From positions 3,116,792-3,152,913 of the forward strand of contig CP070768.1 of assembly GCA_020345745.1 (NCBI GenBank): a DNA stretch of 36,122 nt. Direction: 5' to 3'. This document shows, piece after piece, positions 1 to 36,122 of this stretch (positions within the stretch are counted from its first letter, which is position 1; each line of letters begins with the position of its first letter). The translations under genes and the position numbers were made by a program. The DNA is from Desulfobacterales bacterium (GTDB taxonomy: Bacteria > Desulfobacterota > Desulfobacteria > Desulfobacterales > UBA11574). The notes beneath the pieces were generated by a model that made no database searches, was not told the origin of the DNA, and saw only the letters and a program-made list of their open reading frames with translations.

Positions 1-1133
1 ATCGAGTCAACGATTGCTTCTAGCTTTTGCCCAGGAAGGCCGATGAGCAGATAAGCTCCCATCATATCCCGGTTAAACCCTGCATCTGTCAAATAGGAGA
101 CAGCACGCCTAAACTCATGATCGGTCAATTTTTTGTCCAAACCCAACCTTTGTTCGAATACAGCGGTTTCTAAGCCGAGACGCAGCGTTTTAAAACCAGC
201 TTGAAACATTAAATGGGCGATCGATTTGGAAATTTCACGTATATGAATCGCATTTGGCGTGTGAAAATGAACGTTTAATCCTGCTTTAATAATCCCTTCA
301 AGCATTGGCATAGCATGATGCTCAGAATCAACAAGGAGTGCGTCGTCATAGAATGCAAAATCGCGTACCTTAAAATGATTATGCCAGTATTTAATTTCTT
401 CCACAACTGACATGGGCTGACGTACCATTCTTTTTTTATTTAAAAGATGAGAGGCACAGTATTTACACCTATAAGGACACCCTCTAGAAGTCGTCAACGG
501 GACATAGGCAATTTTTCTTTGAAGTTCGAATGCAGGATAAGGGTAGGTCTCAAGATCATCCGCATCAAACGCCGGGCGCACCGAAAAGCCGGTATACTTT
601 TCAGCCAGATCGAGGATGCATTGTTCCCCTGGTCCGGTGATAATCTGGTCGGCATTTAAATGATTTATTGCATGATCTTTGCAAAGACTGGCATACGTGC
701 CTCCGACGACGATGGGAACATCGAAAAATATACTTTTTATCACATCGATCGTTTCCTGCACGCCTGAATACCAATAGGTCATCAGCGAGGTCACCAAAAC
801 AAGATTTGGTTTTGGTATACCTAGAAGATCTTTTATGAGCCACTGCTTCTTGATCCCGTACCTGCAAAAATTGCGTGGTATGTCTTCTAGCCCTGCGGGC
901 TTTGGAATTCGAGTTTTTAAATAGGATCCCCGACCATGTTTGGCATCAGCTTTGGGGTGAGGATCTTTTGGATGAAAACGGTCCAGGCAGTCTATATAGG
1001 TAACATGATACCCATGTTTTCTGAGTATAGAGGCCAGAGTGAGGAGGCCAAGGGGTTTGGCCCAGAAATCATAAGCAGCAAAGTCGTGTATCCATGGATT
1101 TATCAAAAGGATATGTGGTGCGTCTGGTTTCAC
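1..1133 (-). CDS. B12-binding domain radical SAM protein (3' end outside the window)
   Basis: The first 377 codons are present and the gene runs off the left edge. From a GTG at 1133, residues 5-175 look like a cobalamin-binding Rossmann region (HILLINPW, PLGLLTLASILRKHGY, IVVGGTYASL, ITGPGEQ). The radical SAM cluster motif follows: TSRGCPYRCKYC, with C219, C223 and C226 in CxxxCxxC spacing. The later FAFYDDALLVD, GLNVHFHTPNAIH and LRLGLETA segments are typical of the radical SAM barrel. The reaction cannot be told from sequence, since this family includes methyltransferases and ring-forming enzymes. The GTG lies 11 bases after the stop of the AhbB-like gene, so the two are probably cotranscribed. 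The start is uncertain because the only AAAAGGA-like site is about 15 bases upstream. The family call is firm. Confidence 0.85.
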   Translation of the reverse strand, partial: MKPDAPHILLINPWIHDFAAYDFWAKPLGLLTLASILRKHGYHVTYIDCLDRFHPKDPHPKADAKHGRGSYLKTRIPKPAGLEDIPRNFCRYGIKKQWLIKDLLGIPKPNLVLVTSLMTYWYSGVQETIDVIKSIFFDVPIVVGGTYASLCKDHAINHLNADQIITGPGEQCILDLAEKYTGFSVRPAFDADDLETYPYPAFELQRKIAYVPLTTSRGCPYRCKYCASHLLNKKRMVRQPMSVVEEIKYWHNHFKVRDFAFYDDALLVDSEHHAMPMLEGIIKAGLNVHFHTPNAIHIREISKSIAHLMFQAGFKTLRLGLETAVFEQRLGLDKKLTDHEFRRAVSYLTDAGFNRDMMGAYLLIGLPGQKLEAIVDS

Positions 1134-1144
1134 CGGACTAGGTT

Positions 1145-1627
1145 TTAACCATCCTTTTCGGCAGGAAAATACTTCATGGAAGTTTTCTTCAACTCTTTAC
1201 GACTGAAGAGAAGCGTATATGTGTCGACGGAGGCGTTTTGGGCCAGCTTGCGCGCTATTTCCCAGCACGATTTCTCATTTTTAGCATGGATCATAGTATA
1301 GAGATTATAAGGCCAGTCATCTGTGGGATTTCGCCTGTAGCAATGCGTAACAGCTTTAAAAGATGCCATCTTTTTTCCCGCCTCATCAATGTGATCTTCA
1401 TCAACCTGCCAGGCCACCATCGCATTGGCCTGAAAACCTGATTTTTGATGCCTTATGGTTGCACCGAAACGCCTTATAATACCTCTTTTATAAAGATCTT
1501 TCAGTTTTTTTAGCAGTGTCTCTTCTGAAATGTTGAGTTGTTTGGATATTGCTAAATACGGACGCTCTGTGATGGCAATGTCGTCCTGAAGTTGTGCGAT
1601 GATTTTTTTTTCAAGTTCGCTGAGCAT
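1145..1627 (-). CDS. ahbB: Siroheme decarboxylase subunit, AhbB-like (Lrp/AsnC family)
   Basis: This 160-aa protein has an Lrp/AsnC winged helix at the N terminus (about residues 5-55) and an AsnC ligand-type domain (about 65-150). The segments RRFGATIRHQKSGF (52-65), HCYRRNPTDDWPYNLYTMIH (95-114) and FSRKELKKTSMKYF (141-154) are characteristic of AhbA/AhbB. Those proteins decarboxylate siroheme to 12,18-didecarboxysiroheme in the alternative heme pathway of sulfate reducers and archaea. The known enzyme is a heterodimer of two paralogues. Only one is visible here, and it resembles AhbB more than AhbA by eye. The gene lies 41 bases downstream of mtnA and just ahead of a B12 radical SAM gene. 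No strong ribosome binding site is seen at the ATG. A DNA-binding Lrp regulator is the alternative, but the WPYNLYTMIH segment argues for the decarboxylase group. Confidence 0.8.
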   Translation of the reverse strand: MLSELEKKIIAQLQDDIAITERPYLAISKQLNISEETLLKKLKDLYKRGIIRRFGATIRHQKSGFQANAMVAWQVDEDHIDEAGKKMASFKAVTHCYRRNPTDDWPYNLYTMIHAKNEKSCWEIARKLAQNASVDTYTLLFSRKELKKTSMKYFPAEKDG

Positions 1628-1668
1628 AGGGCGATATAAGAATTTGGCTGGAAAAAAGTCAAGATGTT

Positions 1669-2778
1669 TTATTTATTCTTTTCAGGAAACAGTCGTTTTA
1701 TATCCTGTTCAGTGGCCTTGCAGACACCCCTTTCAGTGATAAGGCCGGTAACGAATCTGGCGGGTGTGACATCAAAAGCAAAATTAGCGGCAGGACTCTT
1801 TTCCGGAGGAATCAGGACACGTTTTATCACTCCCCTGGTGCTAATGCCTTCAACGTATCGTATTTCTTCTGGATCACGTTCTTCAATCGGTATCTCCATA
1901 ATACCATCGGCGATATTCCAGTCGAATGTGCTCGATGGCAGCGCCACGTAAAAAGGTATATTGTTATCCCATGCGGCGAGGGCTTTAAGATAGGTTCCGA
2001 TTTTATTGGCAACATCTCCGGTCCGGGAGGTTCTGTCGGTACCAACGATGACCATATCCACCATACCGTGCTGCATAAGGTGCCCGCCGGCATTATCGGT
2101 TATCACCGTATGTCTTACACCATATTTTCCCAGTTCCCATGCCGTCAGTCTGGCACCTTGGTTAAGCGGTCTGGTCTCGTCGACCCAAACATGGACGTCA
2201 ATTCCCTTTTCACAGGCAGCATATATTGGTGCTGTCGCCGTTCCATATTCGATGCATGCAAGCCATCCAGCGTTACAGTGCGTTAACAAATTGATCGATT
2301 TGTCTTTTTTATCACGAATGATTTCCTCAATGATAGGTAGACCGTGTTCGCCTATTTTTCTGCAGTTTTTAGCTTCGGCTTCGGCAATCGTTTCTGCATG
2401 ATGTCGGGCGACATCTATTGCTTCAATGGCGTTATCCGTTTTCAACACCTCGGACAAAACCTTATCAACAGCCCAGGTTAGATTGACCGCTGTGGGCCTT
2501 GCGGATTTTATTCTATTACATTCCTTAATCAGATAATCATCCCTAAAGGTATTTTTAAGAGAATTCACGGCTGCTAGAAATACGCCGTATGCAGCGGCCA
2601 CGCCGATTAAGGGTGCTCCTCTTACAACCATCTCTTTGATGGCCCTGATAACATCGTCGACGGTTTTAAGGTCTGCAACGACAAACTCGTGGGGGAGGCG
2701 GCGCTGGTCGATAACTTTTACTACATTTACCACTTCATCCAACCAGATCGGGCGAACGTTTTTTCCGTTTAACTTCAT
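1669..2778 (-). CDS. mtnA: S-methyl-5-thioribose-1-phosphate isomerase
   Basis: MtnA converts methylthioribose-1-phosphate to methylthioribulose-1-phosphate in methionine salvage. In organisms using the DHAP shunt it also acts on 5-deoxyribose-1-phosphate. The protein has 369 aa, normal for the family (about 340-370), and belongs to the eIF2B-alpha-like isomerases. Visible signatures are VVRGAPLIG (51-59), THCNAGWLA with the catalytic Cys168 (166-174), and IVGTDR with the catalytic Asp248 (244-249). The ATG has a good site, AAGGA, about 7 bases upstream. No mtnB, mtnC, mtnD or mtnK gene lies in the window, so the later steps must be encoded elsewhere or differ. It shares the window with two MtaD-type deaminases and a nucleoside phosphorylase that could supply its substrate. 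Confidence 0.95.
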   Translation of the reverse strand: MKLNGKNVRPIWLDEVVNVVKVIDQRRLPHEFVVADLKTVDDVIRAIKEMVVRGAPLIGVAAAYGVFLAAVNSLKNTFRDDYLIKECNRIKSARPTAVNLTWAVDKVLSEVLKTDNAIEAIDVARHHAETIAEAEAKNCRKIGEHGLPIIEEIIRDKKDKSINLLTHCNAGWLACIEYGTATAPIYAACEKGIDVHVWVDETRPLNQGARLTAWELGKYGVRHTVITDNAGGHLMQHGMVDMVIVGTDRTSRTGDVANKIGTYLKALAAWDNNIPFYVALPSSTFDWNIADGIMEIPIEERDPEEIRYVEGISTRGVIKRVLIPPEKSPAANFAFDVTPARFVTGLITERGVCKATEQDIKRLFPEKNK

Positions 2779-3085
2779 AGCCTATTCCTTATAGATACCT
2801 TTAAAAATCAACTAAACAGCAGGCTTCGGATAGTTTTTCAAAACCAATATGTTGGCATACTATATGGTTATTTTGAAAATTGCTATAAATATTTGCATAA
2901 GGTTGAAGCTTGACCGTAAAGATACCATATGATTGAATGGCACAAAGAAACTGGCAAAGTTTTATGCGGTATTTATCATCGTGCTTTTAAGGCATAGGGG
3001 ATGAGATTAATGGAAAGGTTTCTTTTGATGGTGTAATGAATAAAAGTTTGGCGTTCTTTTTGAGACAAACTCCCTGCCCCCAAGC
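2779..3085. other. Intergenic region between the PilZ gene and mtnA
   Basis: About 307 AT-rich bases separate the PilZ gene stop from the mtnA start, both on the minus strand. Apart from the mtnA ribosome binding site next to its ATG, I see no coding sequence, clear hairpin terminator or recognisable riboswitch. It probably carries the mtnA promoter, but I cannot pick a convincing one. Confidence 0.6.
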
Positions 3086-3526
3086 CTATATATAAGGTGT
3101 GGGCGCATCGAATTGAATAGCCACACCTTTTGAATCGATGCGAACAATATTACCCCAGAATTTAACAGGATCTTCAGTACTCGGAAGGTTAAACGCCATG
3201 GAAAGTCTTTGGCCAATTAAAAGCGGAATTTGCGGTTCTGTCCCGATTAATAGTCCGCTACGACTAATATTATGGATGAAGTCAGCGGATATATGTTTAT
3301 GACTTCTGCAAGTGCTGTAAATAAAGACTCGTTCTCGTGGATACGCCCTTTTTTCAGTGTATTTGGTTGGATGCGTTTTCTCCAGCTTATTTAAAAGCTC
3401 TCTTTTCTCAACTTGGGGCATATTGATCACCAATTTAATTAACCGAACGATGGCTTTGTCTATTTTTAATTCGTTGTTAATATCTACAAGCGAAAGGCTT
3501 GGCTTTTTAATATTTTTATTTTTCAT
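3086..3526 (-). CDS. PilZ domain protein (probable c-di-GMP receptor)
   Basis: The 146-aa protein has a charged N-terminal helix-rich part (1-55) and a PilZ domain (about 58-144). The c-di-GMP signature is complete: RxxxR at R60-R64 (RAYPR) and an NxSxxG form of the second motif at N86-G91 (NISRSG). PilZ proteins bind cyclic di-GMP and pass the signal to motility, polysaccharide or transcription machinery. The partner cannot be inferred here because the neighbours (mtnA downstream, a divergent nucleotidase upstream) are metabolic. There is no signal peptide or membrane segment, so it should be cytoplasmic. The ATG follows an AT-rich stretch without a strong Shine-Dalgarno sequence. Confidence 0.85.
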   Translation of the reverse strand: MKNKNIKKPSLSLVDINNELKIDKAIVRLIKLVINMPQVEKRELLNKLEKTHPTKYTEKRAYPRERVFIYSTCRSHKHISADFIHNISRSGLLIGTEPQIPLLIGQRLSMAFNLPSTEDPVKFWGNIVRIDSKGVAIQFDAPTPYI

Positions 3527-4063
3527 CTATTTTTTCCAAATCAAATTTTTTCAACTTGCTGAAACTAAACGTATATTCTGTTCCAACATTTCGAAACAAG
3601 CCCATTATCCTGCTAGCTTTATACTATTTCCATAAGCCTGGAAATGGCCTTGTGTCAAGCAAAATTATATATAATTTTAGTTAATTAGAATATATTGTAT
3701 TCTATTAGAATAAATTGCTACATATTGTGTGTCTGTCATTAAAGAAACTTAGTAAAATCAATCTGTTTTGTGTGAAAATCTGTTTAGGTACCTCTCCTAA
3801 AATAATCATGCATAACTTTATTTTAATGAAATAATGTGACCATTTATCATGCGAGTTGATACAAACTTATTAGGTTTTATTTTTTTACAAAATAGCTGCA
3901 AACCAGATGCTTTCCGGCAAATTGAAAAACGAAATCCATCGCCATGAAAAAGCATTTTCGGTTTTCAGCCCGACGCCAAACAAAGGGCCTTTCTTAAAAT
4001 GAAAACCCAAATTAGAGAAGACTTTCGGAGCCAATGCTATGCTAAGAGAATTTGGAGGAAGCC
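3527..4063. other. Long AT-rich divergent intergenic region
   Basis: About 540 bases separate the divergent PilZ and nucleotidase genes. The part from roughly 3650 to 3900 is strongly AT-rich and holds a phased 9-base repeat (listed separately). The part from 3900 to 4060 is less AT-rich and leads to the nucleotidase ribosome binding site. I find no credible protein gene or RNA gene. A 40-codon minus-strand frame beginning near 3945 has no ribosome binding site and no recognisable sequence. Confidence 0.6.
3684..3712. repeat. Phased direct repeat with internal inverted repeat (possible operator)
   Basis: The 9-mer ATTAGAATA occurs at 3684-3692 and again at 3704-3712, exactly 20 bases (about two helical turns) apart. 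Between them, TATTCT at 3698-3703 pairs with AGAATA at 3687-3692, giving AGAATA-N5-TATTCT followed by a second AGAATA. The arrangement suits a dimeric DNA-binding protein, but the region is AT-rich and chance remains possible. Confidence 0.3.
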
Positions 4064-5536
4064 ATGCCCGATATCACTTCATTAATTGTAAATCCGCCAC
4101 ATGAACGAAACATTTTTACCAATCGGACGTTAAACATGCAGTCTATCCAACTGTTAGGATATGACATGGACTACACCTTGATCTACTATGACGTCAAGCG
4201 GTTGGAAAAAATGGCATACGAACATGTAAAGGGGAAATTATTAGAACTCGGCTGGCCCATAGAACATCTTAACTATGACCCGGAGATGATGATTCGTGGT
4301 CTTGTCATCGACAGGAAACTGGGAAATATTGTGAAACCGAATCGCTTTGGATATATCAAGCGAGCCTACCACGGAACGTTGCCCATGGACTATAAAGGGA
4401 TGAGGCAAGCGTACTCGCGGACGCTTGTGGATATTCGGCAAAGCCGGTGGGTTTTACTGAATACGCTTTTCGATCTATCGGTCGGCTGCCTGTACGCCCA
4501 ACTGGTAGACCACCTGGACCGCCTCAAACTCCCAGAGGTATTGGGTTATGCGGATCTACAGGAAAAGATAAGCCGACGTTTGGATCTTGCCTATGCAAAA
4601 GGGTTGCTCAAGGACGAGATTCTCAAAGACCCGGATACATACATTGTGAAAGATGCTGAAACACCCTTGGCCCTTCTTGACCAGAAGTATGCCGGCAAAG
4701 CCCTTGTGCTGATAACTGATTCTGATTGGGGATATGTAAGAGAAATCATGTCGTACACCTTTGATCGGCATCTGCCCGATGCAATGAATTGGCGAGAACT
4801 GTTTGATATGATCATTGTTTCAGCAGGAAAGCCCAACTTTTTTTTGCAAAAGCAACCCGCTTTTGAGGTGGTTGATGAAGAAGGATTGTTGAAACCCGTA
4901 TTTGAGTCCCTGCAAAGGGGTCGAATCTATGTGGGGGGCCATGCAGGAATGGTGGAAGACGCATTTGGGATGGATGGCAGCGAGATAATGTATGTCGGTG
5001 ACCATATTGAATCAGATGTGCATGCGTCAAAAAGTATACTCAGATGGCGTACCGCACTGGTGCTACCGGAATTGGAGGAAGAATTGGCATGTTTAGACCA
5101 ATTTCGGTCCGAACAATCTGACTTGTTTAAAATAATGAAAGAAAAAGTTACCCTTGAGAATCAGATGATTCGGATTAAGATCTACGCCCAACGGGCAACG
5201 TTCGGCTATGGACCCCAATCCGACATGCCGATTTCAGCGCTTTATGAAAAAATGGACGAACTTGCAGAAAAAATGTCTGCTTTGGATAAGCGTATTAAGC
5301 CTTTGGCGATTAAAGCATGGAAAATCTTTAACCCCCATTGGGGGCTTATTTCTCGGTCGGGCTGGGACAAGAGCTATCTATCGCGGCTTTTGGAAGGGCA
5401 TGCGGATATCTACATGTCCCGGGTATCCAATTTTCTTTACCGAACACCTTTTGCTTTTTTGCGTTCCAGCAGAAGCAGTCTGCCTCATGATGACGAACTA
5501 ATCGAAGGACCAAGGCGATGGGAAACTGAAGATTGA
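4064..5536 (+). CDS. HAD-IG family 5'-nucleotidase (NT5C2-like)
   Basis: This 490-aa protein belongs to the HAD superfamily IG 5'-nucleotidases, which resemble eukaryotic cytosolic purine 5'-nucleotidase. HAD motif I is DMDYT (residues 34-38), with Asp34 as the expected nucleophile and Asp36 as the acid/base. Motif II is in LITDSDWGY, and motif IV is in YVGDHIESDVHAS. The C-terminal part (RATFGYGPQSDMPISALYEK and following) is also typical of the family. The expected activity is dephosphorylation of purine nucleoside monophosphates, but the physiological substrate in bacteria is unknown to me. The ATG at 4064 is preferred over a TTG at 4052 because GGAGGAA (4054-4060) lies inside the longer frame and is correctly spaced for the ATG. 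A hairpin terminator follows directly. Loose proximity to nucleoside-salvage genes fits a nucleotide role. Confidence 0.85.
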   Translation: MPDITSLIVNPPHERNIFTNRTLNMQSIQLLGYDMDYTLIYYDVKRLEKMAYEHVKGKLLELGWPIEHLNYDPEMMIRGLVIDRKLGNIVKPNRFGYIKRAYHGTLPMDYKGMRQAYSRTLVDIRQSRWVLLNTLFDLSVGCLYAQLVDHLDRLKLPEVLGYADLQEKISRRLDLAYAKGLLKDEILKDPDTYIVKDAETPLALLDQKYAGKALVLITDSDWGYVREIMSYTFDRHLPDAMNWRELFDMIIVSAGKPNFFLQKQPAFEVVDEEGLLKPVFESLQRGRIYVGGHAGMVEDAFGMDGSEIMYVGDHIESDVHASKSILRWRTALVLPELEEELACLDQFRSEQSDLFKIMKEKVTLENQMIRIKIYAQRATFGYGPQSDMPISALYEKMDELAEKMSALDKRIKPLAIKAWKIFNPHWGLISRSGWDKSYLSRLLEGHADIYMSRVSNFLYRTPFAFLRSSRSSLPHDDELIEGPRRWETED

Positions 5537-5547
5537 TGGTCTACTAC

Positions 5548-5580
5548 GGGTCCCTTTTTGGTTAAAAAGAACCCTTTTTT
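5548..5580 (+). terminator. Rho-independent terminator of the nucleotidase gene
   Basis: A GGGT-C-TTTTT arm (5548-5559) pairs imperfectly with AAAAAGAACCC (5564-5574) around a short loop, followed by six T residues (5575-5580). It lies 12 bases after the nucleotidase stop and overlaps the 3' end of the convergent lipoprotein gene, so it may work in both directions. Confidence 0.7.
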
Positions 5581-6233
5581 ATGCCTAACTTCAACTCTTT
5601 TGTTGGCTTATCATCGAGATCGGATTTTGTCCAACTGATTATAAAAAGGATCGTATATCGATCGTGCATAGCTTTTCCAAGACTTACGGGTAGTTCATCT
5701 ATTAAAGTTGAAGACTCCGAGTCAAAAATATACATTTTTAGATCGGCTCGCCCGCGGTTGAGTAATTGCCGGTAAAATGCGATGGCTGGAATAGGAATGC
5801 CGAGAAAGTTGAATTCAGGGGTGCCGAGCAGAACCTCTGTTTGATCTACCGCAAGCACATTTAAGAAAACCTTCAGTCGGTGGTCTAACGCTTCTTGATC
5901 CTGTACGACTAGAACATCCTGTTTGGCCAACCAAACGCGAAAAAACTCTTTGGCAAAAGGCAAATCATCCTTGTTCAGTCCGAATAGTTCCATAGACACG
6001 TTTTTTCCTCTAAGCTTTTCAATGGGGAGCTGGGATATAGCGCGCTCAAATGCCTTAACCTCCAGTTGTTGTTCCAAGGTAGAACGTGGTGTCTGGGTCA
6101 TTCGAATCGATGTGCACCCCATCATCAGAATGAAGGGAAGTTGGGATACCACAAGCAACACCCAAACCGATCGTCGCAAATGATATAATAATGTTTTCAG
6201 GTGGTGTTGGTTTTTAAATAAGAATGTCAGCAT
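5562..6233 (-). CDS. Putative outer-membrane lipoprotein of unknown function
   Basis: The ATG at 6233 gives 223 aa and is preceded by AAAGAGGT at suitable spacing. A longer TTG-started frame to 6278 lacks this. The N terminus has a basic region followed by a hydrophobic stretch (about 22-38) and a lipobox-like end LMMGC, with Cys40 as the probable lipidated residue. The unusually long n-region before it is odd. The remainder is soluble and mixed alpha/beta, with VEVKAFERAISQL-like helices and a repeated pattern of short strands. I do not recognise a family. It is convergent with the nucleotidase gene and shares its terminator. Confidence is good that it is a real exported lipoprotein, low on anything more. 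Confidence 0.65.
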   Translation of the reverse strand: MLTFLFKNQHHLKTLLYHLRRSVWVLLVVSQLPFILMMGCTSIRMTQTPRSTLEQQLEVKAFERAISQLPIEKLRGKNVSMELFGLNKDDLPFAKEFFRVWLAKQDVLVVQDQEALDHRLKVFLNVLAVDQTEVLLGTPEFNFLGIPIPAIAFYRQLLNRGRADLKMYIFDSESSTLIDELPVSLGKAMHDRYTILFIISWTKSDLDDKPTKELKLGIKKGSF

Positions 6234-6369
6234 GTCAGACCTCTTTACCCCGATTATTTCATGGAAATTTTTCAGCAAGCTATTTTGTATAATAAAGTTG
6301 TTGGGTTAAGTCAACGAATAGCAACAATTTCTTTGGTATACTTTGTACCTTGAGTATTTTCTGCTTAGG

Positions 6370-6579
6370 TTAAAATGCTTTCACCTGAATTTGGCATAAA
6401 ATTTCCAGGCCGATAATCATTAATGCACGGCCAAAACCCGCACTTCCTACGACGTAATCCAACCTGGGGAAAAGGATAATTCCCAGAATCGTCAAAACAC
6501 TCGGGGTAAATACCCCGGAGAACGTTCCCAGTCGGCCCGTGTGAACTAGTGTGGAACGTCTATCGGTCTCATCCTTCAA
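6370..6579 (-). pseudogene. N-terminal remnant of an SLC12-like cation-chloride/amino-acid permease
   Basis: The frame encodes RLGTFSGVFTPSVLTILGI, then LFPRLDYVVGSAGFGRALMI, then stops. This matches the first transmembrane region of SLC12/APC-type permeases, which read roughly G-T-F-x-G-V-F-x-P-x-x-L-x-I-L-G-V-I-x-x-L-R-L-G-x-V-V-G. After about 55 recognisable residues the sequence becomes unrelated (CQIQVKAF) and ends, whereas the full protein should have several hundred more residues and about ten more membrane segments. No continuation is seen downstream (6234-6369). The 6580-6772 stretch upstream also holds nothing I can recognise. It is best read as a deletion-truncated pseudogene. Confidence 0.6.
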
Positions 6580-6772
6580 TGATTTTTTCTTTACCAGTAG
6601 CGGTTTATCCTATCGAATTCTCAAATTTGGATCGCGATGCCAAGTTTAAATGGCAAAGAAGAACACACCTGAAGCCCGCATCCTTGATGACGCAGCAAAA
6701 AGGCACCTCGAACACGTGAAATATCAGGATTAGATGGTATTCGTACTGCCTTAACCGGATATACGACCCCCT

Positions 6773-7765
6773 TCAACTTAAAACCGTATCCATTCGTTTT
6801 AAGTCTTCTTTTTTACCGATGACCACAATGACGTCACCGCCGCCCAGTTTTTCAGTCGGCAGGGGGTTAAAAATCATTTCACCGGTCGGCTTTTTTATGG
6901 CCACAATAATCACGCCAAAATCCTGGCGGATTTGACTTTCAATAATGGTTTTACCCAAAAGACTCGATTTTGTACTCACCACTGCTTCTTCCATCCTCAA
7001 ACCGAGTTGGGTATCCATGGTTGCGGTATCGATAAAATCCATAACGGTAGGTCTTTTTAGAACCTGGAACATTCTTCGTCCCCCCATCAAATAGGGACAA
7101 ACAACCTGGGATGCACCGGCCCGCAGGAGTTTTTCCTGATTCTCCTCATCAGATGACCGCGCCAGGATGAAGATGTCCGGACGTAGTCCTTTGGCCGTTA
7201 AGGTAATAAAGACATTATTGGCATCCGAGTGAACCACTGTTACGATCCCCTTGGCCTTCATGATGCCCGCTTGGAGCAGGGCGTCTTCGGTCGTTGCATC
7301 CATGTTGAGATAAAAGAAGCGGTCTTGCTCCAATACTTCAACCAGGTCCGGATTTTGTTCGATAATTATAAAGGAGATATTGTCGTTGGCAAGTTCCTGG
7401 CTAATAATTTTACCGATACGCCCATAACCGCAGACAATGTAATGATCCTTTAATTTGGATATCTGCTTTTCCAATTTTCTTCTCCCCAAAAAGAGTGAAA
7501 GCTCCCCCTCCACAAAAATTTTAACCATTTGTCCCAGCGTGTAAGTGAGTACGCTGATTCCAGAGATGATGATGAGTGCGGTAAGAATTCTTCCCCCATA
7601 AGAAAGGGGTTTGATTTCACCAAAGCCGACGGTGCTTATGGTGATGAGGGTCATGTAGAAAGCATCGAAAAGATCCATCTCTTCAAGGGTGACATAACCG
7701 ACGGTACCCAAAGAGACAACGGCGATTAAAAAAAATATTGCGATACCTAACCGAGAGTAATCCAT
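6773..7765 (-). CDS. MthK-type potassium channel with TrkA-N/TrkA-C (RCK) domain
   Basis: The 330-aa protein has the two-helix pore design: TM1 (about 7-26), a pore helix and selectivity filter TVGFGE (45-50), and TM2 (about 58-80). A cytoplasmic RCK module follows. Its Rossmann nucleotide-binding motif is YIVCGYGRIGK (109-119), and a TrkA-C domain occupies roughly the last 80 residues (MEEAVVSTKSSLLGKT to VIGKKEDL). Such channels are tetrameric K+ channels gated by Ca2+ or nucleotides. The length is close to that of MthK. The ligand cannot be predicted here. The gene stands alone with spacers on both sides, and the remnant permease lies downstream on the same strand. Confidence 0.92.
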   Translation of the reverse strand: MDYSRLGIAIFFLIAVVSLGTVGYVTLEEMDLFDAFYMTLITISTVGFGEIKPLSYGGRILTALIIISGISVLTYTLGQMVKIFVEGELSLFLGRRKLEKQISKLKDHYIVCGYGRIGKIISQELANDNISFIIIEQNPDLVEVLEQDRFFYLNMDATTEDALLQAGIMKAKGIVTVVHSDANNVFITLTAKGLRPDIFILARSSDEENQEKLLRAGASQVVCPYLMGGRRMFQVLKRPTVMDFIDTATMDTQLGLRMEEAVVSTKSSLLGKTIIESQIRQDFGVIIVAIKKPTGEMIFNPLPTEKLGGGDVIVVIGKKEDLKRMDTVLS

Positions 7766-8012
7766 AAATATTTATTGGGTATTAAAACCTGGTCCTCCTC
7801 ACATTACGAGAATTTCGAATAGCCAGCTTAGATCGTTCTGGTTCTGCTCGAAGTTTTTGCGATCTTATCCAAAATCTTGCTTTCAGACGCAGTCATCGAT
7901 TCTGCCTTTATGCTAACCAGAGTACCCTTTGGTTAAGAGCTACGGATGATGCAAAGAGCAATATATCGGAATTATAGCACAATTTTCAATAATAGGGTAG
8001 AAAACTTGAGTG

Positions 8013-9725
8013 TTAATCTAGAAAAAGAGGTACGATCTTAAATTGTAAAACATCAACCAGCCCTTTGTCTGTAATCTTCAACTCCGGGATGACCGGAAGT
8101 GCTAAAAAGGAAAGGGTCATGAAGGGGTCAAGGAGTGGTGTACCGAATGCTTTGGTGACATCGAGCAGCTTGTCCAGCCGGTTACGCACGTCATGAATCG
8201 GGTCATAGGACATAAGACCGGCGATTGGAAGAGCAAGATCGGCTACGATCTTTTTGTCGCACGCGGCTGACAGACCTCCTCCCATTTTAACAATCGCGTG
8301 AACCGCTACGCGCATGTCTTCATCGGTTGTTCCAACAACGATGATGTTGTGCGAATCATGAGCCACGCTGGATGCAATGGCACCTTGTTTAAAACCAAAT
8401 CCCTTGACAAAACCTATTCCCATGTTGCCCGAGCCCGTGTGTCTCTCGATAACAGCAATTTTTAAAAGGTCACGAGAGGTATCGGCTATTGCCAGGCGTT
8501 TTGATATTGAAGCTTCTCTAATACATTGTCGGGTTAGGATCTGTCCGGGAATCACCTCTATGACTCTGATGTGCTTGGCGCTTGCCGGGATCGAGAAATG
8601 GACTTGTTCAGTGTTAACGGTCATGGATGGTGGCACCGGTAGAGATATTGATTTCTCGATTTGAGGCAACAATTTTCCCTTTTCAGCCACCAAGATACCC
8701 TTAAGATACACTTGCTCAATGAACAGCGTGTCAAGGTTAGAAAAAACGACCAGATCCGCAAATCTTCCTGGTGCAACGGCACCGACATGGTGGATGCCAA
8801 AGTATTCAGCAGGATTGATAGTTGCCATTTGGATGGCCATCACAGGATTAAGGCCTTGACGAAGGGCCTCGCGAATCATGCCATCGATGTGTCCTTTTTC
8901 CAGCAAATCATGGGGATGTCGATCGTCCGTACACCACATCATGCGGCGGGACGTCCGGTCATTGACAGCCGGAAGGAGGTCTTTTAAGTTTTGGGCACCG
9001 GTTCCCTCTCGAATCATGATGTGCATACCCGCCCTGAGTTTTTCTTGGGCTTCTTGCGCGGTGGTACATTCATGATCGCTTGACACCCCGGAGGCAATAT
9101 AGGCAAAAAGATCGGGTCCCGTGAGCCCGGGAGCATGGCCATCTACACGTTTCCGATGTGCTTTTGCAGTTTCGATCTTGTCCAGCACCTCGCGATTACC
9201 GTGAATGACGCCCGGGTAGTTCATCATTTCAGCCAGAGCCAGAATATTTGGATGGCTTATCAACGGCGCTAGATGATCTGCCGAAAGTTGTGCTCCAGAG
9301 GTTTCCATAGCAGTGGCAGGAACACATGAAGGCAATGTGAAATATATGTTAAGCGGCTGATTCTCGCTCGATCGAAGCATATACTCGATTCCCTCGATAC
9401 CGAGTACATTGGCGATTTCGTGAGGATCGGCCACAACGGTGGTGGTACCCAAAGGGGTGACAGCTCGAGCGAATTCGGTGATGCACATCATCGAGCTTTC
9501 GATATGTACGTGCGCATCGATGAAACCGGGTGCCACAAAACGATCACCAAGATCGATGATATTTTTAGCAGGATACGCTCCGATCCCGACGATATAACCA
9601 CTAGTGACGGCAATATGACCCGAGATGATTTCACCGGAAAAGACATTGACAATGCGTGCATTGGTTAACAGAAGGTCGACAGGTGTTTCACCTCGGGCGG
9701 ATTGAATGATGGTATTCAAGTCCAT
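8013..9725 (-). CDS. ade: Adenine deaminase
   Basis: Ade is an amidohydrolase that converts adenine to hypoxanthine plus ammonia. The protein has 570 aa, the normal size. It has the metal-binding PGFIDAHVHIESS motif (66-78, His72 and His74), TTTVVADPHEIANVLG, the VDGHAPGL region, SSDHECTT, and MWCTDDRHPHDL. The family-specific C-terminal domain contains DSHNIIVVGT and GGGLSAACD. It lies about 210 bases downstream of an MtaD-type deaminase on the same strand and could be cotranscribed with it. Adenine arises from nucleoside or nucleotide breakdown, so the enzyme would merge that flow with the hypoxanthine expected from the neighbouring deaminase/phosphorylase pair. The ATG has only a weak AAGAAA site. 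Confidence 0.95.
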   Translation of the reverse strand: MDLNTIIQSARGETPVDLLLTNARIVNVFSGEIISGHIAVTSGYIVGIGAYPAKNIIDLGDRFVAPGFIDAHVHIESSMMCITEFARAVTPLGTTTVVADPHEIANVLGIEGIEYMLRSSENQPLNIYFTLPSCVPATAMETSGAQLSADHLAPLISHPNILALAEMMNYPGVIHGNREVLDKIETAKAHRKRVDGHAPGLTGPDLFAYIASGVSSDHECTTAQEAQEKLRAGMHIMIREGTGAQNLKDLLPAVNDRTSRRMMWCTDDRHPHDLLEKGHIDGMIREALRQGLNPVMAIQMATINPAEYFGIHHVGAVAPGRFADLVVFSNLDTLFIEQVYLKGILVAEKGKLLPQIEKSISLPVPPSMTVNTEQVHFSIPASAKHIRVIEVIPGQILTRQCIREASISKRLAIADTSRDLLKIAVIERHTGSGNMGIGFVKGFGFKQGAIASSVAHDSHNIIVVGTTDEDMRVAVHAIVKMGGGLSAACDKKIVADLALPIAGLMSYDPIHDVRNRLDKLLDVTKAFGTPLLDPFMTLSFLALPVIPELKITDKGLVDVLQFKIVPLFLD

Positions 9726-9937
9726 TTTTTCTTTGCTTAGCCGAGCGTTTCAATTTTAAAAGTGAATCAAATATCTTTTGTTTTTAATGAATATTGTCAT
9801 TTTATATTATTAAAATTTGAAATCCTTTGGGATTGTCGATTGTACCGCAGCTACTGCGTCAGACGCCGTCCCGTATAGTTGACTAGAGCGGAACGACATC
9901 TTCCTTGCAGCTCCGGCAACATCGATCATTACTCAAT

Positions 9938-11248
9938 TTAGGTCTTTATCTCCTTGCCGAGTTTTACCATCCTTTCGAGTATATCTTCCAGATCTATGGT
10001 CATTAAGGTTCGATCTCTCATTAGGATTTTTCCTGCAACGATAACATCCCTTACATCCGAACCTTTCATTGAATAGACAATATGAGATATTGGGTTGTAC
10101 ATGGGGATAAGATGAGGTTTTTCCGTATCAATAATGATGAGATCAGCCGACTTGCCGATTTCGAGAGATCCAATTTTATCACCAAGACCGATGGCTTTGG
10201 CCCCATTAATGGTAGCCATTTTGAGTATCGATCGGGCATCCATGACAGTGGGATCAAGTGTTTTTACTTTGTGGAGTTTGGCCGTAAGATCCATTTCCTG
10301 AAACAGATCGAGATTGTTGTTGCTGGCACATCCGTCGGTACCGAGGCCCACAGTGACACCGGCCTTTAGTAAATCGACAACCGGAGCAGCTCCTGATGCA
10401 AGTTTCAAATTGCTTGATGGATTATGAGATACTTTCGCGCCATGTGTCGCAATGATGTCCATGTCACCGTCATCCACCCATATCGAATGAACCAGCAGCG
10501 TGTCCGGATCTAGAATGCCGATGTGATCAAGGTACTGAACAGGGGTAACCTGATGCTTGGATTGAATCTGGTCCCATTCAGATTGGGTTTCAGCGACGTG
10601 AATCTGAAAAAGCAGCCCTTTGGAAGATGCGACATCTTTTGATTTTTTTAATGTTTCAAAGGAGCAAGTATATGGGGAGTGACAAAATATGGATGGCGTT
10701 ATCAACGGAGAAACCCCCCACCATTTTTCCGTAAAAGCGAGGGCCACCTTGATATTCCCCGAAGGATTCGGCACCCCGGGTGCCGGAAAATCTATCACAC
10801 CCTGCCCTAAAACGGCACGCAGACCGGATGTATGAACGGATGATGCCACGTCATCCTCGAAGAAATATCCGTCACAGCAGGTGGTCGTTCCAGATCGAAT
10901 CATCTCGGCACAAGCTAAGGTGGTGCTCATTTTAACGGTGTCAGGGGTGATGTATTGCTTCTCGGAAGGGAAAATATAGTTATTCAACCAAACCTGTAAA
11001 AGAAGATCATCGGCAAGGCCCCTAAAGAGCGTCATGGCTCGATGTGTATGGGTATTTACAAGCCCGGGCATGATTATCCCTTGTCTGGCATTCATGGATT
11101 GTTTCGCTTTTGGCAAAGGCTCGTCAGCGGGTTTTGTCCCGACAAGGTCAATGATTCCGTCTTTTATCCCAACCCATCCATTTTTTATGATATCAAAGGC
11201 AGGGTTGACCGTAACAATGATTCCGTTATGAATAACCGTATCTAACAT
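9938..11248 (-). CDS. mtaD: 5-methylthioadenosine/S-adenosylhomocysteine deaminase, copy 1
   Basis: The 436-aa amidohydrolase deaminates MTA, SAH or related adenosine derivatives to the inosine form. Zinc ligands are visible: NTHTH (His67, His69), IHVAET (His217) and GTDGCASNN (Asp305). SPYTCS (191-196) and SHNPSSNLKLASG are also typical of MtaD. The frame is open to a TTG at 11284, but AAAAGG sits 6 bases before the ATG at 11248, which I take as the start; an adjacent ATG at 11251 is possible. It is divergent from a second MtaD gene with which it shares most motifs. It is placed ahead of ade on the same strand. Family members differ in preference among MTA, SAH, 5'-deoxyadenosine and adenosine, so the substrate is open. 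Confidence 0.9.
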   Translation of the reverse strand: MLDTVIHNGIIVTVNPAFDIIKNGWVGIKDGIIDLVGTKPADEPLPKAKQSMNARQGIIMPGLVNTHTHRAMTLFRGLADDLLLQVWLNNYIFPSEKQYITPDTVKMSTTLACAEMIRSGTTTCCDGYFFEDDVASSVHTSGLRAVLGQGVIDFPAPGVPNPSGNIKVALAFTEKWWGVSPLITPSIFCHSPYTCSFETLKKSKDVASSKGLLFQIHVAETQSEWDQIQSKHQVTPVQYLDHIGILDPDTLLVHSIWVDDGDMDIIATHGAKVSHNPSSNLKLASGAAPVVDLLKAGVTVGLGTDGCASNNNLDLFQEMDLTAKLHKVKTLDPTVMDARSILKMATINGAKAIGLGDKIGSLEIGKSADLIIIDTEKPHLIPMYNPISHIVYSMKGSDVRDVIVAGKILMRDRTLMTIDLEDILERMVKLGKEIKT

Positions 11249-11286
11249 CATTTTCCTTTTAAATTTTTTAACATTTGCTAGCAACG

Positions 11287-11315
11287 TTTATGCTCAATTG
11301 AGAATATATTGTCAA
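11287..11315 (-). promoter_or_regulatory. Sigma-70-like promoter for mtaD copy 1
   Basis: On the minus strand a perfect TTGACA (11315-11310) is followed by a 17-base spacer and CATAAA (11292-11287, four of six consensus positions). Transcription would begin near 11280, about 30 bases before the start codon. The spacer contains the palindrome CTCAATTGAG (11293-11302). Confidence 0.5.
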
Positions 11316-11321
11316 GAGAGG

Positions 11322-11350
11322 TTGACGAACAAAGTCCCTATATGTACAAC
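11322..11350 (+). promoter_or_regulatory. Sigma-70-like promoter for mtaD copy 2
   Basis: TTGACG (11322-11327), a 17-base spacer and TACAAC (11345-11350, four of six positions) precede the plus-strand mtaD by about 40 bases. It lies back to back with the minus-strand promoter, 7 bases away. A second CAATTGAG (11353-11360), also present in the other promoter's spacer, lies at the predicted start site. Confidence 0.4.
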
Positions 11351-11390
11351 CGCAATTGAGCGCAAACAAAAGATCGGTTCGGGAGATTGA

Positions 11391-12749
11391 ATGATGCAGG
11401 ATGTGGACATGATCATAAAAAATGGTACTGTTTTGACCATGGATTCGAAAAACTCGCTTTTTGAGAACGGTTTTTTATGCGTTAAGGGCGATACGATTGC
11501 CCACATTGGCGATCGGTTTATAGAACAATTTAACCCATTAAAAACCATTGATGCTAAGGGAGGTTTAATACTTCCCGGCTTAGTGAACGCCCATACTCAT
11601 GCTGCCATGAGTCTTTTCCGAGGTCTTGCCGATGATCTTCCTCTTATGGAATGGTTGAACGGTTATATTTTTCCGGTAGAAAGCCAAATGGATGCAGACT
11701 TTGTTTACGCAGGAACGCTTCTTGCCATAGCGGAAATGATCTTGTCTGGCACGACAACATTTTGCGATATGTACCTTTTTGAGGAAGAAGTGGCAAAGGC
11801 AGCTAAAAGAACCGGTATGAGGTGTTTGGTGGGAGAAGTCATCTATGATTTCCCCTCGCCAAATTATGGGCCTGTTGAAAATGCTATTGAATATTCGGAG
11901 GGGTTGATTCGTAAGTGGCGAGATGACCCCATCGTATCTATAGCTGTTGAGCCGCATTCGCCATATACCTGTAGCCCCAAGCTATTGACTATGGCCAATG
12001 AATTGGCCTTAAAATATGAAGTGCCACTTATTATTCATGTTGCAGAGACAAAAACCGAAGTTAATGAGATAATGGGAAAATACGGCAAAACGCCCATAGA
12101 GCATCTTGACTCACTTAAAATACTAGGGCCCCATTTAATTGCAGACCACTGCGTTTGTATTGAACCATCGGATATAACAACCATGGCCATACACGGTGTA
12201 AAGGTCGTGCACAATCCAGAAAGCAATATGAAGTTGGCGGCCGGTATCGCTCCAGTTCCCGAGATGCTTGCAGCAGGCTTGATCGTGGGGTTGGGAACGG
12301 ATGGGTGTGCATCCAATAACAACCTGGACCTTTTTATGGAAATGGACATGGCGGCAAAAATTCACAAGGTTCACTCCATGGATCCTACGGTTATGGATGC
12401 CTTTTCTGTATTGCAAATGGCGACCATTGGCGGTGCAACGGTATTAGGACTCGAAGATATCACGGGATCTTTGGAAGTCGGAAAAAAGGCGGATATTATT
12501 GTGATTGACACCTATCAACCCCACCTTGTTCCCATGTACAACCCGTTTTCTCATCTGGTTTACGCTGCAAACGGAAATGATGTCCGACACACTATTATTA
12601 ATGGTCGTTTGATTATGGAAGATCGCAGCTTACTGACCTTAGATCTGAATGAAGTCATAGCAAATGCCGAAGGAAAGGCGGTTAAGGTGAGGTCGTGGAT
12701 ATCGAATGGACCCCATATAAAAAATGAAAATGGGCAAACCCATGCATAA
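11391..12749 (+). CDS. mtaD: 5-methylthioadenosine/S-adenosylhomocysteine deaminase, copy 2
   Basis: This 452-aa amidohydrolase is a clear paralogue of the divergent gene next to it. Shared blocks include LFRGLADDL, HSPYTCS, IHVAET and GLGTDGCASNNNLDLF. Zinc ligands are NAHTH (His68, His70), IHVAET (His216) and GTDG (Asp304). The two proteins differ in the segments around residues 140-190 (VIYDFPSPNYG here, VIDFPAPGVPNPSG in copy 1) and in the residues before HSPYTC (VEP here, IFC in copy 1), which may mean different substrates. GGGAG lies 5 bases before the first of two adjacent ATG codons. The gene is convergent with the HU gene. Confidence 0.9.
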   Translation: MMQDVDMIIKNGTVLTMDSKNSLFENGFLCVKGDTIAHIGDRFIEQFNPLKTIDAKGGLILPGLVNAHTHAAMSLFRGLADDLPLMEWLNGYIFPVESQMDADFVYAGTLLAIAEMILSGTTTFCDMYLFEEEVAKAAKRTGMRCLVGEVIYDFPSPNYGPVENAIEYSEGLIRKWRDDPIVSIAVEPHSPYTCSPKLLTMANELALKYEVPLIIHVAETKTEVNEIMGKYGKTPIEHLDSLKILGPHLIADHCVCIEPSDITTMAIHGVKVVHNPESNMKLAAGIAPVPEMLAAGLIVGLGTDGCASNNNLDLFMEMDMAAKIHKVHSMDPTVMDAFSVLQMATIGGATVLGLEDITGSLEVGKKADIIVIDTYQPHLVPMYNPFSHLVYAANGNDVRHTIINGRLIMEDRSLLTLDLNEVIANAEGKAVKVRSWISNGPHIKNENGQTHA

Positions 12750-12794
12750 GGATTTGCCCTAAAGAAGACAATAAAGAAGGCTAAGCTTGCTTAG
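12732..12794. terminator. Possible bidirectional terminator between mtaD copy 2 and the HU gene
   Basis: Two hairpins lie in the 46-base convergent gap and at its edges. GGGCAAA (12732-12738) pairs with TTTGCCC (12753-12759) across the mtaD stop codon. CTAAGC (12781-12786) pairs with GCTTAG (12789-12794) just past the HU stop, followed on the minus strand by a T-rich run. Neither has a classic long U tract, so termination is plausible rather than certain. Confidence 0.4.
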
Positions 12795-12795
12795 T

Positions 12796-13059
12796 TTATT
12801 TAAGATTTTTTCCTGGTTTAAACGTAACCGTATTCTTGCCCTTGATCTTAATCTTTTCGCCTGTTTGTGGATTACGCCCCATTCGGGTTTTTCGATATAC
12901 TTTCCTGAATGTTCCAAACCCTACTAACGTTACCCTGCTGTTTCTTTTTTTGAGGCCTTTTGTAACACCATCAACAAATGATTCTAGCGCCGCCTTGGCT
13001 GCTACCTTTGATATTCCTGCATCCTTTGCCATTTTTTCGATTAAATCTGCTTTAGTCAT
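12796..13059 (-). CDS. hup: HU-family DNA-binding protein
   Basis: An 87-aa histone-like HU protein, normal length. The N-terminal helices MTKADLIEKMAKDAG and AAKAALESFVDGV and the beta-arm signature GFGTFRKVYRKTRMGRNP (47-64) followed by TGEKI identify the family. HU dimers bend and compact DNA without strong sequence preference. IHF is a sister family, but the arm sequence fits HU better. A strong AAGGGGGGA site precedes the ATG. The gene is probably monocistronic, with a possible hairpin just after its stop. Confidence 0.93.
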   Translation of the reverse strand: MTKADLIEKMAKDAGISKVAAKAALESFVDGVTKGLKKRNSRVTLVGFGTFRKVYRKTRMGRNPQTGEKIKIKGKNTVTFKPGKNLK

Positions 13060-13179
13060 AGGTCCCCCCTTGATTGTTTGAAATGAATGTAGAAATAAAT
13101 GCGGAATAAACCTTGTCTATTAAGGAGTTAATGTAACAAATTAAAAAAGTCAATAGATAAAAGCTCTTTATTTAAGAGT

Positions 13180-13554
13180 TTAGGCGAATATATCGTTGAA
13201 AACGGCCTTTCTCCAAGTGTCTTTTCTTAAACTTACGATCAATAATTGATTTGTTCTAGGACATTCACCATCTTCTTTAAGCGCTGCTGTCGTCTTTTTC
13301 GTTTCGCGTCGGTTTTGTTTTTCAAAGCGTTGAATGGCCTTTTCAAGTGCTTTTTTCATTCTCCCATATTCGGCCTTGCGTAAGAACTTTGCAACAAAAA
13401 GGCTAGTTTTTGCAGTTGCTGTCAAGGGTTTTATGTTCGGTCGGCCCTTGATCTTGGATAAAATTGAACATTTGTCAAAGATCTCTTTTAATAGCGGTGT
13501 TTGATTTGAATTTTTTTGTAAAGTTAGATATAAAATTAAAAATGAATTATCCAA
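13180..13554 (-). CDS. Hypothetical basic protein (uncertain gene)
   Basis: The frame is open for 124 codons from a TTG at 13554. The product is lysine/arginine rich and predicted helical in its second half (RMKKALEKAIQRFEKQNRRETKK). I do not recognise a family. There is no good ribosome binding site at the TTG. An internal ATG (RMKKAL) has GGGAG only one base upstream, which is too close. The 5' end is AT-rich like a spacer. It is divergent from the next gene with about 31 bases between starts. It may be a small real gene, a remnant, or a chance frame. Confidence 0.3.
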   Translation of the reverse strand: MDNSFLILYLTLQKNSNQTPLLKEIFDKCSILSKIKGRPNIKPLTATAKTSLFVAKFLRKAEYGRMKKALEKAIQRFEKQNRRETKKTTAALKEDGECPRTNQLLIVSLRKDTWRKAVFNDIFA

Positions 13555-13585
13555 TCAGGGCAAGCCGCGGGAAGGAATCAAGCGC

Positions 13586-14065
13586 GTGAACCAAAAAGAA
13601 ATAAAAGAAATTGTTGTAAACAAAGAGGACGCTGTTTTTTGGCTGGATGCTTTCGGGCGATGGCACAATAAACACGGTGCATTTGAACATAAAAAAATCA
13701 TCGACTACTTTCATTCTTCGATTCGAAAGGATGACGGCGGGTATCATCTTTTTCAAGTGCGCGACGATAGCACGATCGAAAAGGTTTATTTTAAATACGA
13801 AGATACGGCCTTGTTTGTTTTTGATCTCATCATAGAGAAGGATTCCGACGAGGTCCGTCTGATTTTGAATACTAAAGATGACATTCCACTGGACCCGGGG
13901 GCTCTATTTATTCAAAGTGAAAATCTGTATATGGAGTATGCCGGTGAGCGAATCAAATTTATCGATCGAACCATGCTGAAACTAACCAAGCGATTGACAC
14001 TCGATCAAAACGGATATCGCTTAAAATTGAGCAACAAAATCTATGATATTCCTGAACGCACATGA
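13586..14065 (+). CDS. Hypothetical protein, possibly DUF1285-like
   Basis: From a GTG with GGAAGGA about 9 bases upstream, the frame gives 159 aa. The layout is a short N-terminal segment, a WLDAFGRWHNKHGAFEHKKI block, a short IIDYFHSSIRKDDGGYHLFQ block, then strands ending in KVYFKYEDTALFVFDL. This is reminiscent of DUF1285 proteins, in which G-x-W, a helix and a V-E-D-x-P-F-x-x-x-D-like strand occur in that order. The match is by eye only. There is no signal peptide or membrane segment, and the protein is probably cytoplasmic. The function is unknown and the neighbours give no clear hint. Confidence 0.7.
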   Translation: MNQKEIKEIVVNKEDAVFWLDAFGRWHNKHGAFEHKKIIDYFHSSIRKDDGGYHLFQVRDDSTIEKVYFKYEDTALFVFDLIIEKDSDEVRLILNTKDDIPLDPGALFIQSENLYMEYAGERIKFIDRTMLKLTKRLTLDQNGYRLKLSNKIYDIPERT

Positions 14066-14670
14066 AAAAACCACCAATCAGCGCTGCCTAAATTTAACGT
14101 TGAATGTCCTGGCCGTAAGCCCCGGGCAATGCGTTTCCGAATATTGCAGTAACTTCAAAGGGTCGAATAGTCGATATGGCGACTGTCTGAGCTGCTTTTC
14201 CAACTCAATAGAGCAGTGGTCGGCGGTTGACCAAAATACCATATGCGCGGGTAGTATCTGGAATCGTAAAGACTGAATTGGTCGCAGAGAGGGCAGCTGG
14301 GAATTTCAAATCCGACTTCCAGTATCTAAGCGTTTGTATCTTCATTATTGTAATGAAATAAGGTCGGATAGTGCTTTTTAGCCATTCTTTTCCAGTGGTC
14401 AAAATTGCCTTTCGATCTTAGCATTACCTAGATTGAAATGAGATAGTTTCTAATATAATAACCTACTCCCTTTCATAGTATATATAAACTGTTTGCAAAT
14501 ATATTGAGCGTATTCCATAGAAATGGTGCTTTTCAACATCTGATATTTCTTGATCATCAAAGTCCGATATTTTTGCACATATCGTATAAGGACTGCTGTT
14601 AAGCCGATTAATTTTGGATGTTGCCACTCTTAAAGCGGAAAAAATAACCAGTCAGTAGTCAACACCAATA
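14066..14670. other. Gene-free stretch, possibly decayed coding sequence
   Basis: About 600 bases without a convincing gene. The first half (14066-14380) has fairly even base composition and several broken frames on both strands, such as a plus-strand frame reading TKIPYARVVSGIVKTELVAE that has no proper start, as expected of a decayed gene. I cannot name the ancestor. The second half (14400-14660) is AT-rich and looks like ordinary spacer. Confidence 0.4.
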
Positions 14671-14907
14671 TTACTGTTCTTTTAGCGTTTTTTCCATTTC
14701 ACTCATTCTATCTTCTTGTTTATTTTTCACGGATTGTGCTTTATCGATGGGAGTACGAATCCTGTTCACCACTTCCTTTGCGGTTTTATCAGTCATTTTT
14801 TCAATTCTCCCTTTCTCTGCCTCAGCTTCCTTATTATTGGAACAAGCGAAAAAAACTGCGCTGCCAAGAAGCACCGCAATAACAGAATACAACAGCATTT
14901 TTTTCAT
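14671..14907 (-). CDS. Small lipoprotein with coiled-coil tail
   Basis: A 78-aa protein with a short basic start (MKKMLLYS), a hydrophobic core to about residue 20 and a lipobox-like FFAC, giving Cys22 as the lipidated residue. The mature part (NNKEAEAEKGRIEKMTDKTA onward) is highly charged and helical, probably a short coiled coil. The start lies only 9 bases after the stop of the purine nucleoside phosphorylase gene, so the two form a probable operon. The function is unknown. Similar small helical lipoproteins are common in this phylum. Confidence 0.7.
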   Translation of the reverse strand: MKKMLLYSVIAVLLGSAVFFACSNNKEAEAEKGRIEKMTDKTAKEVVNRIRTPIDKAQSVKNKQEDRMSEMEKTLKEQ

Positions 14908-14916
14908 AACATCACC

Positions 14917-15738
14917 CTACATTTTTTCAATAACTGTTTTAATAATGGTTTCAAGTTTAGGTACTACTGCTTTGGCAACATCGATAATCTCTTCGACGCT
15001 AGCCGGCAAAGGGTTGTCGGGATCATGTGTATTCGTTATTGTGGAAAGGCCTAGCACCTTAATTCCAGCGTGTACGGCCACAATGACCTCTTGTATGGTT
15101 GAGAAGCCTACGGCATCCGCACCGATGGTCCTTAAAAAACGGATTTCTGCCGGTGTTTCGAGAGATGGGCCCTTGAGTCCTGCATAGACCCCTTTCTGCA
15201 ATGTTGAACCCATATCCTTACCGGCGATTTCAGCTGCTGTAATTAACACTTTATCATATGCTTCGATCATATCCGGGAACCTTAGCCCCCACCGGTCTTC
15301 ATTGGATCCGGCAAGGGGGTTTTCTCCCGTCAGATTAATATGGTCGGTAATAATCATAATATCGCCAGCCTTAAATTCCGGGTTAAGGCCGCCGGATGCG
15401 TTGGATAGGACAAGGGTCTTAACACCAAGTTCCTGCATGACCCTGATGGGAAAGGTCACTTCAAGTGGTGAGTATCCTTCATAAAGATGAAAACGCCCCT
15501 GCATGGCAACAACCTGCTTGTTTGCCATGTTACCAAATAGTAGTCTTCCTGTATGGCTTGCAACGGTCGATGTTGGAAAATGAGGAATATCTTCGTATTC
15601 AAACGATGCAGATAAGATCATTGAATCGGTACATTCTGCAAGCCCCGTGCCTGTCATAAGGCCTATTTCAGGAAATTTTTCTAGTCGGGTTTTTAAGAAC
15701 TCGACCGTTTCCAATACCGAGTGTCGATAATTGTTCAT
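14917..15738 (-). CDS. punA: Class I purine nucleoside phosphorylase, possibly a methylthioinosine phosphorylase
   Basis: The 273-aa protein is a trimeric-type (PunA/human PNP) phosphorylase that splits purine nucleosides with phosphate. Visible motifs are the phosphate site SHTG (61-64), GRFHLYEGY with His84, LSNASGGL with Asn113, KGPSLET with Glu194, and LSTITN with Asn236 (human Asn243). Asn236 favours 6-oxopurines such as hypoxanthine and guanine. Two substrate residues are unusual. Phe212 (GFST) replaces the usual Met. Val248 stands where PNPs carry the His (human His257) that holds the ribose 5'-OH; MTA phosphorylases have a hydrophobic residue there. I infer that the enzyme may accept 5'-methylthioinosine. 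It heads a two-gene unit with the small lipoprotein. Confidence 0.88.
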   Translation of the reverse strand: MNNYRHSVLETVEFLKTRLEKFPEIGLMTGTGLAECTDSMILSASFEYEDIPHFPTSTVASHTGRLLFGNMANKQVVAMQGRFHLYEGYSPLEVTFPIRVMQELGVKTLVLSNASGGLNPEFKAGDIMIITDHINLTGENPLAGSNEDRWGLRFPDMIEAYDKVLITAAEIAGKDMGSTLQKGVYAGLKGPSLETPAEIRFLRTIGADAVGFSTIQEVIVAVHAGIKVLGLSTITNTHDPDNPLPASVEEIIDVAKAVVPKLETIIKTVIEKM

Positions 15739-16119
15739 TGATTCTCACAAGGCCATTTTTTTAAAGACAAAAAAATAATTTCAAGGTATAATTTCATCAA
15801 TGTGTTGTTTAGGTTCATTTCGAGCACAAAATATTGTGCCCTTGCTTATCAGTGTTATATATTACCTTTAACACGATGAAAAGGAAACTATTTAGTTCGT
15901 GTCAAACTAAAATTATAAATTGGAAACACACTATATCATTTTACCTAAACAACAAACTGCGAAGCAGTTTGCTGATTTCGCGATCTGTGGTCGGGAAATC
16001 AGGGAAGTATTAGCTTGCATCGTTTAAGTATTGTGAAACAATACAACAGGCTCGCAAAACAGTAATCGGACGTCAGATGAATTTTTGAGATAGCTTGTTG
16101 ATGTTTTAGGAAGATAATA
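15739..16119. other. Intergenic region between the phosphorylase gene and rseC
   Basis: About 380 bases separate these divergent genes. The phosphorylase-proximal part (15739-15940) is AT-rich and presumably carries promoters, none of which I can fix. The part from 15953 to 16002 holds two adjacent hairpins (listed separately). No coding sequence is visible. Confidence 0.5.
15953..16002 (+). repeat. Two abutting perfect hairpins, possible RNA switch or transposon-end structure
   Basis: CAAACTGC-GAA-GCAGTTTG (15953-15971) is a perfect 8-bp stem with a 3-base loop. It abuts a second hairpin with arms CTGATTTC (15972-15979) and GAAATCAG (15995-16002), whose interior adds CGA/TCG pairing beyond one mismatch. 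GCGAA (15959-15963) can alternatively pair with TTCGC (15977-15981), which would break both stems. No U run follows, so neither is a standard terminator. Confidence 0.55.
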
Positions 16120-16572
16120 ATGGCAACAGAAGAAGGTATTGTTATAAAAGTCGACGCCACGACAGCATGGGTCACAACGACAAAAACGAGTGCCTGTAAG
16201 GGGTGCGCTGCAAAAAGCTCTTGTACGACATTGGGCGGTGGAAAAGAGATGGAAGTCGAAGCAATCAACGACGCAGGGGCACAGGTCGGGCAAAAGGTTG
16301 TGCTTTATTTTCAAACATCTCCTTTATTAAAAGCGACGTTTATGCTGTATGTTTTGCCGATTCTGTTCCTGCTTTTAGGGGCGTTCATTGGAGATCAAAC
16401 AGCGCCCCATTTTAATATCGACCCATCGACGTGTTCGCTAATTGTCGGTCTGATATTTTTCGGGATATCGATTAAAGTTGTAAAATCAAAAGGAAATAAG
16501 CTGGCCAAAAAGGATGCATATCGGCCGAAAGTAATCCGGATTTTAAAAGATTCGGTAAGCGTAAAGGTTTAA
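16120..16572 (+). CDS. rseC: SoxR-reducing system / RseC family membrane protein
   Basis: The 150-aa protein has the RseC/MucC layout. A short N-terminal cytoplasmic domain carries a cysteine cluster, CKGCAAKSSC (Cys26, Cys29, Cys35). Two membrane helices follow (about 71-91 and 104-121), then a basic C-terminal tail. In gammaproteobacteria RseC takes part in SoxR reduction with the Rsx complex, and in sigma-E control. In anaerobes the role is less clear and may concern Rnf-type complexes. No rnf genes lie in the window. The gene is convergent with the diaphorase set, ending 16 bases from it. The ribosome binding site is a modest AGGAAG about 7 bases before the ATG. Confidence 0.85.
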   Translation: MATEEGIVIKVDATTAWVTTTKTSACKGCAAKSSCTTLGGGKEMEVEAINDAGAQVGQKVVLYFQTSPLLKATFMLYVLPILFLLLGAFIGDQTAPHFNIDPSTCSLIVGLIFFGISIKVVKSKGNKLAKKDAYRPKVIRILKDSVSVKV

Positions 16573-16588
16573 TTGCAGGGTCAGGAGT

Positions 16589-17260
16589 TTACTTTTCGGT
16601 GGGATGGTGTATTGAAGCTTCTTGATTCACCTTTAAGGCAAGTGCACCAACCGGACAAATATCGACACACCTGGCACAATCTTCGCAGGAAGGCGATGGA
16701 GCCTCCGCTGCAGCATATAAACTCATCACCGTGTTAAATCCTCGATTGGCAAAGGTCAAAACAGATTGGCCGTGCTGATTGCGGCAGACGTGCAAACACT
16801 TTCCACACAATACGCATCGGTTCGGATAATAATTTAGAAAAGGATGATCTTCATCGATGTCCGTATCTTTAAGATATCGGTTCAAGGGTTTCGATTTTAG
16901 ACCAACCTTTAAAAATTTGGCAATGTTTTGTAACTCGCATCTTTTATGGGCATAACAATTTTTACAGTCGACGCGGTGAACAGACAGGAGAAGCCGAAGT
17001 GCGGTTCGCTGTAATCGCCGTACCGCCGGGGTGTCGGTTTTAATCACCATGTGATCTCTGACCAAGGTCGTGCATGATGTTGCCGGTTTGTCTTCCCCTG
17101 CAATTTCTACAAAGCACATCCTGCATGATGCTGACGGAAGGTCCAAACTCTCAAGATAACAAAGATGAGGGATGTAGATATCATTGTCAAGGCAGGCTTG
17201 AAGCACATTCGTGCCGTTTTTGGCTTCGATTTCCCTGTCGTTTACCAGGAGTGCTACCAT
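16589..17260 (-). CDS. NuoG/HoxU-like iron-sulfur electron-transfer subunit
   Basis: The 223-aa protein equals the N-terminal part of NuoG/HndD and the stand-alone HoxU subunit. Cluster ligands appear in order. The [2Fe-2S] site is Cys34, Cys46, Cys49 and Cys63. The His-Cys3 [4Fe-4S] site is His95, Cys99, Cys102 and Cys108. Two further [4Fe-4S] sites are C149xxC152xxC155xxxC159 and C192xxC195xxC198xxxC202. All ligands are intact. It should pass electrons between the NADH-oxidising flavoprotein and a partner enzyme such as a hydrogenase or formate dehydrogenase, which is not encoded here. AAGGAT precedes the ATG. The gene starts 11 bases after the broken NuoF-like gene ends, and is last in this minus-strand run. 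Confidence 0.88.
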   Translation of the reverse strand: MVALLVNDREIEAKNGTNVLQACLDNDIYIPHLCYLESLDLPSASCRMCFVEIAGEDKPATSCTTLVRDHMVIKTDTPAVRRLQRTALRLLLSVHRVDCKNCYAHKRCELQNIAKFLKVGLKSKPLNRYLKDTDIDEDHPFLNYYPNRCVLCGKCLHVCRNQHGQSVLTFANRGFNTVMSLYAAAEAPSPSCEDCARCVDICPVGALALKVNQEASIHHPTEK

Positions 17261-17271
17261 AATTAAAATCC

Positions 17272-17919
17272 TTATTCTTCTTTTTCCGAAGCACGCTCAA
17301 CAACGGGAACCAGACCTGGAGGTGATATCTTTCTGACGGCATCATACTCCGGTGGACAGGCCACCAAGCACTCACCACACTTTACGCAAAGCTTCTGGTC
17401 GACACCTTTTTTGCGATTTCTGGTTGTGAATACCGCATCGACCGGGCAGCATGTGGCACAAGCGTCACAGCCACGAGCACACAGCTCTAAATCAAAATAA
17501 TAGGCAATGATTGGCCGGCACATAAGGGCCGGACACCGTTTTTCTTTAACGTGGGCCTCATATTCATCTCTAAAATATTTAAATGACGTGAGAACCGGGT
17601 TCGGAGCGGTTTTCCCGAGTCCACATAGCGATCCTTTTTTAATATCTTCGCTCAAGCTTTCGAGTAGTTCAAGATCCTTTTCTTCGCCTTCGCCCTGGGT
17701 TAACCGATCGAGGATTTTGAGCAAATGGTAGGTTCCGATTCTACAGAAAGTACATTTGCCGCATGATTCTTTCTGGGTGAAATCGATGAAATATCGTGCA
17801 ACATCGACCATGCAGGTGTCTTCGTCCATGACAACCATGCCGCCGGAACCCATCATCGCTCCGGCTTCCAGCAGCGAGTCAAAATCAATGGGGTATCTAA
17901 AAAATCGGCAGACAGGCAT
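17272..17919 (-). pseudogene. NuoF-like flavoprotein, C-terminal fragment (downstream of lesions)
   Basis: This 215-codon frame carries the second part of a NuoF/HndC-type subunit: [16 protein letters not shown] and VMDED, then the [4Fe-4S] segment ESCGKCTFCRIGT with SLCGLGKTAPNP, then a 2x[4Fe-4S] ferredoxin domain (ELCARGCDACATCCP and KLCVKCGECLVACPP). It joins the upstream fragment in a different frame. At the G run 17890-17893 (CCCC on the coding strand) one base is missing relative to the expected reading D-T-P-I-D-F-D-S. The ATG of this frame reads in the wrong phase before that point, so its first residues (MPVCRFFRY) are not native. Reinitiation is unlikely because GGAGG touches the ATG directly. 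With the fragment before it this is one gene broken twice. Confidence 0.75.
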
Positions 17920-17972
17920 CCTCCGGAGGGCCCTCCGATTTGCACCGCTTTAAATTGTTTTTGGTTTGGAAT

Positions 17973-19211
17973 TCAACCGCAGATGTCAAAAATGAGCGAC
18001 CGTAATGTGACCCCCATGGGTATTTCAACCAAGCCGACATGAACCACATCTCCAACCACAGAGAAGATGGCTGTACCAGGGCTTTTTTCGGTGCCTATGC
18101 TCCTAAACCAGGCTGCACCGTTTTTTAAAATGGGCGGAACCGATGCCAGGGTTTTAACATTGTTAATCACCGTAGGCTGATGCCACAGGCCGTTTTGAAC
18201 AGGAAACGGTGGGCGATGCCTCGGCATGCCTCTAAAGCCTTCAATGGAACGAATCATGGCGGTTTCCTCGCCACATACAAAGGCGCCTGAGCCTTGAAAT
18301 ATTTCAACCTCAAAGTCGAAATCGCTTCCTAAGATGTTTTTGCCCAGCAACCCGAGTTCTTTTGCCTGCTGGATGGCCGTGTTCACAATTTTTACGGCAA
18401 GCGGATATTCTGCCCTGATATACATGATGGCCCTGCTGGCGCCAACGGCATAAGCACAGATAGCCAAACCCTCGATGACCTGATGGGGGTTGCTTTCAAG
18501 TATGGTTCGGTCCATATATGCGCCTGGGTCACCTTCATCCGCATTGCAGATAACCAGTTTCACCTTTCCTTCAGCATGCATGGCTAATTCCCATTTTTTC
18601 CCAGTGGGATATCCACCACCACCTCGACCCCTTAACCCTGAATTTTTGATTTCATTGACAATGTCAACCGGTGTTAAATGAAGCGATTTTACGAATGTTG
18701 AATATCCATCTTCGGCAATGTAATCGTAAATATCCTCAGGATCAATATGCCCACATTTTTCCATAACCAACCGTTTTTCCTTATTAAAGCGGGAGAAGTC
18801 CATGATGGAAGGGATGAGTTCGTTTGCCACTGTGGCACCGAGTATATGCTCTAAACGAGGGTCGCCTTCTTCTAAAAAGAGCTTGACAAGCATTTGAGCC
18901 TTCCCCGGTGTGACTTCAGGGTACAAAATCGGCGGGAATCCGGAATCCGGGTGGTCGATGATGACCACCGGCTCAGCATAGCAGTGGCCGATACAACCAG
19001 TGGTATGAATGAGGGCTTCAATGTTTCTTTTTGCTAAGGTTTCTTCAAAAGCGGTTTTGGTTTCAATAGCTCCGGAGGCAATGCCGCATGTGGCCATACC
19101 GACATGAATTTTAGGTACCGGAGCTTCTATAAATGCTTCTCGACGTTTTTGGGCCTCTTTACGAATGGCCTTAAATGCCGGATCGATTCGATTATGTTTG
19201 TTCGGACTCAC
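17973..19211 (-). pseudogene. NuoF-like NADH-binding flavoprotein, N-terminal fragment ending at an in-frame TGA
   Basis: The frame encodes a thioredoxin-like [2Fe-2S] domain (GMATCGIASGA, TTGCIGHCYAEP) and the FMN/NADH domain. The latter shows LRGRGGGGYPTGKKW, CNADEGDPGAYMDR and FVCGEETAMIRSIEG. It then reads [26 protein letters not shown] in the same frame. A Gly codon (GGA) is expected at the TGA (17975-17973), so one substitution explains the stop. The product would lack the iron-sulfur C terminus. A GTG at 19211, overlapping the end of nuoE by 20 bases, is my preferred start; a TTG at 19253 is also open. The intact protein would be about 630 aa and would reduce or oxidise NAD(H). Confidence 0.8.
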
Positions 19212-19728
19212 TTTTTTCTTTTTCTCTTTTTGCAATGTCTTTTTCGATTTCAATTCGCATGAGTAGCCCTTCTACCTTGCTTGGCGCCATATGACCGTGG
19301 ACCGTCTCACCAATTATAGCGACAGGGGCCAAGGCACAGCATCCGACACAGGCAACCCTTTCAATGCTAAATTCCCTATCGGCAGTTGTTTCTCCATCTT
19401 CAATTCCAAGTTTTCGCTCGAAGTTTTCAAGTATAATATCACCTGCTCTGACATGGCAGGCCGTACCCAAACAAACCTTAACCGGATGCTTACCAGGAGG
19501 ATGAAATCTAAACTGGTTATAAAATGTTGCAACACCGTATACTTCGCAAGCATTAATTTCGAGGTATTCGGCCACCATTCGTAAGGCTTCAGAAGGAAGA
19601 TAGGCTAGATGTTCCTGAACCATTTGGAGGATGGGGATAAGGTTTCCTCTTTGTTTGTTAAATGTTTCAAGGTTTTTTGCAATGCTCTTTAACGCTGCTT
19701 TTTCTTCAGTTGTGAGTTCTTGATTCAC
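19192..19728 (-). CDS. NuoE/HndA-like [2Fe-2S] subunit of an NADH dehydrogenase module
   Basis: The 178-aa thioredoxin-like ferredoxin has ligands Cys86 and Cys91 (CLGTAC, Cx4C) and Cys127 and Cys131 (CVGCC, Cx3C). The helical N-terminal part contains LIPILQMVQEHLAYLP and EVYGVATFYNQF, which are family signatures. It forms the diaphorase module with the NuoF- and NuoG-like subunits downstream on the same strand. The C-terminal tail is highly charged (KREKEKSESEQT) and overlaps the start of the NuoF-like gene. GGAGGG lies about 11 bases before the GTG start, and the HAD protein gene is 67 bases upstream. No hydrogenase, formate dehydrogenase or complex I membrane gene accompanies it. Confidence 0.9.
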   Translation of the reverse strand: MNQELTTEEKAALKSIAKNLETFNKQRGNLIPILQMVQEHLAYLPSEALRMVAEYLEINACEVYGVATFYNQFRFHPPGKHPVKVCLGTACHVRAGDIILENFERKLGIEDGETTADREFSIERVACVGCCALAPVAIIGETVHGHMAPSKVEGLLMRIEIEKDIAKREKEKSESEQT

Positions 19729-19795
19729 GAGTCAATCTGCCCTCCAAAAGAATCATGAAGGAGCGATTATTATATTTTGGCAATGAAATGTCAAT

Positions 19796-20266
19796 CTAAG
19801 ATCTTAAGGTCGCCACCAGGCGCAAGGGATGAAGGAGCAGCGCCAATGCCGAAAGGATATTGGTACAGACAACATCGGCGGATAACAATGTTTCAGCAGA
19901 TGCACCTTCTTCCTGAACAACGACTATGCCAAGCGCTGCCTCCTCTATCATCAGGCGATCATTACGACCATTTCCGATACCGACAGTAAATTCAGATCCA
20001 AGCTGCAAAACATACTCTTGCTTGACCAAATCTTGGTTATTCGAATCTAGCACGAAAAGCTTGCAATCAAGGTCTTTGGTTTTACCTTGTACATCTCCGT
20101 AAGTATCGGCTGTCAATAGGTGTATCTGGATTTTATGGGAAAGATTCTGCAAGGTCGATTTGACTCCGGGCAACAGATTTCCGTCACCGGCGATGGTACC
20201 GTTGTAATCTAAAACCAGATGGTTAAGCTGCAAATATTTATAACCCGGAATTTCTATGTCGATCAT
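19796..20266 (-). CDS. HAD-family protein resembling the soluble P-type ATPase phosphatase group (COG4087-like)
   Basis: The 156-aa protein begins at an ATG with GGAGG about 6 bases upstream; a GTG four codons earlier is part of that site. HAD motif I is LVLDYNGTIAGDG, with nucleophile Asp20 and Asn22 replacing the usual second Asp, as in the COG4087 soluble P-type-ATPase-like set. Motif II is LLTADTYG, and motif IV lies in VGIGNGRNDRLMIEEA. It is a minimal HAD fold without a cap. The substrate is unknown. It lies 67 bases upstream of the NuoE-like gene on the same strand, so it could be in the same transcript; whether it serves the diaphorase is unknown. Confidence 0.8.
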   Translation of the reverse strand: MIDIEIPGYKYLQLNHLVLDYNGTIAGDGNLLPGVKSTLQNLSHKIQIHLLTADTYGDVQGKTKDLDCKLFVLDSNNQDLVKQEYVLQLGSEFTVGIGNGRNDRLMIEEAALGIVVVQEEGASAETLLSADVVCTNILSALALLLHPLRLVATLRS

Positions 20267-20453
20267 ATTATCCTCCACATGTAAATATAGTTGCTCAAGC
20301 CTTGAGCTCGCAACAATTTTCAGTTGATTTCATCTGTAAGGGCTTGATGGCTTTTTCTTGCAGTCGATATCAATTTTGTATTAGCCGTGTGCTCCAATAT
20401 TTATGATTTAAGCACTTTTTTTCATACCCACATTGCTTTAAAAAAATAATAAC

Positions 20454-20723
20454 TCACGTTTCGCACCCTAAAGTTGGCCACCATCCACGGTGCAATGCGG
20501 CTGGATAATATTTTTAAAAAGACAAAATTTGAATAAAGCGTTTTCGCACTAGCAACTGCGCATACATGCCAAATAAGCTTTACCCTAACTGAGCGCAAAC
20601 AAATTGAAGACACTTTTTATTATAACATCAAACAATAATTTTAACTTTACACCCGAATAAAACGAATTTGGATATCCCCTGAATACTTACCAGTTTGCTA
20701 TCGGATAGGGGTGCGAAACGTGA
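20454..20723. mobile_element. MITE-like element bounded by 15-bp inverted repeats
   Basis: TCACGTTTCGCACCC (20454-20468) is repeated exactly in inverted orientation as GGGTGCGAAACGTGA (20709-20723), giving a 270-bp segment. No transposase is encoded inside. A minus-strand frame (20422-20613) spans the left end but is not recognisable. I see no clear target-site duplication. The right end sits 3 bases past the stop of the MFS transporter gene. The arrangement fits a miniature inverted-repeat element or an internally deleted insertion sequence. Confidence 0.45.
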
Positions 20724-20726
20724 AGG

Positions 20727-21890
20727 TTAAGCTAAGCCGGCTTTACGATCCATAATATGTGAGAATGCTAGCAGCAGACCGCCGACCAGGGCAATAATAC
20801 TGCTGACCATAAATAGTGAAAACAAACCCATAATTTCAAATAGAAGTCCGCTAATGAAAAATCCAACCATTAAACCAAGCCCATAGGTGGTTGCATTGTT
20901 CACCGCTTGTCCAAGTGTTTTGGTTTCCGCAGGCGCTAAAGCATCGATATACAGGATGCTTGCGATATGAAATGTACCATAGGTTACGGCATGAAGCATC
21001 TGCAAAAGCAGTATGGCGAAAGGAGACACAATAAAGAAAAGAGCAAACCATCTCAAGGCCGCTACCATAAATGAAAAAATAAGAATGTTTTCGATAGAAA
21101 AATGTTTCAAAATGCTGTCTGATTTAATCATGACAATGATTTCAGCAATTGATGCTAAAGCCCAGGCAAGACCGATAAACATATTGCCGTATCCCAAATG
21201 TTCAAGATGTATAGAAAAAAAACCGTAATACGTGGCATGGCTGACAAGCATCAAAAAAGCACAAAGCAGAAAAATGATCATACGTCTGGTTAGCAATGCT
21301 TTGGCTTTTGTGGTAAATGCGCCTTTTTTCTCGATCCGGATATCAGGAATTTTTACGGAAATAAGGGCTTGCAGCACGGAACCGGCAAGTATCAATACAA
21401 GGATTATTTCAATGGAATAAACGTCTATCACCTTTCCCATGACAATGACGGTCATAATAAACGCGAAAGACCCCCATCCTCTGGTTCTTCCATAACTCTT
21501 CTTCTCCTTACCCAGGACATCCATGGTAAAAGCTTCCAGAAAAGAGATGATCGGCGTATAAAAAATCCCGTAAAAAATGGTAATGAGCAGCATGGCAAAA
21601 AAATCGATGGTATATAGATATAATGCCCAGATTCCCGTGCTTACAAAACTACAAAAAATATCTATCGGCCTCCTGATTTGAAATCGATCGGCCAAAGCTC
21701 CCCAGATCATGGGGAATAAGATTAATGCCACTGATCTTATGGCTGATAAAATGCCTATCTGGAAACCGGTGAAATCGAGATGGTAGCAATATAAGTTAAA
21801 ATAAGGCAAGAAAATGCCCATAATACCAAAATATAGAAAGTACTGGGAACCGATGACAAATTTATATGAATGTCCGGAATTATAATGCAT
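20727..21890 (-). CDS. Major facilitator superfamily transporter (MFS_1-like, HcaT/nucleoside-symporter type)
   Basis: The protein of about 387 aa has roughly twelve hydrophobic segments, the normal MFS size. The N-terminal half contains FGIMGIFLPYFNLYC, GILSAIRSVALILFPMIWG and ALADRFQIRR, the last being the usual loop 2-3 A-D-R motif. SYGRTRGWGSFAF is typical of the MFS_1-like (PF12832) group with HcaT-type proteins and some nucleoside/H+ symporters. The substrate cannot be read from sequence. The 270-bp inverted-repeat element lies immediately downstream. The ATG at 21890 is chosen over a GTG two codons earlier; neither has a strong ribosome binding site. Confidence 0.82.
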   Translation of the reverse strand: MHYNSGHSYKFVIGSQYFLYFGIMGIFLPYFNLYCYHLDFTGFQIGILSAIRSVALILFPMIWGALADRFQIRRPIDIFCSFVSTGIWALYLYTIDFFAMLLITIFYGIFYTPIISFLEAFTMDVLGKEKKSYGRTRGWGSFAFIMTVIVMGKVIDVYSIEIILVLILAGSVLQALISVKIPDIRIEKKGAFTTKAKALLTRRMIIFLLCAFLMLVSHATYYGFFSIHLEHLGYGNMFIGLAWALASIAEIIVMIKSDSILKHFSIENILIFSFMVAALRWFALFFIVSPFAILLLQMLHAVTYGTFHIASILYIDALAPAETKTLGQAVNNATTYGLGLMVGFFISGLLFEIMGLFSLFMVSSIIALVGGLLLAFSHIMDRKAGLA

Positions 21891-22185
21891 GTCCACGTTA
21901 ATACGTTATCCATTCATAAAATACAATTTTTATGTTACGGCCCCGCCTATATAATTTCTCAAAAACTGCAGGCAAGAATACTCAGGCTTTTTCTAGATGA
22001 GTTCCATGGATAGCCTTTTTTAAGCGCGGAAACTCATGGTCAGGTCACAGCGTAAAGAAAGAACAGAGGTTACCTAGCCCCCTTGCAACTCATCTTTACA
22101 AAAATGTTTTTTGGTGTTATTTTAGAAAAATTGAGTAGTTGGCAAAAGCAGAAATGATATCAGCTTTAACATGCAGGAGCCTAAA

Positions 22186-22632
22186 ATGGACTACATCAAA
22201 ATACGATTTACCAACGATTTTGGTCAACTCGGTAAAAAATTCGAAAAGACCATTGAGGATGTGTTCAGAACAATAAATCCAATGTTCACCCTGGCAGAGC
22301 GAAGATGGACGCCTCAAATGGACATTTATGAAACACCCGAAGAGATCATAATCCTGGCTGAAATCGCAGGAGTAAACAAGGAAGATCTGGAATTGGAGAT
22401 CAGTAGCAAGGCGGTTAAAATTTTTGGCAACCGGTCTGAGTTTTTTCGCATTGAAAACGCCACATACAGATTGGCAGAAATCCAGTATGGTAAATTTGAA
22501 CGCATTTTGTATCTTCCATCTCCTATTGATCCTGAAGTCGTTTCTGCATCATATTCAAACGGATTTCTCCAGGTTCGATTGGCCAAGCTGGCACTCGATA
22601 AATCGCACAAAATACAAATTACGGAGGAATAA
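22186..22632 (+). CDS. Small heat-shock protein (Hsp20/alpha-crystallin family)
   Basis: The ATG at 22186 gives 148 aa and has AGGAG at 22175-22179, six bases upstream; the ATG at 22171 overlaps that site and is rejected. The alpha-crystallin domain spans about residues 44-145: WTPQMDIYETPEEI, EIAGVNKEDLELEI, and SNGFLQVRL in the position of the usual NGVLxVxL strand. There is a short N-terminal arm and almost no C-terminal extension after KIQITEE, so an IXI motif is not obvious. Such chaperones hold unfolded proteins without ATP. It precedes lon by 112 bases, consistent with a shared heat-shock role, although I see no clear sigma-32 promoter or CIRCE element. Confidence 0.92.
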   Translation: MDYIKIRFTNDFGQLGKKFEKTIEDVFRTINPMFTLAERRWTPQMDIYETPEEIIILAEIAGVNKEDLELEISSKAVKIFGNRSEFFRIENATYRLAEIQYGKFERILYLPSPIDPEVVSASYSNGFLQVRLAKLALDKSHKIQITEE

Positions 22633-22744
22633 TTCATACCGTTTAAGGTAAATAAACCACTTTTCTTGATAAAAAAGCTGTTTGCCAGCTTAAGGTTTTT
22701 GTTCAATATTAGCGTTTGTTTGAAGTAGATGGAATGGAGGTCCC

Positions 22745-25087
22745 ATGACACAACACCAGCCGTCACCTGAAATCAGCACGGAAAAAATACCGGAAATTCT
22801 TCCTATTTTGCCTCTGTTTGATGCAGCCCTGTTTCCCAAAATGGTTTTACCGCTTGTTGTCATGCAGGAGAAATCGATCCAACTGGTCGATGAAGCGATG
22901 TCCCAGAATCGAATGATAGGGCTAGTTGTCGCAAAAGGACCGATTAAGGAAGAGGCTTATTCTTATGATGATCTTTATGAAATAGGTACAAGTGCTTTGA
23001 TTCTTAAAATGGCAAAAACCGAAGATAACCGAGCACAGCTGCTTGTCCAAGGCTTGGGACGGTTCAAGATAAAAACGTATATTAAAGATAAGCCCTATTT
23101 CCAGGCGTATGTAGAGCACATTAAAGAGATAGAGCAAAAAGACAAGGAAATCGAAGCGCTCATGTCTAACATGGTCGGCCAGTTCTCAAGAATCGCTGAG
23201 CTTTCGCCGGGTCTGCCTCAGGAAATTGTTGCCATGGCCCAATCCATCCATGAACCTGGTGTCTTGGCCGATATGGTTGCCTCTACCATCAATTCAAGCC
23301 TGGAAGAAAAACAGCGTGTTTTGGAAATTTATGACGTTAAGAAACGATTAAAAAAAGTTACCCAATTGGTCAACTATCAACTGGAAATCCTTGAACTCGG
23401 CGACAAGATTCAATCGCAAGTCAAGGGAGACATGGATAAAAGGCAAAGGGAATATTATCTGCGAGAGCAACTCAAAGCCATCAGAGAAGAGTTGGGCGAA
23501 AAAGATGAGACAACCGTCGAAGTTGATGAATACAGAGCTAAAATCGAGGAGCGAAATCTTCCTGAGGAAGCAAAAAAAGAAGCCGAGCGTGAATTGGGCC
23601 GCCTCTCCCGAATGCACCCCTCTTCCGCGGAATATACTGTGGCGTCAACGTATCTGGATTGGCTAACGGCACTGCCTTGGCATGAAAGTACCGAAGATAA
23701 TCTTGACATCAAAGTCGCCCGAAAGATTTTGGATCAGGACCATTTTGGACTTGAGAAGGCCAAAAAACGAATTATCGAATATCTTGCGGTACGGAAGTTG
23801 AAACCGGAATCAAAGGGACCGATTCTCTGTTTTGCCGGTCCGCCCGGAACCGGAAAAACCTCTTTGGGTCGCTCGATTGCGCGTGCATTGGGCCGCAATT
23901 TTTTTAGAATTTCACTGGGCGGCGTGAGAGACGAGGCTGAAATTAGAGGGCATCGACGCACCTATGTGGGGGCCCTTCCGGGCCGAATCATTCAAGGGGT
24001 TCGACGGTCGGGGTCAAACAACCCGGTTTTCATGCTAGATGAAATAGATAAAGTGGGTAGCGATTTTAGGGGCGATCCGTCATCTGCCTTGCTGGAGGTT
24101 CTGGATCCTGAGCAGAACTTTTCTTTCTCAGACCATTATCTGGATGTCCCCTTTGACCTGTCCAAGGTTATGTTCATAACCACTGGAAATATTCTTGACA
24201 CCATACCCCCTGCGTTGCTCGATAGGATGGAAGTGTTGAAACTTCTCGGTTACACCCTGGAAGAAAAAGTTAAAATTGCCAACCGATATCTTATCCCGCG
24301 CCAACGAGACGCTCATGGCTTAAAAACCAATCACATATCTTTTACAAAAGGGGCTGTTAAACAGATTATTATTGGATATACAAGGGAATCGGGTTTGCGA
24401 AACCTTGAAAGGGAAATCGCCACCATTTGTCGAGGTGTGGCAGCGAGTATTGCCGAAGGAGAGGCCAAATCCGTTAAGATTAACGTGAAAAATATTTACG
24501 AGTATCTTGGCCCCATACGAATCACCTCGGAAGCAAAAGCCAGAACATCCACTCCTGGCGTGGCAATGGGTCTCGCCTGGACGCAGACCGGTGGTGAAAT
24601 CCTCTTTATCGAGGCCACATCAATGAAAGGGAATAAAGGTCTTACGTTGACCGGTCATCTTGGTGACGTCATGAAAGAATCCGCAACGGCGGCATTGAGT
24701 TTTATTCGATCGAACGCTGCCTCCATAGGGATCCCTGATGATTATTTTCAGAATCACGACATCCATATTCACGTACCGGCGGGTGCTATCCCGAAAGATG
24801 GCCCCTCGGCGGGTGTTACCATGTTGACGGCGTTGACCTCCCTTATGACCCAAAAAACCATTAAAAAAGACCTTGCCATGACCGGCGAAATAACATTGAG
24901 GGGACAGGTGTTGCCGGTTGGTGGGATTAAAGAAAAAATTTTAGCCGCCCATCGAGCTGGTATTAAATCCATCATTCTTCCAAAATGGAATGAAAAAGAT
25001 CTGGTAGACATTAGCAAAGAGGTCAAAAATAAGATGCAGTTTCATTTCGTCGACAAGATGCAGGAGGTGTTAAAACTCGCTCTTTAA
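22745..25087 (+). CDS. lon: ATP-dependent protease Lon
   Basis: This 780-aa protein is full length. It has the N-terminal LAN substrate-binding domain (about 18-205), a coiled-coil region, the AAA+ module with Walker A GPPGTGKT (365-372) and Walker B FMLDEIDK, and the C-terminal protease domain. The serine-lysine dyad is in KDGPSAG (Ser688) and GGIKEK (Lys731). Lon degrades damaged and specific regulatory proteins in the cytoplasm. A good GGAGG site precedes the ATG by four bases. It follows hsp20 and precedes rlpA by 8 bases, so read-through to rlpA is likely. Confidence 0.97.
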
Positions 25088-25095
25088 AAATATCT

Positions 25096-25869
25096 ATGAC
25101 ATCCAACATCATAAAGAGACATGATTTTTTCATTTGCCGATTGCTTACCCTTGCGGCGCTCTTTTTTTCCTTTTTTAGCGGGTGTACATCCGTAACCCCC
25201 CCCCCAACGACGCCCGGACATCCCAAGCCGTATAAAATTGGAAAAACGTGGTATAAACCATTAACGCATGCAAGGGGATTTGATCAGCGCGGAAAAGCAT
25301 CATGGTATGGTAAAAAATTCCACGGCAGAAAAACAGCCAACGGGGAAACCTATAACATGTATGCCATGACAGCTGCCCATAAAACACTCCCTTTTAACAC
25401 ACATGTCCGCGTGCACAATCTCGAAAACGGAAAAGAGGCTCAGGTAAGAATCAACGACAGGGGGCCCTTTGTACGTGGCAGGATTATCGACCTTTCGTAT
25501 ACAGCAGCAAGAAAAATCGGAATGATAGGTTCAGGTACGGCTCCCGTTAACATTGTTGCGCTTGGTGTAGCGAATAAATCGACAATATCGGGTAGGTCCA
25601 AGCGTGTCTATCATCACGTCAATTATTATGAAGGACATTTTACCATTCAAGTCGGAGCATTTACGTATCGAGAAAATGCTGAAAGGCTCAGGACCAAGCT
25701 GAATCGGTCATTTAAAAATGCCCATATAACGATCTATAATGACGGGCATAGCACATATTACAGAGTGCGGGTGGGAAAATGCTCGACACTTGAACAAGCG
25801 GTGCAATATGAAGAGATCATGATCAAGCGAGGGTTTTCTGATGCCTTTGCTGTGGCGGAAGACAGTTAA
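25096..25869 (+). CDS. rlpA: Septal-ring lytic transglycosylase RlpA-like lipoprotein
   Basis: The 257-aa lipoprotein has a signal peptide with hydrophobic core about 14-27 and lipobox SFFSGC, giving Cys30. A proline-rich linker (VTPPPTT) follows. The RlpA double-psi beta-barrel domain runs from about 65 to 150 ([39 protein letters not shown]). The C-terminal SPOR domain begins at about 180 ([17 protein letters not shown]). RlpA proteins cleave or bind denuded glycan strands at the division septum. The linker is encoded by a 10-C run (25196-25205), where slippage would break the frame. It lies 8 bases after lon and 43 before the gmhB-like gene. Confidence 0.92.
25196..25205 (+). repeat. Run of ten C residues inside rlpA
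   Basis: Codons for Thr34-Pro35-Pro36-Pro37 are written almost entirely with C, giving an uninterrupted 10-base tract a few codons after the lipobox Cys30. Tracts of this length are prone to polymerase slippage and serve as phase-variation switches in other bacteria. The current length keeps the frame open. Confidence 0.9.
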
Positions 25870-25912
25870 ATCTAAAACTGCCTAAAAAATTCTTAAAAGG
25901 AATGAATAAGCG

Positions 25913-26503
25913 GTGGCGAACGGTAGTTATGAGAATACGCAAGGAAAAACCATAAAGACGGTTTTTCTGGACCGCGATGGTGTTATCAACAAGGATTCTT
26001 CCGAGTATATCAAAAGCTGGGCCGAATTTGAGTTTTTACCCGGAAGCTTAGAGGCCATTAGACAACTGACTTTAAATCAATTTGAAATTATTATCATTAC
26101 CAACCAATCGGCGGTCAACCGAAAATTAATAACCAAAGGCGATCTCGAATACTTGCACAATCGATTGCATAAAGCCGTTGCATCAAAAGGCGGCCAAATA
26201 AGAGATATATTTTTCTGTCCGCATACCCCTGAAGAGGCATGCACCTGCCGCAAACCAAAAACAGGGTTGATTTATCGTGCCCAACAGAAACACCAGATTG
26301 ACCTTGCAAGTTCAGCTATGGTTGGTGACAGCGCAAAGGATATTGAGTGTGCCCGGAACGCCGGGTGCAGGTATGCGATTTTAGTTAAAACAGGTAACGG
26401 GATAGAAGCTGAAAACATACTGAACAATAAGGCCATCCATCCAGACTTTGTGGCGCAGGATCTTTTGGATGCCGCCAATTGGATTCTGCACAACCGATCA
26501 TGA
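25913..26503 (+). CDS. gmhB: D-glycero-D-manno-heptose 1,7-bisphosphate 7-phosphatase (GmhB-like)
   Basis: The 196-aa HAD phosphatase has motif I FLDRDGVIN (nucleophile Asp20, acid/base Asp22), motif II IITNQSAV, and motif IV MVGDSAKDIECARNAGC. A zinc-binding loop is visible with Cys102, His104, Cys110 and Cys112 in CPHTPEEACTCRKPKTG. The loop between the two halves is shorter than in E. coli GmhB. The enzyme removes the 7-phosphate in ADP-heptose synthesis for lipopolysaccharide. The start is a GTG preceded by AAAAGGA. The stop codon overlaps the recD2 start codon (ATGA at 26500-26503), implying translational coupling. Histidinol-phosphatase-like HAD enzymes are the main alternative. Confidence 0.85.
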   Translation: MANGSYENTQGKTIKTVFLDRDGVINKDSSEYIKSWAEFEFLPGSLEAIRQLTLNQFEIIIITNQSAVNRKLITKGDLEYLHNRLHKAVASKGGQIRDIFFCPHTPEEACTCRKPKTGLIYRAQQKHQIDLASSAMVGDSAKDIECARNAGCRYAILVKTGNGIEAENILNNKAIHPDFVAQDLLDAANWILHNRS

Positions 26504-28692
26504 TAAATACCCTTCCCATAGCTACGATAGAAGGACACCTGGAACGTATCACCTATCTTAATCCCGACAATCATTATATAGTTGCAAAATTCAAGATCAG
26601 TAAAACCGGCAATGTCGTCACCATTGTTGGATATATGACAGCGGTTAGTCCCGGACAAGCCCTCAAAATTTCAGGAAATTGGGAAACTCATTACAAATAC
26701 GGCCAGCAGTTTAGAATCGAGTCCTATGAGGTTACGTTACCTGCAACCATTGAAGGTATCAGAACATACCTGGCCTCCGGCATCATCAAGGGGGTAGGCC
26801 CTGCAATGGCCGATCGAATGGTTAATCGATTCGGCATTGAAACACCTGAAGTTATAGAGAAAAACCCGAAAAAACTTCAAGAAATTAAAGGGATAGGGGA
26901 AAAAACAGCAACCTTAATTCAGCATACTTGGAAAAACCATCATGTTGCCAGAGATTTGATGCTATTTTTACAAGAAATGGGTGTCAAAACCTCATATTGC
27001 GCCAGAATATTAAAAGCATATGGTCAAGATGGAGTCCGAACCATTCGTAGCGACCCTTATCGACTATCGGTAGATATTTCAGGCATCGGGTTTTATACCG
27101 CGGATGCAATTGCCATGAAACTTGGCGTTGCCAAAGACAGCCCCCGACGAATAAAAGCTTGTATCTTTCATGTTATGGAAAAAGATGTAAATGAAGGGCA
27201 TGTTTTCACTTATGAAAATCGGTTGTTAGAGCAATGCAAAAAGTTGTTCCAGTTAGAAGACCATGTCACTCGTGATGCACTCGAAGACCTGGCGAATATC
27301 GGCGAATTGGTCGTTGGAACTTTCGTAGATGGTAATGACGGCCGACCAATCTATCTAAAAGCGCTGCATGAAGTGGAAACAGGTATTATAAACAGACTTG
27401 AAGCCTTGATGTCTGTCCCGATACCTCACTCGGGTATAGATCCCGAAGGTATATCAGCAGAAGTGTTGCGAGAGCTGGCTATACAACTTTCTCCTGAACA
27501 GCTTAGCGTTCTGGCAAAGATTCTCTCCCATCGTATCGTTATTATAACAGGAGGTCCCGGAACAGGAAAAACAACGCTGATTCGGTCGATTACCGCTTTA
27601 TTTAAAACCATAGGAAAACGCGCCCTTCTTGCTGCACCTACCGGCCGGGCAGCCCGGCGTCTATCTGAAGTTACCGGAAAAAGGGCAAGGACAGTTCACA
27701 AGGTTTTGGGATATAATTTTAAAGACAATAGATTCGATAAACACATCGACAATCCCCTTGATACCGATGCCGTGATTATTGATGAAGCTTCAATGGTGGA
27801 TAGCATATTGATGTTTCATTTGGTAAGCGCTGTTCCGGTATCTTCCACGTTAATACTGGTAGGGGATGTTTTTCAGCTGCCATCTGTTGGCCCTGGCAGT
27901 GTCCTTGCCGACTTGATCAAGTCGAACAGAATTCCGGTATTTTATCTAAAAAAAATATTCAGGCAGGCCAATGAAAGCCCTATCGTTATGAATGCGCATC
28001 GGATTCGAAAAGGTGATTTTCCTGCCTTCGAAACATTGGACATTGAAAAAGACCTATCTGAATTTTATTTTGTTGAGCAAAATGATCCGGTTAGGGTGGC
28101 TTCGACCATCGTGGAGCTTTGCAGCAAAACGATTCCCGAGCGTTTCGGATTTGATCCTGTTCACGATGTTCAAGTCTTAACCCCGATGCATAAAGGCGTT
28201 ATCGGTACAACCCGCCTGAATCAGATCCTTCAAAACGAGCTAAACCCAAATCCGACTGTGATTGAGACCCGTGGCAACACACTTAAACAGGCAGACAAGG
28301 TGATGCATTTGCAGAATAATTATCAGAAGGAGGTTTTTAATGGAGATATTGGTGCGATAAATACCATCAATCGGAAAAAAGAGGTGTTTTCGGTGGATTA
28401 CTACGGAAGGATTGTCGATTATGATTTTTCGGAAATGGACGAGATATCTCTTGCATACGCCATATCGGTTCACAAATCGCAGGGGTCTGAATATCCGGTT
28501 GTGGTATTACCAATGATGCCCCAGCATTTTGTTCTTTTGCAAAGAAACCTTTTATACACTGCAATTACCCGTGGTAAAAAATTAGTTATTATTGTTGGCA
28601 CCAAACATGCAATAAATATAGCTCTGAAAAACAATACGCCCAAAAAGCGTCTTTCGGGTCTTGCTTTCAAGCTGATGCACAGCGGAAATTGA
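26500..28692 (+). CDS. recD2: RecD2-type ATP-dependent DNA helicase
   Basis: The start is the ATG overlapping the gmhB stop (ATGA); a longer TTG frame to 26479 is less likely. The 730-aa protein has the RecD2 N-terminal region with a helix-hairpin-helix run (GIIKGVGPAMADRMVNRFG and EIKGIGEKTATLI). The SF1B helicase motifs follow: Walker A GGPGTGKTT (351-359), APTGRAARRL, DEASMVD, VGDVFQLPSVGPGSVL, and near the C terminus AISVHKSQGSEYP and LLYTAITRGKK. RecD2 unwinds DNA 5' to 3' without RecBC and acts in repair. The protein is intact. Its link to the heptose phosphatase is probably only positional. Confidence 0.95.
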   Translation: MINTLPIATIEGHLERITYLNPDNHYIVAKFKISKTGNVVTIVGYMTAVSPGQALKISGNWETHYKYGQQFRIESYEVTLPATIEGIRTYLASGIIKGVGPAMADRMVNRFGIETPEVIEKNPKKLQEIKGIGEKTATLIQHTWKNHHVARDLMLFLQEMGVKTSYCARILKAYGQDGVRTIRSDPYRLSVDISGIGFYTADAIAMKLGVAKDSPRRIKACIFHVMEKDVNEGHVFTYENRLLEQCKKLFQLEDHVTRDALEDLANIGELVVGTFVDGNDGRPIYLKALHEVETGIINRLEALMSVPIPHSGIDPEGISAEVLRELAIQLSPEQLSVLAKILSHRIVIITGGPGTGKTTLIRSITALFKTIGKRALLAAPTGRAARRLSEVTGKRARTVHKVLGYNFKDNRFDKHIDNPLDTDAVIIDEASMVDSILMFHLVSAVPVSSTLILVGDVFQLPSVGPGSVLADLIKSNRIPVFYLKKIFRQANESPIVMNAHRIRKGDFPAFETLDIEKDLSEFYFVEQNDPVRVASTIVELCSKTIPERFGFDPVHDVQVLTPMHKGVIGTTRLNQILQNELNPNPTVIETRGNTLKQADKVMHLQNNYQKEVFNGDIGAINTINRKKEVFSVDYYGRIVDYDFSEMDEISLAYAISVHKSQGSEYPVVVLPMMPQHFVLLQRNLLYTAITRGKKLVIIVGTKHAINIALKNNTPKKRLSGLAFKLMHSGN

Positions 28693-28809
28693 AGTGCGGC
28701 TTTAAAATGCTTGACAATCCTTATCATTTCAATTACTTAAACGTCATCCTTTTTTCTAAGGAAATATTTGTCAAATGTTTTTAAAAAACAATTGTTTAGG
28801 AGTATTTTT

Positions 28810-28989
28810 ATGGCTGTTCCAAAACGCAAAAAATCGAAATCAAGAAGGGATAAACGGCGAACCCATCAGAAAGCCGCAGTCCCTAATTTGACCAGCTGTC
28901 CCCAGTGTGGTGATACCAGGCTTCCACATCATGTGTGCCCTAGTTGTGGTACCTATAAAGGTCGTACGGTGATAGAGGTTGAAGAATAA
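28810..28989 (+). CDS. rpmF: 50S ribosomal protein L32
   Basis: The 59-aa protein begins [20 protein letters not shown], the standard L32 N terminus. It keeps the zinc-binding form with Cys30, Cys33, Cys43 and Cys46 (SCPQCGD and [10 protein letters not shown]). The ATG at 28810 follows TTAGGAG; the 14-codon upstream extension of the frame is spacer. L32 is a small component of the large ribosomal subunit. In many bacteria rpmF precedes plsX and fabH, but here rpiB follows after about 160 bases. Confidence 0.96.
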
Positions 28990-29148
28990 TACGTTATCCC
29001 GGATTTTTTACGCGGCTGATGCGTGCATTTATATAAAATAAGCTTGCTGAAAAATTATCATAAAATGTCTGGACTAGTTGAACCAACGGCAAGAGCGAGC
29101 AGTTTTATTTTTAACCCATTTGAATGGTATCCACTGAGGTATTAGACA

Positions 29149-29631
29149 ATGATTGAAAATAAACCTACGATCGTTATCGGCGCGGATCATGCGGCATATG
29201 ATTTAAAGGAAACGGTGAAAGGATTCCTTGTTGAGATGGGCACTGAGGTCCACGATGTTGGAACCCATGGTAAAGAATCAGTCGATTATCCGGACTTTGG
29301 TATCATGGTCGCATCGACGGTCTCAAAAGGAAAATTTAAACGCGGCATCCTCCTATGCGGTACCGGGATTGGTATGTCTATGGTTGCAAATAAGTTTCCT
29401 AATGTGAGGGCGGCACTTTGCAACGACATTTTTTCCGCTGTAATGAGCAGGCGCCACAACGATGCCAATATATTGATTTTGGGTGGTCGTATAATAGGCG
29501 ATATACTTGCTTTGGAAATCGTAAAAACTTGGGTTGAAACACCGTTTGAGGGGGGACGGCATCAGGCACGTTTGGACAAGATCGATGGGATAGATCAAAA
29601 AGAACTTATCAATAGCGATCCTGATGGTTAA
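29149..29631 (+). CDS. rpiB: Ribose-5-phosphate isomerase B
   Basis: The 160-aa RpiB/LacAB-family enzyme interconverts ribose-5-phosphate and ribulose-5-phosphate. Visible signatures are IGADHAAYDLKE (9-20, Asp13 and His14), VDYPDFG, the catalytic Cys70 in GILLCGTGIGMSMVANK, and RRHNDANILILGGR. GAGGT lies 8 bases before the ATG. The enzyme belongs to the pentose-phosphate pathway. Ribulose-5-phosphate is also the RibB substrate for the riboflavin genes downstream, although the 316-base gap before glyA makes cotranscription uncertain. Confidence 0.95.
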   Translation: MIENKPTIVIGADHAAYDLKETVKGFLVEMGTEVHDVGTHGKESVDYPDFGIMVASTVSKGKFKRGILLCGTGIGMSMVANKFPNVRAALCNDIFSAVMSRRHNDANILILGGRIIGDILALEIVKTWVETPFEGGRHQARLDKIDGIDQKELINSDPDG

Positions 29632-29947
29632 AGGGTCGAACATTCTGCACTTCTTTTTGAAAAAAATTGTACATGGTAATGAAGACTCCCTGTAACTTAC
29701 CTGCTGATCGGCTTTCTCTCCATTGATCCCATACTTGAGAACAAAACTAGGAGAGGAAATCAACCTGGAAACTTCACTCACCGTGAGCGAAGCACTGATG
29801 CCGGAAAGAACCCCCGATCAATTGCGCGGGACGCTTCCATCTTTTAAAAAAAGCCTATGATATAAGATTCCTCACGACTGGATGTAGGGGCTTTTATTTT
29901 TAAATAGGCACAAGTAGAATCATCAACTTAAAAAAGGAAAATGATCG
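29632..29947. other. Leader region upstream of glyA
   Basis: About 316 bases with no convincing gene. A TATGAT box at 29856-29861 could be a -10 element, but the matching -35 is poor. The remaining sequence up to 29947 would be a leader of some 80 bases. I looked for glycine and tetrahydrofolate riboswitch cores and did not find them. Confidence 0.5.
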
Positions 29948-31213
29948 TTGGGTTTTAGCATAATCGAGAGTGTAGATCCAAAAATTGCATACGCAATTGC
30001 TATGGAGATCGACAGACAGAAAAATACCTTAGAGCTTATTGCGTCGGAGAATATTGTCAGCCCGGCTGTGATGGCTGCCCAGGCAAGTGTCCTTACCAAT
30101 AAATATGCCGAAGGCTATCCAGATAAACGATATTATGGCGGTTGTGAATATGTCGATGTCGCTGAGAAACTAGCGATCGATCGGGCGAAAAAGCTATTCA
30201 ATGCAGCTTATGCCAATGTTCAAGCTCATTCTGGATCCCAGGCGAATATGGCCGTCTATTTTGCTTTGCTATCACCTGGGGATACGGTTATGGGTATGAA
30301 TTTGTCACATGGGGGGCACCTCACCCATGGCAGTCCGGCAAGCTTTTCAGGGAAAACATATAATTTTTGTCATTATGGTGTTCGTCGAGATACTGAAACC
30401 ATTGATTATAATGAAGTGCAACGTTTGGCGGAAAAACACAGACCAAAATTGATTGTTGCCGGAGCAAGTGCCTATCCTCGAATCATAGATTTTGCAGCAT
30501 TTGCGAAAATAGCCGAATCGATTCAAGCTTATTTTATGGTGGACATGGCCCATATTGCCGGGCTGGTGGCCACAGGACTCCATCCTTCCCCGGTACCTTT
30601 TGCCGATGTAATTACTTCAACGACCCATAAGACGCTTAGAGGCCCGCGCGGTGGCTTGATTTTGGCAAGGACCGATTATAGCAACAAATTAAACCGGGAG
30701 ATTTTCCCTGGAATTCAAGGTGGGCCGCTCATGCATATTATTGCTGCCAAGGCCGTTGCGTTTAAAGAGGCGCTGGACGAAACGTTTAAGATGTATCAGA
30801 CAAATATTGTAAAAAATGCCAAAGCGTTAGCCGAATATCTAATGGCGGGTGGTATAAAACTGGTGTCCGATGGAACCGACAACCATATGATGATTGCCGA
30901 TTTAAGAAATCTTAAAATTACGGGTAAAGATGCCGAGGATGCTCTTGAGCGAGCCGGTATTACAGTCAATAAAAATTCCATACCATTTGAAACATTAAGC
31001 CCATCCATTACCAGTGGTATCCGTATTGGTACACCGGTCATAACAACTAGAGGCATGAAAGAGCCGAATATGCAAACCATCGCGAAGTTTATTATTAATG
31101 TACTCAAAAACCCTAAGGATAAGACGCTTGCCCAACGCACAAAGGCCCAAGTTCGCGAGCTTTGTGAAGCCTTTCCACTTTATGAAAGCTCAGGGAGCAC
31201 AAAAGTTGAATAG
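29948..31213 (+). CDS. glyA: Serine hydroxymethyltransferase
   Basis: This PLP enzyme interconverts serine and glycine with tetrahydrofolate. The 421-aa protein has the family signatures [14 protein letters not shown] (28-41), [27 protein letters not shown], and the PLP-lysine site [14 protein letters not shown] with Lys228. The start is a TTG with AAGGA about 9 bases upstream. The only upstream ATG (29941) is out of frame and reads into a stop after five codons. Its last bases overlap the following dCMP deaminase start, so the two are translationally coupled. The C-terminal tail is slightly longer than in E. coli. Confidence 0.96.
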
Positions 31214-31679
31214 CAACGTGATTGAACAGAGTCATCGTCCCTCATGGGACGCATACTTCATGGATATAACCTTTCTTGTGGCCAAACGCTCTACATGCCT
31301 TAGGCGTGCAGTGGGTTCACTGGTTGTTAAGGATAAAAGAATTCTGTCCACCGGTTATAATGGTGCACCAACCCATATTCGACATTGCAATGAAACCGGC
31401 TGTCTGAGAAAGACACTAAATGTGGCTTCCGGTGAAAAACATGAACTTTGCCGGGGTATACATGCCGAGCAGAATGCTATTATACAGGCGGCATACCATG
31501 GTGTTTCGATTAAAGGCGCAACACTTTTTTGCACTAACCAGCCATGTTCCATATGTGCCAAAATGATCATCAACGCTGGAATAATAAAAATCTGTTACCA
31601 TTCCGGATATGCAGATGATATGTCTAAAGAAATGCTGAGTGAAGCAGGTGTAGATATAAAAAAAATTGATACCACTTAA
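31206..31679 (+). CDS. dCMP deaminase family protein (ComEB-like)
   Basis: The 157-aa zinc deaminase converts dCMP to dUMP, feeding thymidylate synthesis. Zinc and catalytic residues are in GIHAEQNAI (His86, Glu88) and NQPCSICAK (Cys114, Cys117). [21 protein letters not shown] near the N terminus and the two extra cysteines in HCNETGC are typical of the dCMP deaminase/ComEB group. I place the start at a TTG at 31206 overlapping the glyA stop, because GGGAG lies 8 bases upstream; an ATG at 31182 is open too. The gene sits between glyA and nrdR, all concerned with nucleotide and one-carbon supply. Confidence 0.9.
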
Positions 31680-31692
31680 CAGGGAGGCACTC

Positions 31693-32151
31693 ATGAAATG
31701 TCCATTTTGTGGAGAAATTGACAATAAGGTTATCGACTCCAGGTTGAGCAAGGATGGCAACGTCATCCGAAGACGAAGGGAATGCATCATATGTAGCAGG
31801 CGATTTACGACTTACGAAAATATTGAAGAAATTCCCGTAATGATTATCAAAAAAGACGGACGTCGTGAAGTTTTTACCCGTGACAAGGTGCGCTCGGGTA
31901 TTCAAAAGGCTTGCCAGAAACGAAATATAAGCATGAATGTTATTGAAGAATTTCTCGACGAACTTGAACGAGACCTCAGAGAGATTGGCGAAAAGGAAAT
32001 ACCGTCACACAAAATCGGTGAAAAAATTATGACTAAGCTCCATTCTCTGGACGATGTTGCCTATGTTAGGTTTGCCTCGGTTTATAGGGAATTTAAAGAT
32101 GTAAACGATTTTGTGGCTGAACTTAAAAGTCTACTTAGTAAACATTCCTAA
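31693..32151 (+). CDS. nrdR: Transcriptional repressor NrdR
   Basis: The 152-aa repressor controls ribonucleotide reductase genes in response to dATP/ATP. The zinc ribbon is Cys3, Cys6, Cys31 and Cys34 (MKCPFC and [13 protein letters not shown]). An ATP-cone domain occupies about 49-139 ([21 protein letters not shown] to [10 protein letters not shown]). GGGAGG precedes the ATG by five bases; the frame is open nine codons further upstream but that part overlaps the previous gene. No NrdR boxes were searched for outside this window. It is placed 13 bases after the dCMP deaminase gene and is followed by ribD. Confidence 0.97.
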
Positions 32152-32266
32152 AATGAGTGCGAACAATATAAAGGGGCACTACCTCTCGCTCGATTAGGGA
32201 TATAATACCTTGCAAATGAACGGGGCAGGGGTGTGAGAAATTCGGGTTAACCTTAAAACCCGGGGG

Positions 32267-33379
32267 ATGATGGACGACATATATTTTATGAAAATGGCAC
32301 TTGACCTTGCTAAAAAGGGGCGGGGTTTTACTTCCCCGAATCCAATGGTCGGTGCCGTAATTGTTAAAGATGACAAAATTATAGGGAAGGGATTCCATCA
32401 AGCTGCCGGAACGGCGCACGCTGAAATAATCGCTCTTGAAGACGCTGGAACGTTGGCGCAAAATGCCACTCTCTATGTCAACCTCGAGCCCTGCAATCAC
32501 GTCGGACGAACACCGCCTTGTACGGAAAAAATTATTGCAGCAGGCATTAAGCGGGTCGTTGTTGCCATGAGAGATCCCAATCCTGATGTTAAAGGCAATG
32601 GAATAGATTATTTAGAAAGCCATGGTGTTGAAGTCACATCAGGGGTTTGCGAAGATCAGGCAATAAAATTAAATGAAATTTTTCGAAGGTATATCCAAAC
32701 AAAACGCCCTTTCTCGATTGTCAAATGTGCAGCGACACTTGACGGATACATTGCGACAAAGACAGGTGATTCCAAATGGGTTTCCGGAAAAGAATCGAGA
32801 CGATATGTTCACGAACTTCGACATGCGGTTGACGCAATAATGGTCGGTATCAATACCATAGAAAAAGATGACCCTAGTTTAACAACCCGCTTGGAAAACA
32901 CAGATGAAGGCTTCAAGGGATTGGATCCGAAAAGAATAATCCTTGACACGCATCTTCGAATTTCGGAACAGGCGAAGTTATTGCGGGTCGATTCTGATTC
33001 TGATACAATTATTGTTACCGGGAATTCTGTTTCCAGGAATAAAAAAACGAAACTAGAAAAGCAGGGAGCCAGGGTTATTGAATCATCCGTAAAACACGGT
33101 TTAATCGATCTGCCCACCCTGATGGATCTCTTGGGCGAGTTAGCGATAACCAGTCTGCTGATAGAAGGGGGAGGGCGTGTCATTGCATCAGCGCTATCGG
33201 CAGGGATCGTCCAAAAGATTATCTTATTTTTCGCACCGAAAATTTTGGGTGGAGATGACGGCGTGCCGATCTGCAAAGGGTCCGGTGCGCTACGAATGAA
33301 CGATTGCATTCCGGTTAAAGATATTCGAATCCAGCGCTTTGGCGACGACATCATGGTCGAAGGCTATATGAGTCATTAA
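32267..33379 (+). CDS. ribD: Bifunctional diaminohydroxyphosphoribosylaminopyrimidine deaminase / reductase
   Basis: RibD carries out deamination and then NADPH reduction of the pyrimidine intermediate of riboflavin synthesis. The 370-aa protein has the deaminase domain with zinc site AHAEIIAL (His51, Glu53), EPCNHVGRTPPC (Cys76, Cys85) and TSPNPMVGAV (22-31). The reductase domain begins at about 150 (FSIVKCAATLDGYIAT, WVSGKESR, LLIEGGG). The ATG at 32267 follows GGGGG with no spacing, so the exact start among the ATGs at 32267, 32270, 32288 and 32294 is uncertain, but the family N terminus fits the first two. A 115-base leader separates it from nrdR. Confidence 0.95.
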   Translation: MMDDIYFMKMALDLAKKGRGFTSPNPMVGAVIVKDDKIIGKGFHQAAGTAHAEIIALEDAGTLAQNATLYVNLEPCNHVGRTPPCTEKIIAAGIKRVVVAMRDPNPDVKGNGIDYLESHGVEVTSGVCEDQAIKLNEIFRRYIQTKRPFSIVKCAATLDGYIATKTGDSKWVSGKESRRYVHELRHAVDAIMVGINTIEKDDPSLTTRLENTDEGFKGLDPKRIILDTHLRISEQAKLLRVDSDSDTIIVTGNSVSRNKKTKLEKQGARVIESSVKHGLIDLPTLMDLLGELAITSLLIEGGGRVIASALSAGIVQKIILFFAPKILGGDDGVPICKGSGALRMNDCIPVKDIRIQRFGDDIMVEGYMSH

Positions 33380-33437
33380 CCCATGGATGTCTAAATCAAT
33401 TCAACGCCAGCGAGTTGAAATATTAATAAAGGGTGTT

Positions 33438-34100
33438 ATGTTTACAGGAATCATAGAAGGTCTTGGTACTATTAAAGAGACGCAACCGGCAGGTCAGGGT
33501 AAACAACTGATATTGGAAGCAGATTTTGTTCTTGATGATTCAAAGGTTGGCGAGAGTATTGCCGTCAACGGTGCATGTTTGACGGTGGTCTCCCTAGCAA
33601 ACAGACGGTTTCATGTGGATGTTTCTCCGGAAAGCCTAATAAAAACAACATTGGGCAAAGCAAAGATTGGTGATCGGGTCAATCTGGAGCGTGCCCTTCG
33701 TCTCTCTGATCGAATTGGGGGCCATTTGGTGTCCGGTCATGTTGATGGTTTAGGAATGATAAAACAAAAAAAAAGAATGGGAAATGCCATTATTTTATCT
33801 GTCCATGTGCCTGAATCAATTACCCGCTATATGATAACAAAAGGTTCGGTTGCGGTGGATGGAATTAGTCTAACCATTAATCATTTTAGCCGTGACCGCT
33901 TTGAAGTAAGCATCATCCCGCACACAGCTAAAATGACAACAATAGATCTTTCAAAAATTGGCGATCTTGTGAATATTGAAACAGACATGATTGGAAAGTA
34001 TGTGGAACGTTTTATTTTGAAAATATCATCAACGAAAAAAGAAGATGAGACCGGGAATGCGGTAGATATGCAACTTCTTGCCAAATCTGGTTTCATATAA
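33438..34100 (+). CDS. ribE: Riboflavin synthase, alpha subunit
   Basis: The 220-aa enzyme dismutates two dimethylribityllumazine molecules to riboflavin. It shows the internal duplication of two lumazine-binding domains. The first has MFTGIIEGLGTI, GESIAVNGACLTV and SPESLIKTTLG. The second has GGHLVSGHVDGLG, GSVAVDGISLTIN and IPHTAKMT. The ATG at 33438 has AAGGG four bases upstream and begins with the conserved M-F-T-G-I-I-E; the upstream frame from 33387 is rejected. The C-terminal tail of about 25 residues after the second domain is variable. The gene is 58 bases downstream of ribD and 18 upstream of ribBA. Confidence 0.96.
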   Translation: MFTGIIEGLGTIKETQPAGQGKQLILEADFVLDDSKVGESIAVNGACLTVVSLANRRFHVDVSPESLIKTTLGKAKIGDRVNLERALRLSDRIGGHLVSGHVDGLGMIKQKKRMGNAIILSVHVPESITRYMITKGSVAVDGISLTINHFSRDRFEVSIIPHTAKMTTIDLSKIGDLVNIETDMIGKYVERFILKISSTKKEDETGNAVDMQLLAKSGFI

Positions 34101-34118
34101 AGGAGACATCTATAAAAA

Positions 34119-35333
34119 ATGCCATTAATAACCATTGAAGAAGCCATAAAAGAGATAAAAGCGGGCCGCATGGTTATTCTTGTAGACGATGAAGACCGCG
34201 AAAACGAGGGTGACCTTACGATGGCTGCTGAAGCCATTACGCCGGAAGCAATAAATTTTATGGCAAAATACGGACGGGGTCTTATATGTCTATCTATGAC
34301 CGGAGAAAAGATCGATTCGCTTGAACTGCCGTTAATGGTCGAGAACAACACATCTCAATTTCAAACCGGTTTTACCGTTTCTATCGAAGCTAGATACGGT
34401 GTAACTACTGGCATTTCTGCTGCTGACCGAGCCACCACCATCCGGACAGCCGTGGCAAAAGACGCAAGACCTGGTGATCTTGTCAGGCCGGGGCATGTAT
34501 TTCCATTAAGGGGCAGAGAGGGTGGTGTGATGGTGCGCGCCGGGCAAACAGAGGGATCTATCGATCTGGCACGTCTTGCCGGTTTGCAACCCGCCGGAGT
34601 GATCTGTGAAGTAATGGACGAAGACGGTACCATGGCGAGATTGCCGGCTCTCGAAAAATTCAGTCAAAAACATGGGATAGGTATATGCTCCATTGCAGAT
34701 CTTATTGAATATCGTATGCGTACGGAATCATTTGTCAATATCGTTGCCGAAACCCTGATTCCAACTATCCACGGAAGCGACTTCAGAGCTATTGTCTATG
34801 AAAATCAGGTGGATGATTTGCTGCATATCGCCATGGTTAAAGGAGAGATCGATTCGACTAAACCTGTTCTTGTTCGAGTTCACTCGGAATGCCTCACCGG
34901 TGATATTTTCGGATCACTTCGTTGTGATTGTGGCGAGCAGCTACACAAGGCAATGGAAATGATTGAAGAAGACGGTCTCGGTGTGTTGCTCTATATCCGT
35001 CAGGAAGGAAGAGGTATCGGTCTGGTAAACAAAATAAAGGCATACGCATTACAGGATCAAGGTTTTGATACCGTTGAAGCCAACGAAAAGCTGGGATTTA
35101 AACCTGATTTAAGGAATTACGGGATCGGTGCTCAGATTCTTGTGGATCTTGGCGTAAGAAAAATGAGACTCATTACCAATAATCCCAAGAAAATGGTTGG
35201 TCTCGAAGGATATGGACTTAGCATTGTTGAACAGATTGCTACAGCCATTAAGCCCAATGAATACAACCGATGCTATCTTGAGTGCAAGAAACTTAAAATG
35301 GGGCATCTATTGAATATTGATACCATACCATAG
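34119..35333 (+). CDS. ribBA: Bifunctional DHBP synthase / GTP cyclohydrolase II
   Basis: The 404-aa fusion makes 3,4-dihydroxy-2-butanone 4-phosphate (RibB, about 1-205) and opens GTP (RibA, about 206-404). The RibB half shows [11 protein letters not shown] (23-33), [12 protein letters not shown] and RPGHVFPL. The RibA half has HSECLTGD, the zinc cysteines of [10 protein letters not shown], and RQEGRGIGL. One departure stands out: [16 protein letters not shown] has Gln143 where E. coli DHBP synthase has the metal-binding His153 (GHTEA). I recall similar Gln forms in other delta-type bacteria, so it may be lineage-typical rather than inactivating. GGAG lies about 15 bases before the ATG. It is part of the rib operon. 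Confidence 0.94.
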
Positions 35334-35376
35334 ATTTGCCCCAAACACCTAACCTTGTTAACCGGGAGGGACGTAA

Positions 35377-35850
35377 ATGCCGAAAATTATTGAAGCTAAG
35401 CTTCTTGCAGAGGGCAAAAAATTTGCCCTTGTTGTCAGCAGATTTAATAATTTTATAACCGATAGACTGCAAGATGGCGCTGTAGACGGACTGTTGCGTT
35501 CGGGAGCCAGAGATAACGATATAGAAATAGTAAAGGTTCCAGGCGCATTTGAGATTCCACTGATGGCAAAAAAGATAGCAGCAACTGGTCGGTATCATGC
35601 GATTATCTGTCTGGGTGCTGTCATTAGAGGGGCGACCCCACACTTTGATTATGTCAGTGCCGAAGTGTCTAAGGGAATTGCTGCCGTAAGTCTGAATTCT
35701 GAAGTCCCTGTCATCTTTGGTATTTTAACTACGGACACCATAGAACAGGCCGTAGAGCGCGCAGGAACAAAGGCCGGCAACAAAGGTTGGGATGCCGCAA
35801 TATCTGCCGTGGAAATGGCCAACTTGCTGGATGTCGTCAATCAGGCATAA
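35377..35850 (+). CDS. ribH: 6,7-dimethyl-8-ribityllumazine synthase
   Basis: The 157-aa enzyme condenses the pyrimidine and the butanone phosphate to lumazine, the substrate of RibE. Signatures are [13 protein letters not shown] (19-31), VPGAFEIPL (54-62), [15 protein letters not shown] (79-93, catalytic His89) and [12 protein letters not shown]. The protein forms icosahedral or pentameric shells in other bacteria. GGGAGG precedes the ATG by about 6 bases. It ends 2 bases before nusB. Confidence 0.97.
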
Positions 35851-35852
35851 CT

Positions 35853-36122
35853 ATGGGCAATCGTCGCAAGTCACGAGAACTTGCCATGCAAGCGCTCTTT
35901 TATATAGACATGAGTCAGAATGACACAAAGGATCTGCTTGATCGGTTTTGTGAAAATTTTAAACCATCGGAGAAAGTACTTTCATTCTTTATTAAGCTCG
36001 TAAAAGGGGTGCTGGAAACCAGGTCGGATATTGATAAGATAATTGAGCGTTTTTCAGATAACTGGAAGTTAAGCCGGATGTCCTGCGTGGACAGAAATGT
36101 GATAAGAATTGCTGTATACGAA
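35853..36122 (+). CDS. nusB: Transcription antitermination factor NusB (3' end outside the window)
   Basis: The first 90 codons are present: MGNRRKSRELAMQALFYID, then the helical region and KLSRMSCVDRNVIRIAVYE, the last being the conserved L-x-R-x-x-x-V-D-R-N-I-L-R-x-A-x-x-E core. NusB binds boxA RNA with S10 during rRNA antitermination. The ATG is 2 bases after the ribH stop, the usual ribH-nusB coupling. The gene runs off the right edge, so 50 or more residues are missing. Confidence 0.95.
   Translation, partial: MGNRRKSRELAMQALFYIDMSQNDTKDLLDRFCENFKPSEKVLSFFIKLVKGVLETRSDIDKIIERFSDNWKLSRMSCVDRNVIRIAVYE

Follow-up and report, generated by a model that had tools for sequence, protein, structure and literature searches.

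Correia/NEMIS, ERIC and QMITE2 are described as bacterial MITEs whose transcripts fold (review PMC10969869). Within the IS4 family of insertion sequences (ISs), for which the signature Y-(2)-R-(3)-E-(6)-K was defined in PMC2266710, the ISPepr1 subgroup is listed in Table 1 of that work with ends YT-AA-YTT---A, a length of 1500-1600 bp and target duplications of 7-8 bp. The account of Anabaena sp. 90 given in PMC3542288 describes many type II MITEs, intergenic in position, in a genome that also has an ISPepr1-type IS.

Here, we analyzed a 36,122-bp stretch (the window) of the Desulfobacterales bacterium genome GCA_020345745.1 (contig CP070768.1), a genome of one contig, 3,418,795 bp and 91.84% completeness that we refer to as G000. 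An element in the window belongs to a family that is like Correia/NEMIS, ERIC and QMITE2, as the review presents them, in being short, AT-rich, intergenic and multi-copy, with terminal repeats and foldback potential (PMC10969869). The family differs from these elements, as described in the same source, in its ends and its parent, in having a core of near-fixed length situated ~45 nt inside the terminal repeat, and in a core layout that is similar across three taxonomic families (PMC10969869). In Anabaena sp. 90, the MITE ends are reported to be without similarity to the ISs of that genome (PMC3542288), whereas the ends of the window's family exactly match those of an IS in sister genera. The literature searched on the end sequence, on ISPepr1 with MITEs and on folding MITEs yielded no description of this MITE family. 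In our assessment, it is very probable that the family was moved by an IS4-family transposase and that the window copy is an old member of it.

The element in the window

The 15-mer TCACGTTTCGCACCC is found at 20454-20468 and its exact reverse complement at 20709-20723, as a sequence-only reading of the window had claimed, and the two form the sole exact inverted repeat of at least 15 bp with an outer span of up to 300 bp in the window. Such a repeat is unlikely to arise by chance, being present in 4 of 200 dinucleotide shuffles (mean 0.02). Those four shuffles are all that speaks for a chance repeat or an ordinary hairpin, an explanation to which we assign a negligible probability given the dozens of copies, and the duplications and uninterrupted sites in relatives, that are described below. 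The sequence-only reading had also described the bounded segment as non-coding and as abutting a transporter's stop codon, which agrees with our results: no ORF of 80 aa or more is present within the 270-bp segment, and the stop codon of the adjoining gene, whose product matches MFS_1_like, is at 20727-20729, 3 nt beyond the 15-mer. Short, bounded by terminal inverted repeats and without a transposase gene, the element has the properties of a MITE.

The bases directly outside the two 15-mers are C at 20453 and A at 20724. In fresh copies from two sister genera (G013 and G009), the outer base is mostly C outside the left end and mostly G outside the right end. Because these fresh copies include one outer base per side, we take the window element to be 20453-20724, that is, a 272-bp element with a 16-bp terminal repeat (Table 1). 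Both window ends read TCACG, and those of the family mostly TCAAG.

Table 1. Features of the element and its surroundings, in window coordinates.
Feature	Position	Strand	Remark
Entire non-autonomous element (a MITE copy) of 272 bp, with one outer base per side	20453..20724	+	Outer base from G013/G009 fresh copies
Left terminal inverted repeat, CTCACGTTTCGCACCC	20453..20468	+	Commonest family form CTCAAGTTTCGCACCC
Right terminal inverted repeat, TTCACGTTTCGCACCC read inward	20709..20724	-	
Left arm of inner inverted repeat	20499..20528	+	Right partner absent from window copy
Left remainder of the family's ~210-nt core	20499..20581	+	GGCGC stem half is TGCGC here
Middle segment	20582..20648	+	Full-length match in only one other copy found, G000:2123886-2124297
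Right-end module common to other G000 copies	20649..20723	+	
Part of a second, different dispersed repeat, interrupted by the element's left end	20300..20452	.	Four other fetched copies uninterrupted
MFS_1_like transporter gene	20727..21896	-	Stop codon 3 nt outside the 15-bp repeat

A partner insertion sequence and fresh copies in sister genera

With at most one mismatch allowed, a pattern search located the 15-mer in 23 of the 24 genomes of the taxonomic family, against four matches overall for the reversed control. In G009 and G013, two facing 15-mers ~1.6 kb apart flank one long ORF, and G017 provides a third case; the ISs with both ends (G009:C145, G013:C222 and G017:C156) are 1597, 1600 and 1597 bp long, respectively. 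An IS with matching ends, which the sequence-only reading had proposed to look for, is present in sister genera in these three genomes. The 483-aa transposase of G009 scores 331 bits against the IS4-family model NF049925 (cut-off 250) and matches DDE_5 and DDE_Tnp_1 in Pfam, and the YREK signature, Y-(2)-R-(3)-E-(6)-K, was found in all three IS transposases. The terminal inverted repeat also encodes the last residues of the transposase (CET) and its stop codon (L241 297-311, L242 799-813 and L263 2935-2949).

With NF049925 above its cut-off, the YREK signature, a length of 1597-1600 bp and AT-rich targets, the partner IS is like the ISPepr1 subgroup as characterized in PMC2266710, and its end CTCAAGTTTCGCACCC fits the YT-AA-YTT---A given there for the subgroup. 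In contrast, the duplications are 6-7 bp here and 7-8 bp in the subgroup (PMC2266710), so we call the partner IS ISPepr1-like and do not place it in the subgroup. The MITEs of the window's family differ from ISPepr1 ISs in having no transposase. IS1634, first considered as the parent family for a likeness of the ends, reached at best 30.1 bits in G000 (cut-off 100) and was dropped in favor of an IS4/ISPepr1-like parent when the partner IS was found. We would also like to note that for two elements (L263, from G017:C156, and L349, from G275:C99) the flanks beyond the ends are mutual inverted copies for 12-13 bp (GAAACTTATAAC/GTTATAAGTTTC and GAAATTTACAAAC/GTTTGTAAATTTC), as if the element were centred in a palindrome.

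Thirteen MITEs of ~303 bp with the ends of the IS were fetched, three from G009 and ten from G013, the latter being 94-100% identical to each other; in these sister genera, the MITEs thus have their ends in common with an autonomous IS. Outside the ends, a comparison of the ~303-bp MITE with the IS found nothing significant in common (next best E = 0.057). The sequence-only reading had offered two identities for the element, a MITE or a deleted IS, and only the first of these is supported, given the dispersed copies, the IS ends and the uninterrupted sites of fresh copies. That the window element is an internally deleted copy of the IS, and not part of a separate MITE family, would explain why its ends match the IS ends, but we judge this very improbable, both for the lack of significant similarity beyond the terminal repeat and for the common core that the MITEs of several genera have as their own.

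Target duplications were counted for 17 complete elements, namely the three ISs, the 13 MITEs and, from G001, an element of 88 bp. In G004, a pair of ends 867 bp in span (L256) fits more loosely; it has no duplication and was excluded. Exact duplications flank 13 of the 17 (6 bp in 11 and 7 bp in 2), and the remaining four comprise two with a one-mismatch duplication and two with none. The 88-bp element (L258 927-1014, G001:C165) is barely more than two ends and is without a target duplication. The empty-site comparison suggested by the sequence-only reading was applied to fresh copies, and an uninterrupted site with a single target copy was found in a sister genome for three of the five insertions examined (that of L249 in G009, and those of L252 and L253 in G003). 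For L251, the element is absent in two relatives, but the junction has a 24-bp gap, and for L247 the right flank only was obtained. The ends common to MITE and IS, the duplications, the uninterrupted sites and the near-identical fresh copies support transposition of the MITEs as the best explanation. In the history that we propose, the MITEs would have been cut and pasted by an IS4-family transposase, nearest to the ISPepr1 subgroup and presumably acting on them in trans, that recognized the 16-bp ends and duplicated a 6-7 bp AT-rich target.

A protein search with the IS transposase matched 9 of the 24 genomes, G000 not among them, and some of these nine matches are fragments or distant relatives (25-34% identity) with no terminal repeat in the fetched stretch. 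No transposase of the partner class was found above the cut-off in G000 (91.84% complete), where the NF049925 family model reaches at most 36.6 bits against a cut-off of 250, and for that reason the mobiliser that acted in this genome is inferred. A transposase-like 400-aa ORF at G000:1014397-1014981 was considered for this role and rejected, as it scores 36.6 bits and has no terminal repeat in its fetched flanks with up to four mismatches allowed. Nevertheless, a likely mobiliser of the family has been identified in the sister genera, and the G000 copies would have been moved by a transposase of this class that was later lost from the genome.

Copies in the window's genome and the decay of the window copy

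The sequence-only reading had proposed a search for the 15-mer and for full-length copies, and copies were indeed found dispersed through the genome. With up to two mismatches, the window 15-mer has 32 matches in G000 against 3 for the reversed control, the commonest form being TCAAGTTTCGCACCC. The left part of the element occurs at no fewer than 39 other places in G000 (matches down to E = 2.5e-10; best 82% over 195 bp), a lower bound because the best 40 of 102 candidates were scored. A left-end profile retrieved 48 left ends at E < 0.003 in 56 G000 stretches, the window's own included, and 47 of the 48 are intergenic, as judged by mechanically called ORFs of at least 90 aa. Sixteen copies with both ends paired by the profile range from 101 to 593 bp, and one more, read by hand, is about 700 bp. 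The copies are mosaic, some containing other dispersed repeats, and 18 core copies are 66-89% identical to each other. Duplications at the 16 complete copies are no better than those of permuted flanks (mean 2.8 vs 2.5, p = 0.15), with a 6-of-6 target duplication retained in only one. One module inside the longer copies (L016 1752-1932, which is positions 282-462 of the copy G000:909377-909897) is a separate repeat that occurs in several genera of the taxonomic family, with loci in genera g6-g8.

The position of the element against the transporter's stop codon, the pairing of the window copy's terminal repeats in the predicted fold, and the statement in the review PMC10969869 that RNase III can cleave transcripts with a bacterial MITE would all fit an element retained for a local function, for instance in ending transcription behind the transporter gene or in processing its mRNA. 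We consider such retention unlikely on three counts. The element is absent after the same gene in all 17 relatives read, none of which has a terminal repeat (up to three mismatches) within 900 nt past the gene (the 17 do not include four other transporter loci, which either sit close to the end of a contig or are second fragments). Relative to their flanking ORFs, the 48 left ends show no orientation preference (++ 14, +- 12, -+ 11, -- 10, one undetermined). Finally, the window copy is without half of the folded core. The neighbour on the element's side of the transporter also differs in the relatives, so the comparison gives absence at the gene and not a clean empty site. The outcome that the sequence-only reading had named as counting against a mobile element, no other copies anywhere and a region conserved at this locus in distant relatives, was not what these searches returned.

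The window copy, which we regard as an old, partly deleted member of the MITE family with a high degree of confidence, has no target duplication (TAATAA vs GGTTAA, 3 of 6). A second dispersed repeat lies at 20300-20450; it is present at 40 or more places in G000 including the window (best 40 of 115 candidates scored) and also within several copies of the MITE family. All four other fetched copies of this interrupted repeat continue past the junction, for example as ATCATAA-TATTGGGTCAC, and in the window ATAATAA is followed by the element's C-TCACG. These uninterrupted copies fix the left boundary of the element at 20453 and supply the left half of an empty site. Beyond the element's right end, the interrupted repeat does not resume; most simply, the right flank would have been lost, either in a deletion or when copies recombined with each other. 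The window copy is missing half of the ~210-nt core of the family, including the right arm: its best match to that arm is 15 of 30, and shuffles average 15.2. The middle segment appears to occupy the place of the remaining core. Without its right arm, the window copy is uninformative on core function. The sequence-only reading can thus be refined, in that the window copy is decayed and partly deleted, is without a duplication, and has a left end that cuts another dispersed repeat. It is probably immobile now. Its proposed history begins with insertion at TAATAA inside the other dispersed repeat, of which the left junction is observed; the right flank would later have been lost together with the other copy of the target and what remained of the interrupted repeat, and the inner core partly replaced.

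The core of the family and its predicted fold

With a spacing of about 140-330 nt allowed from one inner arm to the other, a search returned 34 distinct cores; 29 of them, from four genera, were aligned, and five near-identical cores of genus g4 were excluded. The core starts ~45 nt inside the terminal repeat and is 207-213 nt long in 28 of the 29, the other being one of 190 nt with a partial arm deletion. It is closed by an inner stem of ~30 bp, inside which GGCGC pairs with GCGCC. The strand opposite to the left-to-right orientation folds better (-68.0 vs -55.4 kcal/mol, covariation scoring). Pairing holds in 90.5% of cells on this strand, compared with 35-48% in slid controls. Both-sided changes were counted in 44 cells, a number that 0 of 500 shuffles reached (mean 18), and in 14 pairs, a number reached by 41 of 500; the structure tested was derived from the same alignment, and the shuffles do not preserve relatedness. 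The other strand also passes most measures (23 cells vs 9.4, 0 of 500).

When both kinds are counted over one set of 28 inner-stem pairs, G-U cells number 42 and occur in 9 pairs, and A-C cells, which would be G-U on the other strand, number 7 and occur in 5. Selection acting on one single strand would be expected to give such an excess of G-U. Of the 42 G-U cells, 22 are in one pair and probably descended from one change, and the difference in the other helices is smaller, at 99 vs 53. Co-variation could also arise if the inverted arms were bound as DNA, as it does in terminal repeats. Taken as they stand, the alignments and predicted folds are suggestive of a structured, possibly transcribed core. 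Searches with the Rfam 15 covariance models at gathering thresholds (the window, L016, L019 and L247) gave no match, and a search of five loci at E up to 1 gave only a neighbouring tRNA gene in L243.

In a sample of 291 genomes of the order, a covariance model of the core matched 9, of which seven belong to the window's own taxonomic family and two (G085 and G275) do not; among 395 genomes drawn from the phylum, at E up to 1e-5 with stricter filters, it matched only G000. Five copies were fetched from two other families, and four of the five have similar ends ~45 nt outside the core; L346 has no clear end, and the core of L348 is shortened. At 47-56 bits (45 for G005), the scores of the cross-family matches do not exceed those that known members reach on the wrong strand (36-64 bits), so that these matches rest mainly on the inner palindrome. 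The evidence for these copies therefore lies in their shared layout, that is, in the ends, arms, lengths and inner stem. Their inner arms surround TTTAAAGGCAAAATA, the four full cores are 205-210 long, and their inner stems are GGCACAA/TTGTGCC, GGCACA/TGTGCC or GGCAC/GTGCC. This inner stem lies at position 51-53, and at 78-81 when counted from the far end (58-59 and 80 in L009, L296 and L211); the search by position covered the two orientations, of which the better was taken. Shuffled interiors reach such a positional stem in 9, 25 and 13 of 300 cases for three f63 copies, in 99 of 300 for f23 and in about 100 of 300 for single f1 copies. A different stem, of 5 bp, came out best in L243, the G005 copy (L350) has no positional stem, and the G003 match (L351) covers the left core part only. 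Scans of genome collections with the 15-mer gave scattered single matches, at least 118 stretches in one scan and 11 in another, and blastn of five family members against the 15-mer loci L061-L189 found only similarities of 20-27 bases, at E up to 0.01.

As biology, the insertion is ordinary and, as far as sequence can document such an event, well documented. The family offers a MITE life history read from sequence alone, with a putative parent IS, fresh copies flanked by target duplications, sites left uninterrupted in sister genomes, and orphaned fossils that sit in a genome without a recognisable transposase of the partner kind, and in which MITEs are seen nesting in other repeats and turning into mosaics. 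We raise, as a tentative and for now rather doubtful proposal, that the family may carry, as MITE cargo and across one bacterial order, a folded nucleic acid that is conserved and strand-specific and would probably be RNA. The cargo would, with the same reservation, be a possible undescribed core of about 205-213 nt that has no counterpart in the parent IS. If this core is indeed a transcribed RNA, the family would represent a structured RNA spreading as the cargo of a gene-less element.
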